Below, piece after piece: positions 1 through 64,000 of a stretch of DNA of 64,000 nucleotides. The DNA comes from Planomonospora sp. ID67723 (GTDB taxonomy: Bacteria > Actinomycetota > Actinomycetes > Streptosporangiales > Streptosporangiaceae). The translations under genes were made by a program, and so were the position numbers. Where the stretch lies: contig NZ_JABTEZ010000001.1 in the NCBI RefSeq assembly GCF_015711605.1, forward strand, positions 2,012,001 to 2,076,000, written 5' to 3'. The notes under the pieces are model-generated. The model was not told the DNA's origin. It did not search any database and was given only the letters and a program-made list of their open reading frames with translations. The stretch's first letter is position 1, and the number at the start of each line of letters is the position of its first letter.

Positions 1-83
1 TGGAGGCGGGGCCGCTGCCCGGCCGCGGCTGGCGGGTCCGCGCCACCCTCGACCTCGCCGCGTCCGGCGACGGCGCCGCATGA
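1..83 (+). CDS. Sensor histidine kinase, C-terminal end only (partial)
   Basis: The reading frame starting at base 3 is open from the window edge and ends in TGA at 81-83. The last residues read like the final strand of a HATPase_c domain (GWRVRATLDL). Its stop overlaps the ATG of the response regulator (ATGA), the normal layout of NarL-type two-component operons. The kinase assignment rests on this short tail plus the neighbour, so it is likely but not certain. The rest of the gene lies upstream of the window. Confidence 0.6.
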   Translation, partial: EAGPLPGRGWRVRATLDLAASGDGAA

Positions 84-742
84 CGATCCGCGTCCTGCTC
101 GCCGACGACGAACCGCTGCTGCGCATGGCCTTCACCATGGTCCTCGACGCCCAGCCGGACATGGAGGCGGTCGGCGAGGCCGGGGACGGCGCCGAGGCCG
201 TCCTGCTCGCCCGGCGGCTGCGTCCCGACGTCGTCCTGATGGACGTCCGCATGCCCGGCACCGACGGCATCGAGGCGACCGGCCGGCTCGTCCGGCACTG
301 CCCGCAGACCCGGGTCCTGATCCTCACCACCTTCGACCTCGACGAGTACGCCTTCGCCGGGCTGAGGGCCGGGGCGTCGGGCTTCCTGCTCAAGAACGTC
401 CTGCCGGAGGAACTGCTCGCGGCGATCCGCAGCGTCGCGCGCGGTGACGCGGTGGTCTCCCCGAGAATCACCCGTCGCCTGCTGGAGAACTTCGCCCATC
501 AGATCCCCGCCGGCGGCCTCCCGGAGGTCGACGAGCGGTTGCACCGGCTCACCCCCCGCGAGCGGGAGGTGCTCGTCGAGGTGGCCCGCGGCCTGTCCAA
601 CACCGAGATCGCCGCCGGGCTGCATCTCGCGGAGGCGACCGTGAAGACGCACCTGGGCAGGATCCTGACGAAGCTGGAGCTCCGCGACCGCGTGCAAGCC
701 GTGATCTTCGCCTACGAGAACCGGCTCGTCCGCCCCGCGTGA
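80..742 (+). CDS. NarL/LuxR-family two-component response regulator
   Basis: 220 residues, full length for the family. The N-terminal receiver domain (about 3-120) has the acidic pair D9-D10, the phospho-acceptor Asp at about D55 (VVLMDVRMPG) and a Lys near 105 (FLLKN). A linker leads to a LuxR-type helix-turn-helix (about 155-212) with LTPREREVLVEVARGLSNTEIA and VKTHLGRI. It would be phosphorylated by the kinase ending just upstream and bind DNA as a dimer; targets cannot be told from sequence. The start overlaps the kinase stop by four bases. It also serves as an intact reference for the broken regulator remnant at 57683-57916, which shares its N- and C-terminal ends. Confidence 0.93.
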   Translation: MTIRVLLADDEPLLRMAFTMVLDAQPDMEAVGEAGDGAEAVLLARRLRPDVVLMDVRMPGTDGIEATGRLVRHCPQTRVLILTTFDLDEYAFAGLRAGASGFLLKNVLPEELLAAIRSVARGDAVVSPRITRRLLENFAHQIPAGGLPEVDERLHRLTPREREVLVEVARGLSNTEIAAGLHLAEATVKTHLGRILTKLELRDRVQAVIFAYENRLVRPA

Positions 743-825
743 AGAGACCCGAACGCCTGCGGGACGGTTTCCGGGCGGACTCCGGACCTCGCTGCTCGCC
801 GATCTCCAGGCGCCCGGGAAACGCC

Positions 826-861
826 GACGACCCGTGGCCCCCACGGGGGGCACGGGTCGTC
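826..861. terminator. Bidirectional stem-loop between convergent genes
   Basis: An 11-bp perfect stem (GACGACCCGTG at 826-836, CACGGGTCGTC at 851-861) continues as a C5/G5 inner stem after one bulged G. It lies between the response regulator and the convergent DoxX gene. There is no clear T-run, as is common in high-GC actinomycetes. Confidence 0.7.
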
Positions 862-885
862 TGTCCGTGACGCGTGCGGCGGACG

Positions 886-1335
886 TCAGCGGCGCAGCAG
901 CCGGCCGGCCAGATCGCGCGTCTGCTCCCGGCGGTCCCAGGCCACCAGGGCGAACACCGCGGCGAAGGCGACCGGCAGCAGCGCCCAGGCCGGTGAGAGC
1001 ACCAGGACCTGGGTCAGTGCGGCCCCGGCCATCAGGCCGATGAGCCCGGTCGCGGCGGCCCCGGCCAGCCGCGGGACCAGCAGGCCGATCCCCCCGGCCA
1101 GCTCCACCACGCCGGTCAGGTAGCGGAACCACTGGCCCCAGCCGATCAGCTCGAAGGTGGCCACCGCGTCGGCCTGCCCGGCGAACTTCGGCAGCGCCGA
1201 GGCGACGATCAGAAACAGCCCGATGAGGATCTGCGCGCCCCACAGCACCCGGCGCAGGGTACGGCGGCGGCCGGAGATCTCAACGGCGGCGGTGGCGGCG
1301 GTGGTGCGGGTGGTGAGGGTCTGCGTGGCGGCCAT
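886..1335 (-). CDS. DoxX-family small membrane protein
   Basis: About 149 residues with four predicted membrane helices, beginning LWGAQILIGLFLIVASALPKF, the DoxX opening with its conserved K-F. Then come the ELIGWGQWFRYLTGVVELAGGIGLL segment and two further hydrophobic helices. DoxX proteins are small quinone- or redox-linked membrane proteins of ill-defined function. I chose the ATG at 1335 rather than an upstream one at 1452 because AAGGA precedes it and because an ECF42-like promoter (1382-1408) lies between the two. That promoter motif also precedes the DGPF gene at 3231, so this gene is probably under the same sigma factor. Confidence 0.85.
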   Translation of the reverse strand: MAATQTLTTRTTAATAAVEISGRRRTLRRVLWGAQILIGLFLIVASALPKFAGQADAVATFELIGWGQWFRYLTGVVELAGGIGLLVPRLAGAAATGLIGLMAGAALTQVLVLSPAWALLPVAFAAVFALVAWDRREQTRDLAGRLLRR

Positions 1336-1381
1336 GACGGTGTCCTTTTCGGGAGCCGGTTGTTTTCCTCTTCGCCCACGC

Positions 1382-1408
1382 GTCGTACGGCCGGCCGCCG
1401 GATCGACA
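1382..1408 (-). promoter_or_regulatory. Putative ECF42-type promoter upstream of doxX
   Basis: Read on the minus strand: TGTCGA (1408-1403), a 17-nt spacer, then CGAC (1385-1382), about 47 nt before the start codon. The same arrangement, with much of the spacer conserved, precedes the DGPF gene at 3231. From memory, TGTCGA with a CGTC/CGAC-like -10 is the motif reported for ECF42 sigma factors. A-rich tracts lie just upstream of the -35 element. Confidence 0.75.
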
Positions 1409-1480
1409 CCGCTCCCGGATTTTTCTCCGAGATTTTTCTCCGGCCTCCGCACAGGCCGTCCGCGACGATGGAATCGCAGG

Positions 1481-2743
1481 TCAGCCGGGAGTGCACGCGG
1501 CCGCGCGGCTGAGGAGCACGGCGCGTTCGGGGGCGTTGCGGGTCAGGGAGGCCGCGCGTTCGAACTCCGCGCGGGCCTCCTCCAGGCGGCCGAGCCTGGC
1601 CAGGAGGTCACCGCGCACGGACGGCAGGAGGTGGTAGCTCTTGAGCGAGGGTTGCGCGACGAGCGCGTCGACGAGCTCCAGCCCGCGCTCCGGGCCGTAC
1701 GCCATGCCGAGCGCGACCGCGCGGTTGAGCTCCACGACCGGTGACGGCGTCAGCCGTACGAGCACCTCGTAGAGGGCGGCGATGCGCGCCCAGTCGGTCT
1801 CCTCGGCGGTGGGGGCCTGCGCATGGCAGGCGGCGATCGCGGCCTGGAGCACGTACGGGCCCGGTGGCGCGCCGAGCTTCTCCGCGCGCAGCAGCGCCTC
1901 GAAGCCGCGCCGGATCAGCAGCCGGTCCCAGAGGGCGCGGTTCTGGTCGAGGAGCTGGACGGGCTCGCCGGACGGGCCGGTGCGCGCCCGGGAGCGCGAG
2001 GCCTGGATCTCCATCAGCGCGACGAGTCCGTGGACCTCGCCCTCCTGAGGGGCGAGCTCGGCCAGGATGCGGCCCAGGCGCAGTGCCTCCCGGCAGAGGT
2101 CCAGGCGCATCCACTCGGTGCCGGCGGTCGCCGCGTAGCCCTCGTTGAAGATGAGGTAGACGACCTCCAGGACGGAGGCCAGCCGCCCGGCGCGCTCGTC
2201 GCCCTCGGGCACCTCGAACGGCACGCCCGCCTCCGAGAGCGTGCGCTTGGCGCGGACGATCCGCTGGGCGACGGTCGGCTCGGGGACCAGGAACGCCCGC
2301 GCGATCTCCTCGGTCGACAGGCCGCCGAGCATCCGCAGCGTGAGCGCGGCACGGGACTGGGCGGACAGGATGGGATGGCAGGCGGTGAACACCAGCCGGA
2401 GGATGTCGTCCTCGATGGGCTCGGCGTCGAGGACGGCGTCGAACTCCGGCGCCGGGTCCTCGCTCTCCAGGCCGTGCCCGATCTCCTCCAGCTTGCGTTC
2501 CAGGCGCTCCTGCCGGCGGATCCGGTCGACGGCCCGGCGCTTGGCGACGGCCATGAGCCAGGCGCCCGGGTTGTCCGGCACGCCCGACTCCGGCCACTGC
2601 TCCAGCGCCGCGACCATGGCGTCCTGAGCCAGCTCCTCGGCGAGGCCGATGTCGTGCACCATCCGCGCGAGACCGGCGATGATCCGGGCCGACTCGATCC
2701 GCCAGACCGCGTCGATCGCCCGATGGGTGTCAGAGGCCGTCAC
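1481..2743 (-). CDS. ECF sigma factor of the ECF42 type (C-terminal extension, DUF6596-like)
   Basis: 420 residues, about twice a normal ECF sigma factor. Region 2 is at about 10-80 (LAEELAQDAMVAALEQW, KRRAVDRIRR), sigma-70 region 4 at about 125-180 (RMLGGLSTEEIARAFLVPEPTVAQRIVRAKRTL). A long helical, TPR-like extension follows (VYLIFNEGYAAT, LVALMEIQASR). That layout and the DGPF protein upstream on the same strand are the hallmarks of ECF42, whose extension is needed for activity. No anti-sigma gene is adjacent. The start is GTG with a weak Shine-Dalgarno. It is probably co-transcribed with the DGPF gene, 131 bp away, from the promoter at 3282-3308, which would make it autoregulated (inference). 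Confidence 0.92.
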   Translation of the reverse strand: MTASDTHRAIDAVWRIESARIIAGLARMVHDIGLAEELAQDAMVAALEQWPESGVPDNPGAWLMAVAKRRAVDRIRRQERLERKLEEIGHGLESEDPAPEFDAVLDAEPIEDDILRLVFTACHPILSAQSRAALTLRMLGGLSTEEIARAFLVPEPTVAQRIVRAKRTLSEAGVPFEVPEGDERAGRLASVLEVVYLIFNEGYAATAGTEWMRLDLCREALRLGRILAELAPQEGEVHGLVALMEIQASRSRARTGPSGEPVQLLDQNRALWDRLLIRRGFEALLRAEKLGAPPGPYVLQAAIAACHAQAPTAEETDWARIAALYEVLVRLTPSPVVELNRAVALGMAYGPERGLELVDALVAQPSLKSYHLLPSVRGDLLARLGRLEEARAEFERAASLTRNAPERAVLLSRAAACTPG

Positions 2744-2781
2744 GCGGACGATGAGAGCACCCGCGCGGCCCGCGGCGCAAG

Positions 2782-2817
2782 CCCACGGAGCTCGCGGAGC
2801 CCATGGAGCTCGCGGAG
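2782..2817. repeat. Tandem 18-bp direct repeat between DGPF and sigma genes
   Basis: Two adjacent copies (2782-2799 and 2800-2817) of CCCAYGGAGCTCGCGGAG differ at one base. They lie in the 131-bp gap inside the DGPF-sigma unit. No function is evident. Confidence 0.7.
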
Positions 2818-2874
2818 CTCGGGCGGACCCGCCACCCCTGCTCCGCGCTCATCCGGGGACCGGCTCGCCGGGGC

Positions 2875-3231
2875 TCACTGTCCGGGCGCCAGGTCCTCCG
2901 GGCCGAACACCTGGTGGATGACGCCCCTGCCGTCACCGACGATCTGCCAGAAGCGCTTGGACAGCTCGATCGCCTCCTCCTTGGTACGCGTCTCGATGAG
3001 CGCGAACCCGACGACGACCTCCTTGGCCTCGGTGTACGGGCCGTCGGTCACGGTCACCTTGCCGCCGGAGGACTCGATCCGGGTGGGCTGGGGGTCCAGC
3101 CCGCCGGTCGCCAGCAGCACCCCGGCCTTGCTCATCTCCTCGATGAACCTGCCCATCTCCGCCATCGTCCGCTCGTCCGGAGGGCTGCCCGCGGAGGAGC
3201 TGTCGTCCGTGGTCATCATGAGGAACCGCAT
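2875..3231 (-). CDS. DGPF/YCII-related domain protein, ECF42 partner
   Basis: 118 residues from the ATG at 3231. The sequence has the YCII/DGPF fold features: MRFLMMTT opening, KAGVLLATGGLDP, the name-giving TDGPYTEAKEVVVGFALIE and a C-terminal SKRFWQIVGDG. DGPF proteins are routinely encoded beside ECF42 sigma factors and are their main regulatory targets; their biochemical role is not settled. I rejected the upstream ATG at 3309 because it would lie on or before the promoter. The gene leads the DGPF-sigma unit. Confidence 0.92.
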   Translation of the reverse strand: MRFLMMTTDDSSSAGSPPDERTMAEMGRFIEEMSKAGVLLATGGLDPQPTRIESSGGKVTVTDGPYTEAKEVVVGFALIETRTKEEAIELSKRFWQIVGDGRGVIHQVFGPEDLAPGQ

Positions 3232-3281
3232 CGTGGTGATCCTTCCGTCTCCGGCCGGTCCATCCCGGCCTCTGCTGACGC

Positions 3282-3308
3282 GTCGAACGGCAGGCCGCCC
3301 GATCGACA
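3282..3308 (-). promoter_or_regulatory. Putative ECF42-type promoter upstream of DGPF-sigma unit
   Basis: Minus strand: TGTCGA (3308-3303), 17-nt spacer, CGAC (3285-3282), about 51 nt before the DGPF start. Spacing is identical to the element at 1382-1408, and most of the spacer plus the bases after the -10 (CGCGT) match too. Two copies beside one sigma factor argue for autoregulation. Confidence 0.78.
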
Positions 3309-3408
3309 CGTCCTACAAGATTTTCTGGACTTTCTCATCGGCCGTCCGCATCGCGGGGTGGGAGCCGGATGGCCTCTGGCGGTCGTACGGCTCCCGTCCG
3401 CGCGCTCG

Positions 3409-5142
3409 TCACCGCGCCCGGTGGACGCTGAAGTCGTCGAAGGACACGGTGAGGACGCCGGCGCCGCTCTCCGGCACCTGGGCGACCAGACCCGCCTGGC
3501 TGTTGCCCGCGTCGGGCAGGGCCTGGGAGTCGGTGGCATCGATCACCTGGGCCCCGTCGACCCACAGGGTGAGGCGGGCGCCGGCGTCGGTCCGGCGGCA
3601 CGCGGCCTGCAGGCGCACCGTCTGCCCCACACCCGGCGCGTCGGTCTGTACGGCGGGCGCCACGTCCAGGCGGTTGCCTCGCGCGGTCCTGGTGATCCGG
3701 GCCGTGCCGTCGAGCCCGAGGAGGAACCGGTATCCGTTGGGCACGTTCTCGTCCCACCAGCACAGGAGCCCGAGCGCACCCGTCCCGGTCGAGCCCTCCC
3801 GCACCTGGGCGGTCGCCCCGATCAGCACGTCGCGCTCGGCGGACGACAGGGCGACCGGAGTCTTGGCCGGGACCGGGGACAGCACGGGATTGGACGGGTA
3901 GGAGGAGTCGGCTCGGAGCGAGAAGACCCCGCGGTCGATCTCGTAGCCCCTGTAGGTGCGTTCCTCCGCCGGGGCGTCGGGGTTGAAGGTGTAACCGTCC
4001 CACCCGGTCCGCTCGTTGAAGTCGTCGCGGTACAGCGACGCGCCCGCCACCTCGGTGGCCGGGTCCCCGCTCCCGGGCCGCAGCGTGACGACCGCGACTG
4101 TGACGAGCAGCGCCAGCAGCACGGCGGCCGCCCCCCAGGTCCATCGCCGCGCCCGCGTCCCGCCCGGGAGGGCGGGGTCCGCCCGCAGGCGCCGAGTGCT
4201 CCCCGCTCCGGCGGCGGGCTCTCCGGGGAGGAGGGCGGTCTCTCCCGAGACGGCGGTGGTCTGCCCGTCGGGGGAGGAGGGCGGTACGGCGGGCCGGGTC
4301 CGCGTCTCCCACCGGGTGGGAGGGGGTCCTCCGCCGCCCGTCCCGTCGTCTCCGATCAGGCGCAGCAGCACCTCCCGTGCGGCCGGGCGCAGCTCAGGGT
4401 CCTTGGACAGGCATTCCCGGACGACCTGTCCCAGGTCGTCCGGGAGTGCCGGGAGCTCGGGGTCGGCGTGCAGGATCCGGTACATGACCGCGGGAACGGA
4501 GTCCTGCCCGAAAGGCGGCCGCCCGCTCGCCGCGTAGGCCATCGTCGCCGCCCAGCCGAACATGTCGGAGGCGAACCCGACGCGGGCGCCGGACACCTGC
4601 TCGGGTGACATGTACGCGACCGTCCCGATCACCTGGCCGGTCGTCGTGGTGGCGGTGTCCAGCAGCCGGGCGATCCCGAAGTCGATCACTCGTGGCCCGT
4701 CCGGGCCGAGCAGCACGTTCGGCGGCTTGAAGTCCCGGTGCACGACGCCGCCCTGGTGGATGGCGGCCAGCGCGGTGACGGTGCCTATCGCCAGACGCCG
4801 CAGGGCGCCTCCCCCGCGCGGACCTTCGGCGCTCACGGCGGCCCGCAGGGAGGGGCCCTCGACGTATTCGCTGACGATGTAGGGCCGCTCGCTGTCGAGG
4901 TCGGCGTCCAGCACCTCCGCCACGCAGAACGACGACACCTGCCGGATCAGCGCCGCCTCGCTCGCGAAACGCCGGCGTCCGACCGGGTCGGAGCTCGACG
5001 CGGCGTTCAGGGCCTTCACGGCCACCGGCGTCCCGGAGGGGCCCTCGGCGAGGTAGACCGTGCCCTGGCCGCCCGTGCCCAGGCGGCCCAGCAGCCGGTA
5101 GGGGCCCATCCGCTCCGGATCGCCGGCCTGGAGAGGATCCAT
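3409..5142 (-). CDS. Membrane Ser/Thr protein kinase (PknB-like) with extracellular sensor domain
   Basis: 577 residues from the ATG at 5142 (GGGAG upstream). The kinase domain spans about 14-264: glycine loop GTGGQGTVYLA, Lys43 (VAVKAL), catalytic HRD at 135-137 in VVHRDFKPPNVLL, DFG at 154-156, and SPE at 179-181. A Pro/Gly-rich juxtamembrane linker leads to one transmembrane helix (about 334-354), then a roughly 200-residue extracellular domain (YRDDFNERTGWDGYTF ... VSFDDFSVHRAR). That domain resembles a jelly-roll/concanavalin-like fold and may bind a carbohydrate ligand (inference). The activation loop has several Thr (TATTTTGQ) for autophosphorylation. It is transcribed divergently from the amine oxidase gene across a 15-nt palindrome. 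Confidence 0.9.
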   Translation of the reverse strand: MDPLQAGDPERMGPYRLLGRLGTGGQGTVYLAEGPSGTPVAVKALNAASSSDPVGRRRFASEAALIRQVSSFCVAEVLDADLDSERPYIVSEYVEGPSLRAAVSAEGPRGGGALRRLAIGTVTALAAIHQGGVVHRDFKPPNVLLGPDGPRVIDFGIARLLDTATTTTGQVIGTVAYMSPEQVSGARVGFASDMFGWAATMAYAASGRPPFGQDSVPAVMYRILHADPELPALPDDLGQVVRECLSKDPELRPAAREVLLRLIGDDGTGGGGPPPTRWETRTRPAVPPSSPDGQTTAVSGETALLPGEPAAGAGSTRRLRADPALPGGTRARRWTWGAAAVLLALLVTVAVVTLRPGSGDPATEVAGASLYRDDFNERTGWDGYTFNPDAPAEERTYRGYEIDRGVFSLRADSSYPSNPVLSPVPAKTPVALSSAERDVLIGATAQVREGSTGTGALGLLCWWDENVPNGYRFLLGLDGTARITRTARGNRLDVAPAVQTDAPGVGQTVRLQAACRRTDAGARLTLWVDGAQVIDATDSQALPDAGNSQAGLVAQVPESGAGVLTVSFDDFSVHRAR

Positions 5143-5245
5143 CACGCTCCCGTCCGTCCTGCGGAGCGGCAACCCGAACGCTCCGTCATGAAGCGTTCCA
5201 GGAAACGGTCCCGTCGGGAAGTGGATTCGCCCGGCCGGTAAGTGT

Positions 5246-5260
5246 GCGACACAGTGTCGC
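5246..5260. promoter_or_regulatory. 15-nt perfect palindrome in the kinase / amine oxidase divergent region
   Basis: GCGACAC-A-GTGTCGC is a perfect 7-1-7 inverted repeat, about 105 bp from each start codon in the 210-bp shared upstream region. Its placement fits an operator acting on one or both promoters. No regulator gene is adjacent, so the protein is unknown. Confidence 0.55.
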
Positions 5261-5352
5261 CAGATCGTGCCCAACGGTTACTTGCTGCGGATTGTCCGAG
5301 ATGGTGCCGGGTCCGCAAGCTGATCGGCAACACGATCAGAAAGGCACCCCCC

Positions 5353-7026
5353 ATGCCGCGAACGTCTTCGCTCCGCGCGCTCCAGCGCATCGCCGCCGAC
5401 CACCACGCCGCCCGCCGCCTCGGCCTCCCCGTCGACGAGCTGCGCGGCCTGCGCGCCGAGGCGGCGGCAGAGCCCGGCGGCATCGCCCGGCGCGAGCTGC
5501 TCCGGCGGGCCGCGCTGGCCGGTCTCGGCGCGACGGTCCTCGGTACGCAGGCCGCACAGGCCCGCAGCGCCCGCGCCGACACCGTCACGCCGCAGGCGAG
5601 GCCGCTCAAGCCCGCCCGCGTCGCGGTGATCGGAGCGGGCATCGCCGGTCTCACCGCGGCGCTCACCCTGCGGGACGCCGGGGCCGCACCCGTCGTCTAC
5701 GAGGCGAGCCCCTCCCGGGTCGGCGGCCGGATGTTCTCCCAGCGCACGCTCTGGGCCGGGGGACAGACCTCCGAGATCGGCGGGGAGCTGATCGACGTCG
5801 AGCACAAGAAGATGCTGGAGCTGTGCCGGCGGTTCGGTCTGCCCACCAGGAACTTCGCCGGGGCCGGGCCGAACGGGGCCGAGGAGATCCTGCACGTCAA
5901 CGGCGCCTACTACCCCCGCTCCCAGGCGGATGAGGACTTCAAGGACGTCTACCAGGCGCTGCACTCCGACCTGATGGCCGCAGGGGAGGTGATGTGGAAC
6001 CAGACCACCCCCGAGGGCACCGCGCTGGACGACATGTCCATCCGCGAGTGGATCGACTCACGCGTGCCCGGCGGCTACGCCTCCGACCTCGGCCGCTTCC
6101 TCGACGTCGCCTACAACGTGGAGTACGGCGCCGAGACCGTGAACCAGTCCTCCCTCGCGCTGGTGCTGCTGATGGGCTACCAGCCCAACCCCGGGCACTT
6201 CAACGTGTGGGGGCTGTCCGACGAGCGCTACCACATCGTCGGCGGCAACGACCAGCTTCCGCAGGCGATGGCCGCGTCCCTGCCGCCCGGCGCGCTCCAG
6301 CTGGGCTGGAGGCTGCTGGCCGTACGGGCCAACTCCGACGGCACGCAGACGCTCACCTTCGACGAGGGCGGCACCACCAGGACCGTCACCGCCGACCACA
6401 CGATCATCACCGTGCCGCTGCCGATCCTGCAGGGCCTCGACCTGTCGCGCGCCGGCTTCGACGCCCGGATGACGAACCTGCTGCGCGACGCCAGGATGGG
6501 CTACGTCACCAAGCTCAACATGCAGTTCTCCAGCCGCACCTGGCTGGGCACCGGCCCCTGGCCCGGTGTGTCGGCCGGTGACTGCTTCACCGACCTGCCG
6601 TTCCAGCAGTGCTGGGACACCACCAAGGACCAGGCGGGCACGACCGGGGTGCTCATCCAGTACGGCGGCGGCGACGCGGCGTTCGCGCTGAACCCGGCCA
6701 CCCCGTTCCCCACCCACGCCGACGCCTACGTCCGCGACCTGGTGCCCACGGTCCTGACCCAGATCGACAAGGTCTTCCCCGGGACCAAGGCCGAGTGGAA
6801 CGGCCGGGCCCAGCTGTCGGCCTGGCACAGGAACCCCTACGCGCTCGGCGCCTACTCCTACTGGCCCGTCGGCTACCTGCACCGGTACGCGGGCTACGAG
6901 GGCACGCGGCAGGGCAACGTCCACCTGGCCGGGGAGCACTGCTCCTACGACTTCCAGGGGTTCATGAACGGCGGCGCCACCGAGGGGGAGAGGGCGGCCA
7001 ACGAGGTCATCGCCGACCTCCGGTAG
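5353..7026 (+). CDS. Tat-exported flavin monoamine / L-amino acid oxidase
   Basis: 557 residues from the ATG at 5353 (AAAGG upstream). A twin-arginine signal (RRELLRRAALAGLGATVLG) sits at about 52-70 after a long n-region. The FAD-binding Rossmann motif follows (VAVIGAGIAGLTAALTLRDAG, then YEASPSRVGGRM), and the C-terminal FAD contact is HLAGEHCSYDFQGFMNGG. It should oxidise an amine or amino acid to an imine/aldehyde or keto acid with H2O2 release, outside the membrane. The substrate is not visible in the sequence. The convergent APC permease suggests amine or amino acid use as shared theme (inference). Family resemblance includes tryptophan 2-monooxygenase and L-amino acid oxidases. Confidence 0.9.
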   Translation: MPRTSSLRALQRIAADHHAARRLGLPVDELRGLRAEAAAEPGGIARRELLRRAALAGLGATVLGTQAAQARSARADTVTPQARPLKPARVAVIGAGIAGLTAALTLRDAGAAPVVYEASPSRVGGRMFSQRTLWAGGQTSEIGGELIDVEHKKMLELCRRFGLPTRNFAGAGPNGAEEILHVNGAYYPRSQADEDFKDVYQALHSDLMAAGEVMWNQTTPEGTALDDMSIREWIDSRVPGGYASDLGRFLDVAYNVEYGAETVNQSSLALVLLMGYQPNPGHFNVWGLSDERYHIVGGNDQLPQAMAASLPPGALQLGWRLLAVRANSDGTQTLTFDEGGTTRTVTADHTIITVPLPILQGLDLSRAGFDARMTNLLRDARMGYVTKLNMQFSSRTWLGTGPWPGVSAGDCFTDLPFQQCWDTTKDQAGTTGVLIQYGGGDAAFALNPATPFPTHADAYVRDLVPTVLTQIDKVFPGTKAEWNGRAQLSAWHRNPYALGAYSYWPVGYLHRYAGYEGTRQGNVHLAGEHCSYDFQGFMNGGATEGERAANEVIADLR

Positions 7027-7034
7027 CCGCCCGG

Positions 7035-7110
7035 CGGGAGCGGGCCGCCACGGGCCCGCTCCCGGTCCTCGCAAACGATCGCGCCCGGTCCTCCGCGAGG
7101 ACCGGGCGCG
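7035..7110. terminator. Two tandem stem-loops between convergent oxidase and permease genes
   Basis: The first stem has 12 perfect pairs (7035-7046 with 7053-7064); the second has 14 perfect pairs with a 3-nt loop (7080-7093 with 7097-7110). Neither has a T-run. The position between convergent stops fits a bidirectional terminator. Confidence 0.75.
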
Positions 7111-7154
7111 CGTCGCGCCGGGAGACCTCCGGGGAAGAGGAGGTCTCAGAAGTC

Positions 7155-8747
7155 TCAGCCGTCGACGGTGTCCTTCAGCTCGGCGCCCCTCAGCTCGGCC
7201 CGGCCGGCGGTCACCTCCTCGGCCGGATCGCGCTCGGCGGTGTCCTCCAGGACGATCCGGCCGATGATCGCGTACTTCTCCGGGTTCCTGGCCCGCAGGT
7301 AGAGGGCCAGGGCGGCGCCGAGCACGGCGAAGCCGAGCACGATCCACGGGATCAGCGTGAAGAACAGGGACTTGGAGGCGTCCCCTGCCGCGGTCTCCCT
7401 GTTCTGGAAGAGCAGCAGCACCACGTAGGCCATCGCCAGACCGCCCGCCACCGGGGCGAGCAGGGTGCGCCACCAGGAGGCGGTCTCCGGGTGCTTCCTC
7501 CTGACGTGGAAGTAGCCGACGACCGCGAACGAGCACATGGTCTGCACGATCAGGATGGCCAGCGTGCCCAGCACCGCGAGCAGCGTGTAGACGTGCAGGT
7601 AGGGGTCCATCCCGGCGAAGAAGAAGGCCAGGACGATCACGACCGAGATGCCCGTCTGGACGAACCCGGCGATGTGCGGCGAGCCGTGCTTGGGATGCGT
7701 GGCCCCGAGGGTCCGGCGCGTGCCGGGGATGAGGTCCTCGCGGCCGAGCGCGTACAGGTAGCGGGACGCGCAGTTGTGGAAGGCCATCGAGCAGGCGAAC
7801 GAGCCGGTGAGGATGAGGACCTTGAACAGATCGACGGCCCACTGGCCGACGAGCTCGCCGGTCGGGATGAAGAAGATGCCGGCGAACTCCTTCGCCGCGA
7901 TCTCTGGTGCCCCGACGCCGTTGGCCGCCACGGTCATCCAGGAGACGAAGGTGTAGAACAGGCCGATGCCGACCACGGAGACGACGGTCGCGATCGGGAT
8001 GATCCGTTTGGGGTCGCGGGACTCCTCGCCGTACATGGCGGTGGACTCGAAGCCGACCCACGACCAGAAGCACATGAACAGGCCCAGGCCGACGGCTCCG
8101 CCCGTCACGCCCGTGGTGGTGAAGGCGTTGGCAGGGTTGAGGGTGTCGGCCATCAGCCCGTCCGGCCCGCCGCCGTTGAGCAGGGTGGCGACGGCGGTCA
8201 GGCCGAGCATGGCGATCTCGGTGATGAGGAAGACGCCGAGGACCTTGGCGGTCAGGTTGATGTCGAAGTAGGTCAGCAGCGCGTTCAGGGCCAGACCGAG
8301 GAAGGCGAACCAGAGCCAGTGGATGTCGGCCCCGGTGAGGCTGTTGAAGGTGTCGTTGGCCGAGTAGGCGAAGAAGCCGATGATGGAGGCCTCGAAGACC
8401 ACGTAGGCCATGGTGGCCAGCAGCCCGGCGACCATCCCGGCGACCTGGCCGAGACCGTGGGAGATGTAGCCGTAGAAGGCCCCGGCGGAGGTGATGTGCT
8501 TGGCCATGGCCACGTAGCCGACGGAGAAGACCGTCAGGACCAGAGTCGCCACGAGGTAGGCCGCGGGAACCCCGAGCCCGTTGCCGAAACCGATCACGAT
8601 GGGGACGTTGCCGGTCATGGCGGTGATGGGGGCGGCGGTGGCGACCGCCATGAAGATGACGCCGACGAGTCCTACCGCGTTCCTGCGGAGACGGCTGATG
8701 CCTTCGGCCTGGTCGGCCGGTCCGGCCTGCTTCTCAGTGATGCTCAA
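7155..8747 (-). CDS. APC-family amino acid/amine permease
   Basis: About 530 residues with some 12 hydrophobic helices. The N-terminus has the APC signature region (NAVGLVGVIFMAVATAAPITAMTGN, then GFGNGLG); later segments include SAGAFYGYISHGLGQVAGM, a match to the conserved TM3 of amino acid transporters, and GFESTAMYGEES in TM6. It should import an amino acid or polyamine by cation coupling. The start is uncertain: TTG at 8747 is preceded by AAAGG at a good distance; GTG at 8765 and ATG at 8804 are alternatives. A TATAAA-like -10 (minus strand, 8809-8804) supports the shorter forms. Its convergent neighbour is an amine oxidase, so substrate sharing is possible. Confidence 0.9.
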   Translation of the reverse strand: MSITEKQAGPADQAEGISRLRRNAVGLVGVIFMAVATAAPITAMTGNVPIVIGFGNGLGVPAAYLVATLVLTVFSVGYVAMAKHITSAGAFYGYISHGLGQVAGMVAGLLATMAYVVFEASIIGFFAYSANDTFNSLTGADIHWLWFAFLGLALNALLTYFDINLTAKVLGVFLITEIAMLGLTAVATLLNGGGPDGLMADTLNPANAFTTTGVTGGAVGLGLFMCFWSWVGFESTAMYGEESRDPKRIIPIATVVSVVGIGLFYTFVSWMTVAANGVGAPEIAAKEFAGIFFIPTGELVGQWAVDLFKVLILTGSFACSMAFHNCASRYLYALGREDLIPGTRRTLGATHPKHGSPHIAGFVQTGISVVIVLAFFFAGMDPYLHVYTLLAVLGTLAILIVQTMCSFAVVGYFHVRRKHPETASWWRTLLAPVAGGLAMAYVVLLLFQNRETAAGDASKSLFFTLIPWIVLGFAVLGAALALYLRARNPEKYAIIGRIVLEDTAERDPAEEVTAGRAELRGAELKDTVDG

Positions 8748-8874
8748 TCGTGTGCGCCTTTCCACAATCAGCGCTTGACGGGGGGATAGCGGTGATCGTG
8801 GCATTTATACCGGCCGACGAGATAGGCGGATCCACTGCGAAACGGTTACGAGGTGTCAGACGCCGGGCCGGGGC

Positions 8875-9225
8875 TCAGGCGGCGGCGTCGAAGGCCTCGT
8901 GCAGGGTGCCGCAGGTCTCGAAATGGCGGTCGAGGCTGGTGATCGAGAGCAGGCGCGTGATCATGCCTGGAGTGAGGACGAGGATCAGGCGGCCCTGGGA
9001 GTCCTTCATCCTGGTGAGCGCACCGACCAGGGTGCCCAGCCCCACCGAGTCGCAGAAGGGCACTTGGGTCAGATCCATCACCAGGCAAGGGCGGATCTGG
9101 CCCTCCAGCGCCCGGTCGACCTCGGCCGTGAGCCGGGGGGCGACGTTCATGTCCAGCTCGCCCGCCGCCCTGATGACTACGCACGGACCGTTCTGCCATG
9201 TCTGAACGTCGAACGCCGGAATCAC
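8875..9225 (-). CDS. STAS-domain anti-sigma factor antagonist
   Basis: 116 residues, one STAS domain. The phosphorylatable serine sits in the conserved DLTQVPFCDSVGLGTLV motif. Proteins of this kind bind an anti-sigma kinase of the RsbW/SpoIIAB type when unphosphorylated and so release a sigma factor; no such kinase or sigma gene is adjacent, so the partner is unknown. The start is chosen as GTG at 9225, eight bases after GGAGG; ATG codons at 9234 and 9231 lie too close to that ribosome site. It is monocistronic, with a 58-bp gap from the next gene. Confidence 0.88.
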   Translation of the reverse strand: MIPAFDVQTWQNGPCVVIRAAGELDMNVAPRLTAEVDRALEGQIRPCLVMDLTQVPFCDSVGLGTLVGALTRMKDSQGRLILVLTPGMITRLLSITSLDRHFETCGTLHEAFDAAA

Positions 9226-9283
9226 GATCATCACCTCCGTCGGTTCTCACCTGCCCGGAGAACGGGGCGTTATGCCCTTTGAA

Positions 9284-10768
9284 CTACTTTTTACAGATGT
9301 TCTGTGTCGCGGTCCTGGCCGTCGGCGTGGTGGACGGGGACGGGGTGGGGGAGGCCTCCTCGACGGTGACCTTCTTGACCCCCGGATACTTCTGGCCGGT
9401 GATGACCTCGATCCGGTCGCCGAGGTCCTCGGCCAGGCGGACGTCGGCTCCGGGGAGGGCGGCGGCGAGGGTCCGCGCGGAATCCTCGCGGCCCGGGCCG
9501 TGCCGGATGATGGTCTCCTTGTGGTCCCTGCGCTGGGTGTCCCCGGCCGGTTCCGGCACGAGGAAACCCGCCTTGAGCAGCTCCTGCCTGGTGCGCGCGC
9601 CGAGCCCGGTGATCAGGGTGCCGTTGAGCACCCTGACGGAGATCCGCGAGGGCGGCACGGTCAGCGGGGTGCCCGAGGGGGACGGCGTCGCGCTGGCCTT
9701 GGGCGCGGGGGTCTTGGAGGGCCCGGTGAGCTGCTCGTCGGCGGCGATCCGGCGGAAGAGCTCGCGGGCGGCGGGTTTGTCCCAGAGGACGGCGGACTCG
9801 CCGGTGGGGGTCCGGTAGTCGACGTCGGCGATCGGGACGGTGGCGAAGGCCACGTCGTCGGTGGAGACGCTCTTGAGCTGGTCGGCCAGGCCGAGGAGGT
9901 TCTCGCGGAGGGCGTCGTCCACGCGCAGGGTGCCCAGGGTGGTGTCGACGAAGCGGGCGAGTTTGACCGGGTTGGTCATCGTGTCACCGCTCAGCGCCTG
10001 GCTCAGCAGGGCCGAGATGACCTGCTGCTGGCGGTCGATGCGGTCGAGGTCGGAGCGGGCGGTGGCCCGGGTGCGGGCGTAGGCGAGGGCCTTGACGCCG
10101 TCGAGGGAGTAGGTGCCCGGCTGGAGCTGCAGGGCGGTCTTCGGGTCGTCGATGGCGACCGGGGTGCAGACCGAGACGCCTCCGAGCGCGTCCACCACGT
10201 TGATGAAACCGAGCACGTTGACCTCGACGTAGTGGTGGATCGTCAGCCCGGTGGCGTTCTGCACCGTGCGCGTGGTGAGCTTGGGGCCGCCGAGCTGGTA
10301 GGCGGCGTTGATCTTGTGATCGCCCTTGCCGGGGACGGTCGTCCAGGTGTCGCGGGGCAGGCTGACCACGGTGATCTTGCGGTGGTCCTCCGACAGGTGG
10401 ATCACCATCATGGTGTCGGTGCGCTGGCCGCTCTCCCGGCCGAGCTTGAGCTGGTTCTGCTGCTTGCGGGTGAGGTTGTCGCGCTTGTCCACGCCGACGA
10501 GCAGGATGTTCATCGCGCCGGTGGACTGTGAACCGGGAACGCCCGCGTCGACCGACCCGATCTTGCTCGCCGCGTAGTTCGGCAGCGACCACGCCGCTCC
10601 GGAGCCGGCCAGGACCACGGCGGAGAGCGCCCCCGCGACGATCAGGTTGCGCCTCCGGGAGCGAGCGCTCCTGGCGGACCTGCGGTCACGCCTGGGAACC
10701 ACCCGGACGCCTCCGTAGGCGTCGCCGCCCACGCGCACACCCGACTCGTCGTCTTCCGAGCCGCGCAT
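9284..10768 (-). CDS. LytR-CpsA-Psr (LCP) cell-wall glycopolymer ligase with LytR_C domain
   Basis: 494 residues from the ATG at 10768. A basic cytoplasmic N-terminus (RRSARSARSRRR) precedes one signal-anchor helix (LIVAGALSAVVLAGSGAAW). The LCP domain has NILLVGVDKRDN, RTDTMMVIHLSEDHRKITVVSLPRDTW, INAAYQLGGPKLT and the Arg-rich YARTRATARSDLDRIDRQQQVI; the LytR_C domain lies near the C-terminus. LCP enzymes transfer polyprenyl-phosphate-linked glycopolymers to peptidoglycan on the outer face of the membrane. It is divergent from a GT2 gene 53 bp away, and a second LCP gene lies at 23512-25098, so at least two attachment enzymes serve this region. Confidence 0.93.
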   Translation of the reverse strand: MRGSEDDESGVRVGGDAYGGVRVVPRRDRRSARSARSRRRNLIVAGALSAVVLAGSGAAWSLPNYAASKIGSVDAGVPGSQSTGAMNILLVGVDKRDNLTRKQQNQLKLGRESGQRTDTMMVIHLSEDHRKITVVSLPRDTWTTVPGKGDHKINAAYQLGGPKLTTRTVQNATGLTIHHYVEVNVLGFINVVDALGGVSVCTPVAIDDPKTALQLQPGTYSLDGVKALAYARTRATARSDLDRIDRQQQVISALLSQALSGDTMTNPVKLARFVDTTLGTLRVDDALRENLLGLADQLKSVSTDDVAFATVPIADVDYRTPTGESAVLWDKPAARELFRRIAADEQLTGPSKTPAPKASATPSPSGTPLTVPPSRISVRVLNGTLITGLGARTRQELLKAGFLVPEPAGDTQRRDHKETIIRHGPGREDSARTLAAALPGADVRLAEDLGDRIEVITGQKYPGVKKVTVEEASPTPSPSTTPTARTATQNICKK

Positions 10769-10821
10769 CCGCCCCCCCTCGGCTTCAACTGGGTCGATGA
10801 GGTACCCCTTCGTACAGTAGC

Positions 10822-11856
10822 GTGAGCGACGCCATGAAGCAGTTCCCCGACTCGCCCGTGCCGGCGCCGTCCTCACAGACGCGCGTCTGGCCCCCCATCT
10901 CGGTCGTCATCCCGGTGCTCAACGAGGAGCGCCATCTGCGGGAGGCGGTCCGCCAGGTCCTGTCCCAGCGCTACGGAGGGCCGATCGAGGTCGTCCTCGC
11001 GATCGGGCCGTCCCAGGACCGCACCCAGGAGGTCGCGGACGCGATCGCGGCCGAGGATCCCCGGGTGACCGTGGTCCCCAATCCCACCGGCCGCACGCCC
11101 AACGCGCTCAACGCCGCCATCGCCGCCTCCCGCAACGGGATCATCGCGCGGGTGGACGGCCACGCCATGCTCCCGGAGGACTACCTCCAGGTCGCGGTGG
11201 AGACGCTGGAGGAGACCGGCGCCGACAACGTGGGCGGGATCATGGCCGCCGAGGGTGTCACACCCTTCGAGCAGGCGGTGGCCCGCGCGATGACCTCCAA
11301 GATCGGCGTCGGTGGCGCCCGGTTCCACACCGGCGGCACCGCGGGCCCGGCCGACACCGTCTACCTGGGCGTCTTCCGCCGCGAGGCGCTGGAGCGGGTC
11401 GGCGGTTACGACGAGCACTTCCAGCGCGCCCAGGACTGGGAGATGAACCACCGCATCCGCCAGACGGGCGGCCTGGTCTGGTTCCAGCCCCGGATGCGCG
11501 TCTCCTACCGGCCGCGCCCGAACCTGTCCGCCCTCGCCAAGCAGTATTTCCACTACGGCCGCTGGCGGCGCGTGGTGGCCCGCACCCACGAGGGCACGAT
11601 CAACCTGCGCTACCTGGCCCCGCCGACGGCGGTGCTGGCCATGCTCGCGGGCCTGCTGGTCTCACCGTTCTTCTGGCCGGGCCTGCTGGTCCCCGGCGGC
11701 TACGTCGCGGCGATCCTCGCCGGGTCCGCGGTGACCGGCAGCGGCCTGCCCCCGGCCGCGCTGGCGCGGCTCCCGCTCGTCTACGCCACCATGCACGTCT
11801 CCTGGGGCTGGGGCTTCCTCACGAGCCCTCCCAGCCTCGGCAAGCCGGGCCGCTGA
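10822..11856 (+). CDS. GT2 glycosyltransferase (ExoA-like) with C-terminal membrane helices
   Basis: 344 residues, GTG start; an internal ATG four codons later is also possible. The GT-A domain starts at about residue 25 (ISVVIPVLNEERHLREAV), has the nucleotide-sugar D-x-D-like ARVDGHAML, an acceptor region (GGYDEHFQRAQDWEMNHRIRQTGG) with the ED catalytic-type pair, then two hydrophobic C-terminal segments that anchor it in the membrane. It resembles succinoglycan-type ExoA transferases. Donor and acceptor are unknown. It faces the IspD-like gene convergently, with a 12-bp gap. Confidence 0.88.
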   Translation: MSDAMKQFPDSPVPAPSSQTRVWPPISVVIPVLNEERHLREAVRQVLSQRYGGPIEVVLAIGPSQDRTQEVADAIAAEDPRVTVVPNPTGRTPNALNAAIAASRNGIIARVDGHAMLPEDYLQVAVETLEETGADNVGGIMAAEGVTPFEQAVARAMTSKIGVGGARFHTGGTAGPADTVYLGVFRREALERVGGYDEHFQRAQDWEMNHRIRQTGGLVWFQPRMRVSYRPRPNLSALAKQYFHYGRWRRVVARTHEGTINLRYLAPPTAVLAMLAGLLVSPFFWPGLLVPGGYVAAILAGSAVTGSGLPPAALARLPLVYATMHVSWGWGFLTSPPSLGKPGR

Positions 11857-11868
11857 CGTCCGCCGGCG

Positions 11869-12606
11869 CTACCCGTCGCCGAGGCGCAGGAGCGTCTCGG
11901 CGATGAGGACGTCCACGGGATGGGTGACCTTCATGTTGCGCTCGCTGCCCGGCACGATGTGGATCGGCACGTCGGGCAGATAGCGCAGCACGACGCCGCA
12001 GTCGTCGGTGGCCTGCCGCCCGCCGAACCCGGGGTCGGCGAAGGCCCGCTCGTAGGCCTCCCGGATCACCGGGAGGCGGAAACACTGCGGCGTCTGGGCG
12101 CGCCAGATCCGGGACCGGTCGGGCACCTCGCTGACGACCTCCCCGTGCGGCCCCGGGGTGGTCACCACGACCGTGTCGGAGCTCGGGATCGCCACCTCCA
12201 CCGCCGGGTGCACCCGCAGCGCGGCCACGCACTCGGTGATGATGCGCGGCTCCAGCAGGGGGCGCGCGGCGTCGTGCAGGAGCACGTCGCAGTCCTGCCC
12301 GTCCAGCGCCTCCAGCGCCCGCCAGGTGGTCTCGGTACGGCTCGCGCCGCCCTCCAGCACCCGGCCGACCTTCGTGAACCCGTTGCGGGCGACGAGCCGT
12401 TCCACCTCGCCGGTGAAGCCCGGAGCCATCAGCACGACGACCTCGTCGATCTCGGGGGCGGCGTCGAACACGGCGATCGTGTGCTCGATGATCGTCTTCC
12501 CGGCGATCTCGATGAGCTGCTTGGGGGTGTCCTGGCCGACCCGCCGGCCGACCCCGCCCGCGAGGACGACTCCGACGGCACGGCGGCGTGGTTCAAGAGC
12601 GGTCAA
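11869..12606 (-). CDS. IspD/TarI-family cytidylyltransferase
   Basis: 245 residues from a TTG at 12606, nine bases after GGAGG; an upstream in-frame ATG at 12795 would add a non-conserved Arg/Pro-rich leader. Family motifs: VVLAGGVGRR with DTPKQL (CTP loop), LLHDAARPLL, RIWRAQTPQCFR, TDDCGVVL and MKVTHPVDVL. IspD makes CDP-methylerythritol for isoprenoids; TarI-type relatives make CDP-ribitol for wall teichoic acid. The AGG form of the CTP loop and the position next to CDP-alcohol phosphotransferase genes make a CDP-alditol role quite possible; MEP-pathway function is the alternative. It is divergent from the fusion gene at 12904 across 297 bp in which I found no clear promoter. Confidence 0.85.
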   Translation of the reverse strand: MTALEPRRRAVGVVLAGGVGRRVGQDTPKQLIEIAGKTIIEHTIAVFDAAPEIDEVVVLMAPGFTGEVERLVARNGFTKVGRVLEGGASRTETTWRALEALDGQDCDVLLHDAARPLLEPRIITECVAALRVHPAVEVAIPSSDTVVVTTPGPHGEVVSEVPDRSRIWRAQTPQCFRLPVIREAYERAFADPGFGGRQATDDCGVVLRYLPDVPIHIVPGSERNMKVTHPVDVLIAETLLRLGDG

Positions 12607-12903
12607 GGCGGGCTTCCTCCGAGAGGTCCGGGCGGGGATCTGTCTCCTGGCCCGCCTCACCTGCCGCGACCGCCCGGGCGGATGCCCCGCCGCGGACCCG
12701 GGCCCCGGGAAGCGGACCCCGGGGCGCCCGGGGCGATCGAGGGCGCTCCGGGTGAGAAGAGTAGCGGTTCGCCGCCCGATCGCGCGCCGCGCCACCGGAC
12801 CGGCCGTCGGCCGCGCTCCCGTGATATTGCGTCAGGATCTCGCTACGCTGGGTGCGCACTCCCGATTCGCGCGGTGATCCCGTCGGATACGAAGGAGCCC
12901 CGT

Positions 12904-14526
12904 TTGCATGACACCGCATCATCCTTATCCTTTTCCCCCGGTCCCCGCACCCCTCGGACCTCCGCCGTCGTGCTCGCCACCACCGCGGCGGCGAGGCTGC
13001 GCTGCCCCGACGGCACCCTGCTCGACCGGCTGACCGGTCAGCTCTCGGCGTTCCCCGTCCGGGAGGTGCACGTGCTGACCAGGGCCGGCGATGTCGTCCG
13101 CGACGCCGACGGCTCCTACCTGATCGGGTCGGACGGCTCCCGGGGGATCTCCGACGACCTGCGCAGGGTCGCCCGGGTGGCGCGCGGCGCAGACGGCCCG
13201 GTGGCCGTGCTCGCCGGCGACCTGGTGGCCCACACCGAAGCGCTCGCCGGGCTCCTGGACCACCCCGCGTACGGCACCGGGGCGGTGGTGGACTGCTCCC
13301 CGGAGGGGGGAGGCGTCCCCGGCCCGCTGCGCCCGCCGGTCCGCGTCGAGAATGGCCGGGTGGCCGCCGCGGGCACCTTCCTGCACCGGGTCAGACAAGC
13401 CAACGGCACCTTCAGGGGCGCCCTCCAGGTCGGTGAGGACGATCTCGGCGACCTGGCCGAGACCGCGGAGCGCCTGGCCGGGCTGGTCGAGGCGGGCAGG
13501 CTGGGTCCGGTGGACGGCGTCGAGGCCGGCGACCTCCTCCTGGCCGGGCTGGTCCGCGCCGGCGTGCCCGTCCGCGTGGCCGAGCTGGGACGCCTCCACT
13601 GCGACCGGGTGGCCGGTCAGGGCGCCGCCGACGCGGCTCTCGCCCGGGTGGCCGAGGTGGACGTGAACCGCGTCTGGCTGGACGCCGCGGTCAAGACCGA
13701 CGACGGCTTCTTCGCCACCTACTTCGTGAGCTCCTGGTCCAGATACCTGGTCACGCTGGCCGCCTGGCTGCGGTTGACGCCGAACGCGGTCACCGGGATC
13801 TCCACGGGCCTGGCCGTGCTCTCGGCGGTCTGGTTCTCCGCGGGCACCCGGGCGGAGATGGTCGCCGGGGCGGTCCTGCTCTACCTGTCGTTCGTGCTCG
13901 ACTGCGTGGACGGCCAGCTCGCCCGCTACACCCGCACGTTCTCGCCGCTCGGCTCGTGGCTGGACGCCACCTCCGACCGGGTCAAGGAGTACACCGTCTA
14001 CGCCGGCCTCGCCTTCGGCCACACCGCGGTCGCGGGCCGGCAGGGGGCGGACGACTGGGGCGTCTGGCCGCTGGCCGTGGCTGCGCTGATCCTGCAGGCG
14101 CTCCGTCACATGATCGACTTTTCCTACGCCGGGGCCAGGGAGGACGCGGGCGGGGCGCGTGCCGTCCGGTCCGGGGCCGCCGCGCCGGCGGCCCGGCCCG
14201 GTGCGGGCGGCCCGCTGATACCGGCGCAGGCGCCGTCCAGGGAAGAGCCCGGCGTCCGGTTCCCCGAGTCGTCCGGGACCGGTCCGGGGAGCCCCCGGAC
14301 GGAGGAGAGCGGCGCCGTCGTACGGCTCTCGCGACGCCTGGAGCGGGGTGCTCTCACCCGCTGGTTCAAGAAGATCGTCATCTTGCCCATCGGGGAGCGG
14401 ATGGCGTTGATCGCGGTGACCGCGGCGGTGGCCGACGCGAGGGTGACGTTCATCGCGCTCCTGGGCTGGGGCGGCCTCGCGGCCCTCTACACGCTCGCCG
14501 GCAGGATGGGCAGGTCGATGGCATGA
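12904..14526 (+). CDS. Degenerate nucleotidyltransferase fused to CDP-alcohol phosphatidyltransferase
   Basis: 540 residues from a TTG at 12904, six bases after AAGGAG. Residues about 15-255 look like a nucleotidyltransferase fold whose CTP loop has decayed: an AGG-x-GxR motif is expected where LATTAAARLR is found. Residues about 265-520 are a membrane CDP-alcohol phosphotransferase with the full signature DG-x2-AR-x8-G-x3-D-x3-D (DCVDGQLAR ... GSWLDATSD). A Pro/Gly-rich insert (about 415-475) splits the last helices. It should move a phospho-alcohol from a CDP donor onto a hydroxyl acceptor at the membrane. A rare TTA codon is the eighth codon. It overlaps the DUF5941 gene by ATGA. Confidence 0.85.
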   Translation: MHDTASSLSFSPGPRTPRTSAVVLATTAAARLRCPDGTLLDRLTGQLSAFPVREVHVLTRAGDVVRDADGSYLIGSDGSRGISDDLRRVARVARGADGPVAVLAGDLVAHTEALAGLLDHPAYGTGAVVDCSPEGGGVPGPLRPPVRVENGRVAAAGTFLHRVRQANGTFRGALQVGEDDLGDLAETAERLAGLVEAGRLGPVDGVEAGDLLLAGLVRAGVPVRVAELGRLHCDRVAGQGAADAALARVAEVDVNRVWLDAAVKTDDGFFATYFVSSWSRYLVTLAAWLRLTPNAVTGISTGLAVLSAVWFSAGTRAEMVAGAVLLYLSFVLDCVDGQLARYTRTFSPLGSWLDATSDRVKEYTVYAGLAFGHTAVAGRQGADDWGVWPLAVAALILQALRHMIDFSYAGAREDAGGARAVRSGAAAPAARPGAGGPLIPAQAPSREEPGVRFPESSGTGPGSPRTEESGAVVRLSRRLERGALTRWFKKIVILPIGERMALIAVTAAVADARVTFIALLGWGGLAALYTLAGRMGRSMA

Positions 14527-15200
14527 CGGCCGACTTCCCGCAGCGCCCTCGATCCTCGTGGCTCCCGCACTCCCGGTGGTTCCCCGCGCGTCTGAGACCG
14601 GCGTCGCGCGGCGCCGTCACGGCCTACCGCGACGACGGGCCGGCGGCGCGGGCGATGGGCGCGCTGGTGGCGGGAGAGCTGCCGCCGTTGCCGCCCGTGC
14701 TCGTCGGCGCGTTCGTGACCGGCGTGCTGCTGAGCGTCGGCGTGGCCGACGCCGACGGCCTGGCCGCGTTCGCCCCGGCCGTGGTGCTGCTGCTGGCCGG
14801 CCCCGGCAGCTCGCACCCGCACGGCGGGCGGCTCGACTGGCTGGTCCCGCCCATCCTGCGCCTCACCGAGTACGGCTTCGCGGCGGTGGCGGGCTTCACC
14901 CACGGTGTGCCGCCGTGGCTGACCTTCCTGTTCCTGGGCGCGCTGGCCTTCCACCACTACGACGTCGTCTACCGCGTGCGCCAGCGCCTGCACCCGCCGG
15001 CCTGGCTGGGTGCGGCGGGTTTCGGCTGGGACGGGCGGATGCTGCTGCTCGCGCTCGGCGGGCTCACCGAGCAGATGACGGCGGTCCTCGCGCTCCTGAC
15101 GCTCTACCTGTGGGGGCTTTTCGGCTGGGAGAGCCTCACCTGCTGGCTCGCCGTCCCGCGCTCGGGGGTGGACTCCGCGGAGCTCGGAGCAGACGATTGA
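14523..15200 (+). CDS. DUF5941 membrane protein
   Basis: 225 residues, ATG overlapping the previous stop (ATGA), so translationally coupled. It is mostly hydrophobic with four to five membrane segments (PPVLVGAFVTGVLLSVG, AFAPAVVLLLAGPG, WLTFLFLGALAFHHYDVVYR, MTAVLALLTLYLWGLFGW). I recognise it as the DUF5941 type, which in related actinomycetes I recall as part of the same polypeptide as the preceding CDP-alcohol transferase. Here the two are separate but coupled. The histidine pair in AFHHYDVVYR is notable. Function is unknown; a membrane partner of the phosphotransferase is the simplest guess. Confidence 0.75.
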   Translation: MTADFPQRPRSSWLPHSRWFPARLRPASRGAVTAYRDDGPAARAMGALVAGELPPLPPVLVGAFVTGVLLSVGVADADGLAAFAPAVVLLLAGPGSSHPHGGRLDWLVPPILRLTEYGFAAVAGFTHGVPPWLTFLFLGALAFHHYDVVYRVRQRLHPPAWLGAAGFGWDGRMLLLALGGLTEQMTAVLALLTLYLWGLFGWESLTCWLAVPRSGVDSAELGADD

Positions 15201-15236
15201 GAACGCCCGGCAAACCCCGGATTACACGATCAGGGT

Positions 15237-15257
15237 CCAAAGGCAACTAACCTTTGG
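15237..15257. promoter_or_regulatory. Inverted repeat upstream of the LicC/IPCT-like gene
   Basis: CCAAAGG (15237-15243), 7-nt loop, CCTTTGG (15251-15257), in the 103-bp gap between the DUF5941 gene and the nucleotidyltransferase. It could be a small attenuating hairpin or an operator. No T-run follows. Confidence 0.4.
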
Positions 15258-15303
15258 GGCCAGGAGTGCCCGCCGAGGGTCTCATTCGAACGAGGAGTGC
15301 ACG

Positions 15304-16038
15304 TTGCTGGGAATGGTGCTGGCCGCCGGGGCCGGACGACGCCTGCGGCCGTACACCGACACGCTGCCCAAGGCGCTCGTGCCGGTCGACGGTGACACCA
15401 CGATCATGGACATCTCGCTGCGGAACCTCGCCGCGGCCGACCTCCGTGACGTCGTGGTCATCGTCGGCTACCAGGCGCAGGCCGTACACGAGCGCAAGGC
15501 CGAGCTGGAGCGGCGGCACGGCGTGAAGCTCACCCTCGTGCACAACGACAAGGCCGAGGAGTGGAACAACGCCTACTCCCTGTGGTGCGCGCGAGACTAC
15601 TTCGACCAGGGCGTGCTGCTGGTCAACGGCGACACCGTGCACCCGGTCTCGGTCGAGCACACGCTCCTGTCGGCGCCGGTCACGAGCGACATCCTGCTCG
15701 CGGTGGACGACGTGAAGAAGCTCGCCGACGAGGAGATGAAGGTCACCCTCGACGAGAACGGCCACCTGAAGCAGATCACCAAGCTGATGGACCCCGCCTC
15801 CGCCGCGGGTGAGTACATCGGCGCGACCCTGATCCGCCCGGGCGTCGGCGCCCGCCTGGCCGACGCGCTCCAGGCCACCTTCGAGCGCGACCCGCAGCTC
15901 TACTACGAGGACGGCTACCAGGAACTGGTCGCCCGTGGGGAGAAGATCGCGGTCGCCCCCATCGGAGACGTCTCCTGGGTCGAGGTCGACAACCACGACG
16001 ACCTCGCCAAGGCGCGGGAGATCGCGTGCCGATACTAG
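15304..16038 (+). CDS. LicC / inositol-1-phosphate cytidylyltransferase-like nucleotidyltransferase
   Basis: 244 residues, TTG start eight bases after GAGGAG. NTP-transferase motifs: MVLAAGAGRRLRPYTDTLPKAL (nucleotide loop and Lys), EEWNNAYSLWCARDYF (the N-x-YSL signature shared by LicC choline-phosphate, aminoethylphosphonate and inositol-phosphate cytidylyltransferases), LLVNGDTV (metal Asp) and EVDNHDDLAKA at the C-terminus. It should activate a small phosphorylated alcohol with CTP in the cytosol. The dehydrogenase gene overlaps its 3' end and a CDP-alcohol transferase follows, so the likely substrate is the product of that dehydrogenase (inference). A sugar-phosphate nucleotidyltransferase is the alternative. 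Confidence 0.83.
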   Translation: MLGMVLAAGAGRRLRPYTDTLPKALVPVDGDTTIMDISLRNLAAADLRDVVVIVGYQAQAVHERKAELERRHGVKLTLVHNDKAEEWNNAYSLWCARDYFDQGVLLVNGDTVHPVSVEHTLLSAPVTSDILLAVDDVKKLADEEMKVTLDENGHLKQITKLMDPASAAGEYIGATLIRPGVGARLADALQATFERDPQLYYEDGYQELVARGEKIAVAPIGDVSWVEVDNHDDLAKAREIACRY

Positions 16039-17084
16039 CCAGGATGCTGCCCGCCCCGCTGACCGTGGAGGTACGGCGGGGCGCCATCGCGCAGCTCGGC
16101 TCGCTGCTGGCCGACAGCCGGGTGGCGACCTCCGGGCGGGTGGCGGTGGCGGTGGGCGCGGGACAGGGTGACCGGATCGCGGAGATGATCGCTCCCTCCC
16201 TCGGCGAGGCCCGGATCTTCCGGGTGCCCGACGGCTCGGTCGACGCGGCGGTGACGCTCGGCGCCGACCTGCGCAAGGGGGCCTACGAGGCGGTCGTCGG
16301 CATCGGCGGCGGCAAGACGATCGACGCGACCAAGTACGCCGCCTCGCTCGCGGGGATCCCGATGGTGGCGGTGGCCACCAACCTGTCGCACGACGGGATC
16401 TGCTCGCCGGTGGCGTCGCTGACCCACGAGAGCGGCAAGGGCTCCTTCGGCGTGCCGATGCCGCTGGCCATCGTGGTCGACCTCGACTTCGTGCACGACG
16501 CCCCGCCGTCGCTGGTCCGCTCCGGGGTCGGCGACGTGGTGAGCAACCTGTCGGCGATCGAGGACTGGCAGCTGGGCAACGTCGAGCGGGGCGAGCCCAT
16601 CGACGGCCTGGCCTGCTCGATGGCGCGCACCTCGGCGGAGGCGGTGATCGGCAGGCGTGACTCGATCGAGTCCGACGCCTTCCTGACCGTGCTGGCCGAG
16701 GCGCTCATCCTGTCCGGGATGTCGATGGTCATCGCAGGGTCATCCCGTCCCTCCAGCGGCGGAGACCATGAGATCCTGCATGCCGTGGATCAGCTCTTCC
16801 CCGGCACCTCCAATCACGGCGAGCTCGCCGGGATCGGCGCCGCCTTCTGCTTCTTCCTCCGCGGGGACTCGCGGAGACTGGACCAGGTCGTCGAGTGCCT
16901 GCGCGGGCACGAACTGCCGGTCAGCCCCACGGACGTCGGGCTGACCGCCGAGCAGTTCACCGCGGCGGTCATGCTGGCGCCCTCGACCCGCCCCGGGCGC
17001 TACACGATCCTGGAGCACCTGCGCCTGTCGGAGTCGGAGACCAGGGATCGGGTGGAGGACTATGTCCGGGCCGTCGGTCGCTGA
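16026..17084 (+). CDS. sn-Glycerol-1-phosphate dehydrogenase-like (AraM/EgsA family) enzyme
   Basis: 352 residues, GTG start inside the 3' end of the previous gene (13-bp overlap). It has the group III Fe/Zn alcohol dehydrogenase fold of glycerol-1-phosphate dehydrogenases: NAD loop GIGGGKTIDATKYAA, the diagnostic ATNLSHDGICSPVASL with a metal-site Asp nearby, SSGGDHEILHAVD and GTSNHGELAGIGAAF carrying the metal-binding histidines. Archaeal and AraM-type members reduce dihydroxyacetone phosphate to sn-glycerol-1-phosphate with NAD(P)H. That reaction is unusual in bacteria, which use sn-glycerol-3-phosphate in ordinary lipids. Related enzymes with other keto-phosphate substrates cannot be excluded. 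Confidence 0.85.
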   Translation: MPILARMLPAPLTVEVRRGAIAQLGSLLADSRVATSGRVAVAVGAGQGDRIAEMIAPSLGEARIFRVPDGSVDAAVTLGADLRKGAYEAVVGIGGGKTIDATKYAASLAGIPMVAVATNLSHDGICSPVASLTHESGKGSFGVPMPLAIVVDLDFVHDAPPSLVRSGVGDVVSNLSAIEDWQLGNVERGEPIDGLACSMARTSAEAVIGRRDSIESDAFLTVLAEALILSGMSMVIAGSSRPSSGGDHEILHAVDQLFPGTSNHGELAGIGAAFCFFLRGDSRRLDQVVECLRGHELPVSPTDVGLTAEQFTAAVMLAPSTRPGRYTILEHLRLSESETRDRVEDYVRAVGR

Positions 17085-17829
17085 GCTCCGCGCGGTGGCC
17101 CAGCCGCACTCGACGATGGAGCGCAACAGCGGCGAGCACTGGGCCGGTGTGCTCTACATGCGCAAGCTGTCGATCTACGTCACCTGGTTCCTCGCCAAGA
17201 CGCCGATCACGCCCAACCAGACCACCTGGCTGATGATCCTGTGCGGTCTGGCGGCGGGCGGCGTCCTGGCGCTGCCCGGTCTCTGGGCGGCGGTGGGCGC
17301 GGCCCTGCTGGTCCAGGTCTATCTGCTGCTCGACTGCTCCGACGGCGAGCTGGCCCGGTGGACGGGGCGGACCTCCATCACCGGCGTCTACCTCGACCGG
17401 GTCGGCCACTACTTCGCCGAGGCGGCCCTGCTGATCGGGCTGGGCTTCCGGGCCTCGGAGATCCTTCCCGACTGGTACACCGTGGCGGGCTTCGCCGCGG
17501 CGCTCGGCGCGATCCTGATCAAGGCGGAGACCGACCTGGTGGACGTGGCCCGGGCCCGCTCCGGGCTGGTGGCGGCGACCGAGTCCTCGGCGGAGCAGTT
17601 CCACTCGCGCGGTCTGAGCCTGGCGAGGAAGGCCGCGGCGGCGCTGCGGTTCCATCGGATCGTCCAGGCGGTCGAGCTCTCGCTCCTGGTCGTGGCTGCC
17701 GCGCTCTGGGACCTGGTGAGCGGGGGTCTGGCCGCGACGAGGGTGCTGGCGGTGGCCTGCGTCGCGGTCGCGGCGCTCCAGATGGTCCTGCACCTGGTCA
17801 GCATTCTGGCATCCAGGCGGCTTTCATGA
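17062..17829 (+). CDS. CDP-alcohol phosphatidyltransferase with His in place of the last motif Asp
   Basis: 255 residues, ATG overlapping the dehydrogenase by 23 bp. About six membrane helices. The signature reads DCSDGELAR-x8-G-x3-D-x3-H: all positions of DG-x2-AR-x8-G-x3-D-x3-D are kept except the final Asp, normally proposed as the catalytic base, which is His (YLDRVGHY). It should condense a CDP-activated alcohol with a hydroxyl acceptor in the membrane. Overlapping genes for a nucleotidyltransferase and a glycerol-1-phosphate dehydrogenase suggest it uses their product (inference). Whether the His is a family trait or a loss here cannot be told without an alignment. Confidence 0.87.
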   Translation: MSGPSVAELRAVAQPHSTMERNSGEHWAGVLYMRKLSIYVTWFLAKTPITPNQTTWLMILCGLAAGGVLALPGLWAAVGAALLVQVYLLLDCSDGELARWTGRTSITGVYLDRVGHYFAEAALLIGLGFRASEILPDWYTVAGFAAALGAILIKAETDLVDVARARSGLVAATESSAEQFHSRGLSLARKAAAALRFHRIVQAVELSLLVVAAALWDLVSGGLAATRVLAVACVAVAALQMVLHLVSILASRRLS

Positions 17830-17995
17830 GGAACCGGACAGCGTCTCGGTGCGTCGTAGGTGCGAGCACTTCACTGTTCGGTGGGTGTTCGTTGACGGTT
17901 CCGATACGCTTGTCCTCTGGTAAATCAGAGCTCCGCACGTCCGCCAGAATTGCCCGCCCCAGCAGACTCGGTGATCATGAAAGTATGTTCCGCAC

Positions 17996-18907
17996 GTGTT
18001 CTCGACGCGTCAAGGCGATGACCCGTTGAAGATCTCGTGTGTCATCCTCACCATGGGCAACCGGATCCCGGAGCTGGACCGGGCGGTCGAGTCCGCGCTG
18101 AACCAGGACGACGGCGACGTCGAGGTGGTCATCGTCGGCAACGGCGCGGACGTCCCCGAGCTCTCGGCCACCGTGCCGCCCGGCTCCTCGGCCTCGATCA
18201 AGACCGTGCGCCTGTCCCACAACGCCGGCATCCCGGCGGGGCGCAACCGCGGCGTCGAGGAGTGCTCCGGCGATGTGGTGCTCTTCCTCGACGACGACGG
18301 CTGGTACGGGGCGATGGACGTCGTCTCCCACCTGCGCGAGCGTTTCTCCACCGAGCACGACCTCGCGGTCGTCTCCTTCCGCGTGATGGACCCCGACGGC
18401 GGCGTCGGCCAGCGCCGCCACGTCCCCCGGCTGCGTGCGGGAGATCCCGAGCGCTCCTCCCCGGTCACCACCTTCCTCGGCGGCGCCTGTGCGATCCGCC
18501 GCTCCGCCTTCCTCCAGGTCGGCGGGCTGCCCGAGCGGTTCTTCTACGCCCACGAGGAGACCGACCTGGCCTGGCGCCTGCTCGGTGAGGGCTACCGCAT
18601 CGAATACGACGCGCAGACCGTCATGTACCACCCGCAGGTCCCCCCGACCCGGCACGCCGACTTCTACCGCCTGAACGCACGCAACCGCGTCTGGCTGGCG
18701 CGTCGCAACCTGCCCTGGTCCCTCGCCGTCCTCTATCTTCTCAACTGGGTGGTCCTCACTCTGCTCAGGGAGCGTTCCGGACCGGCTCTGCGTGCCTGGT
18801 TCAAGGGCTTCCGGGAAGGACTGAGCGAGCCTGCGGGCGAGCGCCGCCCGATGGGCTGGAAGACGGCCTGGCGCATGCTCCGCCTGGGTCGCCCGCCCAT
18901 CGTCTGA
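17996..18907 (+). CDS. GT2 glycosyltransferase
   Basis: 303 residues from GTG 17996; a TTG at 18026, just before LKISCVILTM, is a credible alternative. GT-A features: ISCVILTMGNR, GIPAGRNRGVEE, the metal-binding FLDDDGW and the acceptor-side HEETDLAWRLLGEGYRI. One hydrophobic segment (SLAVLYLLNWVVLTLL) near residue 245 probably anchors it. It follows the CDP-alcohol module after 166 bp and may glycosylate its product (inference). It resembles rhamnosyl/galactosyl transferases of the WbbL type, as expected from the neighbourhood, but the donor sugar cannot be read from the sequence. Confidence 0.87.
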   Translation: MFSTRQGDDPLKISCVILTMGNRIPELDRAVESALNQDDGDVEVVIVGNGADVPELSATVPPGSSASIKTVRLSHNAGIPAGRNRGVEECSGDVVLFLDDDGWYGAMDVVSHLRERFSTEHDLAVVSFRVMDPDGGVGQRRHVPRLRAGDPERSSPVTTFLGGACAIRRSAFLQVGGLPERFFYAHEETDLAWRLLGEGYRIEYDAQTVMYHPQVPPTRHADFYRLNARNRVWLARRNLPWSLAVLYLLNWVVLTLLRERSGPALRAWFKGFREGLSEPAGERRPMGWKTAWRMLRLGRPPIV

Positions 18908-18940
18908 TCTTCCGTACGGGTGCCGTGAAGGGGTTTCGGC

Positions 18941-19816
18941 GTGGACGTCTACACCCTCGGCGAGGCTTTCGGCGTCGTCACCAGCGGCCGGATCCGCCAC
19001 GAACACGAGGCGCGGCTCGACGTGACCGGCGCCGAACTCGCCGTCGCCGTGGGGCTGGCCAGGCTCGGCCACACGGTGAGCTGGCTGGGCAAGGTGGGCG
19101 GGGACGAACTGGGCGTCAGGATCCTGTCGGCGCTGCGCGGAGAGGGCGTGGACATCTCCGACGCCCGGGTGGCCGAAGGGGTCCCGACCGGGATGATCCT
19201 GAAGGAGTCGCGCACCGGCCAGGAGGCCAGGCTCACCTACTACCCCACGGCCGTCCGTCTGGCCCAGGGGAACGTCCCCGTGGACCGGATCACCCAGGCC
19301 CGGCTCCTGCACGTCAGCGGCGCCACCGCCGCGCTGAACGCGCGTGACGCCCTGAACGCCGCGGTGCGGGCCGCCCGGACCGCGGGAGTGACGATCTCCG
19401 TGGCCATCGACTACGACGAGCGGCTCTGGCCCGACCTGAGGGAGGCCGAGGAGATCCTCGGCGCGCTGGCGCGCGCCGCCGACGTGCTGTTCGTCCGCCA
19501 GTGCGAGCTGGACCTGGTCAAACCGGCCCTCAACGGAGACCGGGAGGTCGTTGTGAACCGGGGCACCCGTGGCGCGAGCGCCCGGGTGAACGGTGTCCGG
19601 CACGACGCGCCCGGCCTCACCGCACCCGTCGTCGACCCCACCGGTTCGCGGCCGGCCTTCGTCGCCGGGTATCTCAGCGCCCTGCTGGAGAGCCTGCACC
19701 CCGCCGACCGGCTGCGCCGCGGCGGCCTGCTGGCCGCCTTCGCGGCCTCCGGCCCCAGCGACTGGCAGTCCCTGCCCACCAGGGACGAGCTGCCCCTGCT
19801 GGAGACCGACGGCTGA
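18941..19816 (+). CDS. PfkB-family protein with destroyed catalytic motif (probable pseudo-kinase)
   Basis: 291 residues with the ribokinase/PfkB fold: GEAFGVVTSG opening, AVGLARLGHTVSWLGKVGGDELG (PfkB signature 1), IDYDERLW, and the C-terminal DPT..AFVAGYLSALLE. The anion-hole/catalytic motif, normally GAGD before A-F, reads GSRP, so the catalytic Asp and the two glycine-loop residues are missing, without a frameshift. The usual substrate Gly-Gly and Asn near residue 30 are also changed (TGAELAVAV). ATP-dependent sugar phosphorylation is therefore unlikely; sugar binding or regulation is possible. It lies 33 bp after the GT2 gene and is convergent with the next gene (8-bp gap). Confidence 0.8.
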   Translation: MDVYTLGEAFGVVTSGRIRHEHEARLDVTGAELAVAVGLARLGHTVSWLGKVGGDELGVRILSALRGEGVDISDARVAEGVPTGMILKESRTGQEARLTYYPTAVRLAQGNVPVDRITQARLLHVSGATAALNARDALNAAVRAARTAGVTISVAIDYDERLWPDLREAEEILGALARAADVLFVRQCELDLVKPALNGDREVVVNRGTRGASARVNGVRHDAPGLTAPVVDPTGSRPAFVAGYLSALLESLHPADRLRRGGLLAAFAASGPSDWQSLPTRDELPLLETDG

Positions 19817-19824
19817 GCGCGCTC

Positions 19825-20556
19825 CTACAGTTGCTTCGCCTCGCCGAAGGACATGGCGGTGTGCGCGATCGTGGCGGTCACCAGAGCCCGTTTGGGCAGG
19901 CCGAGCTCGCTCAGCTCCTTGGCGACGGGGTGGTTGCCCAGGCGGACCAGCGCGCCGCCGGGGCGGGTGCGGACGCCGCGCGGGGAGAAGGACCAGGGGA
20001 TGCGGCGGGTGGCGCCGTCCAGGTGGCTGTAGGCGTCCAGGCGGCCCGCCGAGCGGGGAACCGGCATGCCGGGCCTGATGAGCAGGTCGATGACCAGGCG
20101 TCCGTCCTTGCGGACGATGCACCGCTTGTACGGCGAGGCCAGGCGCAGGTCGATGCCGGCCAGTTCCTTGGGGAAGCCCCAGATGGTCCGCCCGGCCTCC
20201 AGGGTGAAGCCCTGGTCGACGGGCAGCCAGTGGACGAACGTCCCGGCGCCGGAGCGGCGCAGCTCCGCCAGGCCCGCGAGCAGGCCCCGGCGGGGCGCCG
20301 GGCCCGCCTCGGGCGGCCGGACCAGGAAGACGACCCCGAACTCGTGGTAGGCGTCCAGGTCACCGTCGACGTAGTCGACGAACGCCAGCGAGCAGACGGC
20401 CCTGCCCGGCAGGACCTCGGCCACGTCCAGACCCGAATAGGCGATCACCGCCCGGGCCGCGTCGGCTCGCACGAGGTACGAGGCAGTGCAGACCGTGGCA
20501 TCCCGGACGCGCACCGGCATGGCCACATCGCGTCCCTGGATCAGATGGCGTGCCAT
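19825..20556 (-). CDS. Acetoacetate decarboxylase-family protein
   Basis: 243 residues. The ADC-fold signature GRTIWGFPKELA carries the Lys that forms the Schiff base in acetoacetate decarboxylase; VCSLAFVDYVDGDLDAYHEFGVVFLV matches the beta-cone core with its conserved Glu. Many actinobacterial members do not decarboxylate acetoacetate and act as aldolase-dehydratases or have no known activity, so the substrate is open. Its start overlaps the end of the upstream GT4 gene by 16 bp, so the two are co-transcribed and the protein may modify a glycan precursor (weak inference). Confidence 0.82.
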   Translation of the reverse strand: MARHLIQGRDVAMPVRVRDATVCTASYLVRADAARAVIAYSGLDVAEVLPGRAVCSLAFVDYVDGDLDAYHEFGVVFLVRPPEAGPAPRRGLLAGLAELRRSGAGTFVHWLPVDQGFTLEAGRTIWGFPKELAGIDLRLASPYKRCIVRKDGRLVIDLLIRPGMPVPRSAGRLDAYSHLDGATRRIPWSFSPRGVRTRPGGALVRLGNHPVAKELSELGLPKRALVTATIAHTAMSFGEAKQL

Positions 20557-21671
20557 GGTTCAAGTAGACCAATCTCACGGCCTCCCGTCACGGGTTTGCC
20601 GGCCCACTGCTCCAGGTGGCGGACGAACTCCTCCGCGTGACCCCGCCAGTCGTGGTTCCGCGCCGCCTCCGCGTGGCCGCGCGCGCCCATCGCCGCGGCC
20701 TCCCCGGGGTCCTCCCGCAGCGCCAGAACGGCCGCCACCACCGCGTCCACGTCCTCGAAGGGCACGACGACGCCGCAGCCGACCCGGTCGACCAGATCGG
20801 CGGCGGCCGGGACCGGGGTGGTGACCACCGGCAGGCCCCGGGCCATGTACTCGACGACCTTGGTCGGCACCGGCTGCCGGTGGCCGGGCAGGTCGTGCGG
20901 GAGCGAGAGCCCGGCGACGGCGCCCTCCGCCATCCGCAGCGCGTGCCTGTTGGGCACGTACCCGTACCAGTCGAGCAGGCCCTCCCGCTGCGCGTCCCGC
21001 AACAGGGGCCGGATCTCGGCGTCGGCGGCGCCGATCAGGTCCAGCCGGATCCCGTGCGGCAGCAGCCGCCGCGCGAGCTCGACCAGCTCCGCCGCGCCCC
21101 TGGCCCGGGAGAGCCGGCCCACGTGGACCACCCGGTTGCGGCCGGGCGGGGCGGGCGGACGCCGGGGTACGCAGGTGGTGTCGCGGACGACGGGATGGGC
21201 GGAGGCGAACCGCTCCCGGTAGGACTCCTCGGCCAGGATCAGGTGGAGGCGGCGCTCGGCGCGGGCCTCGATCCGGCGGACCAGCGCGGGCAGCAGCAGG
21301 CGGAGGGCTCCGGGCAGGCGGCTCTGGGCCGCCAGCGCGGCGGCGGTGTCCTCGTGCACGTCCCAGACGGTGACGGGACGACGCCTGGGCAACCGGAGCA
21401 GCAGCTCGACGTCGTGGACGATCAGCAGGTCGGCGCCGTCGACTCCGCGCCGCAGCGCCCGGCGGGCGGCCCTGAACGCGCGCCAGCGGCGGCGGCCCGC
21501 CGCACGGGGCACGTCCACGGCCCGGATCCCCGGCTCCGGGGTGACGTTGCAGTCGGTGAAGGGCGCGACGTAGGTGACCTCGTGCCCGGCTTCGACGAGC
21601 GCCCGGATCTGCCGATGCATGATCCGGGCGTCTTCAGGGTGATGAACGATCGTCCCTACGCATACCCGCAT
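20541..21671 (-). CDS. GT4-type glycosyltransferase
   Basis: 376 residues with two Rossmann-like domains (GT-B). N-terminal part: VCVGTIVHHPEDARIMHRQI, then LLIVHDVELLLRLP. C-terminal donor-binding part: RVVHVGRLSRARG, GLLDWYGYVPNRHALRMAEGAVAGLSL and PTKVVEYMARGLPVVTT, a GT4 layout with the EYMARG helix standing in for the E-x7-E motif. No membrane helix is seen. It overlaps the ADC-family gene downstream. Donor and acceptor are unknown; the neighbourhood suggests extracellular polysaccharide or glycolipid assembly. Confidence 0.86.
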   Translation of the reverse strand: MRVCVGTIVHHPEDARIMHRQIRALVEAGHEVTYVAPFTDCNVTPEPGIRAVDVPRAAGRRRWRAFRAARRALRRGVDGADLLIVHDVELLLRLPRRRPVTVWDVHEDTAAALAAQSRLPGALRLLLPALVRRIEARAERRLHLILAEESYRERFASAHPVVRDTTCVPRRPPAPPGRNRVVHVGRLSRARGAAELVELARRLLPHGIRLDLIGAADAEIRPLLRDAQREGLLDWYGYVPNRHALRMAEGAVAGLSLPHDLPGHRQPVPTKVVEYMARGLPVVTTPVPAAADLVDRVGCGVVVPFEDVDAVVAAVLALREDPGEAAAMGARGHAEAARNHDWRGHAEEFVRHLEQWAGKPVTGGREIGLLEPWHAI

Positions 21672-21720
21672 ATCCCGATGCTGAGCGGTGCTTCCGTCAT
21701 CACCGGATGTGCCGGGTTAA

Positions 21721-23253
21721 TTACCGCGTAACTGCCGTTGAACTCTCCTGGGCTCCGGCGGGGGCGCCTTTCCCGGCGGGAGGCCCGGAGGGGCGCCGGT
21801 AGAGCCAGACCAGGCGGGGCTCCAGCAGCCACTTGAACGCCGTGCGGGTCTCCGGCAGGCAGAGCACGATCGCCAGCGCCACCGAGCTCGACATGATGGC
21901 CAGCACGCCCAGCGGGCCGTACAGCCACGGGAAGCTCAGCCACCCCTGGTCCTTGGCGATGAGCACCACCACGCCGTGCAGCAGGTAGGCGTAGAGCGTG
22001 CGGGTGCCGAGGTCGGAGAACCAGGTCTCGCGCCGGGGCACCAGGGCCAGCAGCGCCACCGACAGCACCAGCGCCGCCACCAGGATGGCTCCGCGCACGC
22101 CGAGCCCGACCCACCAGCTCATGTCCATCTTCTTGAAGCTGTAGCGGAAGTAGACCGGCTGGAGGCTGACGTGCGGAGCGATGACGATCGCGGTGGCCGC
22201 CCCGGCCGCGGTCACGATCCCCGCCGTGATCCGCACCCACAGCGGCTTGAGCAGGTCGAAGTGCTCGGGCTTGAGCATGAGGCCGAGCACGTAGAAGGGG
22301 AGCAGCCCGAAGAAGCGGTCGAGGCTGAAGTCGCCGGAGATCTCCGAGAACCCGGCCACCATGTAGATGATCACTGCCACCAGCAGCGGCTGCCGCATCC
22401 GGTGCCAGATGGGCGTGGAGATCCGCCAGAGCACGAGGGCCAGGAGGTACCAGTTCAGCCAGGCCGGGTCGATGATCGTCAACGTCCACTTCTGGCCCAG
22501 CCCGAGGCGGAGCAGCGCGTAGCCGATCTCCACGATCACGTACGGCACCAGCATGGTGTCGACGAGCTTGTTGATCTTCGCGTTGGAGTTCCAGAAGTTC
22601 CGGCCGAGGTAACCGCTGATCAGCACGAACGCCGGCATGTGGAACGTGTAGATGAACAGGTAGACGGACTTGGCCGAGTGCGCCTCGAACGTGGGCACGA
22701 GCGAGTGCCCGGCCACGACCAGGGTGATCAGGACGAATTTCACGTTGTCGAGGTACGGCTCGCGCTTCTTCCTGGCCGGGGGGGCCTCGGGCTCCTCCGC
22801 CGGGCGCGGCTCCTCCTCGGGGTGGCGTCCCCACGCCCCGCCCCACGAGGCGGGCTCGGGCTCCCGGGCGGGAGAGCTCTCCCAGTAGGAGAAGGGCCGC
22901 TCGCCGGGAACCGCCTGCGGAGCGGCGGCCTGGGGGCCGGGGAACCCGCTGACGTCCAGCGGGCCGGAGGGCCGGGGCTCCTGGTAGACCGGGTACCCCC
23001 ACGCGGTGACCTCGCCGGGCGCCTCCTCCTCGTGCTCCCGGCGGTTCTCCCGCCCGGAGACGGCCGGCTCGGAGCCCGGCAGCTCGGGCCAGGCGGGCTC
23101 GGGCCGGGCCGAGGGGGAGGGCTGCGCGTGCTCGGGCATCGGCCACGGGGCGGGTTTCCGGCCCTGTCCGGCGGGAGGCCCGGCGGGAACGCCGCCGGAG
23201 GCGTCGTCGTCCCTGGGGGCCGGAACCGGGAAGGGGGATCGGATGTCGCTCAC
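21721..23253 (-). CDS. Acyltransferase-3 family membrane protein with long disordered N-terminus
   Basis: 510 residues, GTG start with a weak ribosome site. Residues 1-165 are Pro/Glu/Ala-rich and look disordered; about ten membrane helices follow. The first has YLDNVKFVLITLVVAGHSLVP with the catalytic-type His of the family; FIYTFHMPAFVLISGYL follows. Such proteins O-acylate sugars at the membrane. The fucose/OpgC-like subfamily is the closest by motif. It probably acylates a surface glycan made by this locus. The N-terminal extension is unusual in length and its role is unknown. Confidence 0.85.
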   Translation of the reverse strand: MSDIRSPFPVPAPRDDDASGGVPAGPPAGQGRKPAPWPMPEHAQPSPSARPEPAWPELPGSEPAVSGRENRREHEEEAPGEVTAWGYPVYQEPRPSGPLDVSGFPGPQAAAPQAVPGERPFSYWESSPAREPEPASWGGAWGRHPEEEPRPAEEPEAPPARKKREPYLDNVKFVLITLVVAGHSLVPTFEAHSAKSVYLFIYTFHMPAFVLISGYLGRNFWNSNAKINKLVDTMLVPYVIVEIGYALLRLGLGQKWTLTIIDPAWLNWYLLALVLWRISTPIWHRMRQPLLVAVIIYMVAGFSEISGDFSLDRFFGLLPFYVLGLMLKPEHFDLLKPLWVRITAGIVTAAGAATAIVIAPHVSLQPVYFRYSFKKMDMSWWVGLGVRGAILVAALVLSVALLALVPRRETWFSDLGTRTLYAYLLHGVVVLIAKDQGWLSFPWLYGPLGVLAIMSSSVALAIVLCLPETRTAFKWLLEPRLVWLYRRPSGPPAGKGAPAGAQESSTAVTR

Positions 23254-23511
23254 GAGGGGAATGCTCAGCTATCTGTCGGAGACGGGAAGGGCCGTTCTCC
23301 GCCGGAGACGGAGAACGTCGTCGGACACGCTGGCGAGGACGCCCCGGGGGATGGTGGCCGTGTGGGGTTCGCCTCACCGACCTGACCACCCTAAACCGAT
23401 GACGCGCCGCCTGTCGCACGAGCGGGAACGTTTGAACCGGTTAGCGGGAAATTGTAATTGTTCCCTCTGCATGGGGCCGCACGTCCGGCGCGGACCCGTG
23501 CAGAACGCGGG

Positions 23512-25098
23512 TCACTGGCAGGGGTCGGTCTTGGTGTCGACCACGGAGTCCTTGAGGGAGTCGGGGATCTTGGTGGGGACCCGGACGCCCTTCCAGTCGT
23601 CGCCGATGACCAGCTGGACGACCGGGCCGGCGGGGGTTTCGGTGATCGGGGTGGCCGGCGTGTACTTCGTGGTGGTGCTGGGCTTGATCTTGCCGACGGT
23701 GGGGGCGAGCTTGTCGCCGGAGAGCCGCGCGGCCAGCGCGTCGGCGTAGGCGGGGCCCTGCTCGGCGTCCTTCTTGCCGTGGCGCACCGTGGTCGTGGGG
23801 AGGTTCCCGGCGGCCGGCCGGGCGTCGCCGACGTGGGTCACCACGAACCCCTGGGCGGCCAGCTTGCCGGCGACCTCCGTGGCCAGCCCCGGCTTGTCGG
23901 TGCCGTTGAAGACCTGGACGCGGACCTGCTCGTGCTTGACCGCCGGCTTGGCGGGGCCGCTGCTGGGGCTCGCGGCGGGGATGACCTCGGTGTCGTTCTT
24001 GATCGACTCGAACAGCTCGCTCGCCTGCGGCTGCCGCCAGACGACGCGGTTCTTGTCGGCGGGGTCGGGGCCCCACGGGACGGTGATGAACTTGACGCCG
24101 CTCGCGGTCAGCGCCTTGGCGCTGGAGGCGATGTCCATCAGGGTCTGGGTGTCCTTCGCCAGCTCCTCGTCCATCCGGACCGACTTGGCGGCCTGGTTGA
24201 TGAAGTCGAGGAGCTTGGCGGGGTCGGTGAGCAGCGCGCTGCTGGTCGCCTTCTGCACCACCTTGGTGAGGAAGACCTGCTGGCGCTTGATGCGCTGGAT
24301 GTCGCTGTTGTCGCCGTAGTCGCGCAGCCGCACGTAGCCCAGGGCCTGCTCGCCGTTGAGGTTGTGCCAGCCGGCGGGGAGGGTGAGCTTGGCCTTCTTG
24401 CTGTCCACCGGCTGCTTGAGGCAGATCTTGATGCCGTTCAGGGCGTCCACGATGTTCTTGAAACCGGTGAAGTCCACCTCGACGAAGTGGTCGATGCGGA
24501 TGTCGGTGAGGGCCTCGATCGTGTCGATGGTGCAGGTGATGCCGCCCACGTTGTAGGCAGAGTTGATCATGTCGCGCCGCGCGGCGACCGGGGTGCCGTT
24601 CTCGCTCTTGCAGGCGGGCATGTCCACCATGGAGTCGCGGGGGAAGCTGACCAGCGTCGCCTTGTCGCGGTTGGGCGAGATGTGCATGAGGATGATGGTG
24701 TCGGTGCGCTTGCCTGCATTGGCCATCTTCTGGCCGTACTTCAGGTTGTCGCCCTCGCGGGTGTCGGAGCCGACCAGCAGCACGTTGAGCGCCCCGGTCT
24801 GGTTGACCGGGCGGTTCTCGCTGAGGTTCTTGTCGACCTGGACGCCCTTGATGTTGCCGAGGGTGTCACGGTAGATCTTGTAACCGCCGAGGGTCCCCAG
24901 CACCAGGAGGCCGGTCAGCCCGATGCTGGCCCAGCCGCCCACGCCGATCCGGCTCCTGCCGCCTCTGCCGCGGGGGGATGCGCCCTTCGGCATGTACTCC
25001 TCCGGGGGAGGTCCGCCGTCACCGCCCGCGCGTCGGGAGGCCCGGCGGCCCGGTTCGGGTCGGCGGTCCTTCACGGCGACATGCCGGTGGTCGCTCAT
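23512..25098 (-). CDS. LytR-CpsA-Psr (LCP) ligase with LytR_C domain
   Basis: 528 residues. A charged cytoplasmic tail (about 1-50), one signal anchor (GVGGWASIGLTGLLVLGTLGGY), then the LCP domain: NVLLVGSDTREGDN, KRTDTIILMHISPNRDKATLVSFPRDSMV, INSAYNVGG and GYVRLRDYGDNSDIQRIKRQQVFL. The LytR_C domain runs from about 390 (VRVQVFNGTDKPGLA). It should attach a lipid-linked polymer to peptidoglycan. It differs clearly from the LCP at 9284-10768 and by position matches the mycobacterial Rv3267-type gene near the rhamnosyltransferase and manC genes. Confidence 0.93.
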   Translation of the reverse strand: MSDHRHVAVKDRRPEPGRRASRRAGGDGGPPPEEYMPKGASPRGRGGRSRIGVGGWASIGLTGLLVLGTLGGYKIYRDTLGNIKGVQVDKNLSENRPVNQTGALNVLLVGSDTREGDNLKYGQKMANAGKRTDTIILMHISPNRDKATLVSFPRDSMVDMPACKSENGTPVAARRDMINSAYNVGGITCTIDTIEALTDIRIDHFVEVDFTGFKNIVDALNGIKICLKQPVDSKKAKLTLPAGWHNLNGEQALGYVRLRDYGDNSDIQRIKRQQVFLTKVVQKATSSALLTDPAKLLDFINQAAKSVRMDEELAKDTQTLMDIASSAKALTASGVKFITVPWGPDPADKNRVVWRQPQASELFESIKNDTEVIPAASPSSGPAKPAVKHEQVRVQVFNGTDKPGLATEVAGKLAAQGFVVTHVGDARPAAGNLPTTTVRHGKKDAEQGPAYADALAARLSGDKLAPTVGKIKPSTTTKYTPATPITETPAGPVVQLVIGDDWKGVRVPTKIPDSLKDSVVDTKTDPCQ

Positions 25099-25269
25099 GC
25101 GATCTCCTCGCCTGGCGGCAACACGCTGCGTCTAAGCTCGCTCATTGCGCCCAAAGAGTAGGTCATGCGGCGAGCGCGGGGAGTCGTGATGGGCTGAATT
25201 TGGCCATGACACTCCCCTGGATTGCCGCCGTGATGATCCGGCCGCCCAGCATACTCAAATTCGGACATT

Positions 25270-26754
25270 TCATGGAATGTTCTTGAAAGAAGGTCTGCCT
25301 GCGGCCAGGGCGAGCGCCAGGCAGGCGGCCGGTACGGCCGGCAGGACGTACCGGTAGTCGAACTCCGCCACGGCCGGCGGCACCACGAGCAGGGCCACCG
25401 CCGTCACCCAGGGGAACGCCCACGCCGCCGGGACCGCTCCCGAGCCCCCGGCCGCCGGATCCGAGGCCGCCGGATCCGAGGCCGCCGGGTCCCGGGCCGT
25501 CGGCTCAGAGCCCGTCGCCTCCGGGAAGGCGGCCGCCGTGCCCGTCCGGGCCCGCCGCCACCGCAGGCCCGCCAGCGCCGGGGGGAGCGCCAGGATCACC
25601 AGCAGCACCGTGCCGGGCAGCCGCACGGCGTCCTGGTAGGCCCGCATCCAATCGGCGTACGGTTCGACGATCACGGTGGCGATCGGCCCCCGCTCGTAGC
25701 GGTGCGCCAACTCCGCCCCGACCGTGGCCGGATACCGGCCCGGCGGCGGAGGCGGCACCGCCGGGAACCGGTAGTAGGCGTAGATCTCCGCGTCCGGGTA
25801 GACCGGGCGGTACCAGGTGAAGGAGCGGGCCAGCTCCTTGAGCGTCGAGGCCGCGTAGTCGAGCGGCTGGCTCCGGATGGCCAGCGAGGCGAACCTCCCG
25901 GCCAGGGTGTCGGTCTCGTCGGTGAAGGTGATGCCCGGCAGCTTGACCAGAGCGGAGTCCGGACTCCAGATGTACTCCTGCGCGGGAGGCCGCCGTGCGG
26001 GCGGGCGGGGGTCGCACAGCACCGCCAGGTCCGGCGGGGGGTCCATCACCGAGCAGTCGGCGAACGTCATCGTCTTGGAGTAGAGGAAGACCCCGTTCGC
26101 CCCCACGATGCCGACCCGCTGGTAGGTGGCGTAGAACCACGCCCCGTACCCCAGGACCGGAAGCGCCGCCGCGGCCAGCATCACCCCGGCCGCCAGGACC
26201 CGGCCCCGGGCACGGTAGAGCAGCCAGGCCGCGAAGACGGCGACCAGCGGGAGGCCGATGGTCCTGGTGAGCGTCGCCGCCGCGAGCAGCAGGCCGATCC
26301 CGCACGCCGTCCGCAGGCCGAGGCGCGGGGAGACGGCGAGGCAGGCCGCGGCCAGGACCAGGACGGTGAACAGGGTGTCGGAGACCAGCAGGTGCTCCAG
26401 CTCGATCTGGTAGGCATCCAGCAGGGCGGGGACGGTGGCGAGCGCCGCGGCCCACCCGGCGACGCCCAGCCTCCGGGCCGTCAGGTAGACCAGCACGCCC
26501 ACCCCGAGTCCCAGCAGATGCTGGACCAGGGCGACGGCGGCGAAACTGTGCAGCGGCTCCAGCAGCCGCAGGAACATCGAGTATCCGGCGGGGCGGACCA
26601 GGTCGGGGCGGGGGCGCAGCGCGGTGACGATGTAGGTGTAGGAGTCGGGGAACCAGAGCGCCGGCCGGTAGCCCAGCATCGTGACCACCCGCAGGACGGC
26701 TCCGGCTCCCAGCACCCCGAGGAACCACCGGTGCGCCCGTACCAGTCCGCCCAC
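25270..26754 (-). CDS. GT-C-type polytopic membrane glycosyltransferase-like protein
   Basis: 494 residues with about ten membrane helices. The first extracytoplasmic loop carries an acidic residue in WFPDSYTYIVTAL, as in PMT/ArnT-like GT-C enzymes using polyprenyl-phosphate sugars. A periplasmic segment (YSKTMTFADCSVMDPPPD ... ELARSFTWYRPVYP) lies mid-protein. Near the C-terminus three ASDPA-like repeats come from a 15-bp DNA repeat. The family is not firmly recognised; a mannosyl- or arabinosyl-type transfer outside the membrane is an inference. It is divergent from the next membrane protein across 79 bp. Confidence 0.72.
   Translation of the reverse strand: MGGLVRAHRWFLGVLGAGAVLRVVTMLGYRPALWFPDSYTYIVTALRPRPDLVRPAGYSMFLRLLEPLHSFAAVALVQHLLGLGVGVLVYLTARRLGVAGWAAALATVPALLDAYQIELEHLLVSDTLFTVLVLAAACLAVSPRLGLRTACGIGLLLAAATLTRTIGLPLVAVFAAWLLYRARGRVLAAGVMLAAAALPVLGYGAWFYATYQRVGIVGANGVFLYSKTMTFADCSVMDPPPDLAVLCDPRPPARRPPAQEYIWSPDSALVKLPGITFTDETDTLAGRFASLAIRSQPLDYAASTLKELARSFTWYRPVYPDAEIYAYYRFPAVPPPPPGRYPATVGAELAHRYERGPIATVIVEPYADWMRAYQDAVRLPGTVLLVILALPPALAGLRWRRARTGTAAAFPEATGSEPTARDPAASDPAASDPAAGGSGAVPAAWAFPWVTAVALLVVPPAVAEFDYRYVLPAVPAACLALALAAGRPSFKNIP
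25451..25495. repeat. Three tandem 15-bp units inside the GT-C-like gene
   Basis: Two perfect copies of GCCGCCGGATCCGAG and one diverged copy. In frame on the minus strand they encode a repeated ASDPA unit in a C-terminal loop, a likely slippage site. Confidence 0.85.
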
Positions 26755-26833
26755 TCGCCGCCCCCTTCGCGCGTCCCGCGTACGTTATCGGCTCCGTCCG
26801 GGACGGCGGCTGCCGCTACCCTCGGTGGCAATC

Positions 26834-29023
26834 ATGGGAACCGGCCTGCTGGATCGCGCGCGGAGGCCCTCGGCGGGGCGGGTGCTCGCCGCGGTCTCGG
26901 CCGCGCCCGCGCTCGTGCTCGCGGGCTGGCTGCTGGCCGGGCTCCCGCTGCTGCTGCTCGGCTGGTTCCGGCCGCTCGCCGCGGTCCCGCTGGGCCTGGC
27001 CGCCGCCGTGCTGCTGTGCCGGTACGGCCTGCGCCGCCTGCCGGCGATCCCCGGGGCGACCGCCCGGCAGACGGCCGGGGTGATCGCCACCGCCATGGGT
27101 TCGTGGGTCTTCAACACCGCCTTCCACAGCGAGCAGCTCATCGTCCGCCGCGACCCCGCGACCTACGCGCAGTACTCCGCCTGGCTGGCGGATCACGGCT
27201 CCCTCCCGATCCCGTACGGCGAGGCGGCCTTCGGCGGGCCGGACCCGGCGCTCCGGTTCGGCAGCGTGGGCTTCTACGACCACGGCGGCGCGGTCGTGCC
27301 GCAGTTCATGCCGGGGCCGCCGATGCTCCACGCGGTCGGCCACTGGCTGGGGGGCCTGCCCGGGCTGCTGCTGGCCCCGCCGGTGCTGGGCGCCCTGGCC
27401 GTACTGGTGTTCGCCGGGGTGGTGGCCCGGCTGGCCGGGGCCCGCTGGGCGGCGGTCGCGGCGCCGGTGTTCGCGGTGAGCCTGCCGATCCTGTACACCT
27501 CGCGAACCTCTTTCAGCGAGATCCCGTCCCTGATCCTGCTGTTCGGCGGCATGGCCCTGCTGCTCGACGCCGTCTCCCGCCTGCGCGCGGCCCCGGAGAC
27601 CGGAGCCGGGATCGGGGCCGGGCTGGCCGGGCTGGTGTTCGGCCTGGCGGTCCTGGTCCGGATCGACGGCCTGCGGGACGTGCTGCCCGTGCTGGCCTAC
27701 GCGGGCCTGCTGATCGCCCTGCGCCGGGTGGGGAACGGCGAGAAGACGGCGCCGGGTGCCCACGGGGCGGATTCACCCGACGCCTCCGGCCGGGAAGGGA
27801 CCGGTCTGCGTCTGAACGCGCGGCTCGGGGGGCCGCTGCTGGCCGGGCTGGTGACCGGGGCCGGGCTCGGCCTGGCCGCCGCCTGCCTGCTCGCCCGGCC
27901 GTACCTGACCTACCTCTCCGGCTCGCTGCGGCCCCTGCTGGCCGTCTGCGCCGCCGTGCTGCTCCTCGCCCTGGCCACCGCCGCGCTCGCCCCCCGGCTC
28001 GCGGCCCCTCTGCGGCGGATCGCCCGGATCCGGTGGCTGCCCGGCCTCGCGGCGGGGACGGTCGCGGGCGTCACGGGCCTGTTCGCGATCCGGCCGTGGC
28101 TGCAGACCGTGACCCGGCACGCCACCACCGAAGAGGACCGGCTGACGTCGGAGTTCATCGTCAAGACCCAGCAGGCGAACGGGTTGCCGCCGGACGGCTC
28201 CCGGCTCTACTACGAGGACTCGCTGTACTGGGTGGTCTGGTACGCCGGGCTTCCCGCCGTGGTGCTCGCCACGCTGGCGGGGGCCGTACTGGCCCGGAGA
28301 CTGGTCAGGGGGACCGCTCCCGAGTGGCTGCTCCCGCTGATGGTCATCGGCTGGACCACGGTCACCACGCTCTACCGCCCGGCCATCACCCCCGACCACC
28401 CGTTCGCCGCCCGGCGGCTGGTCCCCGTGGTGATCCCCGGCATGATCCTGCTCGCCGTCTGGGGCCTGCGCCTGCTCGGGGAGAAAACCCGAAGGGAGGA
28501 GTACGGCGCCGCCGCCCGGGCCCCGCTCGCCGCCCGGCTCGGGCCCCTGTCCGCCGCCTCCTCGGCCCGGTTCGCCGCGCTCGGCGCCGTGGTGCTGCTC
28601 GTCCCTCCGGCCGCGATCTCCGCCGGGACCGCCTTCACCCCGGTCGGGCGGGGGGAGCGCGCGGCGGTCGAGGCCATGTGCGCGGCTCTCCCGGAGAACG
28701 CCTCGGTCCTGCTCGTGGAGCGGGTGACCGCCGACCGGTTCACCCAGCTCGTGCGGGGCATGTGCGGCGTGCCCGCCGCGGGGGTCGAGGTCGTCCCCGG
28801 CACCAGTCTTCCGGCTTCGGCCGACGTCACCCGCCTGACCGGCCGCATCCGGGCGGCGGGCCGTACCCCGGTCCTGCTCGCCGCCGAGCCGGGCCAGCTC
28901 TCGCCGTACGGCGCTCCGGTCCGGGTGATGGCCCTGCGCACCCGCCAGGACGAACGCTCCCTGGTCAAGGCCCCCGACGGCACCTGGTCCCTCTCGGTCG
29001 ACGTGTGGATGGTCATTCCCTGA
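26834..29023 (+). CDS. Large polytopic membrane protein, GT-C-like
   Basis: 729 residues from the ATG at 26834; an earlier in-frame ATG lies inside the divergent gene and is rejected. About a dozen helices, with a first outer loop RRDPATYAQYSAWLADHGSLPIPYGE that has the acidic and Tyr pattern of GT-C transferases and a second loop ending PQFMPGPPMLHAVGHWL. A soluble C-terminal part (about 610-729) has alternating strands (ENASVLLVERVTADRF). I cannot assign a substrate. It is followed 21 bp later by the FtsX-ectodomain protein and probably shares its transcript. Confidence 0.72.
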   Translation: MGTGLLDRARRPSAGRVLAAVSAAPALVLAGWLLAGLPLLLLGWFRPLAAVPLGLAAAVLLCRYGLRRLPAIPGATARQTAGVIATAMGSWVFNTAFHSEQLIVRRDPATYAQYSAWLADHGSLPIPYGEAAFGGPDPALRFGSVGFYDHGGAVVPQFMPGPPMLHAVGHWLGGLPGLLLAPPVLGALAVLVFAGVVARLAGARWAAVAAPVFAVSLPILYTSRTSFSEIPSLILLFGGMALLLDAVSRLRAAPETGAGIGAGLAGLVFGLAVLVRIDGLRDVLPVLAYAGLLIALRRVGNGEKTAPGAHGADSPDASGREGTGLRLNARLGGPLLAGLVTGAGLGLAAACLLARPYLTYLSGSLRPLLAVCAAVLLLALATAALAPRLAAPLRRIARIRWLPGLAAGTVAGVTGLFAIRPWLQTVTRHATTEEDRLTSEFIVKTQQANGLPPDGSRLYYEDSLYWVVWYAGLPAVVLATLAGAVLARRLVRGTAPEWLLPLMVIGWTTVTTLYRPAITPDHPFAARRLVPVVIPGMILLAVWGLRLLGEKTRREEYGAAARAPLAARLGPLSAASSARFAALGAVVLLVPPAAISAGTAFTPVGRGERAAVEAMCAALPENASVLLVERVTADRFTQLVRGMCGVPAAGVEVVPGTSLPASADVTRLTGRIRAAGRTPVLLAAEPGQLSPYGAPVRVMALRTRQDERSLVKAPDGTWSLSVDVWMVIP

Positions 29024-29044
29024 GGGGTTTGGCATAGTCGCCCC

Positions 29045-30028
29045 ATGTCGTTCCCCGATCACGGTGAACCGTCCTCCGGCCACGAGGAGCTCTCCTTCGG
29101 CTCCGGCGACCCCGACCGGGAGCCGAGACTCCAGATCTGGCTGCGGCCGTACGCCCGGCTGCTGGCCGTCTGCGCCGCGGTGCTGACGGTGCTCGGGGCG
29201 GCCGCGGCCGGCGGCTGGTACCTCCACCAGCGCTCCCTGCGCCCGCTGCCCCCGCCGGAGACGGCCCTCCCCGAGCAGCTGCGGTTCTCCGTCGCCCTGT
29301 GCGGCGGCTACGGGCCGGGAGCGGGACGCTGCCCCGGCAGGGAGAAGGCCACGGAGGCCGACTACCTGAAGGTGGCGGACCGCATGCGGGCGATGCCCGA
29401 ACTGGCCGAGGTCGTCTTCAAGGACGAGGCGGCGGTCCGCCGGGCCGTGTCGGCCCGCTACGTCGCCATGGGCGAGCAGGAGATGATCGCCGGCGCGGTC
29501 TTCACGCCTTCCCTCGTGGGGACGCTGCGCCGGAGCGGCGACTTCGCCGCGGTGGCCGCGCGGCTGAAGGCGTTCCCCGAGGTCGAGACGGTGCTGCGAG
29601 CCCCTGCGGACTTCTGGGCGGGGAAGGCGGATGTCGAGATCGTCCTGTGCGCGACGGCCGACCGGCTGGAGAAGGAGTGCACGGAGAACCGGCCCGCCGG
29701 AGTCGAGGGCGCCGCCACCGAGGCGGAGAAGGAGGTGATCGTCGCCCGGCTGTGGGACCTGCCGGGAGTCGAGACGATCTACCTGCAGGACCACGGGCAC
29801 CTCATGAGACTGATGCGGCACTACGAGTCGGGGGGCACGGTCTCCAGAGGGCCTCGCCGGCCGGACCAGACCTTCCCCGGGAGGGCTCTCCGGCCGGACC
29901 AGTTGTACGAGACCTTCTACGTGAAGCTCTCCCGCCCGATCGAGCCCGCCGGGACGGGTGAGATCGCGAGGGTGCTGAAGACCCTGCCGGGCGTGCTGGG
30001 GGTGTTCCCCGTCGAGGCCGCCGGGTGA
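29045..30028 (+). CDS. Single-pass protein with two FtsX-ectodomain-like modules
   Basis: 327 residues, ATG start. One membrane helix (LLAVCAAVLTVLGAAAAGGWYL, about 40-61) puts the rest outside. Two modules follow, about 80-195 and 197-325. Each begins with a strand ending in an LC motif (FSVALCGG; VEIVLCATA), then a helix, then a PELAEVVF / PGVETIYL strand and a closing (Y)VKL-like strand with a PGV-type turn, the pattern of the FtsX extracellular domain. The four-helix FtsX permease core and FtsE are absent. FtsX ectodomains bind peptidoglycan hydrolases such as RipC, so control of wall turnover is plausible (inference). Confidence 0.72.
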   Translation: MSFPDHGEPSSGHEELSFGSGDPDREPRLQIWLRPYARLLAVCAAVLTVLGAAAAGGWYLHQRSLRPLPPPETALPEQLRFSVALCGGYGPGAGRCPGREKATEADYLKVADRMRAMPELAEVVFKDEAAVRRAVSARYVAMGEQEMIAGAVFTPSLVGTLRRSGDFAAVAARLKAFPEVETVLRAPADFWAGKADVEIVLCATADRLEKECTENRPAGVEGAATEAEKEVIVARLWDLPGVETIYLQDHGHLMRLMRHYESGGTVSRGPRRPDQTFPGRALRPDQLYETFYVKLSRPIEPAGTGEIARVLKTLPGVLGVFPVEAAG

Positions 30029-30110
30029 CGACCGCCCGGCGGGTGCCGGGGGAGGCCGAACGGGGTGATGTGGATACGGGGCCAAGCCGGGCAGAGTATC
30101 CTCGCCCGTC

Positions 30111-31040
30111 GTGAGCACGCCCGAGACCCCCGAGAGTGAACCAGCCGTGGACGCAACGCCGTACGTCACGATCGTCCTGCCCTGCTACAACGAGCAGGAC
30201 CACGTCATCGACGAGGTCGAGCGCATCTGCGAGGCCATGGACGGCAGCGGCTACACCTACGAGCTCGTGGCCGTGGACGACTGCTCCACCGACCAGACCC
30301 TCGCCCGCCTCCAGGAGGCCGCGCCGCGGTTCCCCAACATGCGGATCAGGGCCTTCCACCGCAACGGCGGCTCGGGCACGGTTCGCAGGATCGGCACGCA
30401 GGAGGCGCGCGGCGAGATCGTCGTGTGGACCGACGCGGACATGACCTACCCGAACGAGCGCATCCCCGAGCTGGTCCAGATCCTGGAGAAGGACCCCACG
30501 ATCGACCAGGTCGTGGGCGCCCGGACCACCGAGGAGGGCTCGCACAAGTTCCTGCGGGTCCCGGCCAAGCTGGTCATCCGGAAGATCGCCGAGTTGCTGG
30601 CCGGTCAGAAGATCCCCGACCTCAACTCGGGCTTGAGGGCGTTCCGCAAGTCGGTCGCCCGGCCGTACCTCCGGCTGCTGCCGCCCGGGTTCTCCTGCGT
30701 CACGACGATCACGCTGTCGTTCCTGTCGAACCAGCACGACGTCTACTACCTGCCGATCGAGTACAGCAAGCGGGCCGGGAAGTCGAAGTTCAGCTTCGTC
30801 TCCGACGCCTACCGCTACATCCTGCAGGTGCTGCGGATGGTGATGTACTTCAACCCGCTCAAGGTCCTCATGCCGCCGGCGATCTGGCTGGTCGGCATCG
30901 GCCTCGCCAAGGGGGTCTACGACAACATCAAGACCCCGTTCTACCTGGCCAACAACACGATCATCATCTTCGTGACCGGGCTGCTGATCGGCTCGCTGGC
31001 GCTCCTGGCCGACCTCATCGTGCGCTCCCGGAGCGAGTAG
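30111..31040 (+). CDS. GT2 polyprenyl-phosphate glycosyltransferase (Dpm1-like)
   Basis: 309 residues, GTG start. Motifs of the Dpm1/ArnC group: VTIVLPCYNEQDHV, VAVDDCSTDQT, VVWTDADMTYPN (metal site), KIPDLNSGLRAFRKS and EYSKRAGKSKF. Two C-terminal helices (LMPPAIWLVGIGLAKGVY; IIIFVTGLLIGSLALLADLIV) anchor it. It should load a sugar from a nucleotide donor onto polyprenyl phosphate on the inner face, giving the donor used by GT-C enzymes such as those at 25270-29023. The sugar could be mannose, as GDP-mannose genes are close (inference). It lies two bases upstream of the next GT gene. Confidence 0.88.
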   Translation: MSTPETPESEPAVDATPYVTIVLPCYNEQDHVIDEVERICEAMDGSGYTYELVAVDDCSTDQTLARLQEAAPRFPNMRIRAFHRNGGSGTVRRIGTQEARGEIVVWTDADMTYPNERIPELVQILEKDPTIDQVVGARTTEEGSHKFLRVPAKLVIRKIAELLAGQKIPDLNSGLRAFRKSVARPYLRLLPPGFSCVTTITLSFLSNQHDVYYLPIEYSKRAGKSKFSFVSDAYRYILQVLRMVMYFNPLKVLMPPAIWLVGIGLAKGVYDNIKTPFYLANNTIIIFVTGLLIGSLALLADLIVRSRSE

Positions 31041-31042
31041 GC

Positions 31043-32137
31043 ATGCGGATCGCGATCGTCGGGCCGACCTACCCCTACAAGGGCGGCGGGGCCGCGCACA
31101 CCACGGAGCTGGCCCACCGGCTCAAGGCCGCCGGGCACGACGTGGTCATCGAGTCGTGGAAGGCGCAGTACCCCTCCTTCCTCTATCCCGGCCGGCAGAC
31201 CGTGGACAGCCCCGACGGAGAGCCGTTCCCGAAGTCCCTCAGGCTGCTCGACTGGCGCCGTCCGGACGGCTGGGCCGAGTGCGGGCGCCGGCTGCGCACC
31301 GCCGACCTGGTGATCCTCGCCGTGCTCAGCCCGGTGCAGGTCCCGCCCTACCTCGGCATCTTGTACGGCCTGCACGGCCGCGACCGCCGGGTCCCGGTGG
31401 TCGCACTGTGCCACAACGTGCTGCCGCACGAGCGCAAGCCGTACGACACGCCGCTGATGAGGGCGCTGCTGCGCCGGGTGGACGGGGTGCTCGCGCACTC
31501 CGAGGCGCAGGCCACGCTGGCCCGCGGACTGACAGGGGTGCCGGTGACGGTGGCCGAGATGGCCCCCCACCTGCCGGTGAAGGCGCCCCAGGGCGCCTTC
31601 GGGCGGTCCCGGCCGATGGGTGCGCGGGGCCGGCTGCTGTTCTTCGGGCTGGTCCGGCCGTACAAGGGGCTCGACCTGCTGATCCGCGCGCTTCCCCCGG
31701 GGATCTCGCTGCGGGTGGCGGGGGAGTTCTGGGGCGGGGTGGAGGAGACGCGGGCGCTCGTGGCCGAACTGGGCCTGGGTGAGCGGGTGGAGCTGCGGCC
31801 CGGCTACGTCGCGGCCGAGGACGTGCCGGCGCTGTTCGAGGACGTGGACGCGCTCGTGCTGCCCTACCGCAGCGGCACGGCCAGCCAGCAGGTGTGGCTC
31901 GGCCACGAGCAGGGCGTGCCGGTGATCGCCACCCGGGTCGGCACGCTCGCCGAGCACGTCACCGACGGAGTGGACGGGCTGCTGGTCGAACCGGGGTCGG
32001 TGGAGGCGCTGCGCGAGGCGCTGACGCGCTTCTACCAGCCGGGCGAGCCGGAGCGGCTGCGCGCCGGGGTCAAGGCCGTCGACCCCGATCCCTACTGGGA
32101 GGCGTACGTCGGGGCCCTGCTCTCGATCGGACGCTGA
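31043..32137 (+). CDS. GT4-type glycosyltransferase
   Basis: 364 residues from the ATG at 31043, two bases after the previous stop. GT-B fold: N-terminal IAIVGPTYPYKGGGAAHTTELAHRL; donor domain with LLFFGLVRPYKGLDLLIRAL, VELRPGYVAAEDVPALFEDVDALVLPY and GHEQGVPVIATRVGTLAEHV. It should be a soluble or membrane-associated retaining transferase working after the Dpm1-like enzyme. Its 3' end overlaps the convergent flippase-like gene by 46 bp, so the two transcripts are antisense at their ends. Confidence 0.88.
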   Translation: MRIAIVGPTYPYKGGGAAHTTELAHRLKAAGHDVVIESWKAQYPSFLYPGRQTVDSPDGEPFPKSLRLLDWRRPDGWAECGRRLRTADLVILAVLSPVQVPPYLGILYGLHGRDRRVPVVALCHNVLPHERKPYDTPLMRALLRRVDGVLAHSEAQATLARGLTGVPVTVAEMAPHLPVKAPQGAFGRSRPMGARGRLLFFGLVRPYKGLDLLIRALPPGISLRVAGEFWGGVEETRALVAELGLGERVELRPGYVAAEDVPALFEDVDALVLPYRSGTASQQVWLGHEQGVPVIATRVGTLAEHVTDGVDGLLVEPGSVEALREALTRFYQPGEPERLRAGVKAVDPDPYWEAYVGALLSIGR

Positions 32138-33048
32138 ACGCCGCGGCCCAGCAGGAACCCGATCCCGGCCCAGGCCACGTCGGCGAAGGTGAAGACCAGG
32201 CGGGAGACCACGGCGGCGACGAGGGCGTTGGCGGTGCCGATCGTCGGCGCGAGCACGAGCACCATCGCGCCCTCGCGCACCCCCACCCCGGCCGGGATGA
32301 AGGCGAACAGCAGGCCGGTGGCCCAGGCGAAGGCGTAGGCTCCGGCGCCGAGCAGATAGAGCGAGAAGTCGCCGGTCAGGTCGCCCATGACCAGCCACAG
32401 GTGCGTGCCGTACACCAGCCAGCCGGTGATCGTCCAGGCCGTGACGCCCAGCAGGGTGCGGCCGGAGAGCACCTCGTCGAAGGGCTCCCTGCGGGCGATC
32501 CGCAGCGCAAGGTTCAGGCCCCAGGCGAGGATCCGCGGGTGCATGCAGACGACGATCACCGGGATGACCAGCGCGAGGTACCAGGTCCTCTCCGCCACCT
32601 CCTGGGCGGTGAACGGCAGGGTGGCGGCGGCCAGGCCGACCGCGCAGCCGAGGGAGATCACCAGACCGATCGAGGTGCCGCCGAAGGTGCGCCGGGGCGG
32701 GCAGCCGTGGTCGCGGCCCAGCTCCATCATCGCGGCGTAGGCCCAGACCGAGCCGGGGACGTACTTGCCGAGCTGGCCGACGAACAGCACGCGGGCGGCC
32801 ACCCGCAGCGGGAACGCGGAGCCGAGCCCGGCGATGACCCGCTGCCAGGCGACCATCATGATCCAGACTCCGGCCATCACCGCGGCGAGCGCTCCCGGCA
32901 CCGACCACCACGACAGCCGGGAGAGGGCGGAGACGGTGTCGTCCCAGTTCCGGGCCAGGCCGTACCCGACGAAGGCCAGCGCGACCAGCGCCAGCAGCAC
33001 GCGGAGCAGGCGGCTCGATCGCAGCCGGCCGAGCAGTCGGGTGAACAT
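32092..33048 (-). CDS. LPG_synthase_TM/UPF0104-family flippase-like membrane protein
   Basis: 318 residues from the ATG at 33048, about eight helices, no catalytic MprF domain. Family landmarks: VLFVGQLGKYVPGSVWAYAAMMELGR and AFIPAGVGVREGAMVLVLAP. It is a paralog of the protein at 33996-35015: FVGQLGKY-PGS-W and PAG-GVRE are shared. These membrane domains resemble the flippase half of MprF and are often found in glycolipid loci, so moving a lipid-linked sugar across the membrane is plausible (inference). The ribosome site is weak. Confidence 0.85.
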   Translation of the reverse strand: MFTRLLGRLRSSRLLRVLLALVALAFVGYGLARNWDDTVSALSRLSWWSVPGALAAVMAGVWIMMVAWQRVIAGLGSAFPLRVAARVLFVGQLGKYVPGSVWAYAAMMELGRDHGCPPRRTFGGTSIGLVISLGCAVGLAAATLPFTAQEVAERTWYLALVIPVIVVCMHPRILAWGLNLALRIARREPFDEVLSGRTLLGVTAWTITGWLVYGTHLWLVMGDLTGDFSLYLLGAGAYAFAWATGLLFAFIPAGVGVREGAMVLVLAPTIGTANALVAAVVSRLVFTFADVAWAGIGFLLGRGVQRPIESRAPTYASQ

Positions 33049-33147
33049 TGGCCAAGAGTACGACGTTGACGTTACTCGGCGGTAGGTTTCCGGCGCGCCG
33101 GTACTCTTGGGCACCGTTCGAGGCGGACGAGGAGCGGTGGACGACTG

Positions 33148-33999
33148 ATGGCGGGCAGGACGAGCACGGAGCGGCAGGCGCAGCTCGAATACTCCGAGTT
33201 CCAGGCGGCGATGCTGGACGAGGCGAAGCGCCGCAGGAAGGCCGCGAAGATCGTGGCGGTTCTCGGCCACTTCCTCGGCCGGGACGAGAACATCCTGGAG
33301 GGCCTGACCGTCGCCGACATCGGCTGCTCGGCCGGGTTCATCGCCGACGAGCTGGCCGCCGCGGGCGCGGCCAGGACCTTCGGCGTCGACATCGACGTGC
33401 CCGGCCTGCGCAAGGCAGCCGCGCGCTTCGGGGAGCGGGTCGAGTTCGTCTGCGCCGACGGCACCGCGCTGCCCTTCCCCGACGGCTCGATCGACGTGCT
33501 GGTCTTCAACCACATCTACGAGCACGTGGTCGACCCCGATGCGATCATGGCCGAGATGCGCCGGGTGCTCGGCGACGACGGCGTGCTCTACCTGGGGCTG
33601 GGCAACCGGCTCGGGGTGATGGAGCCGCACTACAAGCTGCCGTTCCTGTCCTACCTGCCGCCCGCCCTGGCCGACCGCTACGTGCGCCTCTCCGGCCGGG
33701 CCGACAGCTACTACGAGCGCTACCGGACCCGCCGCGGCCTGCGGAGGATGGTCCGGGGGTTCCGGGTCTGGGACTACACCTTCCCGGTGCTCGCCACCCC
33801 GGCGGCCTTCGCCGGGTCGGAGCTGTTCCCGGGCGTGGTCGGCCGGGTGGCCGAGGGCGTGCTCTCCCGGCTGCCCCGCGCGGTGCTGCGCGCGCTGCTG
33901 CCGGTGGTGCCGACCTACCTGTGGATCGCGACCAAGAGCACCCGCCGGCCGGCCGGCCCCGGCCTGCCCCAGCCGCCCGACCCGGTCCGGGTCCTGTGA
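33148..33999 (+). CDS. Class I SAM-dependent methyltransferase
   Basis: 283 residues. The Rossmann methyltransferase core starts at about residue 55: motif I VADIGCSAGFIADEL, an acidic end to strand 2 (FGVDIDVPGL), CADGTALPFPDGSIDVLVFNHIYEHV (motifs II-III). The C-terminal part is extended and Arg-rich. The target is unknown; a sugar or lipid intermediate is likely given the neighbours. Its stop overlaps the GTG of the next gene (GTGA), so translation is coupled to the flippase-like protein. Confidence 0.88.
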   Translation: MAGRTSTERQAQLEYSEFQAAMLDEAKRRRKAAKIVAVLGHFLGRDENILEGLTVADIGCSAGFIADELAAAGAARTFGVDIDVPGLRKAAARFGERVEFVCADGTALPFPDGSIDVLVFNHIYEHVVDPDAIMAEMRRVLGDDGVLYLGLGNRLGVMEPHYKLPFLSYLPPALADRYVRLSGRADSYYERYRTRRGLRRMVRGFRVWDYTFPVLATPAAFAGSELFPGVVGRVAEGVLSRLPRAVLRALLPVVPTYLWIATKSTRRPAGPGLPQPPDPVRVL

Positions 34000-35015
34000 G
34001 CGCCGCCTCCCCCGGCCCCGCGGCCCCCGCCTCTCCGGACCCCGTCCCCGGACCTCCCGCGGGCCCGGTCCCGGCGCGCCCCTCTCCGGTCAGGCGGCTG
34101 GTCCGGCTCGCGTTCCTGCTGGTGGCCCTGGGGTTCGGGGCCTGGGCGGTGGCGAGCCAGTGGGAGGCCGTGCGGGCGGGGTTCGCCCGGCTGTCGTGGC
34201 CGTCGCTTGCGCTCTCGCTGGTCGCGGTGGTCGCCGCGCTGTGCGGCGGGATGATGACGTGGCGGGCGCTGCTGGCCGACCTCGGCTCGCCGCTGTCGCT
34301 CCGCCCGGCCGCCAGGGTCTTCTTCGTCGGCCAGCTCGGCAAATACATCCCCGGCTCGCTCTGGCCGGTCCTCGCCCAGATGGAGATGGGCCGCGAGCTG
34401 GGCGTCCCCCGGCCGCGCAGCGCGGCGGCGTTCTTCCTGACCATGCCGGTCCAGCTCGGCAGCGGGCTGCTGGTCTCCGCGGTGACGCTGCTGGCCGCGC
34501 TGCCCGGGGCCGCTGTGCCGTACGCGTGGATGTTCCTGCTGCTCCCGGTGCTCGGGGTGGCGTTCGAGCCGAGGGTGGTCAACGCCGTCATCGGGTTCGG
34601 GCTGCGGAAACTGGGCCGGGAGCCGCTGGAGCGCCCGCTCACCCGGCGCGGCATGCTCACCGCGCTGGGCTGGGCGCTGCTCGGCTGGACCGCGTACGGC
34701 CTGCACCTGGCCGCGGTCGTCTACGAGCTCGGCCCCTCGGGCCTGTCGACGGCCGTGTTCTCCGTCGGGGCCTTCGCCCTGTCGTGGTGCCTGGGGATCA
34801 TGACGTTCGTCGTCCCCGCCGGGGCCGGGGTGCGCGAGGTGGCCATGGTGGCCGTGCTGGCGCCCGTCCTGGACCGCGGGTCCGCCATCGCGGCGGCGCT
34901 CTGCTCCCGGGTGGTGATCGTCCTGGGCGACCTGCTCTGCGCCGCCGCGGCCGGGCTGGCGGCGCGCCGTGCCGCCGACTCCGGAACCGATTCCGTTCGG
35001 CGAAAAGTCATGTGA
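33996..35015 (+). CDS. LPG_synthase_TM/UPF0104-family flippase-like membrane protein
   Basis: 339 residues, GTG overlapping the methyltransferase stop. A Pro-rich N-terminus (1-30) precedes about eight helices; VFFVGQLGKYIPGSLWPVLAQMEMGREL and FVVPAGAGVREVAMVAVLAP match the family and the paralog encoded on the opposite strand at 32092-33048. Together they flank the methyltransferase, suggesting a duplicated lipid-transport unit. The two proteins are clearly diverged, so the duplication is old. Confidence 0.86.
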   Translation: MSAASPGPAAPASPDPVPGPPAGPVPARPSPVRRLVRLAFLLVALGFGAWAVASQWEAVRAGFARLSWPSLALSLVAVVAALCGGMMTWRALLADLGSPLSLRPAARVFFVGQLGKYIPGSLWPVLAQMEMGRELGVPRPRSAAAFFLTMPVQLGSGLLVSAVTLLAALPGAAVPYAWMFLLLPVLGVAFEPRVVNAVIGFGLRKLGREPLERPLTRRGMLTALGWALLGWTAYGLHLAAVVYELGPSGLSTAVFSVGAFALSWCLGIMTFVVPAGAGVREVAMVAVLAPVLDRGSAIAAALCSRVVIVLGDLLCAAAAGLAARRAADSGTDSVRRKVM

Positions 35016-35105
35016 TTCAGACCACTCTGCGGGAGGCTGTGGCAATAGGGTGAAGTGGAGACGGGGGAGAACGGTTCCCCGTGGTCCTTGAGGGGAGCGA
35101 CCTTC

Positions 35106-36227
35106 GTGACGCCTCGTGTGCTCGTCGACGCGGCCGCGGTGCCGGCCGATCGCGGTGCGCTGATCAGGTACGTCGACGGGCTCGTCGCAGCGCTCGACCG
35201 GGCCGGGGCCGATCTGGCCGTCGCCTGCCAGCGCGCCGACGCCGAGCGGTACGCCAGGCTGGCGCCCGGCGCCCGGATCATGTCCGGCCCTCCCTCGATC
35301 ACCAACCGGGCCGCCCGGCTCGCCTGGGAGCAGAGCGGGCTCCCGCTCCTGGCCGAGCAGGCCGGCGCCCAGGTGATCCACGCCCCCTACTACTCGATCC
35401 CGCTCGGCTCCCGGCTGCCGATCGTGGTGACCGTGCACGACGTCACCTGGTTCACCGAGCCCTCGCAGCACAGCGCGGGCAAGGCGTCCTTCTTCAGGAA
35501 CGCCACCCGCACCGCCGTACGGCGCGCCGCCCGGGTGGTCGTCCCCTCCAAGGCGACCAGGGACGAGCTGATCCGGGTGCTCGGCGCCGACCCGACCCGG
35601 ATCGACGTCGCCTACCACGGGGTGGACCCGGCGCTGTTCCACCGCCCCTCCGAGCAGGAGCTCAAGCACGTGGCCGAGAGGCTCGGCCTGCACGGCACAC
35701 CGTACGTCGCCTTCCTCGGCGCGCTGGAGCCCCGTAAGAACGTTCCCAACCTGATCCGCGGGTTCGCCGGCGCCGTGGCGGACCTCGCCGATCCGCCCGC
35801 GCTGGTGCTGGGCGGCGGCGTGCACGACGCCGACGTGGACGCGGCGGTCGACGAGGTCTCCCCGGCCGTGCGCGTGGTCCGCCCCGGCTACCTGCCCTTC
35901 GGCGACCTGTCCGGCTTCCTCGGCGGGGCGCTCGTGGTGGCCTATCCCTCGTGGGGGGAGGGCTTCGGACTGCCGGTCCTGGAGGCCATGGCCTGCGGCG
36001 CTCCGGTGCTCACCACGCAGCGCGCCTCGCTGCCCGAGGTGGGTGGCGACGCGGTCGCCTACACCGAGCCCGACGCCGACGCCATCGCCGCCGCGCTGCG
36101 GGCGCTGCTGGAGTCGGCGACACGCCGGGAGACCCTTTCCGCCGCCGGGATCGCCCGGGCCAGGGAGTTCACGTGGGAGACTTCAGCCGAAGCCCATCTG
36201 CTCTCGTATCAACGAGCTGTCGAATAG
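35106..36227 (+). CDS. GT4-family glycosyltransferase (mannosyl/rhamnosyl type)
   Basis: 373 residues from GTG 35106, which follows GAGGGGAG; a GTG at 35055 would add 17 residues with a poorer ribosome site. GT-B/GT4 features: VVTVHDVTWFTEP, VVPSKATRDELI, VAYHGVDPALF, VAFLGALEPRKNVPNLI and SWGEGFGLPVLEAMACGAPVLTT, the last with the canonical E-x7-E. The manC gene starts 18 bp downstream, which suggests a GDP-mannose donor (inference). Confidence 0.9.
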   Translation: MTPRVLVDAAAVPADRGALIRYVDGLVAALDRAGADLAVACQRADAERYARLAPGARIMSGPPSITNRAARLAWEQSGLPLLAEQAGAQVIHAPYYSIPLGSRLPIVVTVHDVTWFTEPSQHSAGKASFFRNATRTAVRRAARVVVPSKATRDELIRVLGADPTRIDVAYHGVDPALFHRPSEQELKHVAERLGLHGTPYVAFLGALEPRKNVPNLIRGFAGAVADLADPPALVLGGGVHDADVDAAVDEVSPAVRVVRPGYLPFGDLSGFLGGALVVAYPSWGEGFGLPVLEAMACGAPVLTTQRASLPEVGGDAVAYTEPDADAIAAALRALLESATRRETLSAAGIARAREFTWETSAEAHLLSYQRAVE

Positions 36228-36245
36228 TGGGCTAACCTCACGGAG

Positions 36246-37340
36246 ATGACGGAGACCTCTGTGCCGGAACTCGAGGCGATTCTTCTTGTCGGGGGGCAGG
36301 GGACGCGCTTGCGCCCGCTGACGCTCGGCACGCCCAAGCCGCTGCTTCCCACCGCAGGGGTTCCCTTCCTCGCCCACCAGCTCGCCCAGGCCCGCGCGGC
36401 CGGCGTCCGCCGCATCGTGTTCGCCACGTCCTACCGGGCCGAGATGTTCCGCGAGGCGTTCGGGGACGGCTCGCGGTTCGGGCTCACCCTCGAATACATG
36501 ACCGAGGAGACCCCGCTCGGCACCGGCGGCGCGATCCGCAACGCCGCCGAGGCGCTGACCTGCGGCCCGGACGCGCCCGTGGTGGTGCTCAACGGCGACA
36601 TCCTGTCCGGGCACGACATCGCCGACCAGGTCGCCTGGCACGTCGGCCGGGGCGCCGCCGTCACCCTGCACCTGACCGAGGTCGACGATCCCTCGCGCTT
36701 CGGCTGCGTGCCGACCGACGACGAGGGCCGGGTGACGGCCTTCCTGGAGAAGACCCCCAACCCGGTCACCAACCGGATCAACGCCGGCTGCTACGTCTTC
36801 ACCCGTTCAGTCATCGACTCCATCCCGGAGGGCGAGGTCGTCTCGGTCGAGCGGGAGACCTTCCCCGGCCTGATCGAGGCCGGCGCCCTGGTGCTCGGTT
36901 ACGCCGACGCCTCCTACTGGCTCGACGTCGGCACCCCGGCCGCCTTCGTCAAGGGCTCCCGCGACCTGGTCCTCGGGCGCCTGGCCTCACCCGCCCTGCC
37001 CGGCCCCGCCGGAGACCTCCTGGCGCTGCCCGGCGCGGTGATCTCCCCCGAGGCCAAGGTGGCCGAGGGGGCGACGGTGGGGGCCCGCGCGGTGGTCGAG
37101 GCCGGAGCCAAGGTCACCGGGAGCGTGCTGGGCGACGACTGCGTCATCGAGGCCGGGGCGATCGTGGCCGACTCGGTCGTCGGAACCGGGGCGCGCGTGG
37201 CTTCCGGCGCGGTCCTGCGCGACGCGGTGATCGGTGACGGCGCGGTGATCGGTCCCGGCAACGAGCTCCTCGCCGGCAGCCGCGTCTGGCCGGGCGTCGT
37301 GCTCCCCGAGTGCGCGGTCCGCTTCTCCAGCGACGTCTGA
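36246..37340 (+). CDS. manC: Mannose-1-phosphate guanylyltransferase-like nucleotidyltransferase
   Basis: 364 residues. N-terminal NTP-transferase domain (about 9-240): LLVGGQGTRLRPLTLGTPKPLLP, VVVLNGDILSG (metal Asp), FLEKTPNPVTNRINAGCYVF and YWLDVGTPAAF. A left-handed beta-helix of hexapeptide repeats follows (about 265-355: ISPEAKVAEGATVGARAVVEAG), as in GDP-mannose pyrophosphorylases and RmlA2-like enzymes. It should make GDP-mannose (or another NDP-sugar) for the nearby transferases. Position between a WbbL-like GT and the F420 genes matches the mycobacterial Rv3264c setting, which supports GDP-mannose; glucose-1-phosphate specificity is the alternative. Confidence 0.85.
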   Translation: MTETSVPELEAILLVGGQGTRLRPLTLGTPKPLLPTAGVPFLAHQLAQARAAGVRRIVFATSYRAEMFREAFGDGSRFGLTLEYMTEETPLGTGGAIRNAAEALTCGPDAPVVVLNGDILSGHDIADQVAWHVGRGAAVTLHLTEVDDPSRFGCVPTDDEGRVTAFLEKTPNPVTNRINAGCYVFTRSVIDSIPEGEVVSVERETFPGLIEAGALVLGYADASYWLDVGTPAAFVKGSRDLVLGRLASPALPGPAGDLLALPGAVISPEAKVAEGATVGARAVVEAGAKVTGSVLGDDCVIEAGAIVADSVVGTGARVASGAVLRDAVIGDGAVIGPGNELLAGSRVWPGVVLPECAVRFSSDV

Positions 37341-37347
37341 GCGCCGG

Positions 37348-38304
37348 GTGGATCTCCGGTACGGCACGGCGCCGTCGGCAGGACCGGAGGGCGCCAGACG
37401 GCCGGCCGTCAGAGAGCGGAGCTGGCGACCGGACGGGCCGCTGGACATCGCGCTCACCCTGCGCCCGTACCGGCGCGGGAACGGAGACCCCACCTGGCGC
37501 GCCACGCCCGACGGGGCGATCTGGCGGACCTGCCGGACCCCCGGCGGGCCGGGATCGCTCCGCATCTCCCGGCGCGACGGGGAGGTCCTGGGCTCGGCGT
37601 GGGGGCCGGGGGCGGAGTGGCTGCTGGAGACGCTGCCCGAACTGCTCGGCGCCGGCGACGACCTGTCGGGGTTCGCCCCCGGGCACGAGGCGGTGCGCCG
37701 GGCGGTCAGGCGGCACGAGGGGTTGCGGATCGGGCGCACCGCGCGGGTGCTGGAGGCTCTGGTGCCCGCCGTGCTGGAGCAGAAGGTCGTGATCGACGAG
37801 GCCCGGCGGGCGTGGCGGTGGCTGCTGGCCAGGTACGGCGAGCCCGCCCCGGGGCCGGTCCCCGAGGGCATGCGGGTCTTCCCCGAGCCCGAGGTGTGGC
37901 GATCGATCCCGTCGTGGGACTGGCACCGGGCCGGGGCGGAGGCCGTACGGGCCAGGACGATCGCCAACGCCGCCCGGCACGCGGCGAAGCTGGAGGCGGC
38001 GGGGGAGAGCGCGGAGCTGGACCGGCTGCTGCGGGCGCTGCCCGGCGTCGGGGTCTGGACCTCGGCGGAGGTGCGCCAGCGCTCGCACGGCGACCCCGAC
38101 GCGCTCTCGGTGGGCGACTACCACCTGCCGTCGCTGGTCGGCTGGTCGCTGACCGGGCAGCGGACCGACGACGCCGGGATGCTCCGGCTGCTCGCCCCCT
38201 ACCGGGGTCACCGTCACCGGGTCAGCAGGCTGCTGGCGCTGACCGGCCGTCGGCCCCCGGCCCGCGGTCCGCGGATGGCCCCGCGCGACTACCGTTCCTT
38301 CTGA
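37348..38304 (+). CDS. HhH-GPD DNA glycosylase, AlkA-like
   Basis: 318 residues, GTG start 8 bp after manC. The helix-hairpin-helix LPGVGVWTSAEVRQRSHGDPDALSVGDYHL has the hairpin glycines and the catalytic Asp in VGDYHL. VPAVLEQKVVIDEARRAWRWL is the preceding helix seen in 3-methyladenine/oxoguanine glycosylases. The N-terminal 100 residues resemble the AlkA beta domain. It should excise damaged bases. No Fe-S cysteine cluster is present. It is only a genomic neighbour of the glycan genes. Confidence 0.82.
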   Translation: MDLRYGTAPSAGPEGARRPAVRERSWRPDGPLDIALTLRPYRRGNGDPTWRATPDGAIWRTCRTPGGPGSLRISRRDGEVLGSAWGPGAEWLLETLPELLGAGDDLSGFAPGHEAVRRAVRRHEGLRIGRTARVLEALVPAVLEQKVVIDEARRAWRWLLARYGEPAPGPVPEGMRVFPEPEVWRSIPSWDWHRAGAEAVRARTIANAARHAAKLEAAGESAELDRLLRALPGVGVWTSAEVRQRSHGDPDALSVGDYHLPSLVGWSLTGQRTDDAGMLRLLAPYRGHRHRVSRLLALTGRRPPARGPRMAPRDYRSF

Positions 38305-38438
38305 GCCGGCCGTCCCCGCACGCTCGTTGCGGGCGCCGTGCTCCCGGCGGGGGGAATCCCGCCTCGTCGGCACCCGGATCGGCCACCGGACCCGGACCCG
38401 GGACCGATGCGGTGGCCGGAGCGCCGTAATGTGCGCTC

Positions 38439-41066
38439 ATGAGCGTTAACCCCACCGACGCCGCGATGCGCAGGGCACTGGCCCGCGCCCGTGACGGCAA
38501 GACCCTCGACCAGGCCGAGGCCACCGTGCTGCTGCACGCCAGGGGAGAGGACCTGGACGTCCTGCTCGGCCACGCCGGGCGGGTCAGGGACGCGGGTCTG
38601 CAGGCCGCCGGGCGGCCCGGGACCATCACCTACAGCCGCAAGGTCTTCATCCCGCTGACCCGGCTCTGCCGGGACCGCTGCGGATACTGCACGTTCGCCA
38701 CCGCACCGCACAAGCTCGACAGCGCGTTCCTCAGCCCGGACGAGGTCCTTGCGATCGCCCGGCAGGGCGCGGCGATGGGATGCAAGGAGGCGCTGTTCAC
38801 GCTGGGCGACCGGCCGGAGGAGCGCTGGCACCAGGCCCGCGAGTGGCTGGATGCGCACGGCTACGACGACACGCTCTCCTACGTGCGCGCGATGGCGATC
38901 CGGGTCCTGGAGGAGACCGGGCTGCTGCCGCACCTCAACCCCGGAGTCATGACCTGGCGGGACCTGCAGCGCCTCAAGCCGGTCGCGCCGTCGATGGGCA
39001 TGATGCTGGAGACGACCTCGCGCCGGCTGTTCGAGGAGAAGGGGCAGCCGCACCACGGCTCCCCGGACAAGGATCCCGCCGTGCGGCTGCGCGTCCTGGA
39101 GGACGCCGGGCGCTCCAACGTCCCCTTCACCAGCGGCATCCTGATCGGCATCGGCGAGACGATCGAGGACAGGGCCGAGTCGCTGTTCGCACTGCGGAAG
39201 GTGGCCCGCGAGTACGGCGGGCTCCAGGAGGTCATCGTCCAGAACTTCCGCGCCAAGCCGGACACCGCGATGCGCGGCATGCCCGACGCCGACCTGCAGG
39301 AGCTGGCCGCCACGATCGCGGTGGCCCGCCTGGTGCTGGGGCCGAAGGCCCGCCTGCAGGCCCCGCCGAACCTGGTCGAGTCCGAGTACGACCTGATGAT
39401 CCGTGCCGGGATCGACGACTGGGGCGGGGTCTCCCCGCTCACCCCCGACCACGTCAACCCCGAGCGTCCCTGGCCGCAGATCGACGAGCTCGCCGCCCGC
39501 ACCGCCGCCTCCGGGTTCACGCTGCGGGAGCGCCTTACGATCTACCCCGAGTACGTGCTCGCCGGGGAGCCCTGGCTCGACCCCCGCCTGAACGCCCACG
39601 TCGCCGCCCTCGCCGACCCGCGGACCGGCCTGGCCCGCGAGGACGCCGAGATCGTCGGCCGCCCCTGGCAGGAGCCCGACGGGGGCGTCAACGGGGGCGT
39701 CAACGGGGGCTGGGCCTCGCTCGGCCGCACCGACCTGCACACGGCGGTGGACGCCGAGGGGCGCTCCGCCGACCGCCGCGACGACTTCGACCACGTCTAC
39801 GGCGACTGGGAGGCCCTGAAGGACCGCCTCCCAGTCGCTTCGGGGACCGGTGGGGGCATGTCGCGGCTGGGGGAGGCCGGTGAGGCGCTGCGCCGGGCGG
39901 AGAGCGACCCCGCCGGGCTGACCGAGGCGCAGGCCCTGACCCTGCTCGGGCTCGCCGGGGACGCGGACGGCGCGGGGGCGGACGACGCGGCCCTGGACGA
40001 GCTGTGCCGGATCGCCGACGGCCTGCGCCGGGAGGCGGTGGGGGACGACGTCACCTACGTGGTCAACCGGAACATCAACTTCACCAACGTCTGCTATACC
40101 GGCTGCCGGTTCTGCGCCTTCGCGCAGCGCCGCAGTGACGCCGACGCCTACACCCTCTCGCTCGACCAGGTCGCGGACCGGGCGCAGGAGGGCTGGCAGG
40201 CCGGGGCGACCGAGGTGTGCATGCAGGGCGGCATCCACCCCGACCTGCCCGGCACCGCCTACTTCGACATCGCCCGTGCGGTCAAGGCGCGCGTCCCGGA
40301 GATGCACGTCCACGCGTTCTCCCCGATGGAGGTCGTCAACGGCGCCAGCCGTACGAACCTGTCCGTCGAGGACTGGCTGACCGCCGCGAAGGAGGCGGGG
40401 GTGGACTCGCTGCCCGGCACCGCGGCGGAGATCCTCGACGACGACGTGCGCTGGGTGCTGACCAAGGGCAAGCTGCCCGCCGCCGAGTGGGTCGAGGTCA
40501 TCACCACCGCCCACCGGCTGGGCATCCCGACCACGGCGACGATGATGTACGGCCACGTGGACACCCACGCCCACTGGGTCCGGCACATCCGGCTCATCCG
40601 CCGCATCCAGGAGGAGACCGGCGGGTTCACCGAGTTCGTGCCGCTGCCGTTCGTCCACCACAGCGCCCCCATCTACCTCGCCGGAATCGCGCGTCCCGGC
40701 CCGACCGCGCGGGAGAACCGGGCCGTGCACGCGCTGGCCCGCATCCTGCTGCACGGCGTGATCCCCAACATCCAGTGCTCCTGGGTGAAGCTCCGCGACG
40801 ACCTGTGCCGCCAGGTGCTGCAGGGCGGGGTCAACGACCTGGGCGGCACGCTGATGGAGGAGACGATCAGCCGGATGGCCGGGTCGGAGAACGGCTCGTT
40901 CAAAACGATCAGCGACATCGCGGCGATGGTCGCCCCGACCGGGCGGCCGCTCCGGCAGCGGACCACCTCGTACGGCGTGCCGGACGGGGAACGGCTGGCC
41001 GCGGCCAGGGCGAGCGACGGAGTTTGTCAAAGTGTGCGTAACTTTGTGCCGCTAGATCGTCTATAA
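38439..41066 (+). CDS. fbiC: FO synthase, fused CofG-CofH (7,8-didemethyl-8-hydroxy-5-deazariboflavin synthase)
   Basis: 875 residues with two radical SAM domains. CofG half: CRDRCGYC at 77-84 (C77, C81, C84). CofH half: CYTGCRFC at 552-559. The halves join through a linker containing a VNGG repeat (about 415-424). The enzyme makes the deazaflavin chromophore of coenzyme F420 from tyrosine and the pyrimidine 5-amino-6-ribitylamino-uracil. The fused form is typical of actinobacteria. It faces fbiA-fbiB on the opposite strand 2.2 kb away. The start ATG 38439 is the first that keeps the CofG N-terminus. Confidence 0.97.
39681..39710. repeat. 12-bp tandem repeat in the fbiC linker
   Basis: Two and a half copies of GGGGGCGTCAAC encode Gly-Val-Asn-Gly repeats between the CofG and CofH halves. 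This is probably a flexible linker with variable copy number. Confidence 0.8.
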
Positions 41067-41141
41067 CAAGTTCTATATGGACTTGCGCTCTGTGAGGGGT
41101 TCATTGGGACAATCATCACTCCCCTGACGAGAGGTCCAGCG

Positions 41142-42902
41142 TTGTCTTCCTCACCCGGTCGACACCGCGTGGCCGCCGGCGCCGAGAGGCGTCGCCGGCA
41201 GGCGCGCCAACGTCTCACGCTCACCGCGATCGCGCTGGCAGTGGCGCTGGCCGGGGCCGCGGTGCTGGCCGTGGACCGCGCGAACGGACCCTGCGGCGGC
41301 GATCCGATCCTGGTCGACGTCGCCGCCGCGGTGGACGTCGCACCGACCGTGATGGAGGCGGCCGGGCGGTTCAACGCCGCCAAGACCGAGGTCGAGGGGC
41401 GGTGCGTGCTGGTACAGGTTACGGAGCAGCCGCCTGCCACGGTGCTGCGCACGCTGATCGGCGGCACCGCGGGCGTGCTGGCGGCCCGCCCCGACGGCTG
41501 GATCTCCGACTCCTCCGCGTGGATCCGCCTCGCGCGCAAGCAGGGGGCCGAGGACCTGGCGGGGACCGAGACCGTGGTGGCCACCTCGCCCCTCGTCTTC
41601 GCCACCCGAAAGTCCCTCGCCGACCGTTTCGCGGTCGGCGAGACCGACATGAACTGGCGGATGGTCTTCCCCGCGACCACCCGGGGCCGGGTCAAGCCCA
41701 ACGAGAACGAGCCCGACGTGGTCCGCGTCCCGGACCCGTCGCTCGCCGGGGCCGGCATCGCCACCGTGGCCGCCGCCCGGGACGTGGTGGGCACCGGGCC
41801 CGAAGCCGACCAGGCGCTCACCGCGTTCGTGCGCTGGGCCCAGGCGGGAGCGGCGCCCGACTACCGGAGCATGGTCGAGGCGGTGGACGAGCGCTCCTTC
41901 TGGCAGCGCCCGGTCGTGATCGTCCCGGAGCAGTCCGTGTGGTTCCACAACCGGCAGCCCTCCGCCGACCCGCTCGTCGCGCTCCACCCCCGCGAGGGGA
42001 CCATCAACCTCGACTACCCCTACGTGGTCACCTCCGGTGACCCGGCCAAGGCGGGCGGGTCGCGGGCCTTCGCCGCCTGGCTCCGCTCCCCGGAGACCCA
42101 GGACGCGGTACGGCGGGCGGGCTTCCGCTCGGCCGACGGCAGCCAGGGTCCCTACTCGCCCGGACCGGAGATCCCCACCGTTTCGCCCCGCACCCGCCCC
42201 ACCATCCTGCCCGCCAGGATCGACGAGGCGCTGGAGGCCTGGAGCAGGCTGGCCCCGCCGACCAACATCCTCGTCCTGGCCGACGTCTCCGAGCGCATGG
42301 CCGAGCAGATCAAGGGACAGAAGGGCAAGACCCGGCTCACCGTCGCGCTCGACGCCGCCCGGCTGGGCCTGCAGCTCTTCCCCGACTCGACCCACATGGG
42401 CATGTGGGAGTTCGCCGACGCCAAGGGCTCCGGCGACGACCAGCGGGAACGGGTGAAGATCGGCCCGATCACCGAGCCGGACGGCGGGCAGGTCATCCGC
42501 CGAAGCCGCCTGGAGGAGCTCACCCGGACCCTGCGCGCCGACCCCAAGAAGGGCAGCTCCCTGCACGACTCGATCCTCGCCGGGTTCCGCGAGGTGACCG
42601 GCGCCTACGACGAGCGGATGAACAACACCCTGCTGGTCATCACCGCGGGCAAGGACGACGGCAGGGGCCTGTCCGGCACGGAGCTGGTCGAGAAGCTCCG
42701 GCAGGAGTGGGACCCGGCCTATCCGGTGCAGATCGTCATCCTCGCCTTCGGCGACGACCTCGACCGCTCCCTCCTCTCCCAGGTCGTCTCGGCCACCAAC
42801 GGATCGCTCCACGTCGCCCGGGAGCCCGGCGAGATCATCGACGTCTTCCTCTCCGCCCTGGCCCGCCGGCTGTGCCACCCCACCTGCCGCACGGCCTCGT
42901 AA
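41142..42902 (+). CDS. Membrane-anchored solute-binding-like protein with C-terminal VWA domain
   Basis: 586 residues, TTG start after GAGAGG. An N-terminal helix (LTAIALAVALAGAAVLAVD) anchors or exports it. Residues about 55-330 resemble an extracellular solute-binding fold (PTVMEAAGRFNAAK, ATSPLVFATRKSLADRF). Residues about 370-575 form a von Willebrand A domain: NILVLADVSERM at the MIDAS site, GMWEFAD, LLVITAGKDDG. The MIDAS D-x-S-x-S reads DVSER, so metal binding may be altered. The substrate is unknown; such fusions may present ligands to surface partners. It sits between fbiC and fbiB with no obvious tie to F420. Confidence 0.82.
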   Translation: MSSSPGRHRVAAGAERRRRQARQRLTLTAIALAVALAGAAVLAVDRANGPCGGDPILVDVAAAVDVAPTVMEAAGRFNAAKTEVEGRCVLVQVTEQPPATVLRTLIGGTAGVLAARPDGWISDSSAWIRLARKQGAEDLAGTETVVATSPLVFATRKSLADRFAVGETDMNWRMVFPATTRGRVKPNENEPDVVRVPDPSLAGAGIATVAAARDVVGTGPEADQALTAFVRWAQAGAAPDYRSMVEAVDERSFWQRPVVIVPEQSVWFHNRQPSADPLVALHPREGTINLDYPYVVTSGDPAKAGGSRAFAAWLRSPETQDAVRRAGFRSADGSQGPYSPGPEIPTVSPRTRPTILPARIDEALEAWSRLAPPTNILVLADVSERMAEQIKGQKGKTRLTVALDAARLGLQLFPDSTHMGMWEFADAKGSGDDQRERVKIGPITEPDGGQVIRRSRLEELTRTLRADPKKGSSLHDSILAGFREVTGAYDERMNNTLLVITAGKDDGRGLSGTELVEKLRQEWDPAYPVQIVILAFGDDLDRSLLSQVVSATNGSLHVAREPGEIIDVFLSALARRLCHPTCRTAS

Positions 42903-42915
42903 CCCGTCCGGCGGG

Positions 42916-43197
42916 TCACTGGTCGACGATCCACCTCCCGCACACGGACGGGCGGCCGTCGGCGGGGCGCATGCAGCCGCGGATGGCGTAGTGCCAGCTG
43001 TGGACGTAGTCGCTCTTGACGCGGTTGAACGGCCCGCACTGCTTCCAGCCGCCGGCGTAGGACTCGACCTGGTTGTCGGAGGGGTACCGGTGAGCGGGGC
43101 CCGTCGGCAGCGTGGATCGGCTGCGGTCGATCCAGATCTTGTCTCCGGGCCTGTGACCCCGTGTTTCGCAGAGCGGCTGGGACGGTTCGGGCACCGG
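42916..43197 (-). CDS. Small Cys-containing hypothetical protein, possible 5'-truncated remnant
   Basis: An open frame on the minus strand after the fbiB stop encodes about 93 residues from a GTG at 43197. The C-terminal part looks like real protein: GDKIWIDRSRSTLP, then YAGGWKQCGPFNRVKSDY, HSWHYAIRGCM and SVCGRWIVDQ, with three or four cysteines and many aromatic residues suited to a secreted domain. No signal peptide or good ribosome site precedes it, so it may be the tail of a gene that lost its 5' end, or a small gene read after fbiB. I do not recognise the family. Confidence 0.4.
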   Translation of the reverse strand, partial: PVPEPSQPLCETRGHRPGDKIWIDRSRSTLPTGPAHRYPSDNQVESYAGGWKQCGPFNRVKSDYVHSWHYAIRGCMRPADGRPSVCGRWIVDQ

Positions 43198-43222
43198 GAC
43201 CCGCGGTCCCGGTGCCCGGCCG

Positions 43223-44545
43223 TCAGCGGGTGACGATGAAGTCGGCGGCCTTCCTGGGGGCGCGGCTGCGGGGCGGGGCGGCGGGGTGGCCGACGGCGAC
43301 GGCGCCCATCGGGTCCCACGTCGCGGGGAGGTCGAGGACCTCGCGGACCACGTCACGGCAGAACATGGTGGAGGAGACCCACGCCGAGCCGAGGCCCTCC
43401 ACCGCGAGCTGGACCAGGAAGTTCTGCACGCCCGCGCCGGTGGCGACCACGAACATCTCCCGCTCGGCGGCGTTGCGGCGCTCGTCGCGGTAGGTGTGCG
43501 AGCCCTCCATGACCAGGCACGGGACCGCCAGGTACGGGGCGTCCCGCAGCACGTCGCCGCGCTTGATCCGCCTGGCGATCGACTCCTCGGAGAAGCCGTC
43601 CCCGCGCAGGTCGGCGATCCACGCCTCGCGCATGGCGTCGAGCAGCTTCTCCCGGACCTCCGCCGACTCCAGCAGCACGAACCGCCACGGCGTCGTGTGG
43701 TGCGGGGCGGGCGCCGCGATCGCGGCGTCCACCGCGCGGCGGACCCTCGCGCCGTCGACCGGCTCGGAGGAGAACTCCCGGATGGTACGGCGGGCGAAGA
43801 GCACGTCGCGGGAGCCGTACCGGAACATGTCCTCCTCCGACGGGCGGATCATCTCGCCGACGCCCGGGCCGTCCTCCTCCGCGGTGGCACCGGCCAGGCC
43901 GCGGACGACCGCCACCGGGGTGCCGGCGAGCTTGCCCTTGACGAGGTCACCGGCGGCGGCGAGCTCGTCGGCGACCGCGGTCAGGGTGACCTCCAGCGCG
44001 TTGCCGTGCCCGTCGCGGCCACCCCGGTAGTCGAGCATCGGCGGCACTCCGGCGACGCCGACGGCCAGGTCGGTCTGGCCGTTGCGCCAGGGGCGGCCGA
44101 AGGTGTCGGAGACGACCACGCCGACCGAGACGCCGAGCCGCTCCCGCAGGCCCGCACGCAGGGCCCTGGCGGAGGCGTCGGGGTCGGCGGGCAGCAGCAC
44201 GACGGTGCCCGGCTCGGTGTTGGAGGCGTCCACCCCGGCGGCGGCCATGACGAAGCCGTGGGACGTCTGCGCGATCACGGTCTCGCCCCGCCGGGCGACG
44301 ACGCGCACGGTCTCGTCCTCGATCGCCTCGGCGCGGCCGGTGGCCCGGCGGACCCGGCCCTCGGCCTTGCTCACGATTTTGGAGGTGACCACGAGGATGT
44401 CGCCGTCGCGCAGGCCGGGGCAGGCCGCGGCGACCAGCGCGGCGAGGTCGTCGCCCTCGCGCACCTCGGGGATGCCGCCGGCCGCGAAGACCTCGATGCG
44501 GGCCTCGGCGGGGGCGTCCGACCCCGGGTTCGGGATCCCGCTCAC
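43223..44545 (-). CDS. fbiB: F420:gamma-glutamyl ligase fused to FMN nitroreductase-like domain
   Basis: 440 residues, GTG overlapping the fbiA stop. The N-terminal CofE-type ligase (about 15-245) has [35 protein letters not shown] and [21 protein letters not shown]. The C-terminal nitroreductase-like domain (about 250-440) has [28 protein letters not shown] and [13 protein letters not shown]. In actinobacteria FbiB adds the poly-gamma-glutamate tail and reduces dehydro-F420-0. It is co-transcribed with fbiA. Confidence 0.96.
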
Positions 44546-45495
44546 CGTGCGTCCTCCGTGCCCGCGAGCTCGGCGGCCAGGCCGAGGGCGGCGCGCGCGA
44601 TGGCGGCGGCCGCCTCCACGTCGTGCATGATCAGCGGGCGGCCCCGGACCTGGACGCCGTCCAGGCTCACCCCGGCGTCCTCCTCGGCGACCAGCCAGCC
44701 GTTCACCAGCGGCGACCCGTACAGCTCCAGGACGGCCTGGGCGGTGGTCTCCACCCCGATCGCGGCCAGGCAGGCGTCGGCCATGCCGCGCACCGGGGCG
44801 CCGCCGACGATGGGGGAGACGCCGACGACGGTCTTGCCCTCGAGGGCCTCGCGGATGCCCTTGATCTGCAGGATCGTGCCGATGCTGACCACCGGGTTGG
44901 ACGGAGGCATGATCACGGCGTCGGCCTCGGCGATGGCCTGGAGCACGCCGGGGGCGGGCCGGGCCTCGTCGGCGCCGACCAGGATGATCTGCTCGGCCGG
45001 GATCGAGGCGCGCAGGCGGACCCACCACTCCTGGAAGTGCACGGCCCGACGGCCCCGATCGTCGGTGATCACGACGTGGGTCTCGGTCCGGTCGTCGCTC
45101 ATCGGGATCAGCCGCACGCCCGGCTGCCAGCGGGCGCACAACGCCTCGGTCACCTGGGAGAGGGGGTATCCGGCGTCGAGCATCTGGGTGCGCACGATGT
45201 GGGTGGCGAAGTCGCGGTCGCCCAGACCGAACCACTGCGGCTCGACGCCGTAGGCGGCGAGCTCCTCCTTGACGGTGTGGGTCTCCTTGTCGCGGCCCCA
45301 GCCCTGCTCCTCGTTGATGCCGCCGCCGAGGGTGTACATCACCGTGTCGAGGTCGGGACAGACCCGCAGGCCGTACAGGGTGATGTCGTCACCGGTGTTG
45401 CCGATGACGGTGATCTCGGCGTCGGGGGCCGCGGCGCGGAGGCCGCGCAGGAAACGGGCGCCGCCGATGCCGCCGGCGAGGGACACGATGCGCAT
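44542..45495 (-). CDS. fbiA: 2-phospho-L-lactate / phosphoenolpyruvyl transferase (CofD family)
   Basis: 317 residues beginning [19 protein letters not shown], the CofD nucleotide-sugar-like motif. Further family marks are [52 protein letters not shown] and [17 protein letters not shown]. It joins an activated three-carbon acid to FO, giving (dehydro-)F420-0. It heads the fbiA-fbiB operon; upstream lies a 239-bp shared region with two inverted repeats. Confidence 0.96.
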
Positions 45496-45584
45496 GACGA
45501 CCAGTCTCCCACCACCGGGCGACAGGGCTGTTCGAAGGGGAGCCGACGGGACGGGACGATCTTTCCGTGATCGTTACCTGAGCC

Positions 45585-45652
45585 TTCTGAGCAGGCAGAG
45601 CCCGCTCAGAACGTGTCCGAAGTGTTCATTAATCGTGGTTGATGAGACACTT
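45585..45652. promoter_or_regulatory. Two inverted repeats in the fbiA / repeat-protein divergent region
   Basis: First: TTCTGAGC (45585-45592) and GCTCAGAA (45604-45611), perfect, 11-nt loop. Second: a 13-pair stem with one bulged G from AAGTGT at 45620 to ACACTT ending 45652, loop about 45633-45638. The region is clearly less GC-rich than its surroundings. The repeats may be operators or leader structures for either divergent transcript. Confidence 0.5.
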
Positions 45653-45734
45653 ACGAGATTCATGTGCTTCCTGGGTCCACCGACAGCAAAGTCGGCCATG
45701 TGCAAAACTTGGCCCGGGTTTACCCGAGGACCCT

Positions 45735-47897
45735 ATGGGGGTAGTTGTGATCAATGTCGAGGCCGGACGACTTCGAGAGCCGGCCGCATGGCTCATGGTC
45801 GCCACGGCGTCCGGAAGCGTTCTCGTCGGCATCGAGCGGCTGCTCTTCGGCGGGTCGTCATTCGGTGAGGCGTCCTTCGCCGTCCGCGCGGCCGGCTATC
45901 TGTCGAACCTGACCTCGCCGGTGACCGTCGCCCTGCTGGTCGGGGCGGTGCTGCTGGCCGGCGACCTCGGCCCGGCGATCCGCCGGCTGAAGCCGATGGT
46001 CTACGTGGCGGTGGGCACGCTCGGGCTCGCGGTGCTCTTCGGCGTGATCGGCCTGCTGGGCGGGGTGTTCACCGGCGCGACGGACTTCCTGGAGAAGGTG
46101 GAGTTCCTCCTCGTCCACGTCCCGCTCCTCGGGCTGACCGCCCTCGCCCTGCTGTACCTGCTGCCGAAGGCCATGCCGGCCGCGCCCCGGGCGGGCGGCT
46201 TCCACTCCGCCCCGGAGGTCGGCGGATCCGTGGGGTTCCGCCCCGACGGCGGCCTGGGCGGGAACCCGCAGCACTACCAGCCCTCCTCCGCGCCCGCCCC
46301 GGCGCCGCAGGCCCCGTTCCAGGCCCCCCAGCCCCAGGAGCAGGCGCCCTACGCGCCGCAGGGCCAGGCGCAGGCGCCCTACGCGCCGCAGGGCCAGGCG
46401 CAGGGTGCCGCCGCCTTCCAGCAGGAGCCTCCGGCCTTCCCGCAGGGCAACCCGGCCCCGGCCTTCCACCAGGAGCCCGCGGCTCCCGCCTTCCAGCAGG
46501 AGGCCCCCGGTGCGCCGTACGGCCAGCCGGCGCTCCCGCCCGCGCCGGGACACGCCGAGCCGTACGGCCGGCAGCCGGGCAGCGGCTTCGCCTCCCAGGA
46601 GAACGCCTACGCCCCCCGGCCGGACGACGTCTACGCCGCCCCGGCCTTCCCGGCCCAGGACTCCTCGTACGGCGCCTCCGCCGAGGGCCCGTCCTACGGC
46701 GCCCAGCACTCCGGCTACGGCCAGGCACCGGCGCAGCCGGAACCGCAGGTCTACACCCCGAGCCCGTACGTCGCGGCGGACGTCCAGCCCCCGGCCCCGG
46801 CCACGTCGTACGAGCCGCCGATGAGCGCCTACGATCCGCCGGCCCCGGCCTACTCCGCCCCGGCCGAGCAGCAGGGGTACGGCGAGCAGCAGCCGTCCTA
46901 CACGCCGTCGCCGACCGACCCCCAGCTCTCCTCCTACGGCCAGCAGTCGGGGCCCTCGTTCTCCTCCTACGGTCAGCAGGACTCTCAGTCCTACGGTCAG
47001 CAGGATTCCCAGTCCTACGGTCAGCAGGATTCCCAGTCCTACGGTCAGCAGGATTCCCAGTCCTACGGTCAGCAGGATTCCCAGTCCTACGGTCAGCAGG
47101 ATTCCCAGTCCTACGGTCAGCAGGACTCCCAGTTCCCGGCCTACACCCCCGCGCAGACGGAACCCCAGCTCCCCTCGTACGGCCAGCAGCCGGACTCGCT
47201 CCCGTCGTACGCGCAGGCCCAGCCCGAGCAGCAGGTCCCGTTCTACGAGCCGCAGGTTCCCGCCGCCCAGCCGTACACCCCCGCCGACAGCCAGCCGCGC
47301 CTGCCCTTCGACGGCCAGGACCGGTCCTCCTTCCCGCAGCCGCCGGAGAACTACGGCCAGCCTCTGACCGGCTACTCCGGCGCGGAGTTCGCCCGGCAGA
47401 ACGAGCCGGAGCCGCACTACCCGGCGCCGGACCCGGTGGACGCCCGTTCCCAGCAGATCGCCCACGCCTACCAGCAGGCGGAGAACTACCAGCAGCAGTC
47501 CCAGGGCGCCGAGCCTCCGCTGCGGGTGCCGGAGTACACCGCCTCCCAGACGGGCGGCTACGACCAGGGCGGCTATGACCAGGGCGGCTACGACTCCTCC
47601 TTCGGGCACCCGCAGACGTCGCAAAGCGGGCCGTCCTGGGAGACACCGCCCGCCGAGGCGACGCTCCGCTTCGACCCGAGCGCCTACCAGGGTGACCCGC
47701 TGAGCGGGCCGGCCCCTGCCGCGCCTGCCGCCCCCGCTTCCCCGACCTGGGATTCCCAGCCCATCGACCCCACGGCGATCTACACGCCGGAGCGTTCGGG
47801 TCAGGCAATGGCAGAGGAAAACGGGGATAGAGAAAGGGTGGGCCCCGGTCAGGATCAGAACACGTCCTGGTACGGTTCCGACCGAAGAGAGCACTGA
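45735..47897 (+). CDS. Four-helix membrane protein with long Pro/Gln/Tyr-rich repeat tail
   Basis: 720 residues from ATG 45735 (GAGGA close upstream); GTG 45747 after GGGGG is an alternative. The first 150 residues hold four membrane helices (AAWLMVATASGSVLVG, VTVALLVGAVLLAGDL, VYVAVGTLGLAVLFGVIGLL, LLVHVPLLGLTALALLYLLP). The remaining 550 are low-complexity, rich in Pro, Gln, Tyr, Ser and Ala, including seven SYGQQDSQ units and two QAPYAPQGQA units. Composition resembles phase-separating, prion-like tails. Such PQ-rich tails occur on actinobacterial growth-zone proteins, so a scaffold role is possible (inference). It lies between the F420 genes and whiB. Confidence 0.8.
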   Translation: MGVVVINVEAGRLREPAAWLMVATASGSVLVGIERLLFGGSSFGEASFAVRAAGYLSNLTSPVTVALLVGAVLLAGDLGPAIRRLKPMVYVAVGTLGLAVLFGVIGLLGGVFTGATDFLEKVEFLLVHVPLLGLTALALLYLLPKAMPAAPRAGGFHSAPEVGGSVGFRPDGGLGGNPQHYQPSSAPAPAPQAPFQAPQPQEQAPYAPQGQAQAPYAPQGQAQGAAAFQQEPPAFPQGNPAPAFHQEPAAPAFQQEAPGAPYGQPALPPAPGHAEPYGRQPGSGFASQENAYAPRPDDVYAAPAFPAQDSSYGASAEGPSYGAQHSGYGQAPAQPEPQVYTPSPYVAADVQPPAPATSYEPPMSAYDPPAPAYSAPAEQQGYGEQQPSYTPSPTDPQLSSYGQQSGPSFSSYGQQDSQSYGQQDSQSYGQQDSQSYGQQDSQSYGQQDSQSYGQQDSQSYGQQDSQFPAYTPAQTEPQLPSYGQQPDSLPSYAQAQPEQQVPFYEPQVPAAQPYTPADSQPRLPFDGQDRSSFPQPPENYGQPLTGYSGAEFARQNEPEPHYPAPDPVDARSQQIAHAYQQAENYQQQSQGAEPPLRVPEYTASQTGGYDQGGYDQGGYDSSFGHPQTSQSGPSWETPPAEATLRFDPSAYQGDPLSGPAPAAPAAPASPTWDSQPIDPTAIYTPERSGQAMAEENGDRERVGPGQDQNTSWYGSDRREH
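46341..46400. repeat. Two perfect 30-bp tandem units
   Basis: Two identical 30-bp copies (46341-46370 and 46371-46400) encode the QAPYAPQGQA repeat in the Gln/Pro-rich tail. Confidence 0.9.
46965..47132. repeat. Seven tandem 24-bp units encoding SYGQQDSQ
   Basis: Seven head-to-tail 24-bp units. Units 2-6 are identical; units 1 and 7 differ by one or two silent bases. All are in frame and encode Ser-Tyr-Gly-Gln-Gln-Asp-Ser-Gln. DNA identity in the middle units points to recent expansion. Confidence 0.95.
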
Positions 47898-47904
47898 ACA
47901 CCCC

Positions 47905-47925
47905 AGGCGATCGTCACGATCGCCT
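47905..47925. terminator. Short stem-loop just after the repeat-protein gene
   Basis: AGGCGATCG-TCA-CGATCGCCT is a perfect 9-bp stem eight bases past the stop. There is no T-run. It is a likely terminator or 3' stabiliser. Confidence 0.5.
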
Positions 47926-48001
47926 AGGAGATCGCCGCCATCGCAGGCAGGAGCCTGTATACCGGGGAGGGCAGGTCTTTCCCCGGATACCGGCATGCCG
48001 C

Positions 48002-48040
48002 TTGACGTCACACCAGGCGCACGCGTGTAATTACAAGCGT
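48002..48040 (+). promoter_or_regulatory. whiB promoter with a dyad over the -10 element
   Basis: TTGACG (48002-48007), 18-nt spacer, TGTAAT (48026-48031) form a good housekeeping-type promoter about 85-95 bp before the whiB GTG. The -10 lies inside a 20-nt near-perfect dyad (48021-48040) centred on GTAATTAC, nine of ten pairs matching. TGACGTCA, another palindrome, overlaps the -35. This arrangement suggests tight repression of whiB. Confidence 0.6.
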
Positions 48041-48124
48041 GTTGTTACGCCTCTCTCCGGGAGGGTAAGGGGGAGGCGTCCATAAGGGGGGCTCCATTGC
48101 GGGCGGGCGGCAGGGAGGTGTGCA

Positions 48125-48385
48125 GTGGCCGACCTGGTCATCGCACAGGACAGCATCGCTGAAGAGCAGCTTGGCTGGCAGGAACGCGCGCTGTGCGCGC
48201 AGACCGATCCGGAGGCGTTCTTCCCTGAAAAGGGAGGATCCACTCGGGAGGCCAAGAAGGTGTGCCGGTCCTGTGAGGTGCGTGCGGAGTGTCTTGAGTA
48301 CGCACTTGAACATGACGAGAGGTTCGGCATATGGGGAGGGCTGTCCGAGCGGGAACGCCGCCGGATCAAGCGCCAGGCCGTCTGA
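48125..48385 (+). CDS. whiB: WhiB-family Fe-S transcription regulator (WhiB/WhiB2 type)
   Basis: 86 residues, GTG start. The four iron-sulfur cysteines are C24, C47, C50 and C56 (C-x22-C-x2-C-x5-C), followed by the family turn FGIWGGLSERERRRIKR with its basic DNA-contact tail. WhiB-like proteins bind a 4Fe-4S cluster and act with the principal sigma factor. The genomic position next to fbiA-fbiB and the GT2-membrane gene matches mycobacterial whiB2 and streptomycete whiB, both needed for septation/sporulation. It has its own promoter and a strong terminator. Confidence 0.95.
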   Translation: MADLVIAQDSIAEEQLGWQERALCAQTDPEAFFPEKGGSTREAKKVCRSCEVRAECLEYALEHDERFGIWGGLSERERRRIKRQAV

Positions 48386-48452
48386 GACGGCGTGCCGGGA
48401 GTGTGAAGGACATCTCAGGCGCCCTGCGGGGCGCTCGGTGATATCTCGATGA

Positions 48453-48484
48453 GGTCACGCGGCCGACGGCCGCGTGGCCTTTTT
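48453..48484 (+). terminator. Intrinsic terminator after whiB
   Basis: A 12-pair stem (48453-48464 with 48468-48479, one G-T pair), 3-nt loop GAC, followed directly by TTTTT at 48480-48484. It is the only textbook rho-independent terminator I saw in the window. Confidence 0.92.
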
Positions 48485-48573
48485 CCGTTGGGGGTTTCGT
48501 TCAAGGGACATGGCCGGATATAAGGTGCCGTATCGTAGTCGCCCTGATCGCCCCCCTCTGAACTCCGGGACGC

Positions 48574-51450
48574 ATGTCCAGCACCGACCCCCGCCACCCT
48601 CGCCACACCGTCACCGCGATCGTGGTCTCCCATGACGGAGCCCGCTGGCTGGGAGAGACGCTCGACGCGCTGCTCCGGCAGACCCGTCCGGTGGACCGGG
48701 TCGTCGGGGCGGACAACGGCAGCCGTGACGGCAGCGCCGCGCTGCTGAAGGACGCGCTCGGCCCCAACGCCGTGCTCACGCTGCCCCGGTCCACGGGCTT
48801 CGGCGAGGCCGTCGCCGAGGTGCTGGCACGGCTGGAGCCGGTCGGGGGGCGGGAGTGGATCTGGCTGCTCCACGACGACTGCGCGCCGGACGCGCGGGCC
48901 CTGGAGACCCTGCTGCGGGCCGCCGACCAGGACCCGAAGGCCGGGGTGCTCGGCCCCAAGCTCCGCGACTGGCTGGACCGGCGGCTCCTGCTGGAGGTCG
49001 GCGTCACCGTCGACCGGACGGGCCGCAGGGACACCGGGCTGGAGCCCCGCGAGTTCGACCAGGGGCAGTACGACGGCGTCCGGGACGTGCTCTCGGTCTC
49101 CACCGCCGGGATGCTGATCCGCCGCGATGTCTGGGACGAGATGGGCGGGCTCGACCCCTTCCTGCCGATCTTCCGGGACGACCTGGACCTGTGCTGGCGG
49201 GTCAGGGCCGCCGGGCACCGGGTGCAGAACGTCACCCGGGCGGTCGCCTGGCACGCCGAAGCCGCCTCGCGGCGACGGCGCCGCATCACCGTCAGCGGCG
49301 ACCACCCCCGCAGGCTGGACCGCCGCAACGCCATCTTCGTGGTCCTGGCGAACCTGCCGTTCTGGCCCCTGGTGCGGGCGCTGCTGCGCAACGTCGCCGG
49401 GTCGTCCTTCCGCGCCCTCCTGTTCCTGCTGGCCAAGCAGCCCGCCAACGCGCTGGACGAGATCGTCGCGCTCGGCTCGATCCTCGTCCACCCGATACGG
49501 ATGATCAGGGCCCGCAGGGCCCGGGCCGCGGGCAGGAGGCAGCACTACGCCGCGATCGAACGGCTTCTCACCCCGCCGGGCGCGGGCTACCGGCGGCTGG
49601 CCGACCGGGTCCAGAGCTATCTGGCGGGCTCCGGGTTCGTGGAGTCCGCCGGACGGCACCACGCCGGAGGGGCCGCGGGGGAGGACGACGGGGACGAGCT
49701 GCTCACCGACGACGCCGGGATGATGCGGCGCGTCTTCGGCAACCCGGGCGTGCTGCTCTTCCTGGCCCTCGCGCTGATCACGCTGATCGCCGAGCGCGGC
49801 CTGGTCGGCGGGGCCCGGCTGGGCGGCGGCGCGCTGGTCCCGGTGATCGGCGGCTCGGCGGACCTGTGGGCCCTCTACACCGAGGGCTACCACCAGGGCG
49901 GCCTGGGCAGCGACGGCTGGGCCCCGCCGTACGTGGCGGTGCTGGCCGCGCTCTCCTCGCTGCTGTTCGGCAAGACCTGGCTGGCCGTCTCCGTGCTGCT
50001 GCTCGGCTGCGTCCCGCTGGCCGGCTTCTCCGCCTACGCGGCGACCCGGTCGATGATCCCCGGCCGGTGGACCCGCGTCTGGCTGGCCTCCTCCTACGCG
50101 CTGCTCCCGGTCGCCACCGGGGCGGTCGCCGCCGGGCGGCTCGGCACCGCCGTGGTCTTCGTCCTGCTGCCCGTCTACGCGGCCCTGGCCACCGCCGTGC
50201 TCACCGCCGAGCACCGCCGGGCCCGCCGCGCCGCCTGGGCCCTCGGCCTCGCTCTGGCGATCGGTACGGCCTTCGCCCCGCTCGTCTACCCGCTCACCCT
50301 GCTCCTCGGGGCGCTGGCGGCGCTGGCCTTCCCCCGCCGGGGCGTCGGCGTCTCGGTGACGATCGCGTTCGGCGTGCCGGTGGCGCTGCTGCTGCCCTGG
50401 CTGGCCGAGGTGGTCGCCGACCCGGGCCGGCTGCTGCTGGAGGCGGGGCTTCACCGGCCCGACCTGGTCGATCCGGCGCTGCCCGCCGAGTCCCTGCTGC
50501 TGCTGAGTCCCGGCGGACCCGGCATGCCGCCGCTCTGGGTGACCGGCGGCCTCATCGCCGCGTGCCTGGCGGCGCTGCTCATGCGCCGCAACCGGATGGT
50601 CATCGCGATCGGCTGGGGCGTCGCCCTCTTCGGGGTGCTGGTGGCCATCCTGGTCAGCCGTACCCCGGTCACCTCGATCAACGGCGACACCGAGGCTCCG
50701 GCCTGGCCGGGCGTGCCGCTGGCCTTCGCCGCCACCGGGATGCTGGTGGTCGCCGCGCTCACCGCCGACCGGATCGTCGAGTTCCGCGCCGCCGGAGGGC
50801 TGCGCCGGATCGCCGCGCTGCTGGTCGCGGTGGTCGCCTTCTCCACGCCGCTGCTCGCGGCCGGCATGTGGGTCACCGAGGGCGTCACCGGCCCGATCAG
50901 CGGGAACGTGCGCGACGTGATACCCGCGCTGGCCGCCGACGGCGCCCGAGACGGCCGGCGGATCCTGCTCCTGCGCTCCGAGGACGGCGGAGCCGGGGGA
51001 CTGACCTTCACCGTGCTGAGCGGCCGTACCCCGGTGATCGGCGAGACCGACATCCCCTCCCCGGCCGGGCCCCGCGACCGGGTCGGCGTCGCCGCGGCGG
51101 GGCTGGCCTCCGGCCGCGGCGGCGACGACGCCCGCGTGCTGGCCGCGCACGGCGTGAGGTTCGTGGTGGTGGTCAATCCGGTGAGCCCGGAGGTCGGCCG
51201 CGCCCTGGACTCCCAGCCCGCGCTGGCCAGGATGAGCCTGTCCCGGCGGCTCGGCGTCTGGCGGCTGACCCAGCCGGTCGCGACGCCTCCGCTCCCGCAG
51301 GGAGATCCCTGGCGCTCCCGCTGGCTGTGGATCCAGGGGCTGCTCGTGCTGCTGGTGGCGGTCCTGGCCGCGCCGGGCTCGCGGGCCGCCGACCGCGAGA
51401 TCGTCCCGCAGGAACTCCCCCAGACCGCGAGGGAGATGGCGACCCGGTGA
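48574..51450 (+). CDS. GT2 glycosyltransferase fused to a large membrane domain
   Basis: 958 residues. Residues about 10-260 are a GT2 domain: VTAIVVSHDGARWLGETLDAL, ADNGSRDGS, WIWLLHDDCAPD (metal site) and FRDDLDLCWRVRAAGHRV. From about 390 onward there are roughly twelve membrane helices plus an outer soluble stretch (LLLRSEDGGAGGLTF ... FVVVVNPVSPEVGRAL). The combination suggests coupled transfer and export of a surface glycan. The same gene follows whiB in related actinomycetes, as I recall. It overlaps the DUF5719 gene (GTGA). Confidence 0.86.
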   Translation: MSSTDPRHPRHTVTAIVVSHDGARWLGETLDALLRQTRPVDRVVGADNGSRDGSAALLKDALGPNAVLTLPRSTGFGEAVAEVLARLEPVGGREWIWLLHDDCAPDARALETLLRAADQDPKAGVLGPKLRDWLDRRLLLEVGVTVDRTGRRDTGLEPREFDQGQYDGVRDVLSVSTAGMLIRRDVWDEMGGLDPFLPIFRDDLDLCWRVRAAGHRVQNVTRAVAWHAEAASRRRRRITVSGDHPRRLDRRNAIFVVLANLPFWPLVRALLRNVAGSSFRALLFLLAKQPANALDEIVALGSILVHPIRMIRARRARAAGRRQHYAAIERLLTPPGAGYRRLADRVQSYLAGSGFVESAGRHHAGGAAGEDDGDELLTDDAGMMRRVFGNPGVLLFLALALITLIAERGLVGGARLGGGALVPVIGGSADLWALYTEGYHQGGLGSDGWAPPYVAVLAALSSLLFGKTWLAVSVLLLGCVPLAGFSAYAATRSMIPGRWTRVWLASSYALLPVATGAVAAGRLGTAVVFVLLPVYAALATAVLTAEHRRARRAAWALGLALAIGTAFAPLVYPLTLLLGALAALAFPRRGVGVSVTIAFGVPVALLLPWLAEVVADPGRLLLEAGLHRPDLVDPALPAESLLLLSPGGPGMPPLWVTGGLIAACLAALLMRRNRMVIAIGWGVALFGVLVAILVSRTPVTSINGDTEAPAWPGVPLAFAATGMLVVAALTADRIVEFRAAGGLRRIAALLVAVVAFSTPLLAAGMWVTEGVTGPISGNVRDVIPALAADGARDGRRILLLRSEDGGAGGLTFTVLSGRTPVIGETDIPSPAGPRDRVGVAAAGLASGRGGDDARVLAAHGVRFVVVVNPVSPEVGRALDSQPALARMSLSRRLGVWRLTQPVATPPLPQGDPWRSRWLWIQGLLVLLVAVLAAPGSRAADREIVPQELPQTAREMATR

Positions 51451-52868
51451 AGTCCCTGATCGAGAACCGGTTCAGCCTGCTCGTCCTGGTGCTGGTCGCC
51501 CTGTCCGCCCTGTACGGCGTGGCGTCCGCGACCCGGCCCGCCCCGGCCGCCGGGCAGGCTCCCGGCCCCAGGAAGGTGCCCGTCGCCTCCGTGACGACCG
51601 TCTGCCCCGCCCCCGCCGGGGCCCAGGTGGGCGTCGTCACCCCGCCGGGCGGCGAGGCCGCGGGCACCGGCGCCACGACGGTCGCCGCCGAGGAGAAGGT
51701 CCTGGGCACCGTGGACGCGCCGGGACGACCCTGGTACGAGGAGGTCCCGGACAAGACCGGCCCGGTGACGGTGACCGCCGCAGGGAGCGGCGCGGCGGGC
51801 CTGGAGTCGGCCCAGACCCGCAGGGAGACGTCCGGCGGGCAGCGGGGCCTGGCCGGGATCCGGTGCGTGGAGCCGGCCGCGAGCACCTGGCTGGTCGGCC
51901 CCGGACCGGCCGCGGCCGACGTCACCCTCCACCTGGCCAACGCCGACCTCGCCCCGGCCGTCGTGGAGGTGCTGGTCTACTCCGGCGAGGGGCCGGTGAC
52001 CGATGACACCGGAGGCACCCTCATCCTCGAACCCGGCCGCAGCCGTACGGTGAACCTCAAGGACCTGGCCCCGTCGTCGCTCGTCATGGCGGTCGAGGTG
52101 CGCACCCTCTCCGGAAGGGTCACCGCCGCGGCCCGAGCGATCATGAACGGCGGGCGGGGCGTCGACTGGCTGCCGGTCTCCGCGCCCCCGGCCACCCGCG
52201 TCGTGGTGCCGGGCGTCCCCGGCGGCGGCGGCAGGCGCGAGCTGCTGGTCGCCTCTCCCGCCGAGGTCGACACCCTGGTGGAGGTCAGGGCGCTGACCCC
52301 GGACGGGACCTACGCGCTCAAGGGCAGCGAGCTGGTCGACGTGCCCGCCGGGTCCGTCGCCGCGGTCGACCTGTCCACCGGCATCGCCGGCCAGCCCGCC
52401 ACCCTCGTGCTCACCTCCGAGACGCCGATCGTGGCCGGGCTGGTCGTCACCGGGACGGGGAAGAAGCCCGACGTGGCCTTCACCGCCGGGGCCGCCCCGA
52501 TCGACCTGGGAAGCGTCGTCGCCGACAACCGCACCGGCGGGAAGAGGAGCTCCCGGCTGCTGCTGGCCGCGCCGGAGACCGCGGGGAAGGTGAGCGTCCA
52601 GGTGCTGCCGCGCTCGGGCGAGGCGCTCGAGCCGTTCGAGCTGAGCATCGCCGCCGCCCGGGTCAAGGAGGTCAAGCTGCCCGGGACGGACGGCGCCTTC
52701 GCTGTGGTGGTGCTGCCGCTGCCGGGCTCGGGGCCGGTGTACGGCGGGCGGGTGATGGACGAGAAGCTCAAGGACGGGCTCGCGCTGACCGTCCAGCCGC
52801 TGGCGGCCGCCCGCATGTGGGCGCTGATCCCGCCGGTGACGGAGTCGGCCTCGATCGTCCTGCCCTGA
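51447..52868 (+). CDS. DUF5719-family secreted/anchored protein
   Basis: 473 residues, GTG overlapping the GT2-membrane gene, so a likely functional partner. One N-terminal helix (FSLLVLVLVALSALYGVASA) acts as signal or anchor; the rest is extracytoplasmic and beta-rich, with repeated strands such as ADVTLHLANADLAPAVVEVLVYSG and RELLVASPAEVDTLVEVRAL that resemble repeated immunoglobulin-like units. I recognise the DUF5719 type from its position and layout; function is unknown. It is convergent with the next gene. Confidence 0.78.
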   Translation: MKSLIENRFSLLVLVLVALSALYGVASATRPAPAAGQAPGPRKVPVASVTTVCPAPAGAQVGVVTPPGGEAAGTGATTVAAEEKVLGTVDAPGRPWYEEVPDKTGPVTVTAAGSGAAGLESAQTRRETSGGQRGLAGIRCVEPAASTWLVGPGPAAADVTLHLANADLAPAVVEVLVYSGEGPVTDDTGGTLILEPGRSRTVNLKDLAPSSLVMAVEVRTLSGRVTAAARAIMNGGRGVDWLPVSAPPATRVVVPGVPGGGGRRELLVASPAEVDTLVEVRALTPDGTYALKGSELVDVPAGSVAAVDLSTGIAGQPATLVLTSETPIVAGLVVTGTGKKPDVAFTAGAAPIDLGSVVADNRTGGKRSSRLLLAAPETAGKVSVQVLPRSGEALEPFELSIAAARVKEVKLPGTDGAFAVVVLPLPGSGPVYGGRVMDEKLKDGLALTVQPLAAARMWALIPPVTESASIVLP

Positions 52869-52889
52869 GCGGGATCCGCCCCGGCCGGA

Positions 52890-53345
52890 TCAGTCGCGCT
52901 CGCCGTAGCCCGGGTCCACGGCCTCGGGTGAGAGCCCCAGGAGCCCGGCGACCTGCTCCACCACGGTGTCGTGGACCATCGCGCCGAGCTGGTCGCGGTC
53001 GTGGGCCCGCGCCTCCAGCGGGCGGCGGTAGACGATGACGACCGCGGGGTGGTCGTCGGCGGCGGGCTCGGCCCGGCCGAACGGGATCGGCTCGCCGGTG
53101 AGCAGCCCGGGGCCGTCACCCAGATCGTCGGCGGGCGGCACCTCCTCCACCGCGAACTCCACGGCCGCGAGCTGCCGGCCCCAGCGGGGCCTGAGCCGGT
53201 CCACGGCGTCCAGGACGAGGTCGTCGAAGCGCTCGCTCCGGGCCTTGGCGATCGGCACGTGGGAAGGGGCCAGCGGGCCGCGCATGCCGCGGCCGTGGCG
53301 GTCGCGCCTGCGTGGGGGGCGGGGTCTTCTGGGTGCCGGACTCAC
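52890..53345 (-). CDS. Metallopeptidase-family (zincin-like) protein lacking HExxH
   Basis: 151 residues, GTG start, Arg/Pro-rich first 25. The body matches the small zincin-like family encoded next to DUF3499 in actinobacteria (RFDDLVLDAVDRLRP, VEFAVEEVP, DHPAVVIVYRRPLEARA). The zinc motif HExxH, which should follow the MV in DQLGAMV, reads HDTVVEQ, so the glutamate base and second histidine are absent. Peptidase activity is therefore doubtful. It is divergent from the DUF3499 gene. Confidence 0.75.
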   Translation of the reverse strand: MSPAPRRPRPPRRRDRHGRGMRGPLAPSHVPIAKARSERFDDLVLDAVDRLRPRWGRQLAAVEFAVEEVPPADDLGDGPGLLTGEPIPFGRAEPAADDHPAVVIVYRRPLEARAHDRDQLGAMVHDTVVEQVAGLLGLSPEAVDPGYGERD

Positions 53346-53418
53346 GGGCCAAGCTTAGACGTCCGTCCCGGGGGCAGGGAGGGGCGGGCGCAAGCCTGTA
53401 CAGGCGGGTGGAAGCCGT

Positions 53419-53444
53419 GACACGTGTCCGAATTGTGGCGACAC
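53419..53444. promoter_or_regulatory. Palindrome and clustered GACAC boxes in divergent region
   Basis: GACACGTGTC (53419-53428) is a perfect 10-bp palindrome; another GACAC lies at 53440-53444. The region is shared by the metallopeptidase-like and DUF3499 genes. GACAC is the core recognised by the sporulation regulator WhiA in streptomycetes; WhiA control here is only a suggestion. Confidence 0.4.
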
Positions 53445-53503
53445 GCTCGTTAAGAGTGCTCAGATAGTGGCGCCCCGGACGCTTACCGGATACGGTCACC
53501 ACC

Positions 53504-53872
53504 GTGAGCCCCGTCCGCCGCTGTTCCCGCACCGCGTGCAGTCAGCCTGCCGTTTTCACGCTCACGTACGTCTACGCCGATTCGACCGCTGTTCTCGGGC
53601 CCTTGGCTACGTACGCAGAGCCGCACTGCTACGACCTGTGTGCCGAGCATGCCGAGCGTCTGACGGCACCGCGCGGCTGGGAGGTGGTCCGCCTTCCCAC
53701 CGACGGCGCCTCGCCGAGCACGGACGACCTGGAGGCCCTCGCCAACGCGGTACGCGAGGCCGCCCGGCCCGCACCGGCGGGCGGCGCCGAACCGGTCGGC
53801 CAGGCGGTCGAGGTGGGGCGGCGCGGACATCTGCGGGTGCTCCGCTCGGCTCAGCCCCAGCGCGACCGCTGA
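53504..53872 (+). CDS. DUF3499-family zinc-ribbon-like protein
   Basis: 122 residues, GTG start. The conserved core is RRCSRTACSQPAVFTLTYVY, DSTAVLGPLATYAEPH and CYDLCAEHAERLTAPRGWEVV. C7, C12, C42 and C46 with nearby histidines could bind one zinc. The C-terminus (70-122) is acidic then Pro/Ala-rich and variable. It is the actinobacterial ortholog set that includes Rv3258c, always next to the phosphomannomutase gene. Function is unknown. Confidence 0.88.
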   Translation: MSPVRRCSRTACSQPAVFTLTYVYADSTAVLGPLATYAEPHCYDLCAEHAERLTAPRGWEVVRLPTDGASPSTDDLEALANAVREAARPAPAGGAEPVGQAVEVGRRGHLRVLRSAQPQRDR

Positions 53873-53921
53873 CCCCCTAGGCTTGGGATCCAGCAGAGAC
53901 GACACAGGGGGCGAAGCTGGA

Positions 53922-55283
53922 GTGGGCGACCTCGCCAAGATCTTCAAAGCGTACGATGTGCGCGGCGTCGTGCCGGACGAGTTCGACGAGGACGCCGCCG
54001 AGGCCGTCGGCGCGGCCTTCGTGGAGGTGATCGGGGCGGACAGGCTCGTGCTCGCCCACGACATGCGCTCCTCGTCCGGGCCGCTGGCCGCGGCCTTCGC
54101 CCGGGGGGCGACCTCGCGGGGCGCCGACGTGGTCCACGCCGGCCTGGGCTCCACCGACCTGCTCTACTACGCGAGCGGCAGCCTCGGGCTGCCCGGTGTG
54201 ATGTTCACCGCCAGCCACAACCCGGCGCGCTACAACGGGATGAAGATGTGCCGCGCGGGCGCCGTGCCGATCGGCGGCGACACCGGGCTCACCGAGATCC
54301 GCGACCGGGCCGCCGAGATCCTCAAGGACGGGGCGGCCGGGCCGGGGGGCGGCACGGTCACCGGCCAGGACGTGCTGGCGGGCTACGCCCGGCACCTGCG
54401 CACGCTGGTGGACCTGACCGGCATCCGCCCGCTGAAGGTCGTCGTCGACGCGGGCAACGGGATGGCCGGGCACACGGTCCCCGAGGTGTTCGGCCAGGAG
54501 CCGAAGCTGCCCGTCGAGCTGGTCCCGCTCTACTTCGAGCTGGACGGCACCTTCCCCAACCACGAGGCCAACCCGATCGAGCCGGAGAACCTGCGTGACC
54601 TGCAGAAGGCCGTGATCGACACCGGTGCCGACCTCGGCCTGGCCTTCGACGGCGACGCCGACCGCTGCTGGGTGGTCGACGAGCGCGGCGAGTCGGTCTC
54701 GCCGTCCACGATCACCGCCCTGGTCGCCGCCCGCGAGCTGGTCAAGCACCCCGGCTCCGTGATCATCCACAACCTGATCACCTCGCAGGGCGTCCCGGAG
54801 ATCGTCGCCGAGCGCGGCGGGACACCGGTCCGGACCCGGGTGGGCCACTCCTTCATCAAGGCGGAGATGGCCAGGACCGGCGCGGTCTTCGGCGGCGAGC
54901 ACTCCGCCCACTACTACTTCCGCGACTTCTGGTTCGCCGACTCCGGCATGCTGGCCGCGCTGCACGTGCTGGCCGCCCTGGGGGAGCAGGACCGGCCGCT
55001 CTCGGAGGTCCTGGCCGACTACGCCCGCTACACCGCCTCCGGCGAGATCAACAGCACCGTCGCCGACCAGGCCGCCGCGACGGCCCGCGTCCGCGAGACC
55101 TTCGCCGGGCGCGACGGCGTCACCTTCGACGAGCTGGACGGCATGACCGTGTCCGGTCCCGGATGGTGGTTCAATCTTCGTCCGTCCAACACCGAGCCGC
55201 TGCTCCGGCTGAACGCCGAGGCGGCCGACGAGATTCAGATGGCAGCGATCAGGGACGAAGTCCTGGCTGCCGTGAGGAGCTGA
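53922..55283 (+). CDS. manB: Phosphomannomutase/phosphoglucomutase
   Basis: 453 residues from GTG 53922; a TTG at 53883 would add 13 unconserved residues. All four family motifs are present: [14 protein letters not shown] with the phosphoserine, AFDGDADR (Mg site), GEHSAHYYF (sugar specificity) and [12 protein letters not shown] (phosphate binding). It interconverts mannose-6-phosphate and mannose-1-phosphate and feeds the guanylyltransferase at 36246. It is followed within 5 bp by the Trm112-like gene and then the SIS isomerase in one operon. Confidence 0.94.
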
Positions 55284-55287
55284 CCGA

Positions 55288-55461
55288 GTGAAGATCGACG
55301 ACTGGCTGCTGGAGATCCTGGCCTGTCCGAGCTGCAAGTCCCCGCTGCGCGCCGAGTCCGAGGCGGATGAGCTGGCCTGCACCTCCGCCGCGTGCGGGCT
55401 GGTCTACCCGGTCCGCGACGACATCCCGGTCCTGCTGGTCGACGAGGCGCGCAAGCCGTGA
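55288..55461 (+). CDS. Trm112-family small zinc protein
   Basis: 57 residues, GTG start. Cysteines C13, C16, C31 and C36 form a zinc ribbon ([10 protein letters not shown] ... [24 protein letters not shown]), the [11 protein letters not shown] tail being diagnostic of the Trm112 / YcaR type. Eukaryotic Trm112 activates methyltransferases; bacterial roles are unclear. It starts 5 bp after manB and its stop overlaps the GTG of the SIS gene, so it is translated with both. Confidence 0.9.
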
Positions 55462-56561
55462 ACTGGGACGCCGACCGGCTCGATGACCTCAAGCTGCTGG
55501 AGGAGGCCGACCCGGAAGGCATGCTGCGCGCGGTGGCCGCCTCGGCGGCCCAGATCCGCACCTCCTACCGGGCGGCCCGCGAGGCGGGCGTGCCGGCGTT
55601 GGCCGGGGACGGCCGTCCCCGGGCCATCGTGGTCGCGGGGATGGGCGGGTCCGGCATCGCCGGCGACGTCCTCGAGGCGGTGTGCGGCAACGGCGCCCCG
55701 CTGCCGATCGTGACCGTGCGCTCCTACCGGCTGCCCGGCTGGGTCGGGGCGACCGACCTGGTCATCGCGGTCTCCTGCTCGGGCAACACCGAGGAGACGC
55801 TCGCGGTGGCGGCCGAGGCGGTGCGCCGGGGCTGCAACCTGCTCGCCGTGGGCGCCGCGGGCTCGTCGCTGGAGGACATCGCCCGGCAGGCGGGGGCCGT
55901 GTTCGTGCCCATCGCCGCAGGAGGGCAGCCGCGTGCCGGGGTCTGGGCGCTCTCGGTCCCGCTCATCGTCGCCGCGGCCGGGCTCGGCCTGGTCGAGGCG
56001 GACGAGGAGGTGTTCGAGGCGGCGGCCGGGAGGCTGGAGGAGATCTCGCACCGCTGCCGTCCGGCGAGCGAGACGTTCATCAACCCCGGCAAGTCGCTGG
56101 CCATGGAGCTGGCCGGGACGGTGCCGATGATCTGGGCCTCCTCCCGGCCGGCCGCGGTCGCCGCCTACCGGTGGGCCTGCCAGCTCAACGAGAACGCCAA
56201 GTATCCGGCGATCTGGGGCGAGATCCCGGAGGTCAGCCACAACCAGGTGGTCGCCTTCGACGGCCCGCTGGCCGAGCGGGACATCTTCGCCGAAGAGGCC
56301 GGCAGGACGCTGCGGCTGTTCGTGCTGCGCGACGTGGACGAGCACCCGCAGGTGGCTCGCCGGCGCGAGGCGTCCGTGCGGATGGCGCAGGACCGGGGCG
56401 TGCCGGTCACCGAGGTCGCCGCGGAGGGCCTGCACCCGCTGGAGCGGCTGGCCACGCTGATCGGGCTCGGCGACTACGCGAGTACGTACCTCGCGCTGGG
56501 GTACGGCATCGATCCGACCCCGGTGTCGGCGATCAACGAACTCAAGGCGAGAATCTCCTAA
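55458..56561 (+). CDS. SIS-domain phosphoglucose/phosphomannose isomerase-like protein
   Basis: 367 residues, GTG overlapping the Trm112-like stop. Two SIS domains: [21 protein letters not shown], then [17 protein letters not shown]; the C-terminal domain has [24 protein letters not shown], typical of the bifunctional Pgi/Pmi family. It would convert fructose-6-phosphate to glucose- or mannose-6-phosphate. Mycobacterial and streptomycete loci have the same gene after manB, followed by manA; here a CDF transporter follows instead, so this enzyme may be the local source of mannose-6-phosphate. Confidence 0.88.
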
Positions 56562-56608
56562 TAGGATTCTGTCTTGATTTTTCCGGAATTGACTGAGTGG
56601 AGGCTGCC

Positions 56609-57559
56609 GTGAGCGCGAGCGGCGGTACAAAGGCGATCGTCGCGGCACTGGCCGCCAACCTGTCGATCGCGGCGGCCAAGTTCGTCGCGTTCGCTTTCAC
56701 CGGCTCGTCGGCCATGCTCGCGGAGGGCATCCACTCCGTGGCCGACTCGGGCAACCAGGCGCTGCTGCTGCTCGGCGGCAAGCGGGCCGCTCGGGAGCGC
56801 ACCCCCGAGCACCCCTTCGGCTACGGCCGGGAACGCTACTTCTACGCGTTCGTGGTGGCGGTCGTGCTGTTCACGATCGGCGCGCTGTTCTCCATCTATG
56901 AGGGCATCCACAAGCTCGGCAGTAAGGAACCGCTCGACAGGCCGGAGTGGGCGTTCGGCGTGCTGATCTTCGCGATCATCGCCGAGACGTTCTCCTTCCG
57001 CACCGCGATCAAGGAGTCGAACGCGGTCCGCGGCGACCAGTCCTGGATCTCGTTCATCCGCCGCTCCAAGTCCCCCGAGCTGCCGGTCATCGTCCTGGAG
57101 GACCTCGGCGCGCTGCTCGGCCTGATCTTCGCGCTCTTCGGCGTGACGATGGCCGTGGTCACCGGCGACCCCGTCTGGGACGCCATCGGCACCCTGATGA
57201 TCGGCGCCCTGCTCGGGATCATCGCGATCATCCTGGCGATCGAGACCAAGTCGCTGCTGATCGGCGAGGGCGCCGGCCCCGAGGTCGAGAAGCAGATCTG
57301 CGCCGCGCTGCAGGGTTCGCCCGAGGTCAGCAAGGTCATCCACATGCGCACCCTGCACCTGGGCCCGGAGGAGATCCTGGTCGCCGCCAAGATCGCGGTG
57401 CAGCATGACGACACCGCCGCCGACGTGGCCCGCGGCATCGACGAGGCCGAGCGCCGCGTCCGCGCCGCCGTCCCCGAGGCCCGCGTCATCTACCTGGAGC
57501 CCGACCTCTACCGCGAGACCGCCGCTTCCAACGGCGGCGCCCCCTCCGGGACCGCCTGA
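56609..57559 (+). CDS. Cation diffusion facilitator transporter (SLC30A9-like)
   Basis: 316 residues from GTG 56609, five bases after GGAGG; a GTG at 56597 is the alternative. Six membrane helices. TM2 has the metal pair in EGIHSVADSGNQ; TM5 has VIVLEDLGALLGL, where the ED pair replaces the usual HD, as in the ZnT9-like branch. The C-terminal cytoplasmic domain (about 225-305) is the CDF ferredoxin-like dimer domain. It should export Zn, Mn or Fe ions, or act as an antiporter. Confidence 0.88.
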   Translation: MSASGGTKAIVAALAANLSIAAAKFVAFAFTGSSAMLAEGIHSVADSGNQALLLLGGKRAARERTPEHPFGYGRERYFYAFVVAVVLFTIGALFSIYEGIHKLGSKEPLDRPEWAFGVLIFAIIAETFSFRTAIKESNAVRGDQSWISFIRRSKSPELPVIVLEDLGALLGLIFALFGVTMAVVTGDPVWDAIGTLMIGALLGIIAIILAIETKSLLIGEGAGPEVEKQICAALQGSPEVSKVIHMRTLHLGPEEILVAAKIAVQHDDTAADVARGIDEAERRVRAAVPEARVIYLEPDLYRETAASNGGAPSGTA

Positions 57560-57585
57560 CCCCGCTCGGCACCGCCGCACGCCGT

Positions 57586-57627
57586 ACCGCCCCGGAGAGG
57601 GTTTCTCCTCCCTCCGACCGGGGCGGT
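57586..57627. terminator. Stem-loop after the CDF gene
   Basis: A 10-bp perfect stem (57586-57595 with 57618-57627) around a pyrimidine-rich loop. It lies between the CDF gene and the convergent decayed two-component genes. Confidence 0.65.
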
Positions 57628-57682
57628 TCCGCGTCCGGAGGCCGGGTCCATCAGGGCACGGCCAAGGCCGTGTCCGGCCGCC

Positions 57683-57916
57683 TCAGGACTGCGGCACGAC
57701 CAGGCCGGTCTCGTAGGCGTGGATCACGGCCTGGGTGCGGTCGCGCAGGCCGAGCTTGGCCAGCAGGGCGACGTCCGGACGGGTGTCCCGGGCCAGCAGC
57801 ACGGCCTGCGCGCCGTCCGGGGCGGTGCCCACCACGGTGAGGTCCGGCTGGGCGTCGAGCACCGCCGCGAACCCGCGCAGCACGATCGGCTGGTCGTCGG
57901 CCACGAGAACGCGGAC
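57683..57916 (-). pseudogene. NarL-family response regulator remnant with a large internal deletion
   Basis: Only the two ends of a LuxR-type regulator remain, joined in frame: the first half of the receiver domain (VRVLVADDQPIVLRGFAAVL to RDTRPDVALL) runs straight into the last residues of the output domain (AKLGLRDRTQAVIHAYETG). Compared with the intact relative at 80-742, about 140 residues are missing, including the phospho-Asp and the whole recognition helix. The junction is near 57755-57766. No start codon precedes VRVLVADD. Non-functional. Confidence 0.85.
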
Positions 57917-59189
57917 CGGATCGCCGCAGGACCGGGGTCCGGGCGCCGCGGAGGTCTGCGAGGGCTCCGGGGAGGCCGTTCCGGGTCCGGCCGGCAGGCG
58001 GTCCCCGACGGCCATTCGAGGGGGAGTCCCGTCTGGATCAGGAAGCCGCCGTTCGGGCCCGCCCCGGCGGTGAACCAGCCGCCGAACGCGAGCGCCCGCT
58101 CGCGCATCCCGACCAGTCCGTGCCCGCCGGCGTCCTCTCCGGACGGGCCCGGGCCGTCGTCGGCGATCCGCAGGACCAGCAGGTTCGGCCGGTAGGCGAG
58201 CTCGATGGAGACCCGGGCCCCCGGCGCGTGAACGCGGGCGTTGGTGAGCGCCTCCTGGACGATCCGGTAGGCCGAGACGTCCACGGCCTGCGGCACCTGG
58301 ACCCGCTCGCCGACCACGTCCAGGTCGACCTCGCCGTCGTGCTGCCCGATCAGCTCGGGAGCCGTGCCAGCCCCGGTTGCGGCGCGGTCTCCGGCGCGGT
58401 GGTGATGTCGGCGCGGAGCACGCCGAGCAGGCGGCGCATCTCGGTGAGGGTGCTCCGGGCACTCGTCGCGATCTCGGCGAACTCCTGTTTCACCCGGTCG
58501 TCGAGGCCGGGGAGCGTGTAGGGCGCGGTCTCGGCCTGGACGGCGACCATCGAGATCGAGTGGGCCACGATGTCGTGCATCTCCCGGGCGATCCTCGCCC
58601 GCTCGGCCATCGCCGCCTGCTCCTGGAGGACCTCCAGGTTGTCGGCCCTGACCTCCTTGATCTCCGTACGGCTCCGCCGTACGTCCGCCAGGAGCGCCGT
58701 CGTCGCGACCACGCCGGTGAAGAGGACCACGACGAGGCCCCCGCTCCAGAGGCCGCTCCAGAGGTACGGCCATGACCAGAGGTACGCGGTGGCCATGACG
58801 ATCGCCGCGAAGGCCCCGCCGAGGCACACCACCAGCGTCCAGGCGGCAGGGCGGCTGAGCCGGCGCAGGATCGTGTAGAGGGAGAGCACACCCGAGACGG
58901 CGACGGCGATCGGGGGCTCGTACACGCCCGCCAGCACCAGCCCGACGGCCCCGAGGAAGGTCAGCGCGACGGCCGGCCACGGGTGGGAGCGGCGGATCGC
59001 CAGCGGGGCGGTGGCCAGCAGGGCGGACGGCAGGGCGGTGGCCGTGTGGTCCGCGGCGACCTGCAGGAGCGCGGCGACCGCCAGAACGGCGGCGACGGCG
59101 ACATCGGTGAGCCGTGAAGAGACGGCGCGCCCGATGTCGAGGGCGGCCAGCCGTTCTTCGGCACGGCTCGGCTTGGTGGTGACATCCAT
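57917..59189 (-). pseudogene. Sensor histidine kinase with frameshift (decayed)
   Basis: Start ATG 59189 after GGAGG. Five or six membrane helices are followed by the HisKA_3 box (ERARIAREMHDIVAHSISMVAVQAE). After LGVLRADITT...GLARLP the frame hits a stop; the remainder (ELIGQHDGEVDLDV, then SAYRIVQEALTNARVHAP and the HATPase motifs DDGPGPSG and GHGLVGMRERA) continues in another frame. A single lost G near 58351-58360 explains this. The 3' limit is uncertain because the second frame runs into the regulator remnant. Together with that remnant it marks a dead two-component system. Confidence 0.85.
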
Positions 59190-59224
59190 GAGGTGAATCC
59201 TCCCGGCCCCGGAAGACGCTGTCG

Positions 59225-59641
59225 TCACTCCTGGGCGCGATCCGGCGGGTGGTTCCCCGCGCGGCCCGCCGGGTCGGCGCGGCCGGTGCCGTGGGCGGGC
59301 CGGACGGGCCCGGCGCGGCCCAGCAGGCGCAGGGCCTTCTCCTTCTCGAAGTCCAGGGCCCGGCGCGGGGCCTGCAGGCGGCCGATCCGCAGGCCCAGGT
59401 CCCGTACGGCCTGCGCCACCGCGGGCTCGCTGAGCACCCGCAACGCGAAGGCGAGCTCTCCGGGGGAGATGTCGAAGCGCCGCTCCAGCTCCACGCCCTG
59501 GGCCACGGCGGCGAGCTCGTCGGGGCCGAACCGGCGGTGCGCCCCCTGCTCCCTCACCGGCGGGAGCAGACCCAGCGCCTCGCGATAGCGGAGCATCCGG
59601 GGGGACATTCCCAGTCGCCTGGCGGCCTCGGTGATGCGCAT
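59225..59641 (-). CDS. MerR-family transcriptional regulator
   Basis: 138 residues. The N-terminal winged helix-turn-helix reads MRITEAARRLGMSPRMLRYREALGLLPP, then HRRFGPDELAAVAQG. A dimerisation coiled coil spans about 70-105 (LALRVLSEPAVAQAVRDLGLRI). No cysteine or effector domain follows, only a Pro/Gly-rich tail. A similar MerR gene is commonly divergent from sahH in actinomycetes as I recall. A dyad (59644-59659) next to the start codon suggests autoregulation and a leaderless transcript. Confidence 0.9.
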   Translation of the reverse strand: MRITEAARRLGMSPRMLRYREALGLLPPVREQGAHRRFGPDELAAVAQGVELERRFDISPGELAFALRVLSEPAVAQAVRDLGLRIGRLQAPRRALDFEKEKALRLLGRAGPVRPAHGTGRADPAGRAGNHPPDRAQE

Positions 59642-59643
59642 TC

Positions 59644-59659
59644 TGACAATCTTATGTCA
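59644..59659. promoter_or_regulatory. MerR operator-like dyad overlapping a leaderless promoter
   Basis: TGACA-ATCTTA-TGTCA is an inverted repeat of five pairs with a 6-nt spacer. On the minus strand the spacer is TAAGAT, a good -10, seven bases before the merR ATG, so transcription would begin at or next to the start codon. It lies in the 100-bp region shared with sahH. Confidence 0.55.
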
Positions 59660-59741
59660 CTTTAACGGCTAGTGGAGTGCGGCAGGCCCAGGGGCGCGTC
59701 TAGACTCGCAGGCGTTGACTTTCCGGTAGAGGGGTAATCAC

Positions 59742-61169
<1,428 letters not shown>

Positions 61170-61193
61170 GCCGCTGTCAGGCCGTCGCAACCG

Positions 61194-61220
61194 AGGCCCC
61201 CGCGCGAGCCGCGGGGGCCT
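61194..61220. terminator. Stem-loop between the two SahH-type genes
   Basis: AGGCCCCCGCG (61194-61204), loop CGAGC, CGCGGGGGCCT (61210-61220): 11 perfect pairs, no T-run. It lies just after sahH and could reduce read-through into the paralog. Confidence 0.65.
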
Positions 61221-61241
61221 TCGGGCTATCAAGGGGGAGAT

Positions 61242-62480
61242 GTGGACAGCGCGCTGGGGCAGGCCGGGGAGCGGCGGATCGGCTGGGCGGCGCGGGCGAT
61301 GCCCGTGCTCACCGCGATCGGGGCGCGGTTCGCGGCCGAGCGGCCGCTGGAGGGTCTGCGGATCGCCGCGTGCCTGCACGTCACGGCGGAGACCGCGGTG
61401 CTGATGGGGACGCTGCGGGCCGGCGGCGCCGAGATCGCGCTGGCCGCCTCCAACCCGCTCTCCACGCAGGACGACGTGGCCGCCGCGCTGGGCGAGTACG
61501 GCGTCACGGTCCACGCCCGGGCCGGGGTGGACCGGGAGACCTACTACCGCCACATCCACCAGGCGCTCGACATCGCCCCGGAGATCGTCCTCGACGACGG
61601 CTGCGACCTGGTGAACATCCTGCACACCGAGCGGACCGAGTTGCTCGACGGGGTCCGCGGCGGGTGCGAGGAGACCACGACCGGTGTCATCCGCCTCCGG
61701 CAGATGACCGCCGAGCAGGCCCTGCGCTTCCCGGTGGTCGCCGTCAACGACACCAGGACCAAGCGGATGTTCGACAACCGGTACGGCACCGGCCAGTCCA
61801 CGGTCGACGGCATCATGCGCGCCACCAACACCCTGCTGGCGGGCAAGACCGTGGTGGTCGCCGGGTTCGGCTACTGCGGCAGGGGCGTGGCCGAGCGGGC
61901 CAGGGGGCTCGGCGCGCGGGTGGTCGTCACCGAGATCGACCCGGTCAAGGCGCTGGACGCCTCGCTGCAGGGCTACGACGTGCGGTCGATGGCCGCGGCG
62001 GCGCCCGAGGGGGACGTGTTCGTCACGGTCACCGGCAACCGCGACGTGATCAGGGGCGAGCACCTGGCCGTGATGAAGGACGGTGCGATCCTGGCCAACG
62101 CGGGCCACTTCGACATCGAGATCGACGTGCGGGCGCTGGACGGGCTGGCGCAGGCCGTCCACCACGGGGTGCGCCCGAACACCGACGAGTACGTCCTCGC
62201 CGACGGCCGCAGGCTCCTGCTGCTCGCCGAGGGCCGCCTGGTCAACCTGACGGCGGCCGAGGGGCATCCGGCCGCCGTCATGGACATGTCCTTCTCCGCC
62301 CAGGCCCTCGTGGTCGCCTGGCTGGCCCGGGACCCGGTACGGCCGCCGGGCGTGTACGACGTCCCCGAGGAGCTGGACGTGGAGGTGGCGCGGCTCAAGC
62401 TGGCCGCGGCCGGGATCGAGGTGGACGAGCTGACCGGCGAGCAGGAGCGGTATCTCCGCTCCTGGCGGGCGGGGTCGTAG
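61242..62480 (+). CDS. Archaeal-type short S-adenosylhomocysteine hydrolase paralog
   Basis: 412 residues, GTG after AGGGGGAG. The catalytic set is intact: [57 protein letters not shown], and the NAD loop [16 protein letters not shown]. It lacks the insert and the C-terminal Lys/Tyr tail of the long enzyme 72 bp upstream and looks like the archaeal/Thermotoga branch ([26 protein letters not shown]). Some members of that branch prefer S-inosylhomocysteine. A different nucleosyl-homocysteine substrate would explain keeping both genes (inference). Confidence 0.87.
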
Positions 62481-62512
62481 ACCGGAGCCCGGGACCGGGC
62501 GGCCACGCGAGC

Positions 62513-63157
62513 CTACGGGGCCGCCTGCATGGCGAGCATGTGACGGATCTCGGCGCTCTGGCCCGCGGTGACGTCGCCGGCGAGCTCCTGGATCCTGAGG
62601 TGCGAGCCGCCGGTGAGAACCTGCCTGGACATCGTGATGGCGCCCTGGTGATGGGCGATCATCAGCCGGAGGAAGAGCCGGTCGAACTCCTCGCCCGTGG
62701 CCGCCTTCAGCGCCTCCATCTGCTCCGGGGCGGCCATGCCGGGCATTCCGGCGTGGCCGGCGTGGTGGCCGGGAAGCCGCTGCCTCTGCTCCTGCAGCCA
62801 GGAGGTCATGAACTGGATCTCCGGCGCCTGCGCGTCCTGGATGCGCGAGGCGAGGGTCTTGAGCTTCGCCGACCGGGCCCGGGTGGGGGCCAGGACCGCC
62901 ATGTCGAGGGCCTGCCGGTGATGGACGATCATGTCCTGGGCGTACTTCACGTCCACGGCGTTGGCCGTCGGGGTGGGCACGAGCGTGGCGGCCTCCTGCG
63001 GCCCGGCCGTCCGGGCGCTCTCGCCGGGCCTGCCGGGAACGACGACCGGCACGGTCGATCCGGCGGCGGGCCGCTGGTCGGCCCCGGAACTGCAGCCGGA
63101 CAGGGACACGGTGAGGGACAGCGCGGCGATGGCCGTGAGGATGAGCGCGGCGCGCAC
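62513..63157 (-). CDS. DUF305-family lipoprotein, His/Met-rich
   Basis: 214 residues from GTG 63157, which follows AAGGAGG by four bases. Lipobox LSGC at the end of a signal peptide (VRAALILTAIAALSLTVSLSGC) predicts surface lipidation. Two DUF305 halves each carry a paired-His motif: DMIVHHRQALDMA and LMIAHHQGAITMS. Between them is a His/Met-rich loop (GHHAGHAGMPGM). The pattern suggests metal binding, copper most likely (inference). It is convergent with the SahH paralog. Confidence 0.92.
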   Translation of the reverse strand: MRAALILTAIAALSLTVSLSGCSSGADQRPAAGSTVPVVVPGRPGESARTAGPQEAATLVPTPTANAVDVKYAQDMIVHHRQALDMAVLAPTRARSAKLKTLASRIQDAQAPEIQFMTSWLQEQRQRLPGHHAGHAGMPGMAAPEQMEALKAATGEEFDRLFLRLMIAHHQGAITMSRQVLTGGSHLRIQELAGDVTAGQSAEIRHMLAMQAAP

Positions 63158-63457
63158 CCGGCCTCCTTCGCGGATAGGGTCCGTGCCCAGCAACCTAGCC
63201 TTTGACGATCCGCCGGGTAAAGACGGGCGATCCGGAGTTTTCGGCGGAGGAGACGGCCGTGGTCCGGCGGATGGCCGCCCACGCCCGGTACGGCGGGGGC
63301 GCGACGGCTGTAAACCGTATAGCCGCCGGCGGTCACGGTAAAGGTGTCAATCTAGATGTTTCTCCTTACACCCTGATGTCTGGCTGATCTGATCGGCGGG
63401 GCTGACAATTTGGGTCGTTTCTGTGCGCCTTCTCTCCGTTCTCCCAGGAGGCTCCGA

Positions 63458-64000
63458 GTGTTCACCCCACGAAGAACCGGTCGTACCCTCATCATGGTTG
63501 CGGCCGCAGTCGCGTTACTCGCGCCCACCGCGTCAGCCCAGGCAGCGGAGATCCCGCCGCCTGACCAGATCGTCACGAGCCCCAACGTGTCGTACGTGAC
63601 CACGGTTCCGAAGCCCGCAGGGCTGGAGAACACGATCAACACCGACATCGCCTTCCAGGACGGATACGCCTACGTCGGCAACTACGGCGGCTTCTCGATC
63701 TACGACATCCGCGACCCGAAGCAGGCCAAGGCCGTCGGCTCCGTCGTGTGCCCCGGCTCGCAGATGGACGTGGCGGTCTACGGGAACCTGCTGTTCGGCG
63801 CCGTCGACTCCTCCCGCAACAACGACTCCTGCAGCAGCACCGCGCAGTCCGCGACGGTCAAGGAGTCGTGGGAGGGCGTCCGGATCTTCGACATCAGCGA
63901 CAAGGCCAACCCGAAGTACATCAAGTCCGTCGAGACCAACTGCGGCTCGCACACCCTGACCCTGGTCCCGGGCAAGGGCCGCGACCACCGGCGCAACGTC
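63458..64000 (+). CDS. Secreted LVIVD-repeat beta-propeller-like protein (3' end outside window)
   Basis: 181 residues are visible from GTG 63458, six bases after AGGAGG; the frame is open at the window edge. A signal peptide (RTLIMVAAAVALLAPTASAQA) with an ASA cleavage site leads to LVIVD-type repeats: NTDIAFQDGYAYVGNYGGFSIYDIRDPKQ and VRIFDISDKANPKYIKSVE. Such proteins form a propeller and are secreted or wall-associated; activity is unknown. A rare TTA leucine codon is codon 20. The 300-bp region upstream (63158-63457) shows no convincing gene or promoter. Confidence 0.87.
   Translation, partial: MFTPRRTGRTLIMVAAAVALLAPTASAQAAEIPPPDQIVTSPNVSYVTTVPKPAGLENTINTDIAFQDGYAYVGNYGGFSIYDIRDPKQAKAVGSVVCPGSQMDVAVYGNLLFGAVDSSRNNDSCSSTAQSATVKESWEGVRIFDISDKANPKYIKSVETNCGSHTLTLVPGKGRDHRRNV

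Follow-up and report, generated by a model that had tools for sequence, protein, structure and literature searches.

A four-helix membrane protein encoded between cofD and whiB has a tail with evenly spaced aromatic residues and changing tandem repeats

The gene between cofD and a whiB-family gene in Planomonospora sp. ID67723 encodes a four-helix membrane protein with a long Pro/Gln/Tyr-rich tail. It belongs to an unannotated family, one whose general kind is known, in which the tandem repeats of the tail differ between species and the tail aromatics are evenly spaced in most members. We analyzed a window of 64,000 nucleotides (NZ_JABTEZ010000001.1, positions 2,012,001 to 2,076,000), and its features are listed in Table 1. 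Our preferred interpretation, held tentatively and at slightly less than even chances, is that the protein represents an uncharacterised family of membrane-anchored scaffolds with a self-associating cytoplasmic tail in Streptosporangiaceae-type actinomycetes. The preliminary description of this DNA had centered on seven repeats in the tail, and our results move the emphasis to the family as a whole.

Table 1. Features of the gene, its tail and its immediate neighbors (positions in the window)
Feature	Coordinates	Strand	Detail or basis
cofD/fbiA, divergent neighbor	44542..45495	-	Pfam CofD 9.6e-59, TIGR01819
Conserved 5′ leader	45676..45731	+	Alignment, n=13 (window and 12 near relatives)
Four-helix/tail gene	45735..47897	+	720 aa from ATG 45735; 716 aa from GTG 45747
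N-terminal membrane domain, residues 5-150, four helices	45747..46184	+	Conservation, hydropathy, AlphaFold2
Pro/Gln/Tyr-rich tail, residues 151-720, predicted disordered	46185..47894	+	Composition; AlphaFold2 full-length pLDDT
Second tail array, 30-bp unit x2.4	46334..46404	+	TRF score 135, second in window
Tail array	46400-46447		TRF
Tail array, 27-bp unit x2.9	46431..46510	+	TRF
(SYGQQDSQ)x7, seven 24-bp units	46965..47132	+	TRF, pattern search; absent from 59 other genomes
Tail island, residues 531-557 (SSFPQPPENYGQPLTGYSGAEFARQNE)	47325..47405	+	Alignments
Tail island with the sole long predicted tail helix (residues 570-590, ARSQQIAHAYQQAENYQQQSQ)	47424..47504	+	Alignments, AlphaFold2
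Tail array, 15-bp unit x2.9 (GGYDQ)	47552..47594	+	TRF
Thr motif AEATLRFDP (T643)	47652..47678	+	A640, T643 and D647 invariant in 13 aligned proteins
Thr motif IDPTAIYTP (T680)	47763..47789	+	DPTAIY invariant in 13 aligned proteins; 24/46 in wider set
C-terminal motif ...NTSWYGSDRREH	47841..47894	+	WY or WW within last 14 residues in 31/46
whiB-family gene, downstream neighbor	48125..48385	+	Pfam Whib 5.9e-28

The repeats themselves are as originally described: the seven 24-bp units, five of them identical at the DNA level, are contiguous and fill their interval exactly. All seven translate to SYGQQDSQ without an amino-acid difference, and relative to the five identical units, unit 1 carries two silent differences and unit 7 carries one. 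TRF returned 7.0 copies with a 97% match and a score of 317, the best among the 27 rows for the window, and a degenerate pattern for the unit gave 7 matches in the window versus 0 in 100 dinucleotide shuffles. Third-position G+C is lower in the array (0.77) than in the rest of the gene (0.93), and the serine codons of the array are TCC/TCT. When 60 genomes were searched for exact matches to one codon pattern, with the first serine restricted to TCN, the unit appeared in the window's own genome and in none of the 59 others, which included the sister species. Within the own genome all 7 matches fall in the one array, and a mobile or multi-copy element was rejected on that count; a conserved functional repeat was likewise rejected, the unit pattern being limited to 1 of 60 genomes. 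The recent expansion proposed for the array is borne out by the identity of five units. Because the unit turned up in just 1 of the 60 genomes searched, however, the array itself is unlikely to be the functional element.

What is general is the habit of carrying repeats. Tandem arrays were found in 44 of 46 family genes, the exceptions being L107 and L116, in a set from which the duplicates L078, L079 and L117 and the false matches L101-L104 had been left out. Array density is 3.92 per kb inside the gene versus 0.33 per kb outside it, about 12 times that of the flanks. The period is a multiple of 3 for 315 of 318 arrays in the gene, as compared with 153 of 217 outside, and the top in-gene array outscores the top outside array in 35 of the 46 loci. 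Judged by eye, the array units differ between species. The window array is one instance of a family-wide habit, and higher-scoring arrays exist elsewhere in the family. Nine near relatives have hardly anything that corresponds to residues 411-466, and mean identity to the window over the array columns is 0.14, where the floor is 0.10 since the window counts itself among the ten sequences. At the corresponding alignment position, P. venezuelensis has two TEPQLPSYGGQDPQFSSY blocks instead, and its best in-gene array consists of 1.9 copies of a 96-bp unit. As a separate observation, the Streptosporangium amethystogenes copy (L166:6001-8064) has an apparent frame shift in its repeat-rich tail, either a draft-assembly error or real slippage.

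The main rival to the scaffold reading sees in the tail no more than a passive linker or bristle, a role open to any soluble, disordered, hydrophilic polymer. On this view the array reflects neutral replication slippage, and only the membrane domain and the short motifs matter. We regard this as possible rather than probable. It gains from the restriction of SYGQQDSQ to one of the 60 genomes searched, from the differences in units between species and from the near-floor identity of the array columns, and also from the variation in tail length, with extremes of 52 and 780 residues and a median of 533 across the 46 fully read genes. Rates of change point the same way. By simple counting on gapped alignments, dN/dS was higher in the tail than in the membrane domain in all four comparisons (0.45 v 0.19, 0.70 v 0.43, 0.48 v 0.46 and 0.62 v 0.40), yet the tail values stayed below 1. 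Against it stand two properties that a passive linker need not keep, a composition in which Tyr averages 7.5% and Cys is absent from all 46 tails, and an even placement of aromatic residues that persists when each tandem array is reduced to a single unit (31 of 37 tails).

The spacing result was obtained by comparing each tail with its own shuffles. With tails of fewer than 120 residues and L166 dropped, Tyr/Phe/Trp were more evenly spaced than in the shuffles (z < -1.64) in 38 of 44 tails; with the limit set at 150 residues the count was 36 of 42. The window tail has a z of -4.47, or -3.87 without the array. For single residue types, the number of evenly spaced tails never exceeded 6 with Gln, Gly, Ala, Ser, Thr or Asp; it reached 11 of 41 with Glu and 17 of 44 with Pro. 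Asp and Glu pooled, however, were even in 24 of 42 tails, and therefore even spacing is strongest for the aromatics and not unique to them. In prion-like domains aromatics are uniformly distributed, and composition and patterning are kept while sequences vary (PMC9748015). Even spacing of aromatics is a pattern described for phase-separating low-complexity domains, and to that extent the preliminary description is supported.

The tail is present much as first described and comprises 570 residues. It is abundant in Pro, Gln, Ala, Ser, Gly and Tyr, with 95 Pro (16.7%), 89 Gln, 42 Tyr, no Cys and no Lys; aromatics number 62 (10.9%). The full-length AlphaFold2 model has pLDDT below 50 for 515 of 720 residues, and it counts as weak because its mean pLDDT is 47.7 and its alignment had 13 rows. 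In this model the tail is predicted to be mostly disordered apart from one long helix at residues 570-590. Mean identity to the window in a ten-sequence alignment, the window counted, is 0.54 for the tail versus 0.76 for the membrane domain, and conserved islands stand out at residues 339-355, 531-557, 564-589, 671-692 and 694-720. Invariant residues in an alignment of 13 proteins lie within the helix and in the surroundings of T643 and T680. Across the wider set of 46 proteins, AYQQA(E/Q)xY occurs in 26 and an acidic-Thr-hydrophobic-Arg pattern in 23; WY/WW is missing from the C-terminus in 15, DPTAIY is missing in 22 and the helix motif in 20.

The four-helix membrane anchor of the preliminary description is backed by both hydropathy and structure prediction. 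Of the 46 family members, 44 have four hydrophobic segments, the window protein among them, and L164 and L169 have three; a conserved RLREPAAW motif lies before helix 1. AlphaFold2 modeled the first 150 residues from a 14-row alignment as four helices, with a mean pLDDT of 82.3 and a pTM of 0.74. With this model Foldseek gave no match at E<=0.001, and the best VIA-align 2 result (Z 10.8, rmsd 3.8 over 115 residues) is in the range that the program's note gives for unrelated helical bundles. A sequence search of the PDB returned a best E of 0.23. Mean K+R over 44 proteins is 2.55 at the N-terminus, 1.09, 2.41 and 0.91 in loops 1-3, and 1.91 at the start of the tail. This charge pattern suggests that the N and C termini are both cytoplasmic.

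The same charges bear on a second alternative, an outward-facing tail that crosses or decorates the cell wall in an adhesin-like or wall-spacing role. Pro-rich, repeat-expanding tails do occur in wall-associated proteins, and NCBIfam returned weak, low-complexity matches to serine-rich adhesins. Those matches reach 11.6-13.3 bits where the cut-offs are 650-2500, however, and the loop charges place the C-terminus inside, so we consider an outward tail very unlikely.

The true start of the gene is more likely to be GTG 45747 than ATG 45735. In relative G013 the position equivalent to the GTG is closely preceded by a TAA in the same frame, and the codon aligned with the ATG is CTG, TTG, GTG or TGG in other relatives. 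Upstream, the leader contains AAGTCGGCCATGTGCAAAACTTGGCCCGGGTTTACCC and is well conserved among the 13 aligned sequences, which include Planomonospora, Planobispora and Streptosporangium; a promoter or RNA element may lie inside it. A sigma-70 promoter scan gave 0 matches. GACAC is the binding sequence of WhiA, and a box of this type was considered and rejected because, counted by eye, only 3 of the 13 sequences have it (the window, L161 and L167) and it is missing from the leader of P. venezuelensis.

The gene and its tail are retained in close relatives, the absence of which had been named as an observation that would count against the original proposal. A profile of the membrane domain matches 305 of the 341 genomes in the window's GTDB family; three of these have two matches and the rest one, and we conclude that the family is nearly always single-copy, as it is in the window's own genome. 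Confirmed loci (13 of 41 pattern matches) come from Planomonospora, Planobispora, Streptosporangium, Nonomuraea and Microbispora, and the nearest relative, from Planomonospora venezuelensis, is 92% identical in the membrane domain. When the class was sampled evenly, the profile matched in 49 of 394 genomes. Eight of these lie outside the family, and three are genuine and adjoin cofD (L098-L100). The others were dropped: judged by eye, G373, G281 and G184 resemble sugar transporters and G286 resembles a membrane protein of the prenyltransferase type, whereas G193 had no ORF at E<=1e-3. Three more genomes from the same order match (G025, G026 and G028), of which the G025 copy is syntenic (L106) and the G026 copy is not (L107).

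The window protein matched 0 Pfam families at E<=1 and came near the cut-off of no NCBIfam model. When 36 family members were compared with Pfam, no family among the best 25 of 41 matched more than 2 members, and the best E was 0.0022. Among the matches listed in a search of the open-licence literature, nothing concerned the family. Division and sporulation have, to our knowledge, been little studied in this group of actinomycetes.

In 45 of 48 loci the gene is flanked by cofD and whiB, in agreement with the conserved position between F420 and whiB genes that had been remarked upon. We mapped genes for FbiC, FbiB, CofD, WhiB, a glycosyltransferase, DUF5719, a zincin-like peptidase, DUF3499 and phosphomannomutase. 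Among these, the closest gene on the preceding side encodes CofD in 47 of 48 loci, and the closest on the following side encodes WhiB in 45; without L078, L079 and L117, which duplicate L159, L161 and L162, the counts are 44 and 42 of 45. L107 has neither neighbor, and in L098 and L099 fbiC lies in between. Elsewhere in these neighborhoods, the glycosyltransferase and DUF5719 genes were not found in five loci (L090, L110, L116, L168 and L171, the last two from Nonomuraea), and there the zincin-like peptidase is the next mapped after whiB. On the other side of cofD in the window, a perfect 12-bp tandem repeat (2.7 copies, 39679-39710) lies within an fbiC-like gene (38439-41066), and the gene at 41142-42902 encodes an extracellular solute-binding domain (SBP_bac_11, 1.6e-22).

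Forty cofD-adjacent loci from other actinobacterial families yielded 0 copies of the gene by HMM (best E 0.71) and 0 candidates by a hydropathy and composition filter that passes 46 of 46 family members. whiB is present in 38 of the 40, with none seen in L176 and L192; L188 and L192 are short contig ends. Judged from this distribution, the four-helix/tail gene is a lineage-specific insertion at an otherwise old cofD-whiB locus, and it is therefore dispensable for WhiB-dependent division in general. The gap between the gene and whiB is 227 bp. Adjacency by itself does not establish a common function or an operon.

We infer a scaffold with a self-associating tail, and with it condensation and a part in division, from the analogy with mycobacterial Rv0954 discussed below and from the role of WhiB, which is essential for developmental division in Streptomyces (PMC4850268). 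On this scaffold reading, four helices with both termini in the cytoplasm would hold a long disordered tail at the inner face of the membrane. Evenly spaced Tyr/Phe/Trp would serve as weak stickers set into a Pro/Gln/Gly/Ala spacer, and the tails could then associate into membrane patches. The fixed motifs (helix 570-590, Thr 643, Thr 680 and the C-terminal WY) would recruit partners, perhaps following phosphorylation by Ser/Thr kinases, and the likely setting would be envelope growth or septation. Arrays such as (SYGQQDSQ)7 would originate by slippage and be tolerated because composition and spacing, and not exact sequence, are under constraint. A more specific version, in which a lineage-specific envelope organiser combines tyrosine-driven condensation at the membrane, spacing that is kept while repeats are replaced, Thr motifs directed to kinases or FHA proteins, and a positional link to WhiB, is in our view unlikely as a whole.

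If the scaffold reading is correct, the family provides a natural series of bacterial tails that share an anchor and a genomic position and carry repeats that arose separately. The sticker-and-spacer idea, in which patterning is conserved and sequence is free, could then be tested both by comparison and in cells, and the family would be a good bacterial test bed for it. The analysis also draws attention to an unannotated whiB-adjacent protein present across most genomes of its GTDB family.

Three known systems invite comparison. SYGQQDSQ has the [G/S]Y[G/S]Q flavor of FET proteins, and the tail had been called prion-like. The term suits it loosely: disorder is predicted and the aromatics are evenly spaced, but the aromatic content falls short of the 15-20% given for prion-like domains (PMC9748015), and proline is high. 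The tail shares with the prion-like domains of eukaryotic RNA-binding proteins a disordered, polar, Tyr-containing character, even aromatics, and a variable sequence with persistent composition and patterning. It differs in being anchored to a membrane and in its 16.7% proline and 10.9% aromatics, and phase separation by the tail is conjectural.

ZipA of Escherichia coli has a single membrane anchor, whereas the present protein has four helices and, in the AlphaFold2 model, no folded domain after the tail. The likeness lies in the combination of membrane attachment with a Pro/Gln-rich cytoplasmic region (PMC8093794).

The closest parallel in layout is Rv0954, which like the present protein has four predicted transmembrane helices followed by a Pro/Gln-rich tail. 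For its family, DUF5336, we used PF17270, which we take to be the Pfam family of Rv0954; the model matched 39 of 197 genomes and was over its cut-off in 23. The tail of Rv0954 is intracellular, and the protein has been proposed as a possible structural scaffold; it localises at mid-cell and binds division proteins, with LamA, PbpA and PknH as interaction partners, and Thr/Ser residues near its C-terminus are phosphorylated (PMC8093794). Its phospho-mutants are reported still to reach the septum, and its deletion to cause no apparent change in morphology, growth or drug sensitivity (PMC8093794). That our protein is a true member or orthologue of this divisome family, moved to the cofD-whiB locus, would account for the common layout and for the acidic-Thr endings of some DUF5336 tails, but it is most improbable: hhalign of the membrane domain with 14 DUF5336 sequences gave a probability of 0.8% over 26 columns, on which orthology was rejected, PF17270 matches neither the protein nor its genome and was not among the best 25 of 41 Pfam families for the 36 members, no CofD turned up near PF17270 matches (some below cut-off) in 20 stretches, each 15-16 kb long, and DUF5336 tails are shorter (108-178 residues in 14 checked) and evenly spaced in aromatics in only 3 of 14. 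Because the families have no profile similarity, we use Rv0954 as an analogy only. Three DUF5336 tails (L118, L124 and L129) end in DPTRAF, DATRAF and DSTRAF, which resemble DPTAIY, hinting that unrelated four-helix membrane proteins may share a docking motif for kinases or of FHA type.
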